From Capitulum mitella (taxonomy: Eukaryota; Arthropoda; Thecostraca; Pollicipedomorpha; Pollicipedidae), in assembly GCA_030062745.1 (NCBI GenBank), contig CP099848.1, positions 22,942,378-23,006,377 on the forward strand: a DNA stretch of 64,000 nt. Direction: 5' to 3'. Position 1 is the first letter of the stretch, and the number at the start of each line of letters is the position of its first letter. The translations under genes and the position numbers were made by a program. The notes under the pieces are model-generated. The model saw only the letters and a list, made by a program, of their open reading frames with translations, had not been told where the DNA came from and did no database searches. Positions 1 to 64,000 of this stretch are shown piece by piece.

Positions 1-368
1 AAGGGAGCGGGGGGCGGTGGCCCTGCGACGGTGAGGGCGGTCACGGTCTTGGAGGGCCGGCGGGTTGTTCGCAAGTGACGGTCTAGAGCTCTGGTGGGCT
101 GGCCGGATCGGGTGTCTGAGGGTGGACTCAACTTACCAACGTACGAGACCGGTGAGAGGAGTTTTGTCGGGGCGATGCCACAGTGTTCATCGTGCGGAGG
201 CTGTTGCGGGACTAGAAAAGCCTCATCCATCGGCATTTACACCGCCATTTTGAAGAAGAAGTTTCTCTGCTGATCTGGCAATACTTATCACAGTCGCGAT
301 GTTCCTCGTGTCATTGCTTCGCAGTGCGTAGCGCGTTGGGTTCAGCATCCACGCCCCTGCTGTTTCAG
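1..368 (+). other. End of upstream intron
   Basis: No coding signal is seen here. The segment ends in a pyrimidine-rich stretch and a consensus acceptor (tgctgtttcag at 358-368) directly before the first recognisable exon. The missing upstream exon must end with one nucleotide of a split codon and should encode the start of the winged-helix domain. A second possible AG lies near 343, but using it would break the reading frame. Confidence 0.7.
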
Positions 369-1132
369 ACCAGGCGCGCGCCCAATTCAAAGAGTTCGTC
401 AACACGCTGGCCAACATCAAGCTGGAGGACGGCGAGAAGTACCTGGTGCTGAAGAAGAAGTACCGCTCCGGCCTGCTGGCGGAGGTACTCAGCGACGTGG
501 GCTCCGAGTACAGCTACGTCTCGCACAGCACGGCCAGCAGCACGCCCGACCCGCCTGACCTGGGCCTGCCGCCGCCGCGCGCGCCGCCGCCGTACCGGCC
601 GCCGCCGCCGCCCTCGGCCGGCTACGGGCCGCCGTTCCCGGGCCCGGCGCCGTACCAGCCGCCAACGGCGTACTCTCCCGGCTTCAGGGCGGTGGCGGCG
701 CCCGGTGCGGAACGGCTGCCGGAGCGCAGTCCGTCGCTGGACGAGTACTACCACGTGCCGGAGAGCCGGCCGGCGCGGCCCGACCCGCAGCCGCTCGGCC
801 TGCCGGCGGCGCCGCCGCCCGAGCTGCTGGAGCGCAGCTCGCCGCGCCGACCGGCCGAGCAGCGCTCGCCGCGGCAGCCGGCGCCGCCGCCGCCGGCCGG
901 ACCGCCCGAGTGGCGGCCGCCGCCGCCGCCGCAGCCGCCGGCCGAGCCACCGCAGACGGCGCGGCCGCCCGGCGAGCCGCAGGCGGCGCGGCCGCCGGCG
1001 GCCGAGCCGCCGGCCGCCGCCGAACCGCCGCCGCCGGTGCCGCCACGTCGCCGCTCCGGCGGCAAGGAGAACCAGTCGCCGGCGCCGGACGAGCCGCCGC
1101 GCCCCGCCTCGGACTCGGAGGTCTCCAAGGAG
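369..1132 (+). CDS. sowah: SOWAH exon A: end of winged-helix domain and proline-rich linker
   Basis: The exon carries 2 nt of a split codon and then 254 codons (frame starting 371). The first 30 residues (QARAQFKEFVNTLANIKLED, then GEKYLVLKKKYRSGLL) match the last helix and wing of the N-terminal SOWAH winged-helix domain. This is followed by a linker of over 200 residues very rich in Pro, Ala, Arg and Glu, with runs of PPPPP and many PPxxP-like motifs that could bind SH3 or WW domains. A SxSxDEYYHVPES segment lies near residue 125. It ends SDSEVSKE at a strong donor (gag|gtgagt). GC content is very high with almost pure G/C third positions. The linker is probably disordered. Large open frames on the opposite strand here are composition artefacts. 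Confidence 0.9.
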
Positions 1133-1334
1133 GTGAGTGCCGAGCCGGCAGCGCGCGGCCGACTCCCGCCCGCCCGCGCCGGCCGGACCGGCGCGCGGCG
1201 GGCCCGTGGTGCGCACGCTTTGTGTGGCTGAGTTTCGTTTTTGGGTCACCTGCGTGGGGTGTTCTGCACGGGTTTGCCGCACTCTGCCCCGCTCTGCGCC
1301 CGGGCCGCCAGCGACGCTCTGCCCTGGGTTTTAG

Positions 1335-1466
1335 AGCGCAGAGGAGGAGGCGCGGCAGAAGAAGATCAGCGTCAAGGAGCAGACGCAGAAGTTCAACCGG
1401 ATCGCCTCCGAGTCGCAGCTGCTGCAGCCAAAGCAAAACAACAAGCGCCGTGAAAGGGCCGACAAG
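1335..1466 (+). CDS. sowah: SOWAH exon B: basic conserved segment
   Basis: This exon of 44 codons, phase 0 at both ends, begins after the acceptor ggttttag and ends at gacaag|gtgggt. The translation starts SAEEEARQKKISVKEQTQKF and continues NRIASESQLLQPKQNNKRRE. The motif ISVKExxQKFNRIASES is conserved in invertebrate SOWAH proteins as I recall it. The segment is charged and probably helical (EEEARQKK) with a basic tail (KRRERADK) that could act as a nuclear localisation signal. A downstream cag at 1339-1341 could be an alternative acceptor but would shift the frame. Confidence 0.92.
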
Positions 1467-1844
1467 GTGGGTGCCGGGTCGGCTGGGTCGGACTGGGGTG
1501 GGATCAGACGCGGCGGGATCACAGGACCAACAGCGCCAGACAGAAGGGCAGGGAGGACAGAACCAGTCATGCCAGGGGCGGGGACAGCATCAGGTTTTTG
1601 ATGTGACTGACGGCTTGGTGGATGTCTTTTGCTGGTAATGTTGGCTTTGTTGGTGGGACTCGGAAAACGAGGAATTGTGATAGAGGGAACCAAACTATCT
1701 AGAGTCCAGTCAATGAGTGGTGAACATTTACAGGAACTGTGCCAGCTACGGCGTACTGCATGTGCATGTCCTGATGTTCTGCGGTTGTCTGCGTCCGCAT
1801 AACCATCGCTCCAGGAGATGTTCTGACCGGTGCTTGCGTTGCAG
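1467..1844 (+). other. Intron B-C
   Basis: This 378-bp intron runs from the gtgggt donor to the acceptor gcgttgcag. I see no coding signal, repeat or structured element in it. Confidence 0.8.
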
Positions 1845-1883
1845 AATCCTGTCGATGACGAAGACTCGTCTTCAACCGCTACG
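1845..1883 (+). CDS. sowah: SOWAH exon C: 13-residue acidic and serine-rich exon
   Basis: This short exon of 39 nt (phase 0 at both ends) lies between acceptor ttgcgttgcag and donor acg|gtgagg. It encodes NPVDDEDSSSTAT, an acidic and Ser/Thr-rich stretch that resembles a casein kinase 2 target, just before the ankyrin region. It is supported by good splice sites and compatible phases, not by a conserved motif, so it may be a cassette exon; skipping it keeps the frame. Confidence 0.7.
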
Positions 1884-2459
1884 GTGAGGAGTGGTGTTCG
1901 CGGCCGGCGCTTTTAGATTTTGTTCGCTGTCTGGGGTGACGAGGCATTGGTTTTGGTGACGGAAATTGAGTCATCTCCACGAGGCCTTTGGGGCCGTTTT
2001 CGGGGGTGCTGCTGGTTTGATTCCCGATGGATGCTTTACAAGGAAGTTCAGCCCGCTCATGGGACGCGACGATCACGTGATTCGTTTTTTATTGTGTCTC
2101 CGCTCCGCCCCGAACGGGGCCTCCAGAACTGAACGCCCTGCATCAATCGAAACCGGTACATTTGTAACTGAAAACCCGTTAGCTCTTGCCAATCTTGACC
2201 CCTGGAACGGAAACCCCGTGCCTCTGGGCTAGGCATCGTTACTGGTCCTTCGCTGCGATCCATCGTGATCCCCTCGTATCCGCGTCACTGCATCCAAGCG
2301 AGCGACTTTGCGAAGGCATAGGACGGGGCCGGCTCATGCGAGCAGTCTGCTTCAGAGTCCAGGAGGCTCCGGTTCCTCGTCTTTGTGACCTGGCCGGCCT
2401 TGACCTGACCTTTTTGCGACCTCGTGACCCCGGCTTGACCTCGGCGCGCCCGTCGGCAG
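1884..2459 (+). other. Intron C-D
   Basis: This 576-bp intron separates exon C from exon D. Its last 90 bases are rich in TGACC words (tgacctggccggccttgacctgacc near 2388). No coding signal or tandem repeat is seen. Confidence 0.75.
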
Positions 2460-2561
2460 TTCGAGGGCATCAACAAAGAATGGATCCTCGTCAGCTCGTC
2501 ATGCAAATACATGGAGATCGTCCGCCTGCTCAAGGACAACCCCAAGCTGGCCAAGCACAAG
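2460..2561 (+). CDS. sowah: SOWAH exon D: first ankyrin unit
   Basis: This exon of 34 codons is in phase 0 at both ends, between acceptor ccgtcggcag and donor cacaag|gtcagt. It encodes FEGINKEWILVSSSCKYMEI followed by VRLLKDNPKLAKHK. This is the degenerate first ankyrin unit typical of SOWAH proteins: a conserved Trp in a KEW segment, then a helix pair (YMEIVRLLKDNPKLA), running into the DFIT of the next exon. The donor GTCAGT is weaker than the others, which fits the very long intron that follows. Confidence 0.93.
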
Positions 2562-3030
2562 GTCAGTCCCAGCCCCGCTTGGCGCGGGAGGTCGTCACTC
2601 ATGCGTCAGGCACTTGCAGGCGCAAGGGCAGGTTGCCGCACGCACCGCACGCGCTCGCACCGCATGAGTGTGTGACTGCCTATCCGCGGTGTGACTTGCT
2701 TGTTTGTGCCGTTTGCTACCTTCACTGTTCATTGTTCACATCCGTTCCCATGGGCGTAGGAACGGGGGGTGGAGGGGGCAGGGAGGCTATGATCCTCCGC
2801 TTTTTCGGGAAATTCGACAAAGCCCTACGGGAAAAAATTCTCCCTTCCCCAAACGTTTCCTGGATGTTCTTGCGCCCCTGTCCGTTCCCAACACTTAGAA
2901 CTCTTGAGCATGTCTCCAAGGCTGTCATCATAAGTCTCTTCACATTTCGCGTTGCATTGCCCGGTATTCTGAGGTTTTCTGGGGAGAAACTGTTTTGTGC
3001 TGTGCTTTGCCATGCCGCTGACCGCATGTC

Positions 3031-3110
3031 TTATCCTATATTATATGTTGTATTATATTATGTTATATTGTATATATTATATACTACATATTATATCCTA
3101 GATTATCCTG
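3031..3110. repeat. AT-rich simple sequence
   Basis: About 80 bases consist of TATAT/TATTA words (tatattatatgttgtattat and similar) inside otherwise GC-rich intron. It is a low-complexity, slippage-derived island. Confidence 0.85.
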
Positions 3111-3502
3111 CACTCGTACGCTCTCCCACCGTTTGCCTGCGTCTTCCGACAAACGACGATAGCCGCTGGACGGTCGGGCAGCCGGCCGGGACGGTCGTTG
3201 TGGTGCTTGCCGTCGCAGTGGATTGGGACTTTGTCGCACCCGTGCGGGCGTTTCGTGCGGAAGGAGGCTGATGCCATCCAGAATCGTAGGCTGCGGCCAC
3301 CATTGACGCGAGGTCGACTCGGCTGGTGACTGCTGTCGGGCTGCTGTGCGCTGTTCGGCGGCCACGCGCGCGCGGTGCCTTCACGGCGCGACCGACACCC
3401 CCACCTTATGAGCCTCACGGAGCCACCGGCGTCCGAGACCGCTGGCGGGAGGACCGGTCACGGCCGCCCGGGACCGACCGGACCGACAGCAGGGCGGAGC
3501 TG

Positions 3503-3655
3503 TGTCCGGGCCGCTGCCCGGACACTGCCCAGACACTGCCCGGACACTGTGTGGACCCCGCCCAGACCCAAACTCTGCCTGGATCCTGCCCGGACACGGC
3601 TCGGACACCGCTCAGAGCCAATGGGGACATTGCCCTGGCACTGCCCGGATCCCGT
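3503..3655. repeat. Degenerate 12-bp minisatellite
   Basis: The unit is close to ctgcccggacac, repeated about a dozen times with substitutions and small indels. All frames are open on both strands here because of composition, so the apparent proteins are artefacts. Confidence 0.8.
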
Positions 3656-4475
3656 TTGACGGATCACCAGGCTTGGTGCGGCGCGTGGTCGGCGCGGCTT
3701 TGGTCGCTGCTATTCACGGCTTGACGGCGGCGTCAGCAGGCCCGCTACGTCCGTCATCAATGTATTGGCGGCGGCGACCGGCGCCGCAGCGGCGACAGCA
3801 GGAGATGCGGCCCCTCTGGGGTTTTCCGATGGTAACTTCCGAACGATGTGTTTGGTCCATCTGAAACTTGGTGTATTCGTTAGGGCGTCCTTTCCGCACC
3901 TTACAGTGAAGCTTTTTTTCTACGTTGCCATGGTAACGAACCAGGACGTCATAACGGGAACTATGTCAGCCGTTTTCGCTAGCCGACGCGACCGGTTTAC
4001 AACGGTCTCAGTTTTGTCGCACTGTAAAACAGTTGGAGTGCACACAATGCAATAAAATATACATCAATCGACACCAAGCTGTATATTCTGTAAGACTATA
4101 CATAGATTTTATAGGCTTAAGCTCACTGCCGGGATTACCGAGGGTGTAAACCTAGGTCATGAGCGACGGCGGGAAGCACGTTACCTTTTATCTTTGGGAA
4201 TGCGGTAGGAAAAAGGTATCGCAAAACAACCTATTTATTCGGATTGATTGGGATATAAGGAATGGAACGATGTAAATTTGTTGCAATTTGTCTTTTATTT
4301 CATCAAAAGAAGGCGCATTGCAGCGAATGCCAGACTTGCTCCGACGGGCGGAGCGGCGTCGGCCACGGAGTGTTGCGGTGTACAATACCGCGCCATGCCT
4401 AAAATTAGATTTTGTTTTGGATACCAACTCGAAGAACGCTTTTAAGGCATATAAGTCTCGGTTTTTGCTACTCTG

Positions 4476-4538
4476 AGGTCATTCTAGGTCATTGGCTCCA
4501 GATAACCTTGGATGACCTAAGATGACCTTGGATAAGCT
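4476..4538. promoter_or_regulatory. Array of AGGTCA half-sites, DR4 spacing, both orientations
   Basis: Two forward AGGTCA words at 4476-4481 and 4486-4491 are separated by exactly 4 nt. On the other strand TAACCT (4503-4508), TGACCT (4513-4518) and TGACCT (4523-4528) also follow a 10-bp step with 4-nt spacers, and a decayed TAAGCT follows at 4533. A further TGACCT-ggca-TGACCT pair lies at 4668-4683. Direct repeats of AGGTCA with 4-nt spacing are classical nuclear-receptor binding sites (known). Whether this is a functional element or a decayed 10-bp minisatellite cannot be decided from sequence. Confidence 0.4.
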
Positions 4539-7396
4539 AAAATGGCCTCCATTCGACAAAAGTGCTTGTTAATTGAGATGATACATTTGACTTCACCATC
4601 TATTATTACGTAAAAAATGCTTCAGCTCCAAGAACGCATTTAGCCGATGACCCCGCCTCGCTAGGATTGACCTGGCATGACCTGGATCGGACATCATGGG
4701 TAAAATACAATCATGTTGGGGTACAGATACATTCATAATTGATTGACGAACACCGTGATATCCGTTTGGTTTTATCATCATTTATACTTTGGCGTTCATT
4801 TACGCCTTAACTCAAAAAGTACCACTTTCTGCCAATTTTTGACTTTTGACCCGACCTGGAATGTCATCCGTTGACCTGAGACCATAAAAAGAGGTACCAT
4901 CCGCATTATGGAGAAGGCCCCATACGGGCGAGGTTTGACCTTGGGCGGGACGTCTTTTCCGGCAAGGGCAGCAGACTGGGCCATGCACTCCCCTTCACCG
5001 TCCTGCCCAAGTGTGAGCGGGAGTCGTTTGCTGGGACACCGGCAGTGGGCCTGGGCCAAACTTGTCCGTCGCCGTCCAGCCGGGTGTGCGAGTGGGCTGC
5101 CGTGGCGGCGGCGGCCGTCCTAGGCAACACTGATCCGTCTCCGCCGATTTTCTGGCCGCCGGCTGACGTCAGCGGCGGCTGCGGCCATGCCCGCCCGGCT
5201 GTACCATCAACACTCCCACGGTTATTAACCGTGTTTGTGGCAGCTGCCAAACACCTAGCCGGCCGACCGGGCGTCGGGCGTTTTTGCGCCGCCGGTGTCG
5301 CCCTCAGTCGCCGGCGCATATTTTGCGTCATTTTTACTCGAGACGCGATTTTTCAGCGAGCGGTGTTCCGTTCTCAAGCTCCCAGCGCGAGCCGAAGTCG
5401 ACAGGTGTCCATGATCCGTCTAATTGCCCGTTGCAGGTGCGAAACGGGCACTCATCCGTGTACGTCTGAGCCAAAGCGGCGAACCGGACCCAGACGGGAC
5501 CGTCTCCCGCCGTAAAAACGGTCTGAGCCTGTCGCCCTGGTCTCCAGATCGTCTCGTCAGCTTTTCAGCTTAGCGTTTCAGTTTTCCCCGGGCCAGACGG
5601 ACGGTGGGGGGTAATTTCATAGGCGGTCGGCCCGCCTTTTGTCGATCGGGAGCATCGTAAGACCCCGCAGTATTTGCCATTTGGCCACTGACGACAACAC
5701 GCGGGACTTGTGGGTACGACTCCCCGCCATTTATCCAAACCTGACACGATCGAGCGACCATACAAGATGAGCGTGTAGTTCGTTCGTTTGGCTAGGCGGT
5801 GATACCCGGTTTGACCCTTTAGACCTTAGCGCAGTGACCTTACGGACGACCTCGAAGGAGGTCATGCCAGTGAATTATGATTCCGTTGGATCGTATGGGA
5901 CGTAACCTATAAGGTGCCTTGGACGAGTCTAGAATGACTCGTAATCATGAAGGATGACTGAAACTACCATCGCTATGGAAATCGGGGTTTCCAGATATTT
6001 GTGGCAGTTCTGAAAAAGGTAATACCAGGCCATTGACTTCGTGAATTGACCGACGATGACCTTGAACAAAGTACCAAACCGTGTTTGGAGTTTGGAGACA
6101 AACCATGCCATGAGGTCACCCACGCGCATGATTAGGTAGGACTGAGCGTAATACAATAATTACAACGTTTGCAGTGCGATTAAGACTATCGCCTTATCAA
6201 GATTTCTTTTGGACAAATCCTCGAGCAAGAGGTCATCGGCGCGTGACCTGTCAATGTATTGCGTTCGAATTTTCAGGGAATAGGTTTGGAAATCAGCTGT
6301 GCAAGATTTCAAAGCGACCAGAGCGGCGATCATTAGTGGTCAGCTTGTGATAAGCTTGGGGGGAGGCAGGCGGGGGTGCACTAACATCCCCCGCCGTTAC
6401 TGGCGAGGATTAAATGGAGTCGGTCGGAGCCGGCACAGACGGAGAGCGTCGACGACTCCCGGCATGGTGAGTAGGATCCAGCAGCCGTGCGGTGAGCAAG
6501 GCCCCGCCGTGACGCGAAAGAGCGGCCATTGTTCTAGGTCGTTCTTGTGACGCGCAGCTCGTAGAACTGATATGGTGGTATGTTTGTAGTTGTTCTTCTG
6601 GCGCGATCAGTGATACGGAGGTCGGGAATATCCAGGGAAGATGAGCCCCAGTTGGATATTTGACAAACCTCTCACGTCCCGTGTACGACAACGCGTCTCA
6701 CATGTCCTTCCAGCTCGTGTTTGCTTTACGTCTTCTTCATTCGCCGACTTTCTGGTCCAATTCCTGTGGTTGGCCGGACCGACTGGCTTCCACTGCAGTA
6801 GCATCTTCGTCCTCTCCGTGACTTTGCCTCCGGTTCGCTACGCAACTTTGTCCATTGCTTCTGGCCAGAATCGGCTGTGTTTTGACTTAGTCTGCCTGTA
6901 CTTGTGAATCGACCTCTGTGAGCCCTCCTGTGTGCGGGCCCGCCTCTCTGTGAGCCTGCCGCCGCTTGTGAGTCTGCCCCTGCAACTCCACATATATGCG
7001 GGCCTGCCTCTGCTCGCGCGTCTGCCTCTCCCCGCTAGTCTGCCTCTGCCGACGGGTCTGCCTCCGCGGGCGCGTCTGCCGGCCCCTGTGGTGGCGGCCG
7101 GCGCCGGCCCGCCTTGATCCGCTTTGCCGGCTACCGGTCACTGGACGTCACTGGACGAGCGGATCGGCGCCGTTTTTCGGCGCCCTGTCCGTCACTTTGG
7201 GCGGCAGCCGGCGCCCGACTAAAAACAGCGGCGGCGCCTGGGATCAGGCGCGCCCGCCGGGTCTGCCGCCGGCCGCCGCAGACGGCCCGGCAGACCGGCG
7301 GCAGAGAAGCAGACACGTCTGGCCCGAAGACGTGTCGACGCGCCGACGTGCAGCGCTGGCGCATGGGGGCCGGCGCGTGCGGGCGGCTGCGCGGTC

Positions 7397-7398
<2 letters not shown>

Positions 7399-7432
<34 letters not shown>
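7399..7432. repeat. (GCC)n microsatellite
   Basis: A pure run of gcc triplets is followed by gtctcc. A second run of the same type lies at about 15483-15515, and a (GGAC)n run lies at about 7515-7540. All are intronic. Confidence 0.85.
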
Positions 7433-8460
7433 CTCCCGGAACAGGAAGGCACGGGGGGGGGAGCGGCGGCAAGCGCGCACGGATGCGTGAACGAATAGAC
7501 GAATAGATCAACGAACGGACGGACGGACGGACGGATGGAGAAACGGAGGGACGTCGACGCAGCCTGGTTCTCTGGCAGCCGACGCCAGTTGGAGGGAGCG
7601 CTGCAGGGTGAAGAGAGGGAGGAGAATGCTCTGGAGAGCGAAACGCCCGTGTAGAGATCACTGCAGGGTGGAGCAGTGGCCTCGGAGGGAGCGCTTCTGG
7701 TGGAGGGAGAGAGGGGAAAGGCCCGTGACCGTGGAACGACCGCCAGTCGAAACCGAGATGTTGCCCGAAGGGATTTGTCGGGATCACGAGTTCCCAGAAT
7801 TCCCTGAAAACACTGCCAGTTTTTTGGTGTTTCGTTGGGGCTTGAAGGCATTATTTTGAAGGAAACACTATTATAGAAGGAGTCACTCTGCGTGCTGCGT
7901 ATTTGTACACCATTCATTTTCGAGAAATCAAGGTAGAATCGATCATAATCAAAATTAACCGCCGAAGTGATGTCAGGTAGTTACGATGGGCTGTTATCAC
8001 TAGAACGTTGTACTGGTCGTCGCTGCAGACCGCCTCATCTCTAACACGTGCTGACACTATCTGCACTTATCGATGTCGTCGCTTTATCTTCCAACACCCT
8101 TTCCACGCGATGTTCCGGGGATTTTTCTGATAATCTTTATGACTGGTCCGACAACTACCCGTAAATAGCGTCGGAGGCGGCGGACAGGTGCCATCTGTCT
8201 CCGTCCTCGGAGGGCTGTAATTCGCCGGGCGACACGGCGGCCGGCCGTCCCGGCGCCGTCCGCCGCCGTCCGCCGCCCTGACAGCTGTCACCTGACGTCT
8301 TGTTCTCGGTCCCGCGACAGCCCCGAAACTCGCCGGACATCCCGCACTCTCCAGTCCCCTTCATCGATAACGAGCTCGCCGTACAGTGCGCCGGCTTAGC
8401 GCTATTAGCGGCGATCGGTGTCGTGCGGATCACGGCACGGCCGGCGCGTGGACCCCGGCC

Positions 8461-8860
8461 GGACGGTGTAGGAGGACCGGGGCCCTTCACGTGGGCCCTG
8501 GCCGGACGGTGTAGGACCGGGGGCCCGACACGTAGACCCCGACCGGACGGTGTAGGAGGACCGGGGGCCCTTCACGTGGGCCCCGGCCGGACGGTGTAGG
8601 AGGACCGGGGGCCCTTCACATGGGTCCCGGCCGGACGGTGTAGGAGGACCGGGGGCCCTTCACGTGGGCCCCGGCCGGACGGTGTAGGACCGGAGGCCCA
8701 ACACGTAGACCCCGACCGGACGGTGTAGGAGGACCGGGGGCCCTTCACGTGGGCCCCGGCCGGACGGTGTAGGACCGGAGGCCCAACACGTAGACCCCGA
8801 CCGGACGGTGTAGGAGGACCGGGGGCCCTTCACGTGGGCCCCGGCCGGACAGTGTGGGAG
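8461..8860. repeat. 44/41-bp minisatellite, ten copies, two variants
   Basis: Ten units begin ggacggtgta at 8461, 8504, 8545, 8589, 8633, 8677, 8718, 8762, 8803 and 8847. Long units (43-44 bp) contain ggaggaccgggggcccttca followed by an E-box CACGTG. Short units (41 bp) have ggaccgg and end acacgtagaccccgacc, so the E-box is lost. The order is long, short, long x3, short, long, short, long, then a decayed unit. Units are nearly identical within each class, so the array is young or homogenised. Confidence 0.9.
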
Positions 8861-10228
8861 GACACGTAGCACACATGAGTCCGACACGTAGCAAAGTTTC
8901 CACGTATAGTTTGGATTGCCAGTTCCAGCAGAGGTGTGTTTCGACGGTCTGGTAAATCCTATTCCCCTGCATCAAATACGAAGAGAAAGTCTTCAGCCCT
9001 GTCCTGCGAAGACAACTGGTAGTCTTAGCAGGGCAACTCGCAGACACGCAGACGCACATCGAACGGAATAGCCGACTTCCTGCCGAGCGTTACTGTTCTG
9101 AGAAAGACGACAGCGTGCCCCCCCAGCACTGATTGTGCTGACCTCTATTGGCGGTTCCTCTAGGTCCGTTCCGTCAGTGTCTGATATGATTTTCCGTAGG
9201 TAGTATCCAAGCCGGAATAGATCATGCGATTTCGTGCGCATTGCGTGGAATAATGAGTTGGTTTCCGCTAAGTCTGGCAAAACTGGCACCTCTTTGTGAA
9301 ATCAGGTCTTTCCTTGCGAAGGGCCGCGAGGAAGGATAGGGTGATTGCAGTTTGCATTTCTGTCATTCTCAGATAGCAATGCGACATGCGTGATTTTTTT
9401 CTGCAGCAAAATGCTGTCTGTCTCTAATGCTGAAGAATGGCGTTTTCGCGGAGACACCGACACGTGTATACACGTGTTCTTGTCATCGTTTTTAGCCGAT
9501 GCGATCTTTTTGTCGCAGCTCCGCATGACATGTGATGAAAGGCCGAGAATTTCGCAGCTGTTCTCGGCCGATAGTGTCGCACGAGGCCCAGATGTGACGG
9601 CCTGTTTCCTGCTATGACTTTGTTGCGTTTCGAAAGTCGCCGGCGGTCTTTGCAATGGCACCGCGGCGGCGATGATAACGTGACAACGACCTCGGCAGGC
9701 TCAGGTGTTCACACAGCCTCGGTGCATCTATAGACGACTTTTTTGCCGTTTCGGCCGTTTGTATATTCATCTTTGCTGCAACTGTTTCCGTAAACATGCG
9801 CGATGTCTCCACACCTTTTCACAGTTGGATTACGAATAGAAGGGAGTCAGCTGATGCGGAAACCAATCCCTTCGAGTCGTACAATCTTTTGACAGATGTT
9901 GCATTTTCGAGGATAGGCATTTCCCCGTGGGGCGCGCCACATTTATGACGCCGAGCCGTCGGCCGGTATCCGGCGTACATTACGGGCCTGACGCCCCGCG
10001 CTGCCGCTGGGCTCCCAGCGGGACGGCCGCCGGCCGCGTCGGCTCCGACGTTGCCGGCAATTAGTCGGCCCCGACGGCGGTGCCGGCCGAGCGGAGGCGT
10101 CGCTAACGACGACACGACGGGCCGATTTCCCAGGGGCCGCGGTCGGCCGTGTCCCGGCCCGGCGACGGGCTTCAGACGCTCTCTGTGTGTCGGGCCGAAC
10201 TGGGCCACGGGCCGGCCTGCTGCGGCCA

Positions 10229-10360
10229 GGCCCGGGAGCTGGGACACCAGCCGTCCTCCTGTGTCTGGCCCGTGGGAGCTGGGACAGGGACCGGCCTGTG
10301 CCAGGTCCTGGGAGCTGGGACAGGGACCGACTTGTGTCATGTCCCGGGAACTGGGACTCC
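10229..10360. repeat. 36-41-bp minisatellite, four copies
   Basis: Copies start at gggagctggg near 10233, 10274 and 10310, with a variant gggaactggg at 10346. The intervening text is of the type acagggaccggcctgtg. Confidence 0.75.
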
Positions 10361-10449
10361 CGTTTCGTGTCCCATGAGGCGGAACAGGGAATGTCCTGTG
10401 GTAAACGGTACTTTCTTTTTTGTTCGGCTTTGTTTTCGTACCCGACACC

Positions 10450-10488
10450 GGTACCTATGCACGATGTCGGGCACCGTGCATAGGTACC
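10450..10488. other. Perfect 14-bp inverted repeat (hairpin)
   Basis: The left arm ggtacctatgcacg (10450-10463) and right arm cgtgcataggtacc (10475-10488) are exact reverse complements with an 11-nt loop. A second, overlapping inverted pair (cccgaca at 10441-10447 and tgtcggg in the loop) gives alternative foldings. It lies just downstream of the 10229-10360 repeats. Its function is unknown. Confidence 0.8.
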
Positions 10489-11520
10489 AGAACTCCGTGT
10501 GGGTTTCCTTGCGAACTGTCACGAGCACTGACTCCCGTCAGATCCTGGGTTAGGTCACTATTCCTGCTTCTGCGTTATGTCACACCTGCTCGCTGGAGTA
10601 TGAACGTGTTGATCCCCGTTCCAGCCCTTGTGCTAACGCTAGATGTATCTGGGACCGAGGAATCAACTGCATTCCTCTCTAATGGCCGTGGTGGTCCACA
10701 GTTTCATTCGTATCTACCCCAGGATTTTACGTTATCATTGTTTATTGACTCGTGAGCATCAGTGTTGCAACAAAGCTATTGTGCATATGTAGACGTAATG
10801 ATCACAAGAAAGGACCACGGAAGCCCGAGCTAAGCAGTATTAAGACGGGAACATAAGTGTAAGTGGAAGCAATGCATTGATTGGCAACAGAGCACTGCTG
10901 CTTGAAGACAAAATGGACAGACGGACAAGACACTGCTCGAAGCAGTGGCGTGCAGAAATACCCACAGCGTTCTTTAAGATATGGTCGTAGTATATTGTGC
11001 GGTGAGCGACTGTATGCGTAGCCTTTGTGCTGTCAACGAGCAGTCTTTTCCTGTGATGATAACCGGATAACGTTTTATGTCACCACCTTTTCTGCTCTGT
11101 GCGTGACGGTCTGTCAGATATCATTTTCTGATACGCGATTTTTACGAGGCGTTTACAGGCGACTTTACTGGCCGACAGTTTGGAGTCACTGAGGTGTGAA
11201 ACGTTACATTCCGACTTTATCACGTGCGTTTCCAAGAGCCGGTGACTCACCGTTGGCCGAGGTTGAGCCGAAACTGTGCAGGATCTCGGCGTTTCCACGA
11301 CCGACCTCGCGCTGCGCTCAGTCCAGATCAGAGCTCGACGACCGGGGACGTCCAGCGTCTGCTGACAGATGAGGGAGCTACGTTAATGTCTCCAACCTCG
11401 GGATGAAGAGTGGGGGGGGGAAGGACTACCTGATCACAGAGGCTGGCTGATCACCCGATCACAGGCCGCCAGATCAGAGACCACGTGACCACAGGTGTGT
11501 GGGGAAGGACCTGGCCGCAT

Positions 11521-11760
11521 GAGAACTGGGGCCGGCCTGAGAGTGCAGGGGCCGGCCTGAGAGCGCAGGGGCCGGCCTGAGAGTGCAGGGGCCGGCCTGA
11601 GAGCGCAGGGGCCGGCCTGAGAGCGCAGGGGCCGGCCTGAGAGTGCAGGGGCCGGCCTGAGAGCGCAGGGGGCGGCCTGAGAGCGCAGGAGCCGGCCTGA
11701 GAGCGCAGGGGGCGGCCTGAGAGCGCAGGGGGCGGCCTGAGAGCGCAGGAGCCGGCCTGA
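11521..11760. repeat. 20-bp minisatellite, twelve exact-length copies
   Basis: Twelve head-to-tail units of the type gagagcgcaggggccggcct occupy exactly 240 bp. There is no indel, only g/a and c/t substitutions at two or three positions (gagtgca versus gagcgca; ggggcc, ggggcg or ggagcc). The uniform length suggests recent amplification. It is not a CRISPR array, as there are no unique spacers. Confidence 0.92.
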
Positions 11761-14596
11761 CCAGCGGATCACTGGCGTCGGTCCCGGGCTGCAGGGGAGT
11801 ACCCGACTACGTTTTCACTGGGGGCCGCTCCGGGGTGACGGGCCGGTGACTGCCACGCCGTTCCGTACAACCGGGTCTGCCGGCCTCGTGCTCACAGACT
11901 TCGCTCCCTCTCTGGCCGGCAGCGACGCTCCAGCGCCGGCGACGAGCTCGCAGGCCAGCCGCGTTTTAATCGCCGTGGGCGAGCCGCGGAGTTGGCATGT
12001 GTTGTCAAAGCACTGCTAGAGGCCCAATCAGCCGATTTGGAAGCCGATGATGATGCTTCTTTGACGGAAACACTCAAGACACCGTGTACATACCGAGCTT
12101 TTGCCACTTTTTTCGGGCGGGATTTTGAACCAGCATGGAAGAAAAGCTGGTTTTCTCGGCAGTGGTCAAGCCCGCCCTCTTCGGCGGCCGCGGCAGCACG
12201 TGAGAAAAAGTGCGCCGACGGTTGAGCTTTCGTCTGCCTCGGTTGTCTTGTTTGTCTCGGTTGACAGGGACACGGACCGCTGTCAATTAGCAGCGCTCTG
12301 TGGTGAGCGGCCTGTGCTGATTGCTTCCGTGCCAAATACGAGTACCGAACCGTCGGAGAAAAATGAACACATGGGGCATGTTTTCTGAACGAATATAGTC
12401 AACTTGTGGGCTGTCGTGTGGAAGTCGATTTCTTATGTATATATTACGTCTGAAAATGCTATTTTTCTGACTCTTTAAAGCGATTCCCGGCGGGCATCTC
12501 TTGCGTTTCATTCGGTCGTGTGCTGCTGTCAGCTGTCGCGAGACAACATGATAGGGTGCCGCCCGAGAGACGTCAACAGAAGACCCCCGTTTCGCATCAT
12601 CGACGGGTGACGTCAGAGTATAGTTTTGGTTTGTTACATGCGTAATGTTTGTAGATGCGTCTCGGAAAACGAGTTCTCGAAGCGTGACCGCGACATTGTC
12701 GGCACGGACCAGGTCTGTGCCCGAGAAGCGGGCCGAGCTGGAGCGGTCCCTGTAATATGGGAGCGGAGCCGCGACCCGTGCGTCCTCGTTCCCCCTGACC
12801 AACAGCGACCGTCGCGGCCGCGCAGACGCCGCCGTCTCTCCTGCCATCGGCGTTCGCGTTGTTCGACTGGCCGCCTTGGTGAGCGTGCTGAGCGCGTACC
12901 GTGCGCGCCGTCGGCCGGACGTCCTGCCGGCCGCGGCCCGGGAGGCTGCGGCGGCGCGTGCCCGGCCTCCTGACGGGCCGCCCCGGATCGGCGGCGGCCC
13001 GGCGGCCCGGCGGTCCGCACCTGCCCGCCCGATAATTGCACGTCTGTGTCAGCGGCAGCCGCCGAGCGTCGGGCGGCTTATTAGCGGAGCGGCGCGTGGG
13101 AGGCTGGTGTTTGGAGGCCGTTCGGCCGTTCGGCTGTTACGGTGCCGTGGGCAGGGCAGGCGCGCGCCTGCCCCTCACCGGGGATGACGAAGAACGATAT
13201 TTGGACGGGGCCGGTCGGATGGCTGTGTCTGTGGACTATGGGGACTGTCAGGTTGGGTCGGGTTGGGTCGGGTCTGCCGGCTGCGTGTCAGCGTCATTCG
13301 TCCCTTCCAGGGAGTATGTGAACAGTTCGTCTCATCGTACCATATGCATGTCGGACCTGGGATGTCATTGAACTCTCACGGACTTGGCATAAAAAGGAGG
13401 CGAATTTTCGGACATGCAAGTTGCGGTTTCTCAGCATTCATCGAGTCTGTGCTGCCTTTATTGCAACTCTTTTGGATTTCTCGGCTCGCGTCCGAAATGT
13501 GAATTGGTTGTGCTGAAATTCCGCCAGATTCAGTTCTGGACGCTACGTAAGTAAACAGCAATTTACCCTCAAACTAAAATGACCATAACAACAGATCATC
13601 GTTTCTGTTTAGCGGCAGTGTTTTCTGGCTTCGGCAGTGTCGAGATGCGGCCGGCAGATGCCAGGCAAGGTCTGAGGCTCGAAATGAAAAACTGCGGGCA
13701 TGACGTGTTTGACTGGATGGTGGGTAGTCTTGTATCAAGCCGTGCTCTGTGTTTTTCTCGTCTATCCAGTCTTGCCCCCAGTCCTTATCCGACTGGTGTG
13801 AGTTTTATGCGGGCGTCTCTGAAAGCAGTACATTGCACCTGGTCTCGTAGCAAGACTGACCTTTTAGGAGGTCTTGAGGTTTTGTAGATGCATTTTTGGC
13901 ACTTCAGACTGCCATTTTCGTTGTGTCGTGAAACCTGTGATGGGGAAAAGACGTAAATTTTAGACGTAGGATTACGGAGGAAACTACAGGAACACGACAT
14001 GGGCTCACCCCCATTCTGGCTGCAACACCAACGGAAGTGGTGAACTTTTAGCAGCGATACGTCTAAGGCCTTGGTATTGATTTAGCACTTCTCCAGCCCG
14101 CTGCCAGGCATGCCTGCCAGACACGTAGCGGTACGGACAGTCCGCCTCTATGCAGACGGCCCATGCCGGGGTGTCGGACCGCATGGTCTCGCGTGACGCC
14201 GCCCGGCGCGTGACGCCGCCACGGAAACAACGGTCCGACGCCCTGTGCCGGCTGATCTCGGCATGGCCAACCCGTGCGGCGTCTGCCGCCGCGCCGTCGC
14301 CGACGGCACCCGACGACGTGTCTCCATTTCGATGTCGGCGTGTAGAGGTGGTCCCGGGGGAGGGCCGTTCCGTCCGTGACGATCGGTTCGTCAGGTCGGA
14401 CGGGGTCATCGGGTCAGCGGACGCCGCGGCCGGCGGCGCCGCGGGGCGCCGTCGGACCGGACGGCCGTTTTTCGCGGCGGCCAGCGGCAGGCGGACGGGC
14501 GAGGGAACCCGCCAGCGAGGGAACCCGCCAGCGAGGCTGCCGCCGCGCCCGACGCCTACGGTGGCCGAGCCGGCGCCGGACACTCCCCGGCCATGC

Positions 14597-15025
14597 GGGG
14601 CCTCTGTAAGCCGAGCTGGGTCACTGTAAGCTGGCCGGGGCCTCTGTAAGCCGAGCTAGGTCACTGTAAGCTGGCCGGGGCCTCTGTAAGCCGAGCTGGG
14701 TCACTGTAAGGTGGCCGGGGCCTCTGTGAGCTGAGCGAAACTTGTTTGAGTCGAGCTGGTTTCTGCACACTGAGTGGGGTCTGTTTAAGCCGAGCTGGTT
14801 CACTTTAAATCAAGTGGGGTCTCCGTAAACCGAACAGGATCTGTTTAAGCCGAGCGGAGCCTCTGCAAGCCGAACGCCATCTCGGTAGTCCGAGCTGGAC
14901 CTCTGTATGCCAAATGGTGCCTCTGTTTGCCGAGTGGGGCCTCGGTATGCTGAGTTGGGCCTCTGTATGCCGAATGGGGCCCGTTTATGCCGAGCGCTGG
15001 GCCTCTGTATGCCGAGCGGTGTCTC
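14597..15025. repeat. 40-bp minisatellite decaying into 20-bp units
   Basis: The left part has 40-bp units (ggcctctgtaagccgagctg then ggtcactgtaagctggccgg). Further right these degrade into about 20-bp units of the form gcctctgtatgccgagtggg. The gradient from ordered to degenerate units suggests growth at the left edge. Confidence 0.85.
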
Positions 15026-16992
15026 GGAAAATCGAATCGTTGTTATAGCCGTGCGGAGCCGCTGGGTGCGGACCGTGGCCTGTTGAGTGCGAACACGGCT
15101 CCTCTCTTATGACGATTCGGACTGAGTCAGACCTGCGCTGGCCGCGGACCAGCCCGTGGCGGCAGAGCGTCGCTGTTGTGCCCGAGATGGCACGCTCGAG
15201 AGCGGCCTGCGTGCCGCCTGCAGGGACGGACAACGCCGTGGGGCCCGGGCGGGGCGGCCGCTCCTGAGAGGTGAAGCCACCTCAGCAGGGATGGACGCTC
15301 CCGTGGGTCCGCCCACCCTGGCGCGGGCTCGGCGGCCGCCTTTGATCCGGCTCGGCGGACCACCGGGCAGCGACTTCAAAGCGCGGGCGGCGGCGCGTGC
15401 CCCCAGCCGGCGGCCAAGTCGTCAGCCGGCCGCCGGGAGAGAGACGTCAGCGCCGGCTTTGAGCCGGCTCCGCCCCCTGCACGCCGCCGCCGCCGCCGCC
15501 GCCGCCGCCGTCGTCGCCGCCCGGCTCGGCCAGGCCTCTTATGTTCGGCCGTGCGCTGACCGGCCGGCCGGATAATGACAGGGGCCGCTCGGCGGCGTAT
15601 TTGTTAATCGATAGTCGCACCCGCCGCCGGTGGCGCGGTTACGCGGTGTTGTTTATCCGGCGGATTGCCGGGCGGCGGCGCGGTGTGCCGGCGGACAGGG
15701 CAGGACGGGGCGGTGCAGCCGCGGCCCGCTCCGTCGCACGCGGCTGCCGGCGGCCGACCGGACCGACCGTCGAATGGCGGTGTTCCCGCCACGTGCGCTG
15801 GAAGCCGCCGCGCCGCGCGTCTGACGCGGCGCTGGCGAGTTTCGCGCGTCAGTCGGCAACCACGCTGCTTGTGGATTTCGGAATGAAGTTCGATGCGTCC
15901 GAAAACAAAGCCCGTGGTGGTTTTCGGTCGACGGCGGCAGTTTTTGTTGGGATCGCTTCATGGTTTAATGAGTTCTTTGAGAATGGAATACCGTTTTGAG
16001 GCTACAACCATCCTTTTGACGGCTCCATTGTTATTGAGTTTCGTCCACTTTTATTATCAAAGGGCGAACGTCAGTTAAGCTTGACACGCACGCACAGCTG
16101 GTGGTGGTGTGGGAGGATAGTAATTTGCCCTCCCATCAAATTTTTTAGAAGGACTCTCCGATAATAAAGTAGGGAACAAAACAGTTTTTTTTTACTTTGT
16201 GCTCAACTCGTAACTCATCTTTTGACCTTTAGGTTTTTTAGTCGGCCCTTAACTTTTGTTGACATTGGTGATTCGGTTGACTCCAAATGTCCAAGGGAGT
16301 AATTCACTTAAATCGAACATATAGCTTCGTCCTACCGACGAACAACTCGTCATCATGGGTCTGTACTTCATTTTGACTTTGACTGTCTTCATCGGTTTAG
16401 TAGATCTTGGGAAGGGCAAGATTGCCACTTTTCCACGCATGGCTTCATTTCACCTCGATTTACTTGACCTAGATTATTTATATTCTGAGGGTTATAAGAT
16501 GGCCATGTAATCCATGCCACTCAAATCTCATTGCAGTCGGTTAGATACGTTGGGAAGTGGAGGGGAGGGAGGCAAAGTATGTCGCCACCAGTGCGCGTCA
16601 TTGTCGGAGGACCACCAGTGAACGTCTTAACACACCCGATCCCAAACTTTCATTGAAACGCGTCTTGATGTGGTGATATCTCGTACACACCGGATTCGCA
16701 GAAGCATTTTTGCTGCCGCGTATATGGGATTACGATTGTGCTGTGCCCTTGACTTAGTGCCAGCAGGCTGTGAGTCATTTGTCAGCTTGTCATTTTGCAA
16801 AGCGTACACTGGTTCTTTTGTGGCTTTGTCTGCGGTCGTAGTTAGGGATTTCCTCACAGTCGGCGCCATTGCGTAATGGACCGTTATTACTGCGGCATAC
16901 CATAGGAATCATTTCATAAAGCATCACTGCGTGCCGAATTATAACAATCCAGAGACACTTAATGTACGTCATGTATGTTCTTTCTGTAGGAG

Positions 16993-17044
16993 ATGCTGTG
17001 TACATGAGGTCATTGCACTGTATGCTGTGTACATGAGGTCATTG
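16993..17044. repeat. 23-bp perfect direct repeat with 29-bp period
   Basis: Two exact copies start at 16993 and 17022 (atgctgtgtacatgaggtca plus ttg), separated by 6 nt. Each contains an AGGTCA word. The pair is either a small tandem duplication or a paired binding site. Confidence 0.8.
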
Positions 17045-19414
17045 TTTTGGGTGTGATGTTTGACGACTGTTTTTTTGTCTTTGCTGTCGGAGTATGGATT
17101 TATTTGGAGCACGGAGTTGTTGTAGAATGTGCACCCTAAGATACAGGTCGAAATCGGTGCTCTTGGTCCATGTAGGTGAAGATATCGCAGTGCTTTCACG
17201 TTCGTGCTGGATGGAGATTGTCATTTGGCTTCGAAATTTGGGAAAAATACTTGTAATGTAGTTTTTGGGCCCAAGAGCGCAGTTGTTGAACAAAATGCTT
17301 TTAGGCGCAATTTGATTTGCCACCTCCATGTCAGGAGACGGTGCTTCGAGCCGTGTTGCAGGTAGTTTTTGTTGGTTTTTGAGGTCGTGGGTTTTTACTT
17401 CGAGCCGTCTTTACTGTTGCTTATGTTCTGGGGAATTGCGGCCATGGGAATGTAATCATGCATTCATGTCGTGACGTGGTTTTCTGTTACATTTCGTGTG
17501 CAAAAAGTAGCCCTTTTTGACGTATTATTTTTATTTCTGCCCTAATCAACACGAACATTTATTTACTATAGCTTGTTGTCACGTGCAGGGTTTGCTCGTT
17601 CTACAGTCATTGTTCGCAAGTTCGCTAGCGATACTGAGCTACTTTCGCGGTCGTGCCAGGAAAACAAGCTGATGTCGAGACCAGTAACATCATTTTGTCT
17701 CCCTCGGGAATGTGAGCGTAGCAGATATCCTCAGGTCGTCGCAGATAGGGCGCGAACATGTCAGATGGAACGATTTGGCGGACCGTCGCCGAATCGTACG
17801 CTGAGCCGCAGATTAAATCCGAGAGCGCAGTCTGTGTCCGTTTCTCAGAGGTGTTAACCCTCGCGACATATGTCGAGTAAAACGAAAAGCAACGGAAACG
17901 TCTCTGGAAAATCAGAGGAATTCGCCTTTGCATCGCCAAAGCTGTAGCAGGTCGTGAATGCCGAGATCAGGGTCCACGACGCGTCATGTAATGCTTCTCG
18001 CATGATTTCAACTCGCTACAACATCCTTCGTAACATTTAACAAACTTAGTCGACGTTTTTACTGCAGCGGCTGAAAATCCGTGTGAGAAGCTATTCAAGT
18101 GGGGTGGAGGGGATCTGAAAGGGAGGAGGTCATATCCCTTGTGTTGTCTCAGTTTTCCTTATGGCCAGAATCACGAAATCGCAGTTCAATATCTTGCCTG
18201 TTATGAGATGACCTTGCGAGTCAGTAAGAAAACCAGTATGACCATTTACATCGCTCGATTAATGTGCCTTCGTGGTCATGATTTTGGCGATAGACTCGTC
18301 AATCGTAGATGGTTGCCGTACGTTGATCTTTGTATACAGCTTATTGATACGTCTGTCAGAGGCATTTGTGCGGCTTTTCAACTTATATTGTGTCACGTCG
18401 TGAATATTTTAGCCTTGTTTCATTTCATGCACTCGTTGACCCGTTTTGCTTGAGTCCAAAGTAAGTGGAAATTAACGTGCGGCAGTCTTTCCTTTTTACG
18501 TCGCCAATTAGTTCGTCTGTTTACCATGAACTTCCGGAACGCAGTTCATGCACCCAAGGCAGCCATCTTGTCGACCAAAGCGTAATTTTGTGGAATAGGT
18601 GTTGGTTGTGGCAATTCTTGTCTTGGGTTGAAGTATTTTTGCTGGTCGTCTCAGAACAAAGAACACTGTGCCCAGTTTCAACATTTCGCTGTCACACCTG
18701 TCCTGGCTTCACGGTTTTGCAAGACGCGTGAAGCCGTGAGGTGTAGATCAGTCTGTCGGCGCTTTTTCTGTTTTGCAAGACGCGCGGGGCCGCGAGGCGG
18801 AGCAAGCGGGGGCCGTTAAACCGTGACGCGGCGCAGGACGGACGTGACGAGCGCCGGTGCCGGCCGTCGGACCCTGGTGCTGCCTGAGGGCGAGATGTTC
18901 GTCCTGTGGCTCATCCCGCCGGGCACACGGTCCGTCCGCGACGATGCCCTGTTGGACACCGTGTCCGTCCTACCACGCCTCCGCTTGAGGCAGGGTCCGA
19001 ACTGTCACGCCGAGCGCAGGACGCGGGGTCAGCCCTGCCACACGGCGCCCCCTGTCCCCGGGTCCATCTTCCCTGTCGGTCGGTCGCCGCTCGGCTTCCC
19101 GTTGTCCACCGGCCGACATGCGGGACGGCCGGCGGCGGGGCGTGGCCGCCTCGCCGGGCCGCCCGCTCATTGGCTGCCGCTGCCGCCGGGGGCGTGGCCG
19201 TGCACGCCGCGCCGTGCAATCGATCAACGCCCGTGCACGGCGCGTGTTCATCAATCAGCGCCGGGCGCGACATGACGGGCTAAAAGCGTGTGTCTCGCCG
19301 ATGGCGGCGTGGCCGCGCGGCGCGTGCCTCGCGCACCGGGCGGGTCCCCTCCGGCCGGAGGTGGTCAGGCTGACGGCGTCGTCGTCGCTCCTGTCTGGCG
19401 GCGGGCAGGCACGG

Positions 19415-19745
19415 GCCAAACTACAGCAGACCAGGCCGGAGAAGAGCGGACCAAGCCAGACCAAAACAGAGGAGATCAAATCAGAGCAGACCAAACCAGG
19501 GCAGAAGAGGGCGGATCAAATACGTTCAGAGCAGAGCAGACCAGGTCAACCGACCGGGGTAAAACAGTGCATTGCAGAGCAGAGCAGAGCAGAGCACTGC
19601 GGAGCAGAGCAGGGTAGAGCAGAAGAGAGCGGACCAGAGACCAGGCCACACCAGACCAGACCAAACCAGACCAGACCAAACCAAACGAGGCCGGGCCGGA
19701 CCAGGCCATTCTAGGCGAGACCACACCGCGCCGCGCCAGACGAGA
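19415..19745. repeat. Degenerate pentamer array (ACCAG/AGCAG type)
   Basis: A low-complexity tract is built from gacca, gagca and cagac words (for example cagagcagagcagagcac). It is purine-rich on the + strand. Open frames on both strands here are repeat artefacts. Confidence 0.8.
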
Positions 19746-20600
19746 CAAGGCCGCCGCCGGCCGGCCGTGAACCGTCTGATTGAGTAAAAACCCCGTCCTC
19801 GCGGCGCCGGCTAAGTGTCCTGAGACGAGTGTCATTTGTCGCCGGCCTCCGCCCGGGTCCCCGTACCTGACCCCTCCCCGCTCACCGGTGTCTGTCATCG
19901 GCAGAGTCACCGTGGGCGGTCGGGGGTGGCAGTATCTACCCAGTCAGGGGGCAGTCGGTCAGAGGTCGACTATTTAGAAGCCGGCATTCAGTCAGTGGTC
20001 TTGTTCAGAAATACGAATGCGTAGGCTTCACCAGTATTATGCTGTCTGTCATCAAGCCTTTGTAACAACTTTAATACATAAACCTCCTTATGCGAAACTT
20101 AATAGCTTCGTTACCGAAATCCTATGGCGACAACGGTGTATAATGATGTAGTGCTGCGGATCTTCCGGACGTCCTTGACCATCTCATCAAGGTTATTGGC
20201 GTTGGCCAGTATTCAAATGAGTAATGTAGCGGGTCGTAAAGCCACATCAGATACAAATTGGCGTGGGGGGGTGAACGAGCGACAAGCTCGGTACTTTAAT
20301 TAACCGAAGGCCACCAGTCATCGCGTATGAATGTTGTGGTTTACGTAAAAGTGCATAAAAAAACTGCACTCGGAGAGCCTCACACGTTCGTCATATTTTG
20401 TTTTCACGAACCATTTCATTCAAAATTCTTCGCAGAAGTTTCTGCGTCCCGCTTGTGGAGACTTTTGTTTGAGATGCGATTTCCCGTCTTTTCCACGATC
20501 GAGAACGTACCGACGCCTGCACGGAGCGTGCACCGGGCGCCTGCTCGCACCGTCTCTGACCGCCGTTTCTGTCTTGTTTCATGTTGCTGTCACGCCGCAG

Positions 20601-20612
20601 GACTTCATCACG
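20601..20612 (+). CDS. sowah: SOWAH exon E: 12-nt microexon encoding DFIT
   Basis: The four codons gac ttc atc acg lie between acceptor gtcacgccgcag and the consensus donor gtgagt. DFIT is the family-conserved link after the first ankyrin unit (normally followed by Gly-Tyr-Thr), and it fits exactly after the KHK at the end of exon D. It sits between introns of 18.0 and 15.8 kb. In-frame joining to the next recognisable exon gives DFIT-TALHW, which lacks two residues expected from the ankyrin consensus; see findings. Confidence 0.85.
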
Positions 20613-23600
20613 GTGAGTGACCAGCCAGTGGACCTGCCGGCCCGGCGCCCGCTAGCGGTGCCCCCGCGGCCCGGCTCCGTGAGGGAGTATCTGGCCCGCC
20701 AGCGCAGGACCTGTGTGGACGGCCGCCTAATCAGCGTGCCGTAGGATGTGACATATTGATTGTTTTCTGCTTCGTCGCGTTTTTTGCGCCACTTAAGCGC
20801 CAGTCCGGGCCAGTGAGTCGACAACTGATACCGCGAGGATCCCGCAGTCCGCGGTCGGTCGAGCACTACTACCGTTTTGAATGGTAATGTGCACCTCTGT
20901 CGTTTTGTTTATTGTGTTTGGGCCGTTCGCCCCCGCCGCGGTCAAGCAATGACTGCTGTGGTTGGGGATCACGCATGCGCAGTTCACAGAGCGTGTTTCA
21001 TTGATACAGACTGTGTTGCAGCAAAGAGTGGTGAGACAGAACATTTGTCCCCCTGAAAGCGTTCAACATACGGCACCATTATAGCTCATTTAGCCTCACC
21101 TTGGCCACCTAGAGACGGATGATTGCCTGAAACTGAGGGAACGTTAAACTGTAGCCGTTGTCCCTGCTAGCATTACGCTGACCAGCGCCGGACCGAGCCA
21201 GGTCCCGCCGACGGGAGTTCAGCGTTCACGTCGCTCGCGGCAGATTACAAAGCGCGTCTGCCGCGCGGCGGCGGGCGGACTAATTTGGTGCCTGTCGGGA
21301 CGCGGACGGCGCCGCCGGCGCCGCCTGAGCCCGGCCGCCGCCGCTTAATCATGTCCCGCCGTCGGAGCCGCCTTAAGCCGGCTTGCAGCGCGCGCCGCTG
21401 CAACATCTGTGCAAAATTAATGCAATCGACGTATTCACGCTGCGCGGACACGGGTTCCGCATCTCGCCGGCGGCCCCGGGATTACGGCTTCGCTAGCTGA
21501 GCAGCGGAGCCCGCGCCGGCTGCGTTGTTTTCTCCCCTTGCGCTTCTCTCCCTCTCTCTCGCCGCCGTTCCCATCCGTTTTCCGCGGGCGATGCGATGTC
21601 GGCTAGGGACTTAAGCGTGGTCTGAATGCTTCCCTGTTCTGCCACTTTCACGGTGACTCGTAACGTTGGAGGCTCTTGTGTCTTCACCGAGTCATGTTGG
21701 TGGCTGCAATTAAACTAGGCCTGGGAATGTTGGGATATTACAGAGGTACTGGCGTATCGTGATGAGCATCTAGGTTTCAATCGGCGACTGTCCCTCTGGC
21801 GTTCATGAATCGGGGACGGCCTGACCGTGACCCCGACCCGTCGGCCGCAGACCCCGGCCTGTCGACCGCTCCTCCCCCCCCCTCCGTCGGCCATTGTCGC
21901 CGACGGAGGCAACCTCAGCGAGCAGCTCTCAGGAGGCCGCCCAGCCCGCCGCTTGTGAGAGGCGAGCGCTTGCGGCGGATCGCGGCCTCTGGTCCAGGGC
22001 TGCAGTCCGCGGGGATGGGACCGTTTGGACCACCAGGCCACAGGAGCTGACGGCTCGTTTGGAAGGTACACGGGAGCCGGGCTGTAGTGCTGCGTCGTCC
22101 TTGGAGGTCCGTCTTAGACTGGCCGACCGACGGATGAAAGCGGTGCCGCCGTGGTTTCTGGGACTGCGGCCATCTGCGCTAGACGAGAAACCGTGCGTCC
22201 AGTCCAGTCAGGTTTGCCCGTGACTGTTTCAGTTATGAAAAAGGTAGCGAGCCGCGCCCAGCAAACACTCATTGAGCGTATTATTTTACGCTGCTCTTAA
22301 ATCGTGAAAAGAACCAAAGAACCAATAAAAAACATTTGTTGTTTGGCCGCGAATATTGTAACAAACGTCGCCCCGTTCAAATGCCGCCAACCCAACTCGC
22401 AGTAGCCATTCAGTGCCCGGTTCGGCCCGAATATAGCATTCGCGTACCGCCGTCTCGGCAGCGTGTGCTCGTTACACGATATCTGCCGCATCTGTACCGA
22501 ACGGAAACATGGCGGCCGACCGTGACGACCCGTCCACCTGTGCGGCGCCTCCGTGCACGTGACGCCGCGATGCTGGCCTGCCGGGCGTCACGTGACGCCC
22601 CATGTTTCCGGTGGCAACATGGCAGCCAGCGGGGGGGGGGGGGATGGGTTCACTGTCGTCGATATCTGTCCCTGCACATGGCACCATTAGTGTGAAGGTG
22701 ATGTCCCTCCCTCTGCCCCGCAACATGGCAGCCGTTTAAGTGAGCATTAATCAGGTGACTTCGGCCGTTTGTTGTTGGCATTACCGTTATTAATGTAGCA
22801 GTGTTTTTGCGATGTGGATGAAATGTCTGTTGTTTTGTTAGCCGGGCATGTTGAGTTGGCAAATGGTATGTTGAAGTGATTACTACATGCTAATGGATGT
22901 AGTTTCCTGTCCGTACACACAACGCATTCGCACCTGGTTCTTTGGACTGATGAAGATTGTCAATGTTTTTGTGCTCCCATCAGACCGGAGGGTTCTATTG
23001 CGCTCCCTTGTCGTCTGTTCTCATGAGGGCCTTTTCGCCAGAGGGCCAGGTGGCCCTACCGTCGCGACGTTTCAGGCACGCATGCTCGGTGCCCCGAGAC
23101 AGCTGTGCCGGAGTTATCGGAATTACTCGCCTGAAATGTCGCTTGCACGCTGTAGGTCGCCAACGGTCCGCCGCCGGCCTTCCAGCTCGCGTGAGCGTCG
23201 GCTGCTCCGCCTGCTGTTGATGTGGAAGCGGGACTGAGTTTACCGAAACGAGAAACGGGTGGACACCACCAGACCGTTTGAAACAGCCGCCCCATGTCGG
23301 AGCCTGCTTGTCGTGACTTTGTCGCCAAAACGGAAACCGGATTTAAGTATGGGTGAAGACACTGTCGTACTGTCGTGGGGTGTCCCACGTTGGACAGTTT
23401 TACGTCCATAGGTACCTGGTAAACCTGTTACTTCTGACTGGCGTCCAGGTGTCTCGGATTTACAGCTGGCCCGACTTGATGGACTGTCATCTGCCGGTCG
23501 TGCAGATGGGGTCGACGGGGCGCTGGCGCCGCCGGTGACGGGGCGTGAATGGTGGCGCTGCGGTGACTGGGGCCGGCCTGCAGACTCATGTCCCGGATAT

Positions 23601-25151
23601 CTTGTGTACCGTGGGGACGCTGGGTCAGCGGTGACCCGCGCGGTCCCGTTCGGCGGTCTGCAGCAAACCCTGCTCGGCCCAGCGTGACCTGGCGCTCTCC
23701 TCCGCGTCAAGTCGCTGCTAAACGGATGGCTGCTCTCACGCGCGGACAGGCCGTTCCCCTGTCGTTTGTCGTCTGCGTGGATATGCGCGTAATTCCCGAT
23801 TTTCTTGTCTGTTTCATGCTGCTGCTGTTGCGCTGACTCCCGGGTCCGGTCTCCGTGTCGACACCAACTCCAGGGCGTAAGTCTCTTCATGCCTTGTGTC
23901 TTCTGGTGGACGCGGCCGCCAAAAAATACCGGCCTCGGTGGAAAGGGGAGGGGGTGCTGTTGGACTCGCTGTTCGTGAGGAGTCATTCGCGAGTCCATTT
24001 GTGGGATGCACTGTCGTTTGCCGTCACGTGAGCACCGTGTCCCCTTGAAATGGAACCTGGAATGGGCGATTAAACAGCCCTTGCGGATGTTCCGATTTGG
24101 GGAACGTGCTTCTCACATGTTTTTCGTGTTGTTCGGGAAAAGCATCAGCCCGGCTGAACAAGTGCCAATGGCTCTTTACAAGGCAGTCCCGGAATTCCAT
24201 CGTCAGTCATGTTCGAGCGGTAGAAAAATCAGGCAAGGCATCCAGGGGGGCCCACTCGCTGGAACCAACGCCATTGTGGTGTTATTTCATTGAGATATGG
24301 AGCGTAACTTTGATTTGAGTAAACGTAGTACCGTTTTTGCAGTGACCAGCTTCCACCACTTGTTGCACCAAAACTGCAGAACTGCTGATTTGGCAGTGAT
24401 CACGTTCCACGAGATGATCCAATAAAACTAAGTTAGGCGAGCTGACACGTATCTGCTATGGTCTAAGCTGCCTAGGAAAAGTGTCGGTCTGCATATTACA
24501 TAACGGCTGTGGTATGCTGACGGCTTTCCGTTTTTTTCCATGTTGCTCCGGAATCGGCAACAGTACGTAAGTACCGTTTGGCGCTGCTCTCCTTACGCTC
24601 TCCGTGCGCAGCTCTCCGCGCTGTAGCCTTACGCTGGTTCCACCGACACCGCTGGGCCCGAACCTCACTTTTCACGCATGCAAATGCACGTACCGGGATG
24701 CTGATTACGACGAATGGCTTACCGCTTTCATGGAGCCGTTTGGGGTGTCGTCACAGCTGTGAAATGTGTGGCGTTGCACCCGTTCCTGGCATGTGTGTGT
24801 GTGGTGTGTTGCTGTTACGTCGGATCTGGGGTGACGGCCCAGCTGATAACACACACTCGCCTGGTGCCGGGCTCGATGTGGCCCGTTCAGGCTGCCTCTG
24901 TCGGGCTTGGATGGCTCGAGGAACAAATGAGCTCAGGTGTGGGGAGCGAGTAGGATCGTGCCGTATGCTGGACGATCCTGTGATATGATATGACGATATC
25001 GTATGACGATATGACGGACGATGGCAGGGATTTGAACGCGGTCTTAGCAGTTGCTGGAAGGGTTTAGGCCAAGAAGATGAAACATAACCATCCACTGGAT
25101 ACCAGTGCATGCTCGTTTGTACGCTGTTATAGTCTATACAGCACCGGCATA

Positions 25152-25365
25152 GTTAACGGCGTATTTCTGTTACCTCACCGACCTCACAACAATGCTGAAC
25201 ACGTACTAAACTGCTGACGATTTTTTAGCTGCCCGTGCCGTCGATAAGAGCCCGTTAACGGCGTATTTCTGTTACCTCACCGACCTCACAACAATGCTGA
25301 ACACGTACTAAACTGCTGGCGATTTTTTAGCTGCCCGTGCCGGCGATAAGAGCCCGTTAACGGCG
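25152..25365. repeat. 102-bp tandem duplication, two copies plus start of a third
   Basis: Copies begin gttaacggcgtatttctgtt at 25152 and 25254, and the third start (gttaacggcg) is at 25356. The two full copies differ at only about two positions (ctgctgacg/ctgctggcg and gccgtcg/gccggcg), so the duplication is recent. The unit is unique-looking sequence and not a simple repeat. Confidence 0.9.
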
Positions 25366-28094
25366 TTGTCGCGAGCTCGATGCACGAGTGATCGATTGGT
25401 ATCTAGCAATGGCGCCGCTGTCAACTGGGAGGAAACTGGTACAGCGACCCTGCACACCTGTGCTGGGAGTGAGGAGGGACGCCGTCACGTCACCCCCCCC
25501 CCCCCTCGCCCTGCTGCGTGCTGTTCAGTTCATCAGACTGGGAGCCATCCTGGACGCCCCCCCCGCGGCACGTCTCATCAGCTCGCCGAGCCGGCGTCTG
25601 TCGGTGTAGATTCTGCCGCCGGCGTCGTGTAGTCTGCCGGCGGCGCTGCGCTGTTCTGCCGGCGCTGAGGCCGCCGCCTCAGATGCAGCGCTGACGGCCG
25701 TTGCGCAAGACCAGGCGGCGGAGGCGGTGTGCCGACCCCGTCGCGGGGTCGTGCGGGGCCAGTTCTCCGTGGGCGGGCCAGCGGCGCCCGCTCGTGCCCT
25801 GCGGCCGATTGCGAGACGCTCTGGCCGTGCAGGCGCCCGGCGCGGGCCGCCGGCGCCGCCGTCTGGGCAGCTTTCGGCCGACGGTTGTCGGCGGCGGGAG
25901 CTGCCGCCATCGGCAGGCGCCTCCTCACCACCTGCGCGGAGGAGGTGAGCGGCTTCCGGCCGCACGGCGCCGGGGACGGGCAGGTGGCCGCTGGCGGAGG
26001 CCCGCGCCGCTCCGAGAGGCGCCAGATGACGTGTCTCGCCGTCGCTGGCTGCTGTCGCCCGTCGACCGACACGGCTGTCGTCGCCGCCGTTCCCCTGCTC
26101 GCCGTCGCCGTTCGGCGCGCGGTCTCCTGCGGGCTGTCGCGCCCGGTCCTGAGCACGGCCTCGGCCGGCTCCGTCTGCCGCGACCCGGTCTGTCGTGCCC
26201 GTCCCTCGCTCGTGTTCTCGCGTGTTCTCACAAGGCAACTGACTGATCCTTCTGTCGCGTTCCTGGGCTCACTTTAACACTGCTGTCTCGTCCGATCAGA
26301 GTCGTTCGTCCGTGTCTGTACGCCCCCCAAGGTGGTACGTTTGGAGCATCTTCAAGGCATACATTACCGGTTGTCTCCCGTCATCTTGAAACCACATTCG
26401 TGCTGTCTTGTGGTCGCTTGGCCACACAGCCCCCCTCCCCCCTTCAGAACACATCCGCCAGTCGTCGTTGGTGCTCCTCGGAGGACGCAGGACCAGTCCT
26501 CTCTGTCCTCTCAGTCCCCAGTCCCTCCGATAGTCCCCGGCCCCACCCCGTTCGGCCTCGGCGTCCGGGCCGGTGGCGGCAGCCCGCCAATTCCGGCCCC
26601 GCTCCGGGTCGCCGCGTGCCGGCCCGGCACGCCGGTGTCGCTTTAGAATACAGCCGCGGCCGCCTGACCAGGTGGCCTGCAGCCTGTCACGGATTCAGAG
26701 CGCCCTCGGGAAGGATTCACTGGAGGCTGGCTGCCCTGTGAAGCCCTCACGACTGGCCGTATGAGAAAGTTCGCCTGAGAGGCGGCTTGCGGAGCGGTGC
26801 TGGCTGCGCGGTACCCGGGCCATCGGGCGCCGTGAGCGGCAGCGGGGCCGGCTGATAGGCCCGTTAATGGCCGGCGCCGCCGGCCGTCGCGTAGTTCCGT
26901 TTTCTTCAGTCGAACACGCGGCGGCAGTGGGATGCAGTCAGCTGACATGGGCGAGGAAGGGCCGCTCTTGGACAGAGCGTGCCATGCAAAAGACGCCCTA
27001 AAATCATCATTGCACTGTAATGGAACTGTAACTTAGCCTTTGCCTCCGTCACATTGTTCCGGTAGATCGTCGATTGTGCGCATGTTTTCTGCGTTTTTAG
27101 CTCCTCTTTTGTAGCGTTTTTAAACGTACGAGTAGTTTTGTTGTATTTACCGTCGGTCGTGCGCCAGACACGACCTTCGCTCCTTCCCTTTTGCCATTTT
27201 TTTGCCATCTCCAAGAAGTAGTGGAGCTAACGTATTTCTTCCCGGCTGTTTGCAAAAGACAAAAGACTTGAGAACCGTCGAAACTCAGGCACGAATGCCA
27301 CACTGTAGCTTCTTGTTATCGGCCTGGTGCAGGCGGCCGTGCTACCCATTTTGACGTCCGATTGCGGGATGAATAGCAAACGCCCTTGTGCAACGTGGCA
27401 TCCGTCATACGTCCTTAGAGGTCCCAAGTTTGTCGTCGGGCTTAACTATGGAAAGCCCAAGATTTTACCTGGCAATCCTGTTTTGGTTTGATTGTCAAAT
27501 GCACGTGTCTGGCCGTCCTGCTGTCGGATTTGCAGTCGCCGTCGTTTCAGACTGCCGGCCGCTGCTTATAGCAGTGCGAACGCAAAAACCCTTCGGACAT
27601 CGCCGGACGCGCTTTCCCACGCGAACCAGACGGCGGCGGCGAGGTGCGATAGCATCGGCCGCCGGCCGGAGGGTGCGTCGGCGTGCCGGTGGCGGCCGCC
27701 CGTCTGTCTGTCCGCCCCCTCCAGACGGCAGCTGCCGGCCGAGATCCCCGGCGGCGGGTCCGCGATGGTTCTGGCACGGGACGCGGGAAATCATCTGCCG
27801 CCTCATGCGGTGTCTGGTCCGATGAACTCCTGGTACGAAGGGCGGGGCAGGTGTCGGCCTGGTCCGCACTTGCCCGGGCACTACGTGGCCGCCGCCTACG
27901 AGAACGCGCCCCCGTGTGAGGGGATGCATAAACGGTCCCGCAGCTGGCACGCCCGCCTCCGAACCGGAACATATGTGACCAGTGCACAAACACTCGTGAT
28001 GGGCACTTGACCGCGGTCCCCCGGGCCACCCTCGCTGGGTGGATGCGGTTTGCTGTCTTGTGAGAGTCTGCTACTGCGGAACTCTGCGCTCTCT

Positions 28095-28425
28095 GAGATG
28101 AACAGTGATTGGGTGTGAATCTGACGCCGCGGGGTGCTGTGACAGGTACCCTCGAGTGACGGTGTGTGTGGGTGTGAGTGACGGGGGGGTGTGGTAGGAT
28201 TGAGTGACGTGTGTGCAGGTATACCCCCTGAGGGTGGGCAGCGTGACTTGTGGGTGTGAGTCTGACGCCGCGGGTGCTGCGGCAGGTACCCCCGAGTGGC
28301 AGCGTGTGTGGGTGTGAGTGACGCCGCGGGGTGCTGTGGCAGGTACCACCGCGTGACGGTGTGTGGGGGTGTGAGTCTGACGCACGCGGGTTGCTATAGC
28401 AGGTACCCCCGAGTGACCGGTTGCC
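28095..28425. repeat. Degenerate 55-70-bp GT-rich tandem repeat
   Basis: About five blocks each contain gtgtgggtgtgagt, gacgccgcggggtgctgt and ggcaggtaccccc, with variable spacing. It is purine/GT-rich on the + strand. Confidence 0.75.
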
Positions 28426-30411
28426 CGGGCCCCGGTCGGTCGGGCCGGCCGCCGGGCTCGCCTAATGGCAGGTAGCGGCCGATCGGCGATAGCCCGGCAA
28501 AAACGGCGCATCACCGCCGCGTTGATAACGGCCGGTCAGCGGGCGGTGGGCTGGCTGATAGGGCCGCGGTGGGCCGAGCGTGGACTGGACTGCCCGCCTC
28601 CCGGGCACAGGACCGACCAGGGGTAGGCAAAACATGCCAGATGGCACAGAGACACAAATTGGCCGCAGTAGTAAAGCTTGAAGCGTTGACTGCGTCCGGC
28701 ATTATTGGGGCACCCAGTGCTCCGGGAGGGGGCGCAGTGGTAACTGGGGGGATGTGCTCCCGGTGGTTGCTGGTAAGCGGCAGGCCTGCGCCAAGTTCGG
28801 GGCCCCGTCCACCTGCTCTGCGGGCCCGCGCCCGCCGTTGGTGGTCCGGTCTTTGAGCGCCGCATAAATGCCGACTCACTGGGTGTTCTATTGTCTGTTG
28901 TCTGTTGCGGGGACGCAGCTAGGATTTTCTTACAGGGGGGCACACTGTGACCTAAAATCGTACGCAAACCGTCGCTGGGAAGACGATACGCAGTAGCTTT
29001 CACAAAAAATTGGGCCCAAGGGTGGCCGGACCACGCCGGCTGGCGGCTGCGCCTGTGGTCTGCTGTATTTGCAGTTAGAGATAATTTACACGTGGATTTT
29101 CGAATATATCACAGCTCAGACCGTAACGCACAATTAATGCAAGTCGGATAGCGCAAAAGACAGAAAGACGTCAGAAAAGCCACAGCTCCGCAATGGACGT
29201 CCAGGTAGGCGGCTCCGCACCTGGCCGTTCAGGCTGCTTCACATTGCAGAGAAATTGCCTCTGCACGGCAGCCAGTCGTGCCCGGGAAGGTTCATTGCCA
29301 GTGGCCCCTACCGCGCCATGCCCCTGGCGCGACTCCACAATACGGCCGCGCGCGTCATGAAATCCTCGTGGAGCTCAGGCCGCAGACCCACAGCGCGGAG
29401 CGCTCTGCTCACGTGGGCAAGGTCTCGCCCGCAAAACATGTCGCACGCTGTCAGCCGTGCGGGGGACTTCCCAGACGCGCGAGCTGGGGCCCACCGAGGA
29501 CTGCCGAACGCAGACCTCGCAGCGGGACTCCTGTTCGGTGGTTGAGCCCATCCGCCTCTACTGGATGTCTCGTGTAGCTGGTTCGGCGGTCCGTTTTGTA
29601 TTTCGCACCTGGTGTTTTTTTATTCCAGCTGCTGTCCTCAGTTCCCGTAGTTATTTGATGCGCATGTGTTTAGATTTGCACTTGATGGCAGGAGTAATGC
29701 CTTGCACGGAATGGCGCTGCGAATTGTGTGACTGACGCAACGTCCGGAGTGCTCGCTGGTCGTTGCGGACAGGACACGTTATTTTCAATACAGTGATTTG
29801 AGATTGTGTGCTTTGCATTGCCATGTTGCGTCAGTTTTAACTGCCGCTTTATAACTGAAGTTGGTGGATGACCTTGGATGATGGCCATGCGCCTTGGAAC
29901 CGTTTAGTAGACCGGTGGCTTTCCCTCAAACGGGTAACTATTTCGCGGATTTTTTTCTCCGCGTTGGCGGAAGTCAAGTCATTTGCTAAACAGTTCTTCG
30001 GAAATTGGTTGCAGGTATGTAATTCTCTAGCATCAGCAAGATGTTGTACGTGCAGCACTGACTTTGTTAACAGGTACGCGAAATCGATGTAAGTTGGTTT
30101 CACATTGCCTAATTCTGCAGCTGTTCACTCTAACTGCCAAGCTTGTCAGTATGAATATGTAATCATCCATCATCACTGCGCCGAAACAAATTTATATTCG
30201 GAATGAAATGGGTCTCACATCCCTCTAATTACAGCGGTCTCGCAATCAAAACTTGCTAATTGAAGCCCCGTCCCCACATCTGCGACTGATTTTTTCATAT
30301 TGAAACTAACTGGAGTGCGCGGGTCACGCGACGGTGTAATGGGCCGGCTGCGGCGAGCGTGCGCACAGATGCCCGGCCGGCGGCGTCGCGGGCCGGGAGG
30401 TCGCCGGGGCC

Positions 30412-30412
30412 C

Positions 30413-30455
<43 letters not shown>

Positions 30456-30457
30456 GA
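30412..30457. repeat. (GAGCCG)n hexanucleotide microsatellite
   Basis: There are about seven and a half uninterrupted gagccg units. In one frame this reads as a Pro-Glu dipeptide run and on the other strand as Gly-Ser, but nothing else indicates coding. Confidence 0.9.
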
Positions 30458-33400
30458 CCCGGCAAGCTACGGCCCCGAGCTGTGTGGCGGCCCGAACAGC
30501 CTGCCCCGAACAGCGCCGCGATTTCTGGCATTGTCTGTGTCAGTGCAGTCGATACCGCCGAGGGTTTTGGACGGTCGATTTCGCGGTGTTTCACTCCAGG
30601 CTACGGCAACACGGCGTTTTTTTTGCGGTCACTGTATATTCCTCGTGCTGCGCATCAGAGCAGTTTATTACGAGTAGAGCTTCTCTGACAGCAGCTCTGC
30701 GCTGCTGAATGGATTGCGGCCTCTGAGGATGATATGCTTTTCCTTTAGTGAACAGATTATGAGGTTTTTGTGCTGTTTGGGTGGAGATGCCGTCTGTGTT
30801 TTCAGATTTATTGCTTTCCGTCGCGCCTTATTCAAAACCCATACCCCCACAGGCCGCGGGCCAGTGGTGGCCGCGCGGCCTCGTCCCTGATCCGGACCCG
30901 GCCTCTGTCTCGCAGAGGAGGGACCTTGTCATACCGTACTGCTTGTGTGTCGGGTCGGGCGTTTGCCATCATTCCGGTCTCCGTAATTACGTGCGCAAAT
31001 TATCGAATTAGCCGCAAATAATAGCTCCAAATAATAGCTCTGACTAATAGCTCCAAATTACCGAACAACAGACAAGTCGCGATGCTTTTCCGGGGTCTCC
31101 TCTGGCGGGGACTCGCACTGCTACGTGAATTCGTTGGATGGGGTTAGAAATATACGCGGAGGTCTCCCGCGCACGTGGAGAGGGCGACTAAGTGCCCTTT
31201 GATGGGACGCGTTGTGCGGAGAGAAGAGCACTCTATTACGGATTGGCATAACAGCACAGTATGGACAACGGACGCATTCCGCGTACTGACAGAATTATTT
31301 TGCAGCTCGACTAATGCACGCTGCTCGGTTCGGCCGGCGGACCCGAGTGGGTGTCATACGTCAGGTGCGGACTGTAGTGCAACGGACGAATGTCGAACAG
31401 ACAAGTTAGCGATTCTCGAAGTCGTCATTGTACGCTGACGTGAAGGGCTCATTTGCGTCGCCGCACTCTTTGAAAAAGCACGAACACGGCCTGATGTGAG
31501 TCCGAGTCTGCATTATTAGGTACGGTATTTAATAAATTTGGCGAAGTTTGAAAGAGTAGTCGAAAAATGGTCTTTGAAATTACCTTAGCATTTAAAACAA
31601 ATTGTTGAAAATGACCGAGAAAAGTTTTGAGATAGCCGTCTTTCCTAAACATGTGGAGCATCACCCAGTGTGGACGTTGGGCCATCCAGTTTGGCATTAT
31701 ATTTGGTCCCAGGTTTGTGGTTGGCCGTGCGGATTATCTTCGTTCAACCGAGTCGTTCGCCTAGTGGACGTGCTCCTCTTTGTTCGATACATTTCGTTTC
31801 GTGCATCGAGTGAATTCGTCCGATGCTTCCGCGCAGAGCGTGTTATTAACTTTGGTCACACAAACCATTCCACTTTCCTTAGTTAACCGACTGTTCCGGG
31901 CTCATTGTTTCTGGAAAGTTTTGACGTAATGATATGGAAATAAGTAGCTATTTCCCTGTCCGAAGGCAGCCAGCTCCTGTGCTTCTTTGGTTATATTATA
32001 AGCGTCTGTGAAGAGGATTCTCGTGTAACGTCATTTCGCTGATTAGGGTCGGCGGGATTATATTGGTATACGTTCTTGGCAGTGAAAGAGATACCCCAGA
32101 GTGCGTGCAACCTGTCCATCTCTTTCGAGTCGTTTCGGGGTTGTAGATGAATTTCGAAGAAGTTCTCCTTTGGCTCAAAACTTACCCAGCAATTTGTCTT
32201 CGCAAGATTAAATGTCGCCGGGAATCATGAAATAACAAAAAGTGCATGGCATGGCTGACGGATGCTGAACGAAACTTCGTGGTAACTGTAATTACCTGCG
32301 TAACGTGATGCCTGGCTCTCAGATGCTCTCAGATGCTGGGGTGGTTATCAGGACTGTTTCATCGACTGTCGACGGTCATCCCTTTTTACGTTAATTTTGC
32401 CCGATGCGGACGAATGCCCTGTTTGAAATTCGTATGCTTGCCACCTTTTCATTATTCATATCTTCTACGTTTAAAAGGTAATCTTGAAGTTTGTATTTTG
32501 AAACGTGTTGCAGCTCGACGTGATGTTTTGTACAGGATTTATTTCAAACCGGTAAGCTCTGATGCGTTGCAAGGACGAATTGCCCGCTTCTTGTCTGGTG
32601 TTGAGTTTTATGACGTGATACTCTGAGTGATGCAAGCGACCCCCTTTACCAATTTCTACAGCTCTTTTTCTCACCGGGTTTGTGAAGGCTTTGTCTTAGC
32701 TCCCTGTAGTCTGGTCCGACCTGTTGCAGTTATTACGTGAACACTACGTTTTAACGGGCAGCAGAACGTAACTGCTCAAGCTAAGCGATCTGGTGAAAGG
32801 TTCGTCATCAAGGTGGGTCGATCCGCCCTCCCGACCTGACCGAGACTGTGGGTAAATGGAGCGTCGTTTCGTCCTGAGTGGTCATTTGAAGCAGGAAAAT
32901 TGTGGCAATACGTGACTTCTCCATACGCCGACTGGGACCTCGTACTTTGTTGATGTTGTGGAAGAATTCTGCAGTTATCCGCAGCTTGGAACGGATAGCT
33001 TTGCTCACGAAACCTGAGTAAAGTGTGATGTCGGGCTCATTGCTTGCAGTCTACGAGAAACATGCTAGCCGTACACCATACCAGGTTTGGAGGCCATACG
33101 CGACGAGGGCCAACGGGCGAATCTTATTCGTCTGCTGCGGAAGTTGGCAACGCGATTCTCTCTTCCTCGGATAAGCTCGTGCACCTACATCGGCAGCGGG
33201 CCGTTCTTCCAAGACACCATTCCGAGTGGTCACCGAACCGTTTCAGTATACAGTGCTCTCGGCACGTCCCCGTCGTGTCTCCTCTCTCCTGTGGCCGATC
33301 TGGCGACCGGCCACCGGCGCGAACACGGCACCTTCACGTATGCAGATCGACCTCCGTGACGGCCGACACTCGGGCCACGGCCGGTCGGCCGTTATCTAAA

Positions 33401-33599
33401 CGCCCGACATGTGTTCCGGTAATGACGAGCGGCCGCGAAACTGGCGAACGGCTCGGCAACAACGGGCGGCGCCGTGTCCGACACGGAGCGGACGGGCGCG
33501 GCTGGCTGCGCTCTGACGCTAACGGCCGATGTCCACGCCACGGTCTGGCGAACGCCTCCGACCGCGGCCAGACTGGACGTCAGGAGAGCGCGGTCAGAT

Positions 33600-33865
33600 G
33601 ATACGGCACGGAAGTGCGGTTGGGCTGGGTGACGTGGGAGCACAGCCACACCGGATGTCGTGGGAGCACTGACATGCCGGACGTCGTGGGAGCACCGTCA
33701 TAATGGATGTCGTGGGAGCACGACCAGTCTGGACGTCACAGGAGCACGATCTGACTGGACTCGATATGACCGCGGTCAGACTGGGTCTGACAGGAGCGCG
33801 GTCAGACTGGACGTCGTGAGGAGTGCGCTGGACGCACGGGAGCACGGTCAGAGTGGACGACGCTG
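33600..33865. repeat. Degenerate ~31-bp minisatellite
   Basis: Repeats are of the type ggatgtcgtgggagcac plus a variable gtcagactgg segment, about eight units. Later units gain the words gtcagactggac and gcggtcagac. Confidence 0.75.
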
Positions 33866-36370
33866 CCACAGGACCGTCCCGGCCGGCGCTGCGGCGACCG
33901 ACCGTCCCGCCCGCGATGCGTCTTCTCTTTCGTCAGCGAGGCGACGCCGCCGCCATGTCGTCGCGTCAGCCGGCCGCCGGCGACGTCAGGCGCGGTGACG
34001 TCGGCGTCGCGTCACAGACCGTGCGATGATGCCGTGCCGGCGCTCTGTTCGGCCGGGAGAGCGGGGCGGCGGCCAGCCGCGGCTGGTCTGCAACATTCTC
34101 GGAGAGCGCGGCCTCTCCTGGCCGGCGCCGCCGCCCGCTGGACCTGCGCGGCGCCGTTTGTGTGCCGCGCCCGCCCCGGATGAACCGCAGATAGTTCAGA
34201 GTATTTATGACGCGGCCGCCGTAAAGGTGTCCCATTTGGCGGAGTGATTCGGCTGCAGGGGATGGAAGGTATGATTAGCCGGTCAACGGTTGCTTTAAGC
34301 GGGCGGACGGCTCCGTAAAAACAAACACGGCCGGTCGGCCCGGCCGGCCGGCCGGCCGCGGTCGGACCCACCACCCGGCAATTACGCGCCGCGCCGGCGC
34401 GTATAAATCTTGCGTGAAATTCTGATTTAATTGTACGCTGCCGCGCGTCGAATTGATTAGAATTGGTCAGGCGGCCGCGGCGGCTGCAGCTGCGGCGGCC
34501 GGCGTCCTCGCTGGCCGAGAGCCGTCGTCGCCGTCGTGACCGGCCGCAGCCGTGGGGCGGCGGCTGACAGCCGTCGTCGCCGTCGCGACCGGCCGCAGCC
34601 GTGGGGCGGCGGCTGAGGGCGCGGGGGCGGGCGGCGGCCGGCGGTTCGCGGGACCGAGCTGGACGTCGGCCGGAAGGGAGGACCCGGCCGGCTGGTGTGC
34701 AGACAGGACAGAGTGGCGCCGCTCTGAAAATGAGGGGCGTTCAATGCTGCGGCGTTCCGTAGTTGGCTGACCAAGGGTTCATTATTCAGACTGCGTCGGG
34801 GAGCGTGGGAACTGAGTTACTGAACCCTGAAGTACGGGCCGTGGCGGTTTGGATTTCTGATGCCTGAATACTTGTTTGGGTTTGAGAAGTTGATCATTAA
34901 CCGTTGTAGCAAGTTAGGATATTTGGCACCGTTTTCACGATAGCGAACTCCCTGCTACTCAGTGTTGCAGTAGGTTACGCAGTTTAGTGTGCATTGCAGT
35001 CGAGTTACGTCATTACGCAAATGACGCTTTCACTCTCGAACTAAGACAATATTGTCGATTTGCGTATTGAAGCAGAGGGTATTAAAACGCGCTCACACAC
35101 CTACGTTTGGGTTTTAGGCTGTTTTATTTTTATAGGTATGTGTGTAGTGAAAATGATTGTTTGTTCGCCGTCATTTTTTTCTGCCACCTGACGTGTCTTT
35201 TTTTCTACCCAATATGACGATTTGCAAACCAAACTTCCTCAGTGATAGCTCCCACTCGGCGTAGATAAACAGGTCGACACGGAACGTAAGAGTTGCCTTA
35301 ATATGAGAATTCAGAAAACGAAACATGAAGTGTAGACATGTCACCTCGCTTGAATCACTTCTCAGTACCTGGAACGACAGTGACGGAATCCGTGTAGTGC
35401 TATCAGTACGTTTATTGCACACATCGGGTGTCTGTTGCTCTGACGCCTTGAGCCAGGCCATTGACGATTGTTCTTTTCCATTTCCTCCCATTTTTTTATT
35501 TATTTCTAGCGGTGTTTCTAGCAAGCATTTTTGTTCCACGGGGACTATATGTCGGCAGATACTATGACGCAGCTGTAGTATCATTACGTGCACAGTCATA
35601 TGTCATTTGCCAAGTGCCTTTTGCCTCGCTTGCTGAATGCCGAGCGTACCTTACGCAATTTATTTTTGGTGATCACTTCTGGCGTAATTTCCTGAAGATA
35701 TCCATAGTTTGGCTTAGCATTCTCCGTAGAATCGTCCTCCCGACGTCCCTCATTTTCTGCAGATTTGGCAGAAGCAGCGCGGAGCAGGCTTGGAAATTTT
35801 GTTTTTGTTCTCGGTGCTGGAGTATAAGTTTATTTTTTGGAGTACAAAATTTTGCAAAGGGTGAAACTGGTTTAAGGTTCCATTCTTCTTGTAATTCAGT
35901 TATGACATCATATCTGCTTGTTATGAAATGGAGAGGGAGTCATCTACTTGCAGAATAAGAAATTTGTGAACACGGTTCTAATGTAGCTTTTTGATGGAGG
36001 TACAAGATAAAACTTTTGGAGCATAAAATGTTTTTGGAGTACATAGTTTCTGGTGTTGTTCAACGCCAAAAAAACAACACATTTTCCAACCTTGGCGCGG
36101 ATCGGTTTGGCGGCACATGTGTGGAGACCGGCCTCACATCGGCCTATGTGTGGAGGAGCATCGTGCCTTTGTGGGACGGTTCAGTCCGCGGTGAACGGTT
36201 CCGAGACCGGCGGCGCGTTGTGTCTGCGATGCCGTGCTCTCCCGGATGCACAATGTGCTCTGCTTCACGCTGCACTTTCAGAGTCGATGTGCTCTTTGTG
36301 ACGCTTACTTTGACGCGGTGTTCTCCGTATCGATGTACGGAGAGTTCCTTAATAAGAGCTCCTGTTGCAG

Positions 36371-36460
36371 ACGGCGCTGCACTGGGCAGCCAAGAACGGC
36401 AACCTGGACGTAATCAAGCTGATAGCGGGCACCCACGGCGTCGACGTGGACTCGGCCTCG
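36371..36460 (+). CDS. sowah: SOWAH exon F: core ankyrin repeat
   Basis: This exon of 30 codons, phase 0 at both ends, lies between acceptor gctcctgttgcag and donor tcg|gtgagt. It encodes TALHWAAKNGNLDVIKLIAG followed by THGVDVDSAS. This is an ankyrin repeat with the TALHWAA signature, the helix pair and the loop DVDSAS (consensus DVNA). The preceding Gly-Tyr of the repeat is not encoded in this exon: upstream of the acceptor there is an in-frame stop in ttaataagag. Best-supported ankyrin exon of the gene. Confidence 0.95.
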
Positions 36461-37747
36461 GTGAGTGTAGCACCAATGTCGTTGATCGTCCCGTCCTGTC
36501 TCCTTGGACCAGAATTGGCCGGCCGCCACGAGGGAATGTTTATCTAGGCTCGTTTGTGTGTGTACTGATCGTTACATTGCAAAGGAAAGATGTTGACGGT
36601 GAGTAACTCCAGTTGCTGATTCATGTTGAGACTCGTGTCTGCATTGTCATGCGTGACGTTTTCAGGGTACTTTGTGATGCTGTGCTGTTTACGAAGAACA
36701 ACTGTGTTTCTGTTAAACGAATCGTTTTGTTTCTTGTCGGCGTTACCACGGACGTAACCTTTCGATGTTTGCGTCTTTGACGGTGCTTGGCAGCGTTACA
36801 CATTACGGTCAAATATGCTGTGTTCAAGATGAACCTGTGCTGCTCCCCCCCCCCCGCCAGCTATCCATCTCACCCAGTACTTAAAACTGGGTTATTTCAC
36901 TCTAAAAACATTCGCCGACGCTGGAGCCTGGCTGAGTCCCACTGCCTGAGGGCGACGCTGACGACGACGACCATTGCATGGGGAGAGGGGTGGGGATGTC
37001 CAGCCTGTTGGGCGGATGGTCCTTCAGGGAAATCTGAGAGTGATCTCGTCATCCGGGTGTCCACAATTCATCATCCCAGACTGAGGTCCCCAACGATAAA
37101 AAGTACAATAAAAACGCGCACAAAAACAGACGGCGTGATCGGGTGAGGTTAATCTGTATAAACTCCGTTATGTCATCTACCTCGGGCTCCGCTGTGGTCG
37201 CCTCCCAGTTCCTGAGATTGGGGACCGGGCCGCTGTGTCGGTCATTGTCGGGGGACCGGGCCCCCTGTGTCGGTCATTGTCGGGGACCGGGCCCCCTGTG
37301 TCGGTCATTGTCCGGGAACCGGGTCATTGTGTCGGTCATTGTCGGGGGACCGGGCCCCCTGTGTCGGTCATTGTCGGGGACCGGGCCCCCTGTGTCGGCT
37401 GGGCCAGTGTCCAGAGATCGGGCCCTTGTCTCCGAGTGCCCGTGGCCGGCCTGACTTCTCCGCGCCCGGAACGGCGTCAGCCGGCCCGGCGCCCCTATGC
37501 AGGCCGCGACCGGTTCTCCAAGTCAAATGGGCCGGCGCCGCGCCGTCGGCCAGCCGCTGTGACCGGAGAACCATTATCGCCTCGGCGCCGCATACGTTTG
37601 CATAGGGAGCGGCGGCCGGTTGGGCGCGCGGCGCCGCGGCCGGCCGTCGGCCTTGTGCCGTCCGTCTCGGCGGCCGTCCTGCCGGCGATGAGTCACTAAC
37701 GCCCTGTTTGTTTTCTTTCCATGGCGGCGTCGGACGCGGACGAGCAG
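36461..37747 (+). other. Intron F to microexon
   Basis: It contains the 31-bp minisatellite at 37219-37400 and then a very GC-rich region. Its end has a textbook branch-point-like actaac (37694-37699) followed by the pyrimidine tract cctgtttgttttctttcc (37703-37720). A C homopolymer lies near 36846. Confidence 0.55.
37219..37400. repeat. 31-32-bp minisatellite, about six copies
   Basis: The units read gtgtcggtcattgtcggg plus gaccgggccccct, with copies starting near 37235, 37266, 37297, 37328 and 37360. One unit has a truncated middle. Confidence 0.9.
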
Positions 37748-37753
37748 CACGGG
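37748..37753 (+). CDS. sowah: Proposed 6-nt microexon (His-Gly) of SOWAH
   Basis: The two codons cac ggg lie between the acceptor cgagcag (ag at 37746-37747) and a strong donor gtgagt (37754-37759). Upstream is a branch-point-like actaac and an 18-nt pyrimidine tract. Joining exon F to exon G directly leaves the ankyrin loop two residues short of consensus (DVDSAS-GYTPLH against DVNAxDxxGYTPLH); inserting His-Gly restores the length and phase exactly. Using the gag at 37743-37744 would add a Gln (9 nt). The same stretch could instead be an alternative first exon, with ATG at 37721 (11 residues, MAASDADEQHG). Confidence 0.55.
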
Positions 37754-38689
37754 GTGAGTGCGGTCGTTTGTCTCGCGCGCGCTCGGCGAATTAGTCACGC
37801 CGCCGCGCCGCCGGTCCGGCCGCGTGTCGTTTGTCGCGCGCGCGGCGCGGCCGGCCGGCCTGCGCAGCTGCGCGGACGTGTCGGACACGGCGACTTCCTG
37901 CGGCGCGGTCTGTCGCGCGGGTCGTCGGGGCCGGGCCGCACCTGTCCGCCGGCTGGACGTGGCCCGATGCCATGGCGGCGGCCGGCCGGCCGGCCCGGAC
38001 AGCGCGCGCCATCTAACGGGAGGGCGGCGCACCGGGCGGCGGAGGCGGCGGCAGCGGCGGCGGCGCCGTGACTCAGCGGCGCCGGAGACGGCCGGCGGAA
38101 GCCGCCCCCGCCGCCGCCGCCGTCGCCCATTGTCTGTCGGCGTCGACAGGTACACGCCCCGCGCGTCGACGGCGACGGCGCTGAGGGACGGCACCGGCCG
38201 GCCGGCGGCGCGGCCGGCCGGTGCCGCCGGTTTTTGCCGCGGCTGGCGTCAGCGCGGCCCCTCCCCTCCGCTCCTGCGCGGCGCCGGGCCCGCCCGGCCG
38301 GCTCCGGCGCTTCTGCCCGGCCCAGGGCCTCCGGATCGCGCAGTCGCCGAGTGGGAGATTCGCACGCGTCGCGCGGACGGAAATCACGACCTTTCGCCGG
38401 ACGCGCGACCCGCGTCGCGGCCCGTTCTCGAGCCTGTTGTCGCCGTGAGGTCGCGCTGTTCTCCGCCGTCGGCCGTCGGTCGCGTATTGGACGGCAGGCG
38501 TCCAGCGCCGGCCTGTCCTTCCCGGACAGGGGCCCCCGCCGGCCGGCCGGCCCGACCTCCAGCCGAGGCGTCCGGGCCCGCTAATTGCCCGCCTGGATTG
38601 ATGGTCGTCGCCGGTGATTAATCGATGGGGCGGCCGATATCGGCTAATGACGGCGGTGGGTGCCGCCTCCCGACGGGACCTGTCGCCGC

Positions 38690-39070
38690 CGACCTGTTTA
38701 CCCTGCCGACGACCTCTGTATCCACTACCATTGACCTCTGTATCCGCTACCGATGACCTGTGCATCCCCTATCGCAGACCTCTGTGTCCACTACCGCTGA
38801 CCTCTATCCACGGCCGATGACCTCTGCGTCCACTATCGCTGACCTCTGTATCCACGACCGATGACCTCTGCATCCCTTACCGTTGACCTCAATATCCACT
38901 ACCAATGACCTCTGCATACCCTACCGATGACATCTGTATCCCTACCGTTGACCTCCTGTATCCCCTACCGATGACCTATATTCCTTAACGATGAAGTCTT
39001 CATCCCCTTTTGAGGACCTCTTTATTCCTATTGATTGCCTCTGTCCCCGGTCACCGTTGACATCTTTGCC
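38690..39070. repeat. 24-26-bp minisatellite containing TGACCT
   Basis: About fifteen units of the type tgacctctgtatccactacc occur, the last ones decaying. Each carries a TGACCT word (reverse complement AGGTCA), so the array presents many nuclear-receptor half-sites at about 25-bp steps. Confidence 0.85.
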
Positions 39071-39786
39071 CCCCCCCCCGACCGCTTCTAATGGCTTTTT
39101 GGCTCCTGGGATTGCTGGCTTTATCTTCCACGCCTGGTGACCCTTTGTTACAGGATAAATCTGTCACGGGATGTAGATAAGGCCCACCTGTGTTCATTTC
39201 CGTAGCCTAGATGACTCATTTGGTCCTTGCTTCTGTCGGCGGCCAAAGTCGCATGGTGCCTGTGTGCCACAACTGTCAGGCTACAAGTCTTTTTCCCTGC
39301 TCCTTTTGCGGAGAAGAGTAGCAATCGTTAGGTCTTTTTAAGTTTCCGATTTTTGCCAAGTGATCTTAGTCAAAAATGACAGTTTAGTAGTAAGACTCGC
39401 TATGTTATGATTTGTTCACGACATTTTTTGCCAGTCATATTTGCCCTGCTGTTGGATTTTTTCTTCTTTTTGTGTGACATTTTTCCATTATGATTTAACT
39501 CCAGCAGTTCTTGAATGTGGGAGTTTGCTGTATAACGTAGCTGAATCACACGGGCATGAACTCGTGCCACCTGTTCTTGAGTATACAGTGAAAAATGTGT
39601 TGTTTTGTATACGTTGATGGACCAGTGGGGCAGCCCTGAGCGGAGCCTTCGGTCCGTTCTTTTGTGTGCTTCCGTCGGTCCTGTGTGCCGCCCTCTGTCG
39701 GTCTTACTTCCTCTAGGACAGTGATGTGTTTCCTGCTGTCGACCTGTCTCCAAGAACGCTGTGCTCCTCTCTGTTAGCCTCTCTCT

Positions 39787-40145
39787 GGTTGTTTATTGGG
39801 TTATTTAACGGCGCTCTCGACTACGTTATCCTCGTTTTGCGTGGGATTCTAAGCTGACCAGGGTAAGTGTTGTATCAACTGGGCACCGCTTTGTTCCGGA
39901 GGGACACGACCTTTCCGATATGAGACAGTGACGCGCCACGGTCAACGAAGGGTTGCGTACTACAGGGGGATAACCTGTATTCCATCTGGATCCAGGCACA
40001 TGCCTGCTTTTGACTGCCAGGGTCATTTTGCCCCGCAATTTCTCGCACTGGTTGTCGCGAAGGACGGCAAATTGTCTGGCACTTGACTCTAACCGGGAAC
40101 CTATCGGCCACAAGGCGAACATGGGAACCATTACACTACGCCGCC
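39787..40145 (-). mobile_element. tRNA-derived SINE
   Basis: On the minus strand the head (from about 40143 downward) reads gggcggcgtagtgtaatggt, containing an A-box-like tagtgtaatggtt, then about 35 nt later a B-box-like ggttagagtc, as in RNA polymerase III promoters of tRNAs. The tail reads gcgccgttaaataacccaat followed by aaacaacc, the kind of CGTTAAA...AATAAA tail common in animal SINEs. Total length is about 360 bp. Similar cctctct words flank both ends, a possible decayed target duplication. The body has no domain I can name. Confidence 0.6.
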
Positions 40146-41151
40146 CTCTTCCTCTCTGACGGTACTGTGGTCACCCTGCATGTTCCTCCCTGTTAGCCTC
40201 CCTCTCTCTCTCTGACGGTGCTGTGGTCGTTCTCTCTGACGGTGCTATGGTCGCCCTGTCCGTCTGCGGGCCGCCGCCGGCCCGACTCGGCTCGTACCTC
40301 TCGTAGATCACCTCTCGGCTGCTAATCGCCGCTCTGAGGCCGCTGACGGCCGGCGGCACGCGCCGCCGTCCGTCTCTCCGTCTGTCCGCTTGTCAACCTG
40401 TCAGCCTGTCAGCCTGCCGGCGCGGGCGGCGCCGCCGGTCGGCCGGGTCCGCTCGAGCCGCGCCGGCTGTTTTCGTTGGGCCGCGCCGGGGACAGCCGCC
40501 CGTCTGGGGAAAGGTCAGTGGGCGCGGCTGAATCAGCGCGGATGATCCGGTCCGTGAGCGCGGCCGTCGTCTGTTTGGACGCGGCCGGCGTCGGTCCGTC
40601 GGCGCCCGCTGACATCACCGGACGGCGCCGCGCCCGCCGGCCCGCCGTCGCCGCCGGTGCCGGTCGCCGTCGGCTCTCCAGCTCGCTCGGAGGAGACTCC
40701 GGGCGACGTCTGCGGTGCCAGCGGGAGATCGGACGGCCCGGGCGGGCGGCACCGTGGCGGCGGCAGGACGGCTGTTTGCCGAAGTTGCGGTGAAGACGCG
40801 GCGGCCGAGCGGCGCGGCGGAGGTGTTGTCTCCCGCGCGGACGTCGCGGCTGCCGCTCGCCACGGTTGGCACTGCCAGCGGACGGTGGTCGGCTGCTGAT
40901 CAGCCTTCACGACCGGCCATGGTGGAACCGTGTTGTTGTGACGGGCCGTCCAGCGGATGGCTTCATCATCGCTGGTTTAAACCAATGCATTACATCATGC
41001 GTCTGTTTTCTGCTTATTTTGAGTTGTTGACTCGATGTTCCCGCACTTCCGTACCAGCTAATCCCGTGCTGTCGCCGGAAATGATAGCAGCAGCCACTGG
41101 CCGCAGTTGCACCCCAGGGCTAATGACAAAGGAGTTGCCTCCTTCCGTCAG

Positions 41152-41224
41152 GGTTACACGCCGCTTCACATCGCCATGCAGTACGGCCACGAGGATGTGT
41201 TCGATCTTCTGGTCCACACATACG
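41152..41224 (+). CDS. sowah: SOWAH exon G: second canonical ankyrin repeat
   Basis: This exon of 24 codons plus one nucleotide lies between acceptor ccttccgtcag and donor tacg|gtgagc. It encodes GYTPLHIAMQYGHEDVFDLL followed by VHTY and the first base of a Gly codon. It carries the canonical ankyrin motif GYTPLHIA, with the helix pair to FDLLVHTYG. The split Gly codon is completed by the first two bases of exon H. Confidence 0.95.
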
Positions 41225-42218
41225 GTGAGCCGACGCGTGAGCCCAGTCTTCTGGCCATCCGGTTTACGTCGGTTTCGTTTGCATGTCGTGTGCTTGCTGT
41301 ATGATCATGTTGTCAGTGTGCCGTTATTAAGCCTTATCAGTCGACCAACGTTCGCCGTTTACCTTCCGTGGGCTCTGAGAATTGTTTTCCGTGAATTTGC
41401 TTCACCATTCCTTCAGTCGCCCCAGTCGTGCGTCCGATCACTGTCTCGTCTGATCCTCTTTGGGCTCGTCCGTCTTCCCTGTTCCGCCTGTCCCTCCTCC
41501 CCGCGTTCTGTCCGTCTTTCCCTCCGTCCGTGTCCTCCTGCCGCGGCTCCGTCGCGGCTCGGTCCGCGGCGGGCCTCGCTGTTGCCCCGGGCGGGGGCGG
41601 CGGCACGCGCGCCCCAGAGCCGGCCGCCGACAGACGGCGTCAGCAGGCGATACGGGCAGCCGTGTGTTTGCGTTAGTCGCCGGCCGCCGCCGCTGGCGGC
41701 CGACGCGCGCCTGGCCGCTTGCACGCATGGCCGGCCGGCCGGCGGCGGCGGCGGCCCGCGCGCCCCCGGGGACGCGGCCGCGCGGCGGCTGCTGGCCGGC
41801 CGGCGGCGGCGGCACGGCCGCGTCTGCGCCGCTCCGACCGCCGAGGGCAGTGGCGGTCTGCTGCGGAGCTGCCGCTGTCGGCGATGGTCTCATGTAGCAT
41901 TCGCGGTGCTGGGCCTGCCGGGTATTGGGTATATGGGTATTAAGTAGCGTGGCGGGTATAGACGAAACCTCGTTGTTGGCGTTGAGAAACGCTGCACTTT
42001 TTTACGAGTCACTGGTTGCATATCGGCGTCACGACTCGGCGGGCTACGATGTTCCTGCGGGCCCGACGCTGCGTCCCCGCCGGCCCGACGTCAGTGCGTC
42101 CACGGCCCGGATGGTCCCGTTCGGCGCGCAGGTCTCCTCTGGCTCCTCTGGCGCGTTTGCCAGCCCTGTGGCGGGCCGGCCGACGGCCGCGCCCGTCTGA
42201 CCGCCCGCCCGTCCGCAG
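41225..42218 (+). other. Intron G-H
   Basis: This 994-bp GC-rich intron ends in ccgcccgcccgtccgcag. Open frames on both strands around 41430-41900 are Arg/Ala/Pro/Gly-rich composition artefacts. No repeat or element is recognised. Confidence 0.7.
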
Positions 42219-42311
42219 GAGCCGACTCGAACCTGCGCGACTACAGCGGCAAGAAGCCGCGCCAGTACATGGTGCGCGAGGAGACCACCCTCTCGTCCGA
42301 GGCGTTCCGGA
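42219..42311 (+). CDS. sowah: SOWAH exon H: end of ankyrin domain
   Basis: The exon completes a Gly codon and then encodes ADSNLRDYSGKKPRQYMVRE and ETTLSSEAFR, leaving one nucleotide for the next codon. YGADSNLRDYSGKKPRQY is the ankyrin terminal half-repeat typical of SOWAH proteins (ANxxxRDxSGKKPxxY). The donor cgga|gtaagt is near-perfect. If this donor is ignored, the same frame stays open to a stop at 42698-42700; see the alternative terminal exon. Confidence 0.95.
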
Positions 42312-42700
42312 GTAAGTACGCAGCGCCGGGACCGCTTACGGCGCCGCCGCTCTCTCCGGCGCTCTCTCCGGCGCCGGAGGGTCCGCTCTCGCCACCGGCC
42401 GGCGCCCTGGGCGGCGGCGGCAGCGGCGCCGCGTTCCGGTACCCGCCGCCGCTGCCGGCGCCGCCGCCGCCGGGCTACCTGGACGGCCGGCGGCGCGGCC
42501 TCGGCAGGGGCGGCTACCGGCTGTTCGGCCGGCCGCGGCGCGCCATGCCCGAGCGGCTGCGCCGCGCCGCCGGCGACGGCGGCGGCGACGGCGGCTGGCG
42601 CGGCGTGCTGCGCGAAAGCTTCCGCAGCGTGCGCCCACAGCTCCCCCAGAGGGCGTCACTGCCGGTGCCGCTGCCGGAGGAGGCGCTGCCCGAGGAGTAG
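42312..42700 (+). CDS. sowah: Possible alternative terminal coding extension of exon H
   Basis: Reading through the donor of exon H gives 129 more codons in frame (start 42311, stop tag at 42698-42700). The product is Pro/Ala/Gly-rich, then basic (GYRLFGRPRRAMPERLRRAA) and ends with an acidic LPEEALPEE. Third positions are almost all G or C as in the real exons, and the segment has no internal stop. No canonical AATAAA follows within 1 kb; a variant GATAAA is at 43606-43611. It may be a retained-intron isoform lacking the conserved C-terminal block, or chance openness of GC-rich intron. Confidence 0.4.
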
Positions 42701-44043
42701 CCGCCGAGCCGGCAGCGGCTGCCGGTTCCGCTGGTGAACGGACGCTGCGAGAATCGCTGTTCGGCCGGAGCAGTCGGCCAGTCGGGGTTGCCGTCAGACC
42801 CGCCCGGGCAGTTTGATCTTCGCTGACCAGGCCGGTGTGCACGAATGGAACCGTCCCTGTGTGTCCTATTGTGACGATCTGAAGGGAGCGTCCGCTGGTC
42901 TGCTTTCTTCGGACCAAACACCTCACCCGCGCCGGACTCCGGGCCGGCAAAGCGGGCGTCCTGCCCTCCGTTGGCCCTCCACAGACGGGACCAAAGCTTG
43001 GCCGAGAACGGTGTGCTCACGTGGTGGACCCCGCTACCTGTACATCCGACTGTGACGGAATAACCGTACGGGCGCGTTGCTAATGGGACGAAGATTACCA
43101 TTGTGACGTTATTTTTCGTGCGGTTGGGAGCATTTCTGCTTGCTGCCTTACTTGACCGACGCTGTTTAGGTGCCAGACAGCTACCATGCACGACGGAGAC
43201 AGCTGGTTATGACCTCTTGTGTATGGTTGCGATTGCGATGGCCGATGGTGAGATGTTTTCACGAGTTATATTGCCGGGAAGATCATCGTTCTGCCGTCGT
43301 CACGGATCCTCACTTGTTGCGATGTACGCTCACGCGCGGCTGATCGGGCGGAATGCACGTGTTGCCTGAATGCATGCGTTTGCAAAATTGCTGTCATTTT
43401 GTTCGCGAGGTTTAACCTTTCTGATTTCTGGCGTAGTGATTAGAGGCGCTTGATTAGTTTTTCTTTGAATGGTATTTTTGGCGTCTCCTGGTATGTTAAC
43501 CCTTTTGTTTACTTTTTCGGTTGTAGATATGAGGTCCATTTAATCGGGGTTTTATACGCTGGAAGGGCCTGCTAACGGAAACTGTATCATATGCGTGCTA
43601 GCGGTGATAAATATACTGGCACGTGGTCTAATGCTCGTACGATGTTCTAACACGGGTTGGTGGTGGTCACTGCTGCCTGCATTTCCGCTCACTGCATGGT
43701 TGGTAATGGAGTAACACCCTGGCACTGGAAGGTGGCGCGCATGAGTATAACAGGTACGTCACCGACGTAATGCACATCTGCCTTTATCCCGTTGCTTGTA
43801 AGCTGGCGTTTTTATTGACATTTCTCTTTTGTTGTAGTTTCGTGCCTCTTTTGTCATTGCTAACGCCTGACGGAGGCTGCGATGTTTACTCTGGGATTTT
43901 TGGCTCGTATAAATACGTGGACGACTAAGACTAACAGCATCGTTAAGTGTTGTGGGCTCGGTTGATGTCTGATTGTATCCTCTGAACTGTGTTATTCTGC
44001 CGCGTGATCGACGCATTCTGTTAACACGACTGCCCTTTTTCAG
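42701..44043 (+). other. Rest of intron H-I
   Basis: Base composition falls to moderate GC. I see no gene, repeat or element. It ends in tgcccttttttcag, a strong acceptor. Confidence 0.7.
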
Positions 44044-44067
44044 AGATCAAGAAGAAAAGGACTGCCG
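44044..44067 (+). CDS. sowah: SOWAH exon I: 24-nt microexon
   Basis: Two nucleotides complete a Lys codon, then IKKKRTA and the first base of a Glu codon. It lies between acceptor cccttttttcag and donor gccg|gtgagt. It links SEAFR to EKDSSFLRIG, giving FRKIKKKRTAEKD, a basic linker found at this place in the family and a possible nuclear localisation signal. Its length is a multiple of three and both sides have the same phase, so it can be skipped without breaking the frame. Confidence 0.9.
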
Positions 44068-46300
44068 GTGAGTAACCCAAATGTGACCGGGATCATCGTG
44101 TGACAAATAATGCAGCATGTTACATTGAAATTAACTGGTAACTTTGACATGTTCCTGTATCGTCATATAAGTAGTTGGAGGAGAGTTCTTGTGGCGTCCG
44201 AATTTCCTGTTGGCTGAGCGTCACAGAGGAGCGTAGTTTCGAATTATTTGTGTAGCTCTCTTCAGAGGTCCCCTCAGGGCGGCCGTGACAACAAAACACC
44301 GCCGCTGCCGCGTCTCACGCCGGATCCGCCGCAGGCGGCAGGCCCGCCAGGTTGCCGGCCGCTGTTAACAGCAGTTATCTTGGCACTCTTCAGGTCTGGC
44401 GAGGGGCCGTCAAGGGCTGTCAGCGGCCGTCAGGGTCTGATTAGGGTTTGTCGGGGGCCTTCGCCGAGTGGACAGGGTCCTCCAGGGTTTGGTCAGGGGC
44501 CTCCAGGTTCGGGTTTGGTCAGGGGCCTCTAGGTTCGTCAGGGCCGGTCATTGTCTGCATAGGGTTCGTGAGGGTGTGGCCAGGGTCCTGCAGGGTCGTC
44601 AGGGTCGGTCAGTCTCTGTACAGAGTTCGGCAGGGTGTGGCCAGGGTCCTGCAGGGTCGTCAGGGTCGATCAGTTTGTGTACAGAGTTCGTCAGGGTGTG
44701 GCCAGGGTCCTGCAGGGTCGTCAGGGTCGGTCAGTCTCTGTACAGAGTTCGTCAGGGTGTGGTCAGTGTCCTGCAGGGGCGTCAGGGTCGGTCAGTGTCT
44801 GTACAGGGTCCGATTGGGCGTGGTCAGGGTCCTCCAGAGTCGTCAGGGTCGATCAGTTTCTGTACAGAGTTCGTCAGGGTGTGGCCAGGGTCCTCCAGAG
44901 TCGTCATGGTCGGTCAGTCTCTGTACAGAGTTCGTCAGGGTGTGGTCAGGGTCCTCCAGAGTCGTCAGGGTCGGTCAGTCTCTGTACAGAGTTCGTCAGG
45001 GTGTGGTCAGGGTCCTCCAGAGTCGTCAGGGTCGGTCAGTCTCTGTACAGAGTTCGTCAGGGTGTGGTCAGGGTCCTCCAGAGTCGTCAGGGTCGGTCAG
45101 TTTCTGTACAGAGCTCGTCAGGGTGTAGTCAGGGTCCTGCAGGGTCGTCAGGGTCGGTTAGTTTCTGTACAGGACCCGTCAGGGTGTGGTCAGGGTCCTG
45201 CAGGGTCGTCAGGGGCGGTCGTTGTCTTTACAGGACCCGTCAGGGCGTGATCAGGGCCCTGCAGGGTCACCAGGGTCGGTCATTGTCGGTACAGGGTCCG
45301 CCAGGGCGTGGTCAGGGTCCTCCAGGGTCGTCAGGGCCGGTCATTGTCTGTACAGGACCCGTCAGGGTGTGGTCAGGGTCCTGCAGGGGCGTCAGGGTCG
45401 GTCAGTCTCTGTACAGAGTTCGTCAGGGTGTGGTCCGGGTCCTGCAGGGTCGTCATGGTCGGTCAGTTTCTGCACAGGACCCGTCAGGGTGTGGTCAGGG
45501 TCCTGCAGGGTCGTCAGGGTCGGTCAGTCTCTGTACAGAGTTCGTCAGGGTGTGGTCAGGGTCCGGGCCAGGCCGGACTGGTAGCGCGGCTCCAGGGCGC
45601 CGCGTCGTCTCTCCGCCGGTCTCGGCCGAAGCTCTGCCCGGACGATCGCACGGAGGGCGCCACGCTCGCCGCGCGCCGCCGCCGGCTTTCCCGGCCGGCC
45701 GGCGGCGCCTGCTGTCGGCGCGCCGCCGAGACGGCCGATTAGCGCCGAGAGGGGATGCCATTAATCCAGACCGGCGACGCCGCGCGACAGAATTAGCGCC
45801 GAGTGACGCGGCCCGGACGTCTTGGGCCGTCGCGCCGGCCGGCGGGGCGGGGTAGCGTTGCCGTCCCCCAAACACGGAGCGTGTTCGGTTAATGCACTCC
45901 GGTGCCGATGGTGTAGTCTGGAGGACGTGCTGAAATCAGGCGGGCGATAACAACGCCCGACGATCTACTGTGTACCGTCTGCTTCCAGTGCCTTCTGTTT
46001 GTCTACATGTGTGTTAACAGAAAGTGGTGATTTAGTGTGGGCCGTTGTAAATTAGTTAATCACAATTTCGTTATTTCATTTTTTTGTTTACTCAGACTAT
46101 TTCCGTTTTTTTTTTACGCTAGTCTCCCCTGTCACAAAAGGCATGGATAATTATCTAATCCTAGCGAATGTTTGTTTTTGAACGCTGGTTTTTCCGGTTA
46201 GTCTCTGCAGGCCACAAAAGGCACTCGTGAACTTTAGATCATTGCCTGTTGAATCGCCAAGACCGGCGTTCAAAGCTGACCCACCACGTCCTCCGAGCAG
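44068..46300 (+). other. Intron I-J
   Basis: Most of it is the 61-bp minisatellite (44385-45570), followed by a GC-rich stretch to about 45850 with AT words (attagcg, attaatcc), then ordinary AT-richer sequence. No second gene is seen. Confidence 0.7.
44385..45570. repeat. 61-bp minisatellite, about nineteen copies
   Basis: The unit is ggtgtggtcagggtcctcca, gagtcgtcagggtcggtcag, tctctgtacagagttcgtca plus one base. Successive copies at about 44941, 45002 and 45063 show the 61-bp period. Because 61 is not divisible by three and the unit has no stop in any forward frame, all three + frames stay open for 200 to 400 codons. These apparent proteins (VRVWSGSSRVVRVGQSLYR and shifts of it) are repeat artefacts. 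Variants: cctgcagggtc for cctccagagtc, gtttctgtac for gtctctgtac. Confidence 0.92.
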
Positions 46301-46446
46301 AGAAGGACTCCAGCTTCCTGCGGATCGGCTCGCTGAACGTGCGGGTGAAGAAGACGACCGAGGCGTTCAACAGCCTGCTCTCCACGGGCCTGAACATGGG
46401 CGACCGGCTGCACCGCGGCTGGGGCTCCTCGGACAGCGTCAACGAC
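46301..46446 (+). CDS. sowah: SOWAH exon J: conserved C-terminal block
   Basis: Two nucleotides complete a Glu codon, then 48 codons follow: KDSSFLRIGSLNVRVKKTTE, AFNSLLSTGLNMGDRLHRGW, GSSDSVND. Acceptor ctccgagcag; donor gac|gtgagt. FLRIGSLNVRVKKTTEAF is the most conserved C-terminal motif of invertebrate SOWAH proteins that I recognise. Its role is not known to me; it may be a short folded element or a binding motif. Phase at the end is 0. Confidence 0.93.
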
Positions 46447-46948
46447 GTGAGTTCCACCCCGCGCCCCGTCTGCCGCGACCCGGCCGGGCCGCGCCGAGCG
46501 CGTGTTCTCGGGTCCCGCGCCCCGTCCGCCGCGACCCGGCCGGGCCGCGCCGCGCCGAGCGCGTGTTCTCGGGTCCCGCGCCCCCGTCTGCCGTGACCCC
46601 GGCCGCGCCGAGCCGAGCCGAGCGCGTGTTCTCGGGTCCCGCGCCCCCGTCTGCCGCGACCCCGGCCGGGCCGCGCCGAGCCGAGCGCGTGTTCTCGGAT
46701 GTAGCGGGGAAGTAGAAGACTGTGGCGCCAGCACGGTTTTGTCTCATTCGGTCGACCTGATGGTGGTTTGTGACTGCGGGACGTCTCAGGTGTGGCGGCT
46801 GGGGTCGGTGCTGCCCGGTCTGGGCGCGTTGCCGCGTTGTACCACGGTCCCGGTCGACTCTGCCGCTTTCTCGCCGATCGGCGCGCGCCTGCGGCCGGCG
46901 GCCGGCCGTCGGGGGACGGGAAAGTGACCGAGACCGCCGCCGTTGCAG
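46447..46948 (+). other. Intron J-K
   Basis: This 502-bp intron has its first half made of the tandem repeat described at 46452-46700. It ends in ccgccgccgttgcag, an acceptor. Confidence 0.85.
46452..46700. repeat. 60-bp minisatellite, four copies, next to the exon J donor
   Basis: Units of the type ccccgtctgccgcgacccgg plus ccgggccgcgccgagcgcgt plus gttctcgggtcccgcg occur four times with small indels. It starts only about 6 nt after the donor site. Confidence 0.88.
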
Positions 46949-47290
46949 GCGGACCGGGACCTGATGCCGCCGCCCAGGTTCAGCATCAAGAAGCGCAAGT
47001 CGAAGAAGGCGCAGGACTTCCAGAGTCTCAAGTCGCGCATCTCGGCGCCCATCCTGCAGCCGGGGGGCGGCCTGCCGATGCCACCGGCGCCGGCGCCGGC
47101 CGCCGCGCCGGCCGCCGCGGTTCCCGGCGGCGGCGGCGGCGGCGGCGGCGCGGCCGAGACGGACGGCCGCCGCCGCTCCGACGCCGAGCCAGCGCGCCGC
47201 TACAGCGATGACGCCGCCAGCCAGGGCGACTCGCTGCGCGGCGAAGACTCCGACTCTGACTACGGCTTCGGCTCCGGCTGGGCCGGCTAG
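46949..47290 (+). CDS. sowah: SOWAH exon K: C-terminal exon with stop
   Basis: The exon has 113 codons and a TAG at 47288-47290. It starts ADRDLMPPPRFSIKKRKSKK, a basic segment with a likely nuclear localisation signal, then AQDFQSLKSRISAPILQ, a Pro/Ala/Gly low-complexity stretch with eight Gly in a row, an RRRSDAEPARRYSDD segment and an acidic, Ser-rich end SLRGEDSDSDYGFGSGWAG. Phase 0 from exon J. GC third positions are near saturation. Confidence 0.92.
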   Translation, partial: ADRDLMPPPRFSIKKRKSKKAQDFQSLKSRISAPILQPGGGLPMPPAPAPAAAPAAAVPGGGGGGGGAAETDGRRRSDAEPARRYSDDAASQGDSLRGEDSDSDYGFGSGWAG

Positions 47291-48680
47291 GCGCGGCGCT
47301 GGCTGGGCTGGCGGCGCCCGGCGCCGGCCGGCCCGGCCGCGCCGCCCCCAGCGGCGGCGGGGGCGCTTGGACAGGGGCGCACGGGTTGGCGGCTGCAGCA
47401 GTGGCGCCGCCGAGCGTGCGCCGTGGCGGCGGGAAATGCAAGTGTGTGGCCCCGACACTAGATGGCGTCAGCGGAGGTGCTGTTCTGGTAGAAACAATGT
47501 GATTTATGGTCCATTCGTGTCGTACAGAAGTTTTCTGGGCACCATATGACGTGTTGTGTCGACATTTGGGTGTTTCCAGTCATCCGTCCACCGTTTGTGG
47601 GAAATCGGAAACTTAAGTTCGATGAAATAGGAAAGGAAAGAAATTGTATGTTTTTTTGTGACATCTACTGGCGGATGTGTCATTGTATGTCTATGAAAGG
47701 CTGCATTTTAGCATATTTTTTATTGCAGCACCAATAGTATTGATCTTCCATTTGGATTTCATGAAATCTACCATCTGCTTGATATGTGCATCGAATTGGC
47801 CCGGTTTGTGTAGCATCGACTACGTAGGCAATTCTCTCAAGGAATCTCGAAGTGTTGGCAGACTTCTCTTTCATGACAAAAAAGTGGGGTAAGGTGCTGG
47901 ATTCTCAACCCGAGTTCATTTCGTAATGCCCATTTGTATGTGCCTGAAGGCCCAGCCAAGCCATTTCGAATTGTTTTCTGGACCAGAATTGTATATTTTC
48001 CTGGCACTTAAACGTCGGTTAGTAATCATGTTTTGGATAAAAACTATGCCCTGCGCTTAAACTCAAGGGATCTTTGAAAGTTATGTTACGTGGTAATGGA
48101 CCATGGAAACATATATTGATCCATTTCGTCTGTACTGACGCTAAGGTTAAAAGATGGTGGATGTCTCTGCAGCAGCCATTTTCCCCCATATCCAGGGCAC
48201 ACTTGAGGAATAGCGTCCGTTTTGTGACGGGTCCTTCCACAGGATGCGGTTACCGTAGTGTCAGCACTGCTAACTGAAAGCGTGCAGAAACGGACAGCTG
48301 AGAACCAATGATATAAGAGCCGCTTCTCTGGGGCCGGTCTGTGTACCAAGTGGCGCGGTCTCCTGCTTTGGTGAGCTTTGAATCTCACCCATATGTGTCC
48401 TGCGAGATGAGATGTGTTTTGCGAATGGTGTTTGGTGTTACCACCCGGCGAGAAATAGGCTGAACTGTCAGTCAGTGTAGTTATTTTATAATTATCCGGC
48501 TCTACTTTGTGTTCCGTGCAGTGCATATTGTTGACCGTCTCCGTCGTTCGCATGTTAATCGTCAGCATGACATCGTCAGCGATGTCAGGCGTCAGTATTT
48601 TGCTCGGCTCTGGCTGTGCTAACGGCACCAGAATCGCAGGCGATGCCTCCGGCTAATAATAAAGAGCTCTTATTTTCCGT
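47291..48680 (+). other. Probable 3' UTR of the SOWAH gene
   Basis: After the stop there is a short GC-rich stretch and then a drop to lower GC near 47450. The first canonical AATAAA on the + strand is at 48658-48663, followed by tttttccgtgagtatt-like T/G-rich sequence; an ATTAAA lies near 48774. No conserved open frame is seen. The end of the transcript is inferred, not shown. Confidence 0.45.
48658..48663 (+). terminator. Candidate polyadenylation signal AATAAA
   Basis: This is the first canonical AATAAA after the SOWAH stop codon, 1.37 kb downstream, within aataataaagagctctt. A T/G-rich stretch follows within 25 nt. It is plausible as the gene's poly(A) signal. Confidence 0.4.
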
Positions 48681-48799
48681 GAGTATTCCACACCGTCGAG
48701 CATACGGGAACAAACGGCGCCGTCGCAGAACATGCGTCATAGAGAACGTCATCAGGAAAACAAAGTAACTGAATTAAAACAGTCATAATAATGGAATCA

Positions 48800-51700
48800 C
48801 GTGGCGGCACTCAAAGGAAGGGCAAAAAAGTATCAGTGTAGGCGTCTCAACAGTTTCGTAACATGGATGAATTTGACTGTATGTGACGTATGTACACTGA
48901 CGCCCTGGCTGTCAGGCGCCACATGGACCTCTGATGGTCGTATTGTGACTTTGTACTGTGCAGCCGGACGTGTCGCATGCTGCGCGGCTGGGCAGCTGGC
49001 AGCTGGCCAGCCACGCAGACGCACGCAGACCAGACTGGAGTGTAGATGGCGCTCTGAGAGCGCAGATGACGCAGCGCACCACTGGTGACGTGATCGAGGT
49101 CAGCTGACCCCGGCCAGGTCATTTACAAGTCAGTCGTACCTCGATGGGCGTTTACAGGAACAAATCCCAATGAGGCGCGTCGATTCCGATTCCCTTCAGA
49201 CCACAAGCCATGGACCACAAGCCAACAGGGGTCAAGGCGGCCATAGCCCCCCCCCCTGGGAGTTTAGAAATTGTAGGTTTACGCACCAGAAAATGGAAAT
49301 AATTCCAGATTTCCGGGACTTGACAATACTGGTCAAAATTCGAGAGGATGATCCGCCGGACTGTGCGGGGATTAACACGCCCACTGGAAGCAGCTACTTT
49401 TGTGCCCCCTCCTCCAACCTGTTTCTTAAAAATCTCAAGCACGGACCAGGGCTCTCCGCTGCTACTTTGTGACATTTAGGCACTTCAGTAACTCGTCGAC
49501 TGACGCAAAAAATAAAAATCGGTAGTTTTTTGGGGTTTGAAGCATTTGAAATCAAACAACGAAAATAATGGTTGTCGCAGACAAATGGCAACTTTGCGAC
49601 AGGACAAGCGTTCTACATAAGATAACCGTTTGCGCATTACCAGCCAGCATCAGTTTGGGACAGTGGCGGATCCAGGGAGGGGAGGGGATATGGGCCATGG
49701 CCCCCTTGGGCTCCGAAGGGGCCCAAGGGGAGCCTTGCTCATTCAGACTTTATTGCTCGATTCGGACCTTATTTATTTAGCAGGATTCTTGGACCTTTGA
49801 CTCTGGACGGCTTTGGAACGGTCACTGTCGAGATGATCAGTCCCGACCGGGTTTTTTATAAAACAAAATACATGGTGTCATAGCGGAAACAAGACTACGA
49901 GCACAATGCAGAACTACGAAACGGAACATACATTAGACGATGATCATTAATGCCTACCAGTGTACAGTTGAATTGTTCCGAAATATTACCTGATACATGC
50001 CACTGATGCGATTCTTATTAACCCCTGCTGCCATGAGCTATCATCCTTCATAGAAAGTAAAGGAAACTCGGGAAGGTGTCGTGAGCAGTCGCTTATAACT
50101 GAGTAGATATGGACAAACCCAACACCATACAAAACAAGAGGTATCAGGCCTGGTACCTTCAGAGAAATCATTGGTTCTAGCCATTTGCACAATGACCATT
50201 TCTGCGGCGAGATTTTGCCAAAAAACACATTACGGTGTAGCATATAACATCGTGTTTGGGTGGATTTGCGTAACATGATAACAGTCGTGCATGATAAAAT
50301 CTCGTCTAACCCCGATTCGAATCCAGATTTGTTGGTCCGCAAAGACCACAAATGTCAGTATGATGACTGACAACAGTGGCGCGGCCAGGAGGGGGCAAAG
50401 GGACCATAGTCCCCCTGGAGGTGAGGCGCCCCCTCCCCCTCGCGCCTGAGCAGACCTGGGGCCGAAAGCCTTAGTGCTTTGGACAATGTGAAGCGCCCGC
50501 AGATATAAGAATACTGTAAGCATTGAAGAAGGCTTACAAACTTCAGAAACGTACTCCGAATACCCTAGAGGGCTATGTGTACTATGAAGAGACGCCAAGG
50601 TTTGAAAGAGCGTTCATGGGCCCCTGCTAGCTTACAGGGGATTCACTGCTTGTCTGGAGAGGGCCTCATGCCGGCCTCTGGAGGGGCCTCCTTTCGGTCT
50701 GTAAGAACGCCCCTGCTGACCAGTAGAGAGAATCCCCGCCAGCTTGTAAAGGGGTCCTACTAGAGTGTAAGGGACCCCTGCTTGCCTGTAAAGGCGTTCC
50801 TGCCGAACTGACGGGTGCCCATTACATTCGTCGTTTTTCGCGGTTATCAACCGTTGTTTTAAGCCATGATGTGCATGGGCTCCGCCAAAGGGGGACGGGA
50901 GTACATCCCTCCAGTCATCTGATTGGGGGGATAACACCCCAGTAATCACCGAATGTAGGCGCTCCAATATCTGTAACCATGCTGCAGTCACCCTGTGTTG
51001 CAAGAAGAAACATGTGCGTTATTTGGGGTTGTTGCATCCTGCTGCTGAATCTGGCACTAAATTAAATGGCAACTATATAAATGTTCAAAAAGGGTGTAAT
51101 CCCAGGTAAGACTATGCATGAGGACCTGCGTACTTATGCCTGTGCGACGGCTATAGGATGTGATGGATAAAAGAAATGTCTTCAAAAAGAACACATTCGT
51201 ATTTTGTATGTTATCGAATACTTAAATTAAAATGCTGGAAACTATGCAAACTTGTGCTCCGATTTTTGTATAGTTTGTTAAAGATGAACAGGAAGGCACT
51301 GACGGAGCCAAGGGGCAGGTTTTGGAGTAATCTACGAGTTGGCATCCCCTTATCATTGACGGTCATTATTCGCGGCAGTGGCACCACAAGAAGCGACGGT
51401 GAAACCAATCTTGTACAGTGCTACGGTAGACTTGTCTCAGCGGTCAAACCTTTCTTATTTTCCGAAACGAAAACTTAGCCGTCGCAAAACTTAAACGTAG
51501 GGACGGAAGTAGGTGCAGTAGTAGTAGTTGTAGTAGTAGGTAGCAGTAGTAGGTGTAGTAGTAGGTACAGGATAAGTTAGAATGGTCAGGTAAGGTATTA
51601 CTAAGTTTGGATAGGCATTTAAAGCTGCCAAAAAACACAGGTTGTACGTAATCTGGCTAGCGAGTGGTGGCTGTCTCAGTGGTCGTTGGTAGCGTGAACG
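48800..51700. other. Intergenic DNA with hAT-like terminal sequences
   Basis: I see no gene. Three segments look like ends of non-autonomous DNA transposons: 49661 (cagtggcggatccaggg), 50374 (cagtggcgcggccagga), and the reverse-oriented stretch 49195-49260 (caaggcggccatagcccccc). CAGTGGCG...CCAGG termini with G-runs are characteristic of hAT-type elements in animals. A degenerate array lies at 50600-50820 and a GTA-rich microsatellite at about 51510-51560. Matching opposite ends and target duplications were not found. Confidence 0.45.
50600..50820. repeat. Degenerate ~30-bp tandem repeat
   Basis: Units of the type ggcccctgctagcttacagg and cccctgcttgcctgtaaagg are repeated about six times with strong divergence. 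Confidence 0.6.
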
Positions 51701-51704
51701 TCAA

Positions 51705-52662
51705 ATGCCGATTTCCTTTCGCGAGGTTGTCACCGTTCATGATTCCACGAAACGAACGTATTCCGTTTCCTGGGGTTCCACGAAATATTGTATTGCTCAC
51801 GATATGCGTGCCATTAACAAGTGCCTGATTCCGAAGAAATTTGTTTTCCCGAACATGGATGATTTTCTGTTTTCATTGTACGGCTGGAAAAAGGCAAGCT
51901 CCCTTGATATCAGGCATGTCTCCATGTCGTTCGCAAAACATGCCATCCGCGCCGTGTACCTATGGGATGCATGCAGTCATCTTACTTTCTACATGTGGTT
52001 ATGCACAGGGTACTGGGTGATATTCCGGGGGTGCGTATGTACGCTGATGACGTGCTGCTGAGTCGCGCCAATCTCGACGACCATTACACGCTTCTTAGCA
52101 CGGTTCTTGAGAAGCTGAAATCTCCGGGTCTGAACCTGTCTTCCGGTAAGTGCAGCACTGGTGTCTCCCGACCGAATTATCTTAGCCATGAGATCACGTC
52201 GGCTGGTATCTCCATAGCCCCTGACCACATCCGGTGTATCAGGGACCTCCAGGTCCCGAGCTCTTTGAAGGTAGCATAGAGGCTTAGCGGCTTCTTTTTG
52301 CGGTTCAGAAAGCTCATCCAGTCATTTTCGAGTCTGGCGACTCCTTTGGTCGATTTGCTGAATCGACAAGGTTCTGCTGAAACGGAGAACTGAACTGATA
52401 TTTTTATACCCTGAGAGACGCCCTTTTGAGTGGCCGGCCCACGCAGGGCGACCGTTTCTTGCTGAACACGGATAGATGTATTAACGGCTTTGGCCAGATT
52501 TTGTGCCAGATACAGGAAGGTGTCGAGCGATTCATTGCTTTTAGCGGCAGCAAATACAGGCACAGTCGGAGGAAGTGGTCGGTCTACGAACTCGAAGTCG
52601 TTAGCTTCATCCAGGGGCTCGCTAACAGGCGGAGCCAACTCGTACAAAGCTGGCTTCGATGA
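51705..52662 (+). pseudogene. Decayed LTR-retrotransposon pol fragment (RT and RNase H)
   Basis: A first open segment (51705-52061) contains HDMRAINKCLIPKKF and NMDDFLFSLYGWKKASSLDI, which match reverse-transcriptase blocks (R.INK...P.P..DD...L.GA..FS.LDIRH). The polymerase box follows in another frame as MYADDVLL near 52036-52059, inside 51962-52279, with downstream blocks to SLK. An RNase H-like segment (FGQILCQIQEGVERFIAFSG) lies at 52426-52662. At least one frameshift near 52000 and a stop at about 52279 separate the parts, and the RNase H catalytic Asp region reads NTDRCINGFG. No LTR, gag or integrase was found nearby. Confidence 0.7.
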
Positions 52663-52689
52663 TTTTGTCTCCCAGCAGTTCAACAATTT

Positions 52690-53560
52690 TCACATTAATC
52701 CAGTCTGACATCGCATAGTGAATAATGAGTTGAAAAGCAGCGTTTTCCTTCTCTCCCCCGGACTCCAACCATGGCAGATTTGGGTGAGATCTCGTTTGGA
52801 CAATGGTGGAAAACGTCAGCAGTTTGGAGCGGACGTTCAAAATCTGGAGACAGTCCTTGGCATTTTGTGATGAAATGGAACTGTGCGATATTCTATCGTT
52901 TCCGTCGAACAGATGGTGCAGGACGAATACATGCGTGACATTAGCAATCTCGTTTAATCCGCAGTTTCTGAAATCGAAGAGAGGAGAGCATAACGTATCG
53001 CTGTGACCTCCGAATCCAATCATCCTCTGGTGTCGGATCGGGCCAAACGCCGCGGTAACCTGACGGCTGAGGAGCCGGACAACAGAGTCGATGAGTGGCG
53101 GGAACGGTGAACAGCAAGAACCCAGAACGAGCGCCTATATTTGGTCCGAGACCGAAAACCAGCCACGGGCCGGCCGTGTCACATAGCTGCACGGCACGGT
53201 GAAGATCCCCCAGTGCTATCTAGTTCGGCACCTGGAGTAAAACTACTTCATATTTGATATATATATATATAAAATTTAAGTCACGGCCCTCTCCCGTAAT
53301 GTATGATTTTGAAGCAAAACATAAGTTACATCGCGTTTTTATCGAAATATTCAGGTGCACTTCATCCATGAAATACTGTAAAAAACGTGTAAAAATACAA
53401 ATCCCATGAGTTTAGGCCGAAATCCTGAACTTTTATAGTTTGCGTGATTGGCTTATGAGGCCACCTTTGCTATACCCCTCCAATCAAAATACGAGGCGGA
53501 AGCCCTGATGATATGATTTTATCCACACGGACCGCAGTTGGTTACGAGGGCTCCCCGATC
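52690..53560. other. Intergenic DNA without recognised gene
   Basis: Minus-strand open segments (52622-53023, 52941-53192) show no known domain. A short TA microsatellite is at about 53258-53272. Confidence 0.5.
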
Positions 53561-53604
53561 CGTTTTGTTCCCTCTTCGGCGAAATCCTGGCTACGCCTCT
53601 AATT
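53561..53604 (-). mobile_element. Terminal sequence of a DNA-transposon-like repeat (copy 1)
   Basis: On the minus strand it reads gaggcgtagccaggatttcg then ccgaagagggaac. The same core (ggatttcgcc...gaggga) recurs at 55786-55812 and 63356-63385, so this is a dispersed family. The GGCGTAGCCAGGATTT end is typical of hAT-like non-autonomous elements. The other end was not identified. Confidence 0.5.
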
Positions 53605-53879
53605 GCAACTTATTGTTGTTAACGCAAACCATTAATTTATATATTGGCTCATTTTTTGTTGAGAAAATTGCTTAAAAAAACTACCATGTTATCTTTGTAA
53701 GCCACTATGACGGAAACTTTAATGCAAAAACCGAATCAACATACCCCTCCTTAAGTCGTTTTTGTTTTATGGATTTAATCTTTTGGGAACTTAATCTTGG
53801 ACAATATATTTCGTAAAGTTTCAAGGAATGACAAATTACCTTTGCTAAAGATTTTTTAGGAAAAGGCGAATTTTTAGGT

Positions 53880-55091
53880 CGGTCTAATGATTTCTGATGC
53901 GCATAGAAGGGCCCTTGAAGCTCCCAAAGGGTCCCTGAGGCCACAACAGAGCTCTAATACGGCAGAGTCCCCCTGAGACCGCCAGGAGGGTCATAGGGCT
54001 CCTGAGACGGCCAAGATGAGGACTGAACCCCTGGGGCAGCATAGGGACACCTGGAATGTCATAGGAGTACGGAATGGGTTTCACGGGCCTGTGTGAAAAA
54101 CTGAATGCTCCTGATGCAATCAGAGGACCTCCAGGAGGGCTAATGAGACCCTGGGACGGCAAGATGGTCCCTTAGATGCACAGAAGGGCCTCTGAAACTC
54201 TCAAGGGGCCCCTGGAACCTCAAGAGAAGCCCCAACACGGCAAAAGGCCCAGGAGACCGCCACAATTGCCAGAGGGAACCCTGAGACGGCAAAAATTTAA
54301 GAGGGTGCCTAGCACGGTACGAGGAGACCCTGGCCAGCCGGAGGGACCCCCGAACCGGAACTCATCGATGACCTTAACCTTGAAAGGGGCCCTAAATGGG
54401 TCACACTGGTGTTTCTGAAATCCTGAGGTGTTTTTGATGCATTCAGAGGGCCCTGGAAAGGTTAAATGGGTCATGAGACGGCAAGATGGGCTACTGCACG
54501 GCAGATGGCCCTGAGAACCGTCAAAAACGTCGGAGAGCCCCTGCTAGGCGAAGACGATAAGAGGGCATTTAAGACGGTATGGAAGACCAGAAGTCCCCCG
54601 AGTGTGTTAGGCGGGCTCCTGACACGAAAAGGGCCCCCTGAAACTTCCAGTGAGGCCCCTGAAGCGCCAACAGAGGCCCTCGTTACGACAAGAAGGACCC
54701 TAAGACTGCCGAATATACTCCATGCAACCGAGGAAGATCCCTGATACAGCCATGGAGAATACCAGGCGTTCAGAGGGCCCGTGATACCGCACAGGGGTCC
54801 TGGAATCGCCAAAAGGTCTTTCGTGACCTGGCACAGGGCCCCTCAAGCGGCAAAAATGTTCCCCAGAGACAACAAGAGGGGCACCTAGGACAACAGAGGG
54901 TCCACTGGGACTGCTTAAGAGGGGTCATTGAGATTACTAACTGGCATTCTCTAGCAATAGGAGCCCCTGAGACAACCAGTAGGGTCCCTGAAACTACTAA
55001 GCCTTGGGACGTTCAAATGACTCCTGAAACGGCCAAAGGATTTGGAGGATTGCCAGAGGTGCCTCTATCACAGGAATAGAGAGAGAAAGAA

Positions 55092-55126
<35 letters not shown>

Positions 55127-55420
55127 GAGAGGGAGGGAGAGAGAGACAGACTTAGAGAGTCTTTGTTATTGCCTGAGGCGCTCATTAGACGCAAAAATGT
55201 CACAGGGACGACAGGAGGGAATCCGAATACTTAAGCATTCCTGAAACTGCCAGATGGGTCCCTAAAACTGTCCGAGGTGCCCCTGAAATTGCCTAAGGAG
55301 CGCTTGAGATGTCTTGAGGGACAGGTGAAATTGTAAAAGAAACTTGAGACCACCAGAGGGTCCTGACACGGCAGGTGGCCCGAGACCATCAAAAGTGTCC
55401 CTGTCCCTGTCATTGCAAAA
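53880..55420. repeat. 1.5-kb degenerate 20-21-bp satellite-like array
   Basis: Consensus is about gaggcccctgaaacggccaa, repeated roughly seventy times with heavy divergence; consecutive starts at 54636, 54657 and 54677 show the 20-21-bp step. Variants include ccctgagacggcaag and ccctgaagcgccaac. A purine-rich microsatellite (GAGA, 55078-55146) interrupts it. Confidence 0.8.
55078..55146. repeat. (GA)n microsatellite
   Basis: This is an almost pure run of gagagaga with a few ggga interruptions. Confidence 0.9.
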
Positions 55421-55499
55421 GAAGAAAAACCATAACCTAGGCTGACAAAAAAGTCTCCAGAAACCACGAGGGGGGCAGAGGAAACTTCTAGATCAGATA

Positions 55500-55822
55500 C
55501 AGACACTATATTTAAGCTGGAAGGAAGGACGCAGCCGCCCAAAATCCCGCCGTTTTTTGTCATATATTGGCCACGTTGTACAGGAACAAAACGCAAAATT
55601 TTCTCGAATAAGGTGACGTGCTTGAATTTTCTCGGCTACTTTATACGGGAAAAACGTAAAATTGCATGAACGTTTTACCCCTGGACCCGCTCGGATCAAC
55701 GTTTTTTCATGTCTAAAGAGCATATAGATGGGAGAGGGGCTGTCCGGGAGGAGCCCCGCCCTGACCATTGCCTCCTCCCTCTTGGCGAAATCCCGGATCC
55801 GTCCCCGGTCTGGGGTAACTGA
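55500..55822 (-). mobile_element. Terminal part of a DNA-transposon-like repeat (copy 2)
   Basis: On the minus strand the outer end reads cagttaccccagaccgggga, then cggatccgggatttcgccaa and gagggagg. It shares its core with the ends at 53561 and 63356. The inner part has paired phrases such as gcaaaattttctcg and gtaaaattgcatg. The boundaries are approximate. Confidence 0.45.
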
Positions 55823-57389
55823 AGATAATGAATGTACCAAAAGCAAAGCCAGTCACTGGAGATTAAGGTCATCAAAGGCCAAGCCCAGCCAGCTTGTGAC
55901 CTGATCCGGATTTGCTTTCCAAAATGTTCATTTTGATGAAATATGCATTCAAGGAACCTAATGACATGATAAAAAAGGGGAAACTGCCCAATGGACGTCA
56001 CTCTGCTTAATTGCGCCACCCCCATTACCTCGTAAATGAGACAGTTGATTGTCAGATAACTGATATTTTTTTAGACGGCATGGCTGCAGATTTCATCCTT
56101 TGTTCTTCTCTGGCAGCGTTGGAGAGGTGCGGAAGGTTCGTGAAGTTTCAATAAAATTTTGAAATAATTTTCTGGCTTGTGCTGCCGGTGTTTAACTGCG
56201 CTTTCAATACCGTGAAGCAAAACTGATCCTTTACAGTGCCTCCGTTGTAGAATTACACTTCAATCTTTTTTTTAATACCGCGGCTAGTTATGCTACGGTA
56301 GCACCTTTTTCCGACACTACTTTCTGAGTCTTATTGCGCCGGGAGAAGAATTGGTAACGAAGTGCTGATGGTAATTCCACTGTCTCAGACGTGCCTTGGA
56401 CCCATTTAATAACAGAATTACGGGGGGGGGGGGTGATTTCTGCTGCACAGGGAACACCTTGAGAGTGAGGCAGAAGCGTCTCCAGAACCTCCTAGGACGG
56501 GCTGCGGCCCTTAGCCCCACCCCCCTCCCTCCCACGGAGCCCGTTGACCCCCCGTCGATCACGCGGACCGCGGAAACTAACGTAAACCACCATTTTCTCC
56601 TTCACCACATGATCACCCCCCCTCAAATCTCGCATTGAACCCCCAGGTCGAGAATCCTGCCGACACCCTTGGAACGAGGATCTCCCACCAATTTTGCGGG
56701 TAAGCGTTTTTCATATTTTGGTCAATTCATTTAGAGTGGATGAATCGCCGCTGAACAAAAGCGCTACGCCCTCCGGAACCGGAGAGCCTCGCTGTTTTTC
56801 CCCATTGGGGGATTTAGCTGCAACTGCAAGCATTTGCTCCCAAAAAAATCCCAAGGAAGGGGAAGGGGGAGAGTGTACCCTTCTCATGCACCAAAACCCT
56901 TATGATTTTGGTGACCTTACTTCGGTGTTCGGGAAATGGAACACTGATTTATTTTCGGGCTTAAAAGGAAACATTTTCGGATCACGAGAGAGATATGGAT
57001 CCCAAGTCCATCGGACGTGCCTAAGCAGCCATGCCCATGGGACTTGATTTGTGCGCCGTCCTGTTGGGATCCGAGTATCTCATTCCACCTGTTGGAAAGT
57101 ATTGGCAGACAGAATAATAAGTGAAGCTGTTCATGACATACGGATAGTGGTTCATAATCCGTTTTACCGCCGCAAACGTAACAGGAGCTCAGTGCCATTC
57201 CTATGGCGGCGCAATAAGGCACATCATGTACCGGAAACATGGCGGGGTTGCCCTAATTGCGGCTTTTGCGGCGTCTGACTAGAAATTAAATGAATGATAG
57301 TAAGCAAAGACTGAAGTTCAAAAACACCAGATATTCTGGTAGTCAAAAAAGACCACAGAAGATATATGGGAAAGAAATAAGACTCTGTT
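55823..57389. other. Intergenic DNA without recognised gene
   Basis: It contains a G homopolymer at about 56420-56431 and a pyrimidine-rich stretch 56480-56640 that resembles the G-rich body of a hAT-like repeat in reverse. Short open segments show no domain. Confidence 0.5.
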
Positions 57390-57397
57390 AGCGATAT

Positions 57398-57627
57398 CAG
57401 GGGCGTCAATTTCTGTAAATGACTGGGGGCCGAGCCGAGGGCGCAACAACCTAACCTCCACCCAAATGTGGGTTTCTCAACAGATTTAGCCCACTTTATT
57501 TTGACTAAAGGAAATTTAGGAGTTTTTCGTTAGTATTTACCACATAAAAATTGCATTTATCCTCATTTATACGTGTATAAATATATATATATATATTCTA
57601 TGTACATATATAGTCTTATATATATGG

Positions 57628-57683
<56 letters not shown>

Positions 57684-57890
57684 GAAAGATAGATAGATAC
57701 ATCGCTTTTGACTTTATTCTTTCCTTTCTGCCCATCTCTTATCTACTCCGGCGGATTATTAGCTGCTATTACTCATTTCCCTTGAAAACCGGCAAAAAAT
57801 ATTGGGTGGGCCTAAAGCAACATTGGGTGGGCCCAAATGAAAATTGGGTGGGCCAGGGCCCTCTCAAAGGAATATAAATCTACACCCCTG
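57398..57890. mobile_element. hAT-type non-autonomous element with 8-bp target duplication
   Basis: The left end caggggcgtcaatttctgta (57398) and the reverse complement of the right end, caggggtgtagatttatatt, form an imperfect terminal inverted repeat. The flanks agcgatat (57390-57397) and agcgacgt (57891-57898) match at 6 of 8 positions, the target-site length expected for hAT transposons. The right part repeats ggtgggcc three times (57806-57854), and the centre is filled by a (TA)n microsatellite. There is no transposase frame, so the element depends on a partner. Confidence 0.7.
57581..57678. repeat. (TA)n microsatellite
   Basis: Long runs of tatata (one of about 50 nt) with short interruptions lie inside the hAT-type element. 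Confidence 0.92.
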
Positions 57891-57898
57891 AGCGACGT

Positions 57899-58121
57899 GA
57901 TGCAGTCAAAGTGCACATTCTCCCAATAATGTCCACGTGTTGCAACGATCAAATCATGTAATTTAATTCCTTATGACGAAATAAATTTAGTGCACGCAGT
58001 TGACATAGAACTTACCTTGAGTCAAAAATGTTATCAAAATTTTTGGCTCAAGATCAAGATCTTATCAAGACTTTATTTGGCTTTACGGAGGCCACTGAAA
58101 GCTGAAAGTGACCAAATGTAC
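57899..58121. other. Flank between two mobile elements
   Basis: AT-richer sequence of 220 bp lies between the hAT-type element and the LTR element. Repeated atcaag words occur near 58050. No gene is seen. Confidence 0.6.
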
Positions 58122-58282
58122 TGATGTTGGCTGTGGCTCCGTGAGCCGCCGTGGCCGCTCGGCGGCGGTCGTCGGGCTGTGCTCTGGGGCGGGCTGGTCA
58201 CGTGACTGGCCGGCCGGCTCACGGGTGACCCGGGCGGGCTTCACTGAATAGTCAGTCGAGTACCAGACCTCGCTGCGCTTCA
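58122..58282 (+). repeat. 5' LTR
   Basis: It shares with the 3' LTR the blocks gtgagccgcc.tggccgctc, ctggtcacgtgact, cggccggctcacgggtgacc, and ttcact...agtcag. It ends ...cttca. The TATA-like ataatcag present in the 3' LTR reads atagtcag here. Confidence 0.75.
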
Positions 58283-58306
58283 CTGGCGACGAGTGCGGAA
58301 CCCACA

Positions 58307-58920
58307 GTGGCGCTGATCGGAACCGCGCCTGTGCTGAGACTCTCCGAGGAGAGGTTCGGTGCGTACGTGGGGCGCCTGGAGCAGGTTTTCGTTGCGAACG
58401 ACTTAATAGTCCTCGGGGACGCGAAGGCGGTTGCTGCAGTGGAGGCCAAGAAACGCGCCGTGCGCCTCACTTCTGAGGGACGAGAGACGTTCGTTCCGCT
58501 GGAGGATCTGATGGCCCCGGCGGGAGTGGAAGAGGTGAGCTATGCCCAGCTCGTCGACGTGCTTACCAACCATTTGGAACCCAGTGAGTCCGTGATTCTG
58601 TCACGACACCGGTTCCATACGCGCTGCCGTGATGAGGACATTGAGACGGTTTCTGCCTTCCTGTCACGGCTTCGCCGCCTGGCCCGACCATGCCAGTTCC
58701 CTGCTGTGCTGATATCCTGGACGAAATGCTGCGCGATCGGCTCGTTAGCAGCATTCGTGACGAGCGCCTGGAGTCCCGGCCGCTCAGCGAGAGGCAGCTG
58801 ACCGAGCTCTGCAATTTCGATCGCGACAGCTCACTAGTCCGCAGCTGGATCTCGTCGGCCCGCCAGGCCGACGAGATCTCCAGGAGCCGGGTGAGCCCGC
58901 CCGATGAGCCGCCGTGCACC
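58307..58920 (+). pseudogene. gag (capsid-like region), frameshifted
   Basis: The segment 58307-58700 shows gypsy gag features: RFGAYVGRLEQVFVANDL, then SVILSRHRFHTRCRDEDI and VSAFLSRLRRLARPCQFP. The expected start codon reads gtg. Near 58700 the frame shifts; the continuation (DILDEMLRDRLVSSIRDERL) is found in the +2 frame from about 58708 and runs to about 58890. Conserved phrase order and length agree with a capsid domain of gypsy elements. Confidence 0.75.
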
Positions 58921-58959
58921 GCATCGCTGGCAAGGATCGGCCAGCGGCGGTCACCCAGC

Positions 58960-59123
58960 CAACTGCCCGAGGAAGACAAGTCTTCCCATGCTATCGATGC
59001 CTGGGACGGAACATTCGTCCGAGAAGTGACCTTTTCGCACGCGAGTGTGTTTCTCGCGTGCGAAAGATCGGACACACTCGTGCCGTGTGGAAGGCATCGT
59101 GGCATTGGCCGAGTGCAATGTGA
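58960..59123 (+). pseudogene. gag zinc-knuckle region, degenerate
   Basis: The frame reads FPCYRCLGRNIRPRSDLFAR then ECVSRVRKIGHTRAVWK. Two knuckles are expected. The first keeps CYRC but has lost its His and last Cys; the second keeps one Cys and the GH pair. A 13-of-14-bp inverted repeat with a 7-nt loop (59032-59066, arms tttcgcacgcgag) lies inside this segment. Confidence 0.65.
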
Positions 59124-59300
59124 CGCGGTAGAGGTGCTAACCAGCGGCGCGCAGCCGGTGGCAGTGGCGCCGTCAGCCGGTGGTCCCGCGCGCGCTGAGG
59201 AGATGACTTCCTCCGCCGGCGAATCAGCGAACGAGGCCGAGGTGGAAGAGGACCTGTATTCGCTGTTCCGCTGCTCGGGTAAACGGCGACACTTATCAAG

Positions 59301-59585
59301 GTGGATGTGCAGCTCGATGGTCGACCCGTGGCCATGGAGCTGCATACCGGGGCGTCCCTGTCAGTCGGAGGTGAGCGCGTTTTCCGGCAGCTGCGGCCTG
59401 TTAACCCGCCAGTGCTAAGCCCCTGTTTTTATCGTGTCAAGACGTATAGCGGAGAAGTGCTGCCCGTGTGTGGGCGAGTTTCTGTTCGGGTGTAGTATCA
59501 AAAACAGGTGGTTCGTCTGCCGTTGGTGATTGTTGACGGTGATGGCCCTTGCCTGTTTGGCCGCAACTGGCTTGAAGGATATTAA
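59301..59585 (+). pseudogene. Retropepsin-like protease, active site altered
   Basis: The frame contains VDVQLDGRPVAMELHTGASL, where the catalytic triplet DTGA of retropepsins reads HTGA, followed by RVKTYSGEVLPVCGRVSVRV. A TAG stop follows at 59493-59495, after which the same frame resumes with LPLVIVDGDGPCLFGRNWL. The changed aspartate and the stop show a dead enzyme. Confidence 0.75.
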
Positions 59586-60600
59586 GCTGAATTGGCCAGC
59601 CGTTTGCCGTGTGGGAGCTCTTCCTCCGGTGGAGCCGATTCTTGCCCAATTTCCGGAGGCGTTCCAGGACGGTATGGGTTGCTGCCGAAGCGACCCTGTC
59701 CACATTGGCGTGGGCCCAGACGTCCAGCCCCGGCTCTTTAAGGCCAGGACTGGCCCGCTGGCGTATCGGGCACAAGTGGACGCGGAGCTGGGCAAACAAA
59801 TTGGTGAACCGATCGCTAACAGCTCGTGGGCGGTGCCGTTTGTGATTGCGCCGAAAACGAACGGTTCACTTCGAACCTGTGGCGACTATCGGTTAACGAT
59901 TAACAAAGTGGCCATTCCCTGCCAGTATCCGTTACCTCGTATTGAAGAGCTGTTGTCCAAACTGACGAGAACTTGTGTCTTCAGTAAGACTGACTTGAAA
60001 TGCGCCTATAACCAGCTCCCGCTTGATGAAGTGCCTGGAGAATACATCACTGTGAACACCCATCGCGGCCACCTGAAACTGACTCGCCTTGGTTCTGGGT
60101 ATTCATCGGCCCCGGCTCTGTTTAAAAGGATCCCTAAGACTCTTCTGGCCGTCATACCATTGTGATGGTGTTTTCGTGGACGATGTCGTCGTGTCGGGCG
60201 TGGACGTTGACTCTTACAACGCAGCGCTGAGGGCCGTCCTAAGTCTCCTTGAGTCCTCTGGTCCGCGTGTTAACCGGGAGAAGTGCCAGTTTGGGTTGGC
60301 CAAGGTGACTTATTTTGGTTACAAAATTCAAGGAGTTACAAAGTTACAAAGCTCATGGGGAATGCCGACTACCGAGGGCAAAGCACGGACCGTCTTGAGA
60401 GCACTCGGGCCCGATTCCGCAAGTAAGCTCAGATCTTGGCTGGGCCAGATTAACTACTACGGGAAGTTTCTCAGGGACCTGCTTACGATCCGTGCGCCAC
60501 TGTATGTGTTGCTGCGCCATAACCAGCCCTGGCGCTGGGGTGATGCTGGACGAAATGCATTCGAGGCAGGAAAACCCTTGTTGTTAAAACCGCCAGTGTT
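59586..60600 (+). pseudogene. Reverse transcriptase, frameshifted
   Basis: Blocks seen: GPLAYRAQVDAELGKQ, SSWAVPFVIAPKTNGSLRTC, GDYRLTINKVAIPCQYPLPR, VFSKTDLKCAYNQLPLDEVP and YITVNTHRGHLKLTRLGSGY, in the frame of 59530-60165. The frame then breaks near 60150. The polymerase box appears as VFVDDVVVSG (60171-60200) in the next frame, with NREKCQFGLAKVTYFGYKI after it. FVDD replaces the usual YxDD. A short duplicated phrase (ggagttacaaagttacaaag) near 60331 disturbs the region after it. Confidence 0.85.
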
Positions 60601-61060
60601 AGCTCATTTTGATCCAGAATACGGGATGGTGGTGTCAGCTAATGCCAGCCCCCATTGGTGCAGGGTGTGTCCTTAGTCAGATAACACCCAGCGGTGAGAA
60701 ACCTGTAGCCTTCTTTTCGCGCACCCTGAATGAAACAGAACGTCGTTATTCCCGGACAGATCGAGAGGGTTTGTCAGTAGTAGCTGGCGTAAAGAAATTC
60801 CACTGCTATGTGGCAGGTAGACCATTCCGGTTGGGGACCGAACGTAAGCCTCTACTAGGTTTGATCGGTGAGCACTTCCACTCATGGCGTCACCGCGAGT
60901 AGTGCGCTGGGCCGTGCTGCTGTCGGCGTACGACTATCGGCCAGAGTACCGTGCGGGTAGTTTTCAGGGCCACTGCGATGCGCTTAGCAGACTGCCGCTG
61001 CCAGACGCGCCTGCTGACGTCAGCAGTCCCGTGCCCGCCGAGTTGGCCCACATGCTGGGA
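60601..61060 (+). pseudogene. RNase H and connection to integrase, frameshifted
   Basis: The frame from 60609 gives GEKPVAFFSRTLNETERRYS then RTDREGLSVVAGVKKFHCYV, typical of gypsy RNase H; the catalytic DAS reads NAS just upstream, in the preceding frame. Another shift near 60890 precedes VVRWAVLLSAYDYRPEYRAG and CDALSRLPLP, the usual end of the polyprotein segment before integrase. Confidence 0.8.
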
Positions 61061-61249
61061 TTCCTGGACTCCAGTTCCGTGACGGCGCAGCAGATTCGTC
61101 AATGGACGGCTCGGGATCCGATGCCATCGGCTGTTTATCATTATGTTTATCATTATGGGTGTGCGTGTGTCGAGTGAGGTGCTGTTGTCACCCAGTTTTG
61201 GCCCATATAAATGCCGTGAGTCGGAGCTTAATTCCCAAGGGGCTGGATT

Positions 61250-62444
61250 CTCTGGGGGATAGCGCGTGATTGTTCCATCCCAAGGTCGCGCAGCCGTCCT
61301 GCGCCCCCTGCACAGTGGTCGCTGCGGAGAGAGCAGGACAAAATCGTTCGCGAGACGTTACGTTTGTTGGCCAAACATAGATCGCGACATTTCAGAAATG
61401 GCCGGCAAATACTCCACTTGTCCAGAGTGGTGCAAAAGCCTACTTGAGACGCCCATCCGTCCCTAAAAGTGGCTTTCTGGGCCTTGGCAGCGAGTGCACG
61501 TTGACTTTTGTGGGCCCTTCTGTGGAAGCACATTGTTTATTACAGTAGACGACCATTTTAAATGGATGGATGTCTTTCCTTGCTGGCTGCTGCATCCCAG
61601 ACGACGATAGAAGAGCTGAGGTGTTCGTTCGCGTGTCGGGGAGTCCCCTACACACTTGTGTCTGACAATGCACAGTGTTCTGTATCCCCGGAGTTCGAGA
61701 CGTTTTGCCGGCTTAAAGGTATCTGCCTCCTCACCTTGACCCCAAGTCGAACGGGTTGGTAGAGAGGTGCGTGCAGACCTTCAAAAAAGTTCCAGTAAGC
61801 AGGGAAGAGGTTCAGTGATTATAGATGTCCCGGTTTTTGTTCTGTGATCGTACTGCCATCCATGGTACCGCACGTACGTCCCCAGCAGAGCTTATGTTCG
61901 GTCGGCAATTACGGACTTCGTTGGATGTCCTGCGGCCGGACCTGGGAAAAGCGGTACGGAGCGAAAAAAAAAACGGTGCAAGGACCGCGGCTGTCGGCAA
62001 GAAGGCCCAGACTCTCTGCACATGGGTGACAAAGTTTACGTTTCAACTGTCGGTCAGCTGCAGGGGCCGCAGGGTGGTAGAAATGGCGTGAAGTTGACAG
62101 TGCGCTTGAGGGGTGATCGAGTCTTGTTGCGACGTGTGGATCGCGTGTGCCCATGTTTTAACCCTGTGATGGATATCGGGCAGGACTTTGATCCCTGCCC
62201 TGCTGGTCTGGCGGGACCGATGCCTGAGGCGTACAAGGGTGAACTGTTACCGGCTCGGACCTGTGCCTCCTCACCTACAGCTCATCCTGCGGCCGCCGAG
62301 CCGGGTCTGGATAACGCGCCCTGTTCTCCGGCACGAGCCGTCCCCGCGGTGCCGGCTGTGGTTAGTGTTCCATCCCCTGTTGCCCGGGCTACGCCTGTGA
62401 CATTGGATGGGATGGATCGGGTCCTGCGTCCCTGGCCCAATTAA
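61250..62444 (+). pseudogene. Integrase and C-terminal region, frameshifted
   Basis: The zinc-binding part reads LHSGRCGESRTKSFARRYVC and WPNIDRDISEMAGKYSTCPE, with one of the two His changed. Core residues appear as VHVDFCGPF, then VSDNAQCSVSPEFETFC, and a region near 61746-61790 with NGLVERCVQTFKK in another frame. FLFCDRTAIHGTARTSPAEL (61825) and a basic C-terminal part (62022-62444, ending at a TAA) follow. Several frameshifts and a TAA inside the domain inactivate it. No envelope gene is present. Confidence 0.8.
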
Positions 62445-62595
62445 CCGCCCGGACCGTCAAGTTTTTGGTAGTGTTAGCGTGCTTTACGGCTTCAAGGGTT
62501 TGTTCTTGCGGGTGCTTCTGTGTCTGAAGGTGTCATGCTGGTTGACGCTTGTGCATGCGGGAAACCGTTCACGTTGAATCCAGTGTGGAGAGATG

Positions 62596-62754
62596 TGATA
62601 TGTGATACTGTGAGCCGCCGCGGCCGCTCAGCGGCGGTCGCCGGGCTGTGCCCCGGGCCAGGCTGGTCACGTGACTGATCGGCCGGCTCACGGGTGACCC
62701 CTGGCGGCCTTCACTGCATATAATCAGTCGATTATCAGACCTTGCGGCGTTTCA
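62596..62754 (+). repeat. 3' LTR
   Basis: It is preceded by a purine-rich gtgtggagaga (polypurine-tract-like, 62583-62593). It matches the 5' LTR in the blocks gtgagccgcc, ggtcacgtgact, cggccggctcacgggtgacc and cagtcga. It keeps a TATA-like tgcatataatcag. Confidence 0.75.
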
Positions 62755-63355
62755 CCAGTTATTGTCCATGAAAGTACATTAAATGGTGCATTTAGCGCCC
62801 TTATTTACACCCAAGCTACACCAGTGTCCCGTGTTGCTCGAAATCTGATCTGCAAACGTAAAAATGATGTCACAGGTCAATGACGTGACATGGCCTTGAC
62901 CCAAAGTTCTCACTCAAGATGTTAGATAAATGGGAATTTTTTTGATAATGAAATAAATTGTATAATTTATTTAAGTATCATATTATTAATAATTAAATGA
63001 AATAAATATTAATTGATTAAATAGATTACATAATTTACTTAATTATCATAACTAATGTAATTTATTAGCTAAATAAATTTTACAATTTTTTTCATTATCA
63101 TATATCAATAATAATATAAATTACAATACAAATAATAATATAAAATAATATAAAACGTATATATTATATATATATATATATTATATGTAAGAAATAAAAA
63201 AAAATAAAAAGGCGTATTCCATGTTTCAACGTTCCATTTCGCGTCTCTAACTCTTTCCGTTTCCGAGTCCGGATGGGGGAGGCACGTAAGTGCCTCCACT
63301 TCAGTGCGCGTTATAGCAAAATCCCCTTCCACTGCGCATGTTCAGCTCATCATCG
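62755..63355. other. Intergenic AT-rich DNA
   Basis: A strongly AT-rich island (about 62935-63215: attaattgattaa, tatatatatattat) holds no gene. Flanking sequence is unremarkable. Confidence 0.7.
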
Positions 63356-63385
63356 TTCCCTCCTTGGCAAAATCCTGGTTACGAA
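63356..63385 (-). mobile_element. Terminal sequence of a DNA-transposon-like repeat (copy 3)
   Basis: On the minus strand it reads gtaaccaggattttgccaag then gagggaacg, matching the ends at 53561 and 55786. The open frame that starts here (FPPWQNPGYELL) is produced by this repeat and is not taken as a gene. Confidence 0.5.
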
Positions 63386-63800
63386 CTTTTGCGGCAGACG
63401 TTCTCGTCGACTCGCCCCCGCCCATTCCGCTCCAGTACGCTGCTGCTGACACTCTCCACTGACGGGCTGATTCGCCGTGGAGCCAGCGGCCGCTGCGGAG
63501 CCTCTCCGGTGACGAGCGACGCTGCTGCGTCCTCCGCGCGGTCCGTCGAGGCCGGCCACCGTCGGACGTTTTCCGTGTCGTTGGAAAATAACACGCCCAG
63601 CGGACCGGCCGCCGAGCCCGGTCCGAGTTGCTGCTTGTGAGCCGGGACGCACCGCACAGCCCCCTGGGCTCAAGCGGCCAGAGTCTGTGTGTTTGCGAGC
63701 TAGGACACATGGCCCCTCGGGCTCAAGTGTCCGGAGTCTCGTGTCAAGTCCCGCGTCTCGTCAGGCGTCGGTCGGTCGTGTGGCGCGGTCCTGAGGCCGG
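63386..63800. other. GC-rich intergenic DNA at window end
   Basis: Open frames on both strands are composition artefacts. A loosely repeated pair (gtgtttgcgagctaggacac and ggccagagtctgtg / gtccggagtctcgtg) occurs near 63680-63745. Confidence 0.5.
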
Positions 63801-63802
63801 CT

Positions 63803-63952
63803 CCTGTGCCGACTGTTCCGCCGCGGTGCTCTCATGACGCGGGGGCGGCCTGTGCCGACTGTTCCGCCGCGGCGCTCTCATGACGCGGGGGCGACCTGTG
63901 CCGACTGTTCCGCCGCGGTGCTCTCATGACGCGGGGCGCGGCCTGTGCCGTT
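63803..63952. repeat. 46-bp minisatellite, three copies plus part
   Basis: Units start cctgtgccgactgttccgcc near 63804, 63850, 63896 and 63943 (the last incomplete), with ctctcatgacgcggggg at their end. Near-identical copies indicate recent amplification. Confidence 0.9.
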
Positions 63953-64000
63953 GTTACTCTTGTTCGCGGCGGAAACCCGAGAAACTTAAGACGGTAGCTT

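Follow-up and report, generated by a model that had tools for sequence, protein, structure and literature searches.

Two ankyrin-coding exons of a barnacle gene, when joined directly, read DVDSAS-GYTPLH, and a preliminary description of the locus proposed that an exon of only 6 nt in the intervening intron adds His-Gly between them. Whether this exon is likely to exist, to which gene it would belong, and whether other residues of the same protein are encoded in the same way were examined in a stretch of 64,000 nucleotides from Capitulum mitella (the window; positions are counted from its first letter, and slashes in sequences mark exon boundaries).

The host gene and its exons

The ankyrin protein translated from the exons was closest, among the matches listed, to the Amphibalanus amphitrite 'SOWAHA-like' protein P0001 (83% identity over the searched part), and the partial Pollicipes pollicipes protein P0121 (LOC119098482) was 95% identical over 60% of a second query. 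The ankyrin repeats are followed by the FLRIGSLNV motif region, as in the SOWAH family. Of the SOWAH N-terminal winged-helix domain, PF25877, the end alone (KEFVNTLANIKLEDGEKYLVLKKKY) lies inside the window, and Pfam did not report the domain for the partial model. We infer from these similarities that the host gene is barnacle sosondowah (SOWAH). An Rfam scan of the window gave no match, and a structure search by sequence returned generic ankyrins only among its 60 best rows.

When P0001 was compared with the window by tblastn, exons A, B, C, D, F, G, H, I and J were found in order on the + strand, leaving three gaps in the conserved part, namely DFITGY before F, HG between F and G, and KIKKKRHGSKMHLG between H and I; a further difference from P0001 is the first Thr of the exon C stretch, which is Asn here. 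The features of the gene, with their basis in brackets, are as follows.

369-1132, + strand: exon A, end of the SOWAH N-terminal domain and a Pro-rich region, with the gene start outside the window (tblastn of P0001, splice sites read)
1335-1466, + strand: exon B (tblastn)
1845-1883, + strand: exon C, 39 nt, NPVDDEDSSSTAT (tblastn)
2460-2561, + strand: exon D, FEGINKEW..AKHK, first ankyrin helices (tblastn)
20601-20612, + strand: predicted microexon E1, 12 nt, DFIT (cag/gtgagt sites; 0/300 shuffles; Amphibalanus DFIT)
23874-23876, + strand: predicted microexon E2, 3 nt, GGC for Gly, ccag/GGC/gtaagt (ordered-pair shuffles; isoform pairs)
24564-24566, + strand: predicted microexon E3, 3 nt, TAC for Tyr, acag/TAC/gtaagt (shuffles; isoform pairs)
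36371-36460, + strand: exon F, TALHWAAK..DVDSAS (100% identical to Amphibalanus 439-468)
37695-37747, + strand: splice region upstream of M, with ACTAAC at 37695-37700, pyrimidines to about 37720, a spacer and a tandem GAG-CAG acceptor
37721-37753, + strand: putative alternative first coding exon, MAASDADEQHG, sharing the M donor (open frame; analogous short models elsewhere; chance control)
37748-37753, + strand: predicted microexon M, 6 nt, CACGGG for His-Gly, phase 0, second ankyrin hairpin loop (Amphibalanus HG; shuffles; homologue gaps)
41152-41224, + strand: exon G, GYTPLHIAMQYGH..HTY (96% identical to Amphibalanus 471-495)
42219-42311, + strand: exon H (tblastn)
44044-44067, + strand: small exon H2, 24 nt, IKKKRTAE (KIKKKRTADKD in Pollicipes P0121; varies between insect models)
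46301-46446, + strand: exon I, KDSSFLRIGSLNVRVKKTTEAF.. (tblastn)
46949-47290, + strand: exon J, ..GFGSGWAG and the stop codon (tblastn)

An early gene model with a direct H-I joint was dropped after the 24-nt H2 had been found. The counterpart of H2 in insect models reads IKARKKHAE, or FRKKD without the exon, and TGC is present 13 nt before it; in this pattern H2 resembles a cassette microexon. A tandem array (61-bp unit, about 17 copies) that is open in several frames occupies 44511-45564, in the H2-I intron. Elsewhere in the window, 51908-52276 and 59530-60673 contain reverse-transcriptase-like retroelement pieces, with RVT_1 above the cut-off only for the first and the others below. A crude six-frame scan of the window for the homeodomain motif WF[AQKIS]N[ARKH]R found none, so no Iroquois gene is claimed here; the Iroquois-Sowah block is reportedly the subject of a paper by Maeso and colleagues.

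Predicted exons for two ankyrin loops

On rereading the sequence, exon F was seen to end at 36460 (GCC TCG/gtgagt) and exon G to start at 41152 (cgtcag/GGT TAC), both in phase 0, with cag/CACGGG/gtgagt at 37748-37753, all as first described. Since the HG gap falls exactly between F and G, and both junctions are in phase 0, a 6-nt phase-0 exon encoding HG is required. Within the 4.7-kb intron (36461-41151), CACGGG was the sole AG/CAYGGN/GTRAGT site, and no such site arose in 300 dinucleotide shuffles. Looser patterns arose in 10 of 300 shuffles (CAYGGN with any GT donor) and in 12 of 300 (any AG/N6/GTRAGT), and over the whole window and both strands YAG/CAYGGN/GTRAGT had a match in 1 of 100.

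Splice sites were scored with a simple scheme based on textbook frequencies; for exon A the position scored lay 2 nt away from the true start. The M donor lay at the 99.5th percentile, and the M acceptor had the lowest score of the 14 exons scored, at the 26th percentile of intronic AGs. A GAG sits 3 nt upstream of the CAG, and only if it is ignored does the next AG lie about 52 nt before the CAG. The ACTAAC at 37695-37700, which contains CTAAC, and the pyrimidine-rich stretch after it are present, as the preliminary description stated; the position of the tract needs qualifying, as it ends near 37720, about 27 nt before the exon. About 350 bases upstream of M, a 31-bp tandem repeat occupies 37220-37398 (about 5.7 copies).

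It had also been claimed that HG restores the exact ankyrin consensus length. This does not hold, since TALH and TPLH are 34 residues apart when HG is present and 32 when it is absent, and a generic ankyrin repeat has 33. Pfam scores differ little between the two forms (Ank_4 43.6 with HG and 40.0 without; Ank_2 53.3 with and 54.3 without). Generic repeat length and Pfam thus leave HG undecided, and the SOWAH-specific length decides.

The Amphibalanus protein P0001, itself a predicted protein, reads DVDSASHGGYTPLH at this point (DVDSAS-HG-GYTPLH). Its residues 439-468 fall in exon F (identical) and 471-495 in exon G (96%), with HG, residues 469-470, alone left over. Homologues were taken from three protein searches (the best 120 of 590, 119 of 119, and the best 120 of 231, with only 7997 candidates scored in the second), which together listed 275 different proteins; the distance from LHW to GYTPLH was measurable in 206 of these and not in 69. 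The usual spacing of 30 or 33 residues was found in 169 of the 206, and 166 of these end in xG, the three exceptions being P0270 (VC), P0032 and P0116 (both FQ). Exactly two residues were missing in 30 models (25 with 28 residues, 5 with 31), all of which join S or T straight to GYT; they include Scylla, Diaphorina, Tenebrio, several Lepidoptera, several Drosophila, Anopheles and Hymenoptera, and some are named isoforms. Two fish proteins had 29 residues and end in SHG, and the other five had 23 (one), 34 (two), 43 (one, ending in QNG) or 44 (one). A conserved, often missed 6-nt exon would leave the gap seen in the 30 models, and true skipping in some species or isoforms would match it too. 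P0021 and P0025 (TT-VSI) and P0270 (RT-VC) look like read-through of the GT donor at the same exon end. SHGG is carried by P0117 and P0120, which we take, from their names (TRINITY, GFUD), to be transcript assemblies.

The second gap, DFITGY (P0001 residues 433-438), lies before exon F. DFIT is encoded at two places on the + strand of the window, of which 20601-20612 alone, corresponding to DFIT in P0001, is flanked by splice sites (cag/GACTTCATCACG/gtgagt); the E1 site pattern was found in 0 of 300 shuffles. Between 20613 and 36370 there were seven stop-free 3-nt AG/NNN/GT candidates with at least 5/6 donor matches, and the two among them whose donors match at 6/6 are a Gly codon at 23874-23876 and then a Tyr codon at 24564-24566, in the needed order. 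An ordered GGN-then-TAY pair appeared in none of 300 shuffles, and any two or more AG/NNN/GTRAGT sites in 19 of 300. By donor score E2 reached only the 94th percentile, and by acceptor score E3 the 60th. E1, E2 and E3 fill the DFITGY gap in order and phase, with a predicted insert between 2561 and 36371 of GACTTCATCACGGGCTAC; the run occupies 20601-24566 in the 33.8-kb stretch between D and F. Other solutions were looked for between 2562 and 36370, where there was neither a single 18-nt DFITGY exon, nor a 15-nt DFITG-like exon, nor a 6-nt GGN-TAY exon with AG..GT; a listing of other 6-nt exons from 20613 onwards gave no suitable one. Among the solutions tried for DFITGY, 12+3+3 nt is the only one that fits.

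Insect models read DPTSGY, DPTSG, DPTSY, DPTS, LKY or LK before TALHW. We compared 13 isoform pairs, picked as their names or loops suggested a difference, and 10 of them (bees, ants and Anopheles merus) differ only in DPTS-G-Y, nine by G or Y alone. G is exchanged for Y in three Bombus species and one Eufriesea pair; G is present or absent in another Eufriesea pair, Acromyrmex echinatior, Temnothorax curvispinosus, Monomorium and Anopheles merus; and a third Eufriesea pair has Y versus DPTSG. The Apis and Photinus pairs differ in DPTS-G-Y and elsewhere, and the Wasmannia pair only elsewhere. These predicted proteins support G and Y as separate units, and canonical tandem splice sites could not yield G or Y alone, because no GGN codon ends in AG and no TAY codon starts with GT. 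Aligner limits may be the cause of the G-only and Y-only isoforms. In fish, the residues before TALHW are DFTS-QTPT-F in P0222 (Pseudochaenichthys SOWAHC) versus DFTS-G-F in P0218 (Sparus), a difference which hints that a boundary around G may be older than arthropods.

Both loops were evaluated with a SOWAH profile built from 27 hand-picked non-barnacle sequences and with an alignment of 31 picked sequences, both of which consist mostly of intact loops and so lean towards inclusion. The Gly of HG is invariant in all 31 aligned sequences. With every tiny exon included, the window protein scored 258.6 bits against the profile; the score fell to 246.6 when HG was left out (12.0 lost), to 246.7 without GY, to 242.8 without DFIT, and to 222.7 without all four. 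An AlphaFold2 model of P0001 (31 sequences) had a mean pLDDT of 61.7 overall, with block means of 93-98 for residues 401-510, and placed HG (469-470) and DFITGY (433-438) between helices, in blocks at pLDDT 95-97, so that all four tiny exons are modelled as coding loop residues that adjoin the GYTPLH or GYTALHW motifs.

The proposal that a 6-nt microexon fills the ankyrin loop is supported by Amphibalanus HG, the family pattern and the SOWAH profile score. With a probability of roughly 0.9, on the evidence of genome and protein sequences, we take CACGGG at 37748-37753 to be a 6-nt phase-0 coding microexon of SOWAH between F and G, supplying the His-Gly loop that leads into GYTPLH, and to form with E1 (12 nt), E2 and E3 (3 nt each) a group of four whose codons supply residues of the two inter-repeat loops of the ankyrin domain.

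Splice layout and alternative readings

Five exons of the gene are at or below 30 nt (6, 12, 3, 3 and 24 nt), and all five have CAG before and GTRAGT after them, the M acceptor scoring low. At E1, E2 and E3 a branch-like word, CTGAC, stands 38-44 nt before the acceptor and is followed by pyrimidines, and no other AG occurs upstream of these acceptors for 74, 124 and 82 nt, respectively. A layout rule written after E1-E3 were seen (distal branch-like word, pyrimidine tract, AG-free zone of at least 50 nt) selected 5 of 1121 intronic YAG sites, E1-E3 among them, and, of the 10 other exons tried (M among them, A left out), fitted none. M has a similar plan, with CTAAC (its A 49 nt upstream), the pyrimidine tract described above and no AG but the GAG, yet it fails the rule. 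TGC also occurs near the acceptors of ordinary exons in the gene and was not counted as evidence.

Because relatives keep these residues, the four tiny exons would be included in the main full-length transcript, and from the protein gaps the exons themselves are probably conserved across Pancrustacea. They may be recognised through their GTRAGT donors together with a branch point and pyrimidine tract about 38-49 nt upstream. The distal branch point would free room for the splicing machinery on both sides of an exon of 3-12 nt, and the two sides would probably be recognised in successive steps, although both the order of splicing and the role of the branch point are conjectural.

An extension of this idea, which we regard as doubtful, is that the run (12-3-3-[90]-6 nt) has been obligatory since the pancrustacean ancestor and acts as a series of coding ratchet points, with each tiny exon joined to the upstream exon first and then re-spliced from its own strong donor, thereby dividing long introns (18.0, 3.3, 0.7 and 11.8 kb) that would be kept long by Iroquois enhancers, as in flies. 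The recursive-splicing ratchet points of Drosophila likewise place an acceptor almost against a donor in long introns; however, in the portion of that source available, acceptor and donor are juxtaposed, whereas E2 and E3 retain 3 coding nt (PMC8605326).

It is also possible, though we think it unlikely, that the chief use of the donor at 37754 is for an alternative first exon starting near a CpG-rich stretch, giving a short protein, MAASDADEQHG-GYTPLH, without the N-terminal domain and first repeat, while the long form could use the 6-nt exon in parallel. The ATG at 37721, in the context tttccATGG, and the frame from it through MAASDADEQHG into M's donor were found as first described, and an in-frame ATG in a CCATGG context speaks for a start here. 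Of the stretches listed from 36000 to 41499, 37500-38499 is the richest in CpG (o/e 1.34-1.39), but such a stretch is not rare here, since an o/e above 0.9 with GC above 0.65 was reached by 24 of 127 windows of 500 bases. Similar short proteins are annotated elsewhere, as 12 models, drawn from ten insect species, start at a Met and continue through QNG into GYTPLH (P0124, P0126, P0142, P0172, P0177, P0180, P0181, P0186, P0188, P0190, P0193 and P0195), for example Ptiloglossa MLRSSCCTQNGG, Choristoneura MWCSTCGRRKQNGG (two isoforms) and Amyelois MWRFVWRQNGG, and Drosophila albomicans has ..CRLQHGG after a longer lead. However, in eight of the 12 an intron ending in ATGCAG would be enough to create the Met, since five begin with a bare MQNGG and another three (Epargyreus, and Leptidea twice) likewise have Met right before QNGG. 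The remaining four (Ptiloglossa, Choristoneura twice, Amyelois) have no peptide in common with the barnacle. Pollicipes P0121 starts inside exon G (MQYGHED) and not with MAASD, as several other models also start inside G; it is marked partial, shows no joint to exon F, and may have been truncated where the microexon was missed. Of 1121 intronic YAG sites, 79 have an ATG in open frame within the 15 codons upstream, as does E3 (MLLRNRQQ), and predictors unable to place a 6-nt exon would be expected to make such starts. The alternative first exon is thus weaker than the microexon reading.

We consider it quite improbable that the microexons are optional neuronal cassettes of the eMIC (Srrm) kind, skipped in most tissues. 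Fly eMIC exons are described, in the sections of the source available, as having weak donors, CUAAY branch points, UGC close to the acceptor and extended zones free of AG (PMC8797185). Here, CTAAC is present at M and the long AG-free zones resemble this description, that of M only if its GAG is disregarded, and H2 is variable between insect models. In contrast, the M donor is strong (99.5th percentile) and no TGC was found within 25 nt of M, unlike the UGC and weak donor of eMIC exons, and skipping M, E2 or E3 would remove conserved loop residues.

A direct F-G joint in the barnacle, with HG lost and the CACGGG site coincidental, is hardly credible: it could draw on the 30 of 206 assessable models with such a joint and on the weak M acceptor, but the nearest orthologue covering the stretch keeps HG, the site encodes HG in phase with a GTGAGT donor, and some of those models have a sister from the same species with the residues (in Aphidius gifuensis, P0110 lacks NG and P0104 has it).

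Relation to known microexons and meaning for sowah

Exons of 3 nt are known elsewhere. The 3-bp micro-exon of Drosophila homothorax is alternative and conserved in evolution (PMC7392893), and 3-nt exons are known in mouse Ncam and in Drosophila TnT, where the exon is alternative (PMC8042270). These are, like E2 and E3, single-codon exons that keep the frame, but in the excerpts available they are described as single tiny exons, whereas sowah would have two in succession, with regular inclusion in a folded domain (PMC7392893, PMC8042270). Human RPS24 likewise has consecutive microexons between two exons, but they are described, in the extracts at hand, as alternatively spliced, and the gene is unrelated (PMC12686416, PMC11162997). 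Among plants, tiny conserved exons are missing from annotation, as in sowah; rice has adjacent 5-nt and 12-nt exons, and GTRAGT donors are conserved at 1-nt exons, although kingdom and genes differ from those here (PMC8831610, from the part available). Within arthropod SOWAH, P0001 shares the loops DFITGY and HG, and both P0001 and P0121 have FLRIGSLNVRVK[KR]TTEAF; among these records the tiny exons are located in DNA only here, the Pollicipes record being a partial model from exon G.

A literature search found no paper combining 'microexon' and 'sowah', the available portions of papers on successive or tandem microexons make no mention of sowah, and the word is absent from the main texts of PMC8042270 and PMC8797185. 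Microexons, including those of 3 nt, and adjacent tiny exons are therefore known already, and what is unusual is the succession of two single-codon exons in a folded domain.

With E1-E3 and M in one folded domain, the gene would offer a clean test of how the splicing machinery finds exons too small for exon definition, and of whether a distal branch point solves the problem. Interest in the gene extends further, since in flies regulatory regions of Iroquois genes lie within its large introns (PMC12311624, in the part available), and the Iroquois-sowah linkage is described, in the available text, as kept for more than 600 million years (PMC5803294). For the family, missed tiny exons would offer a reason why a number of arthropod sowah models are split, truncated, or one or two residues short, and they illustrate how ankyrin-loop residues can vanish in annotation.
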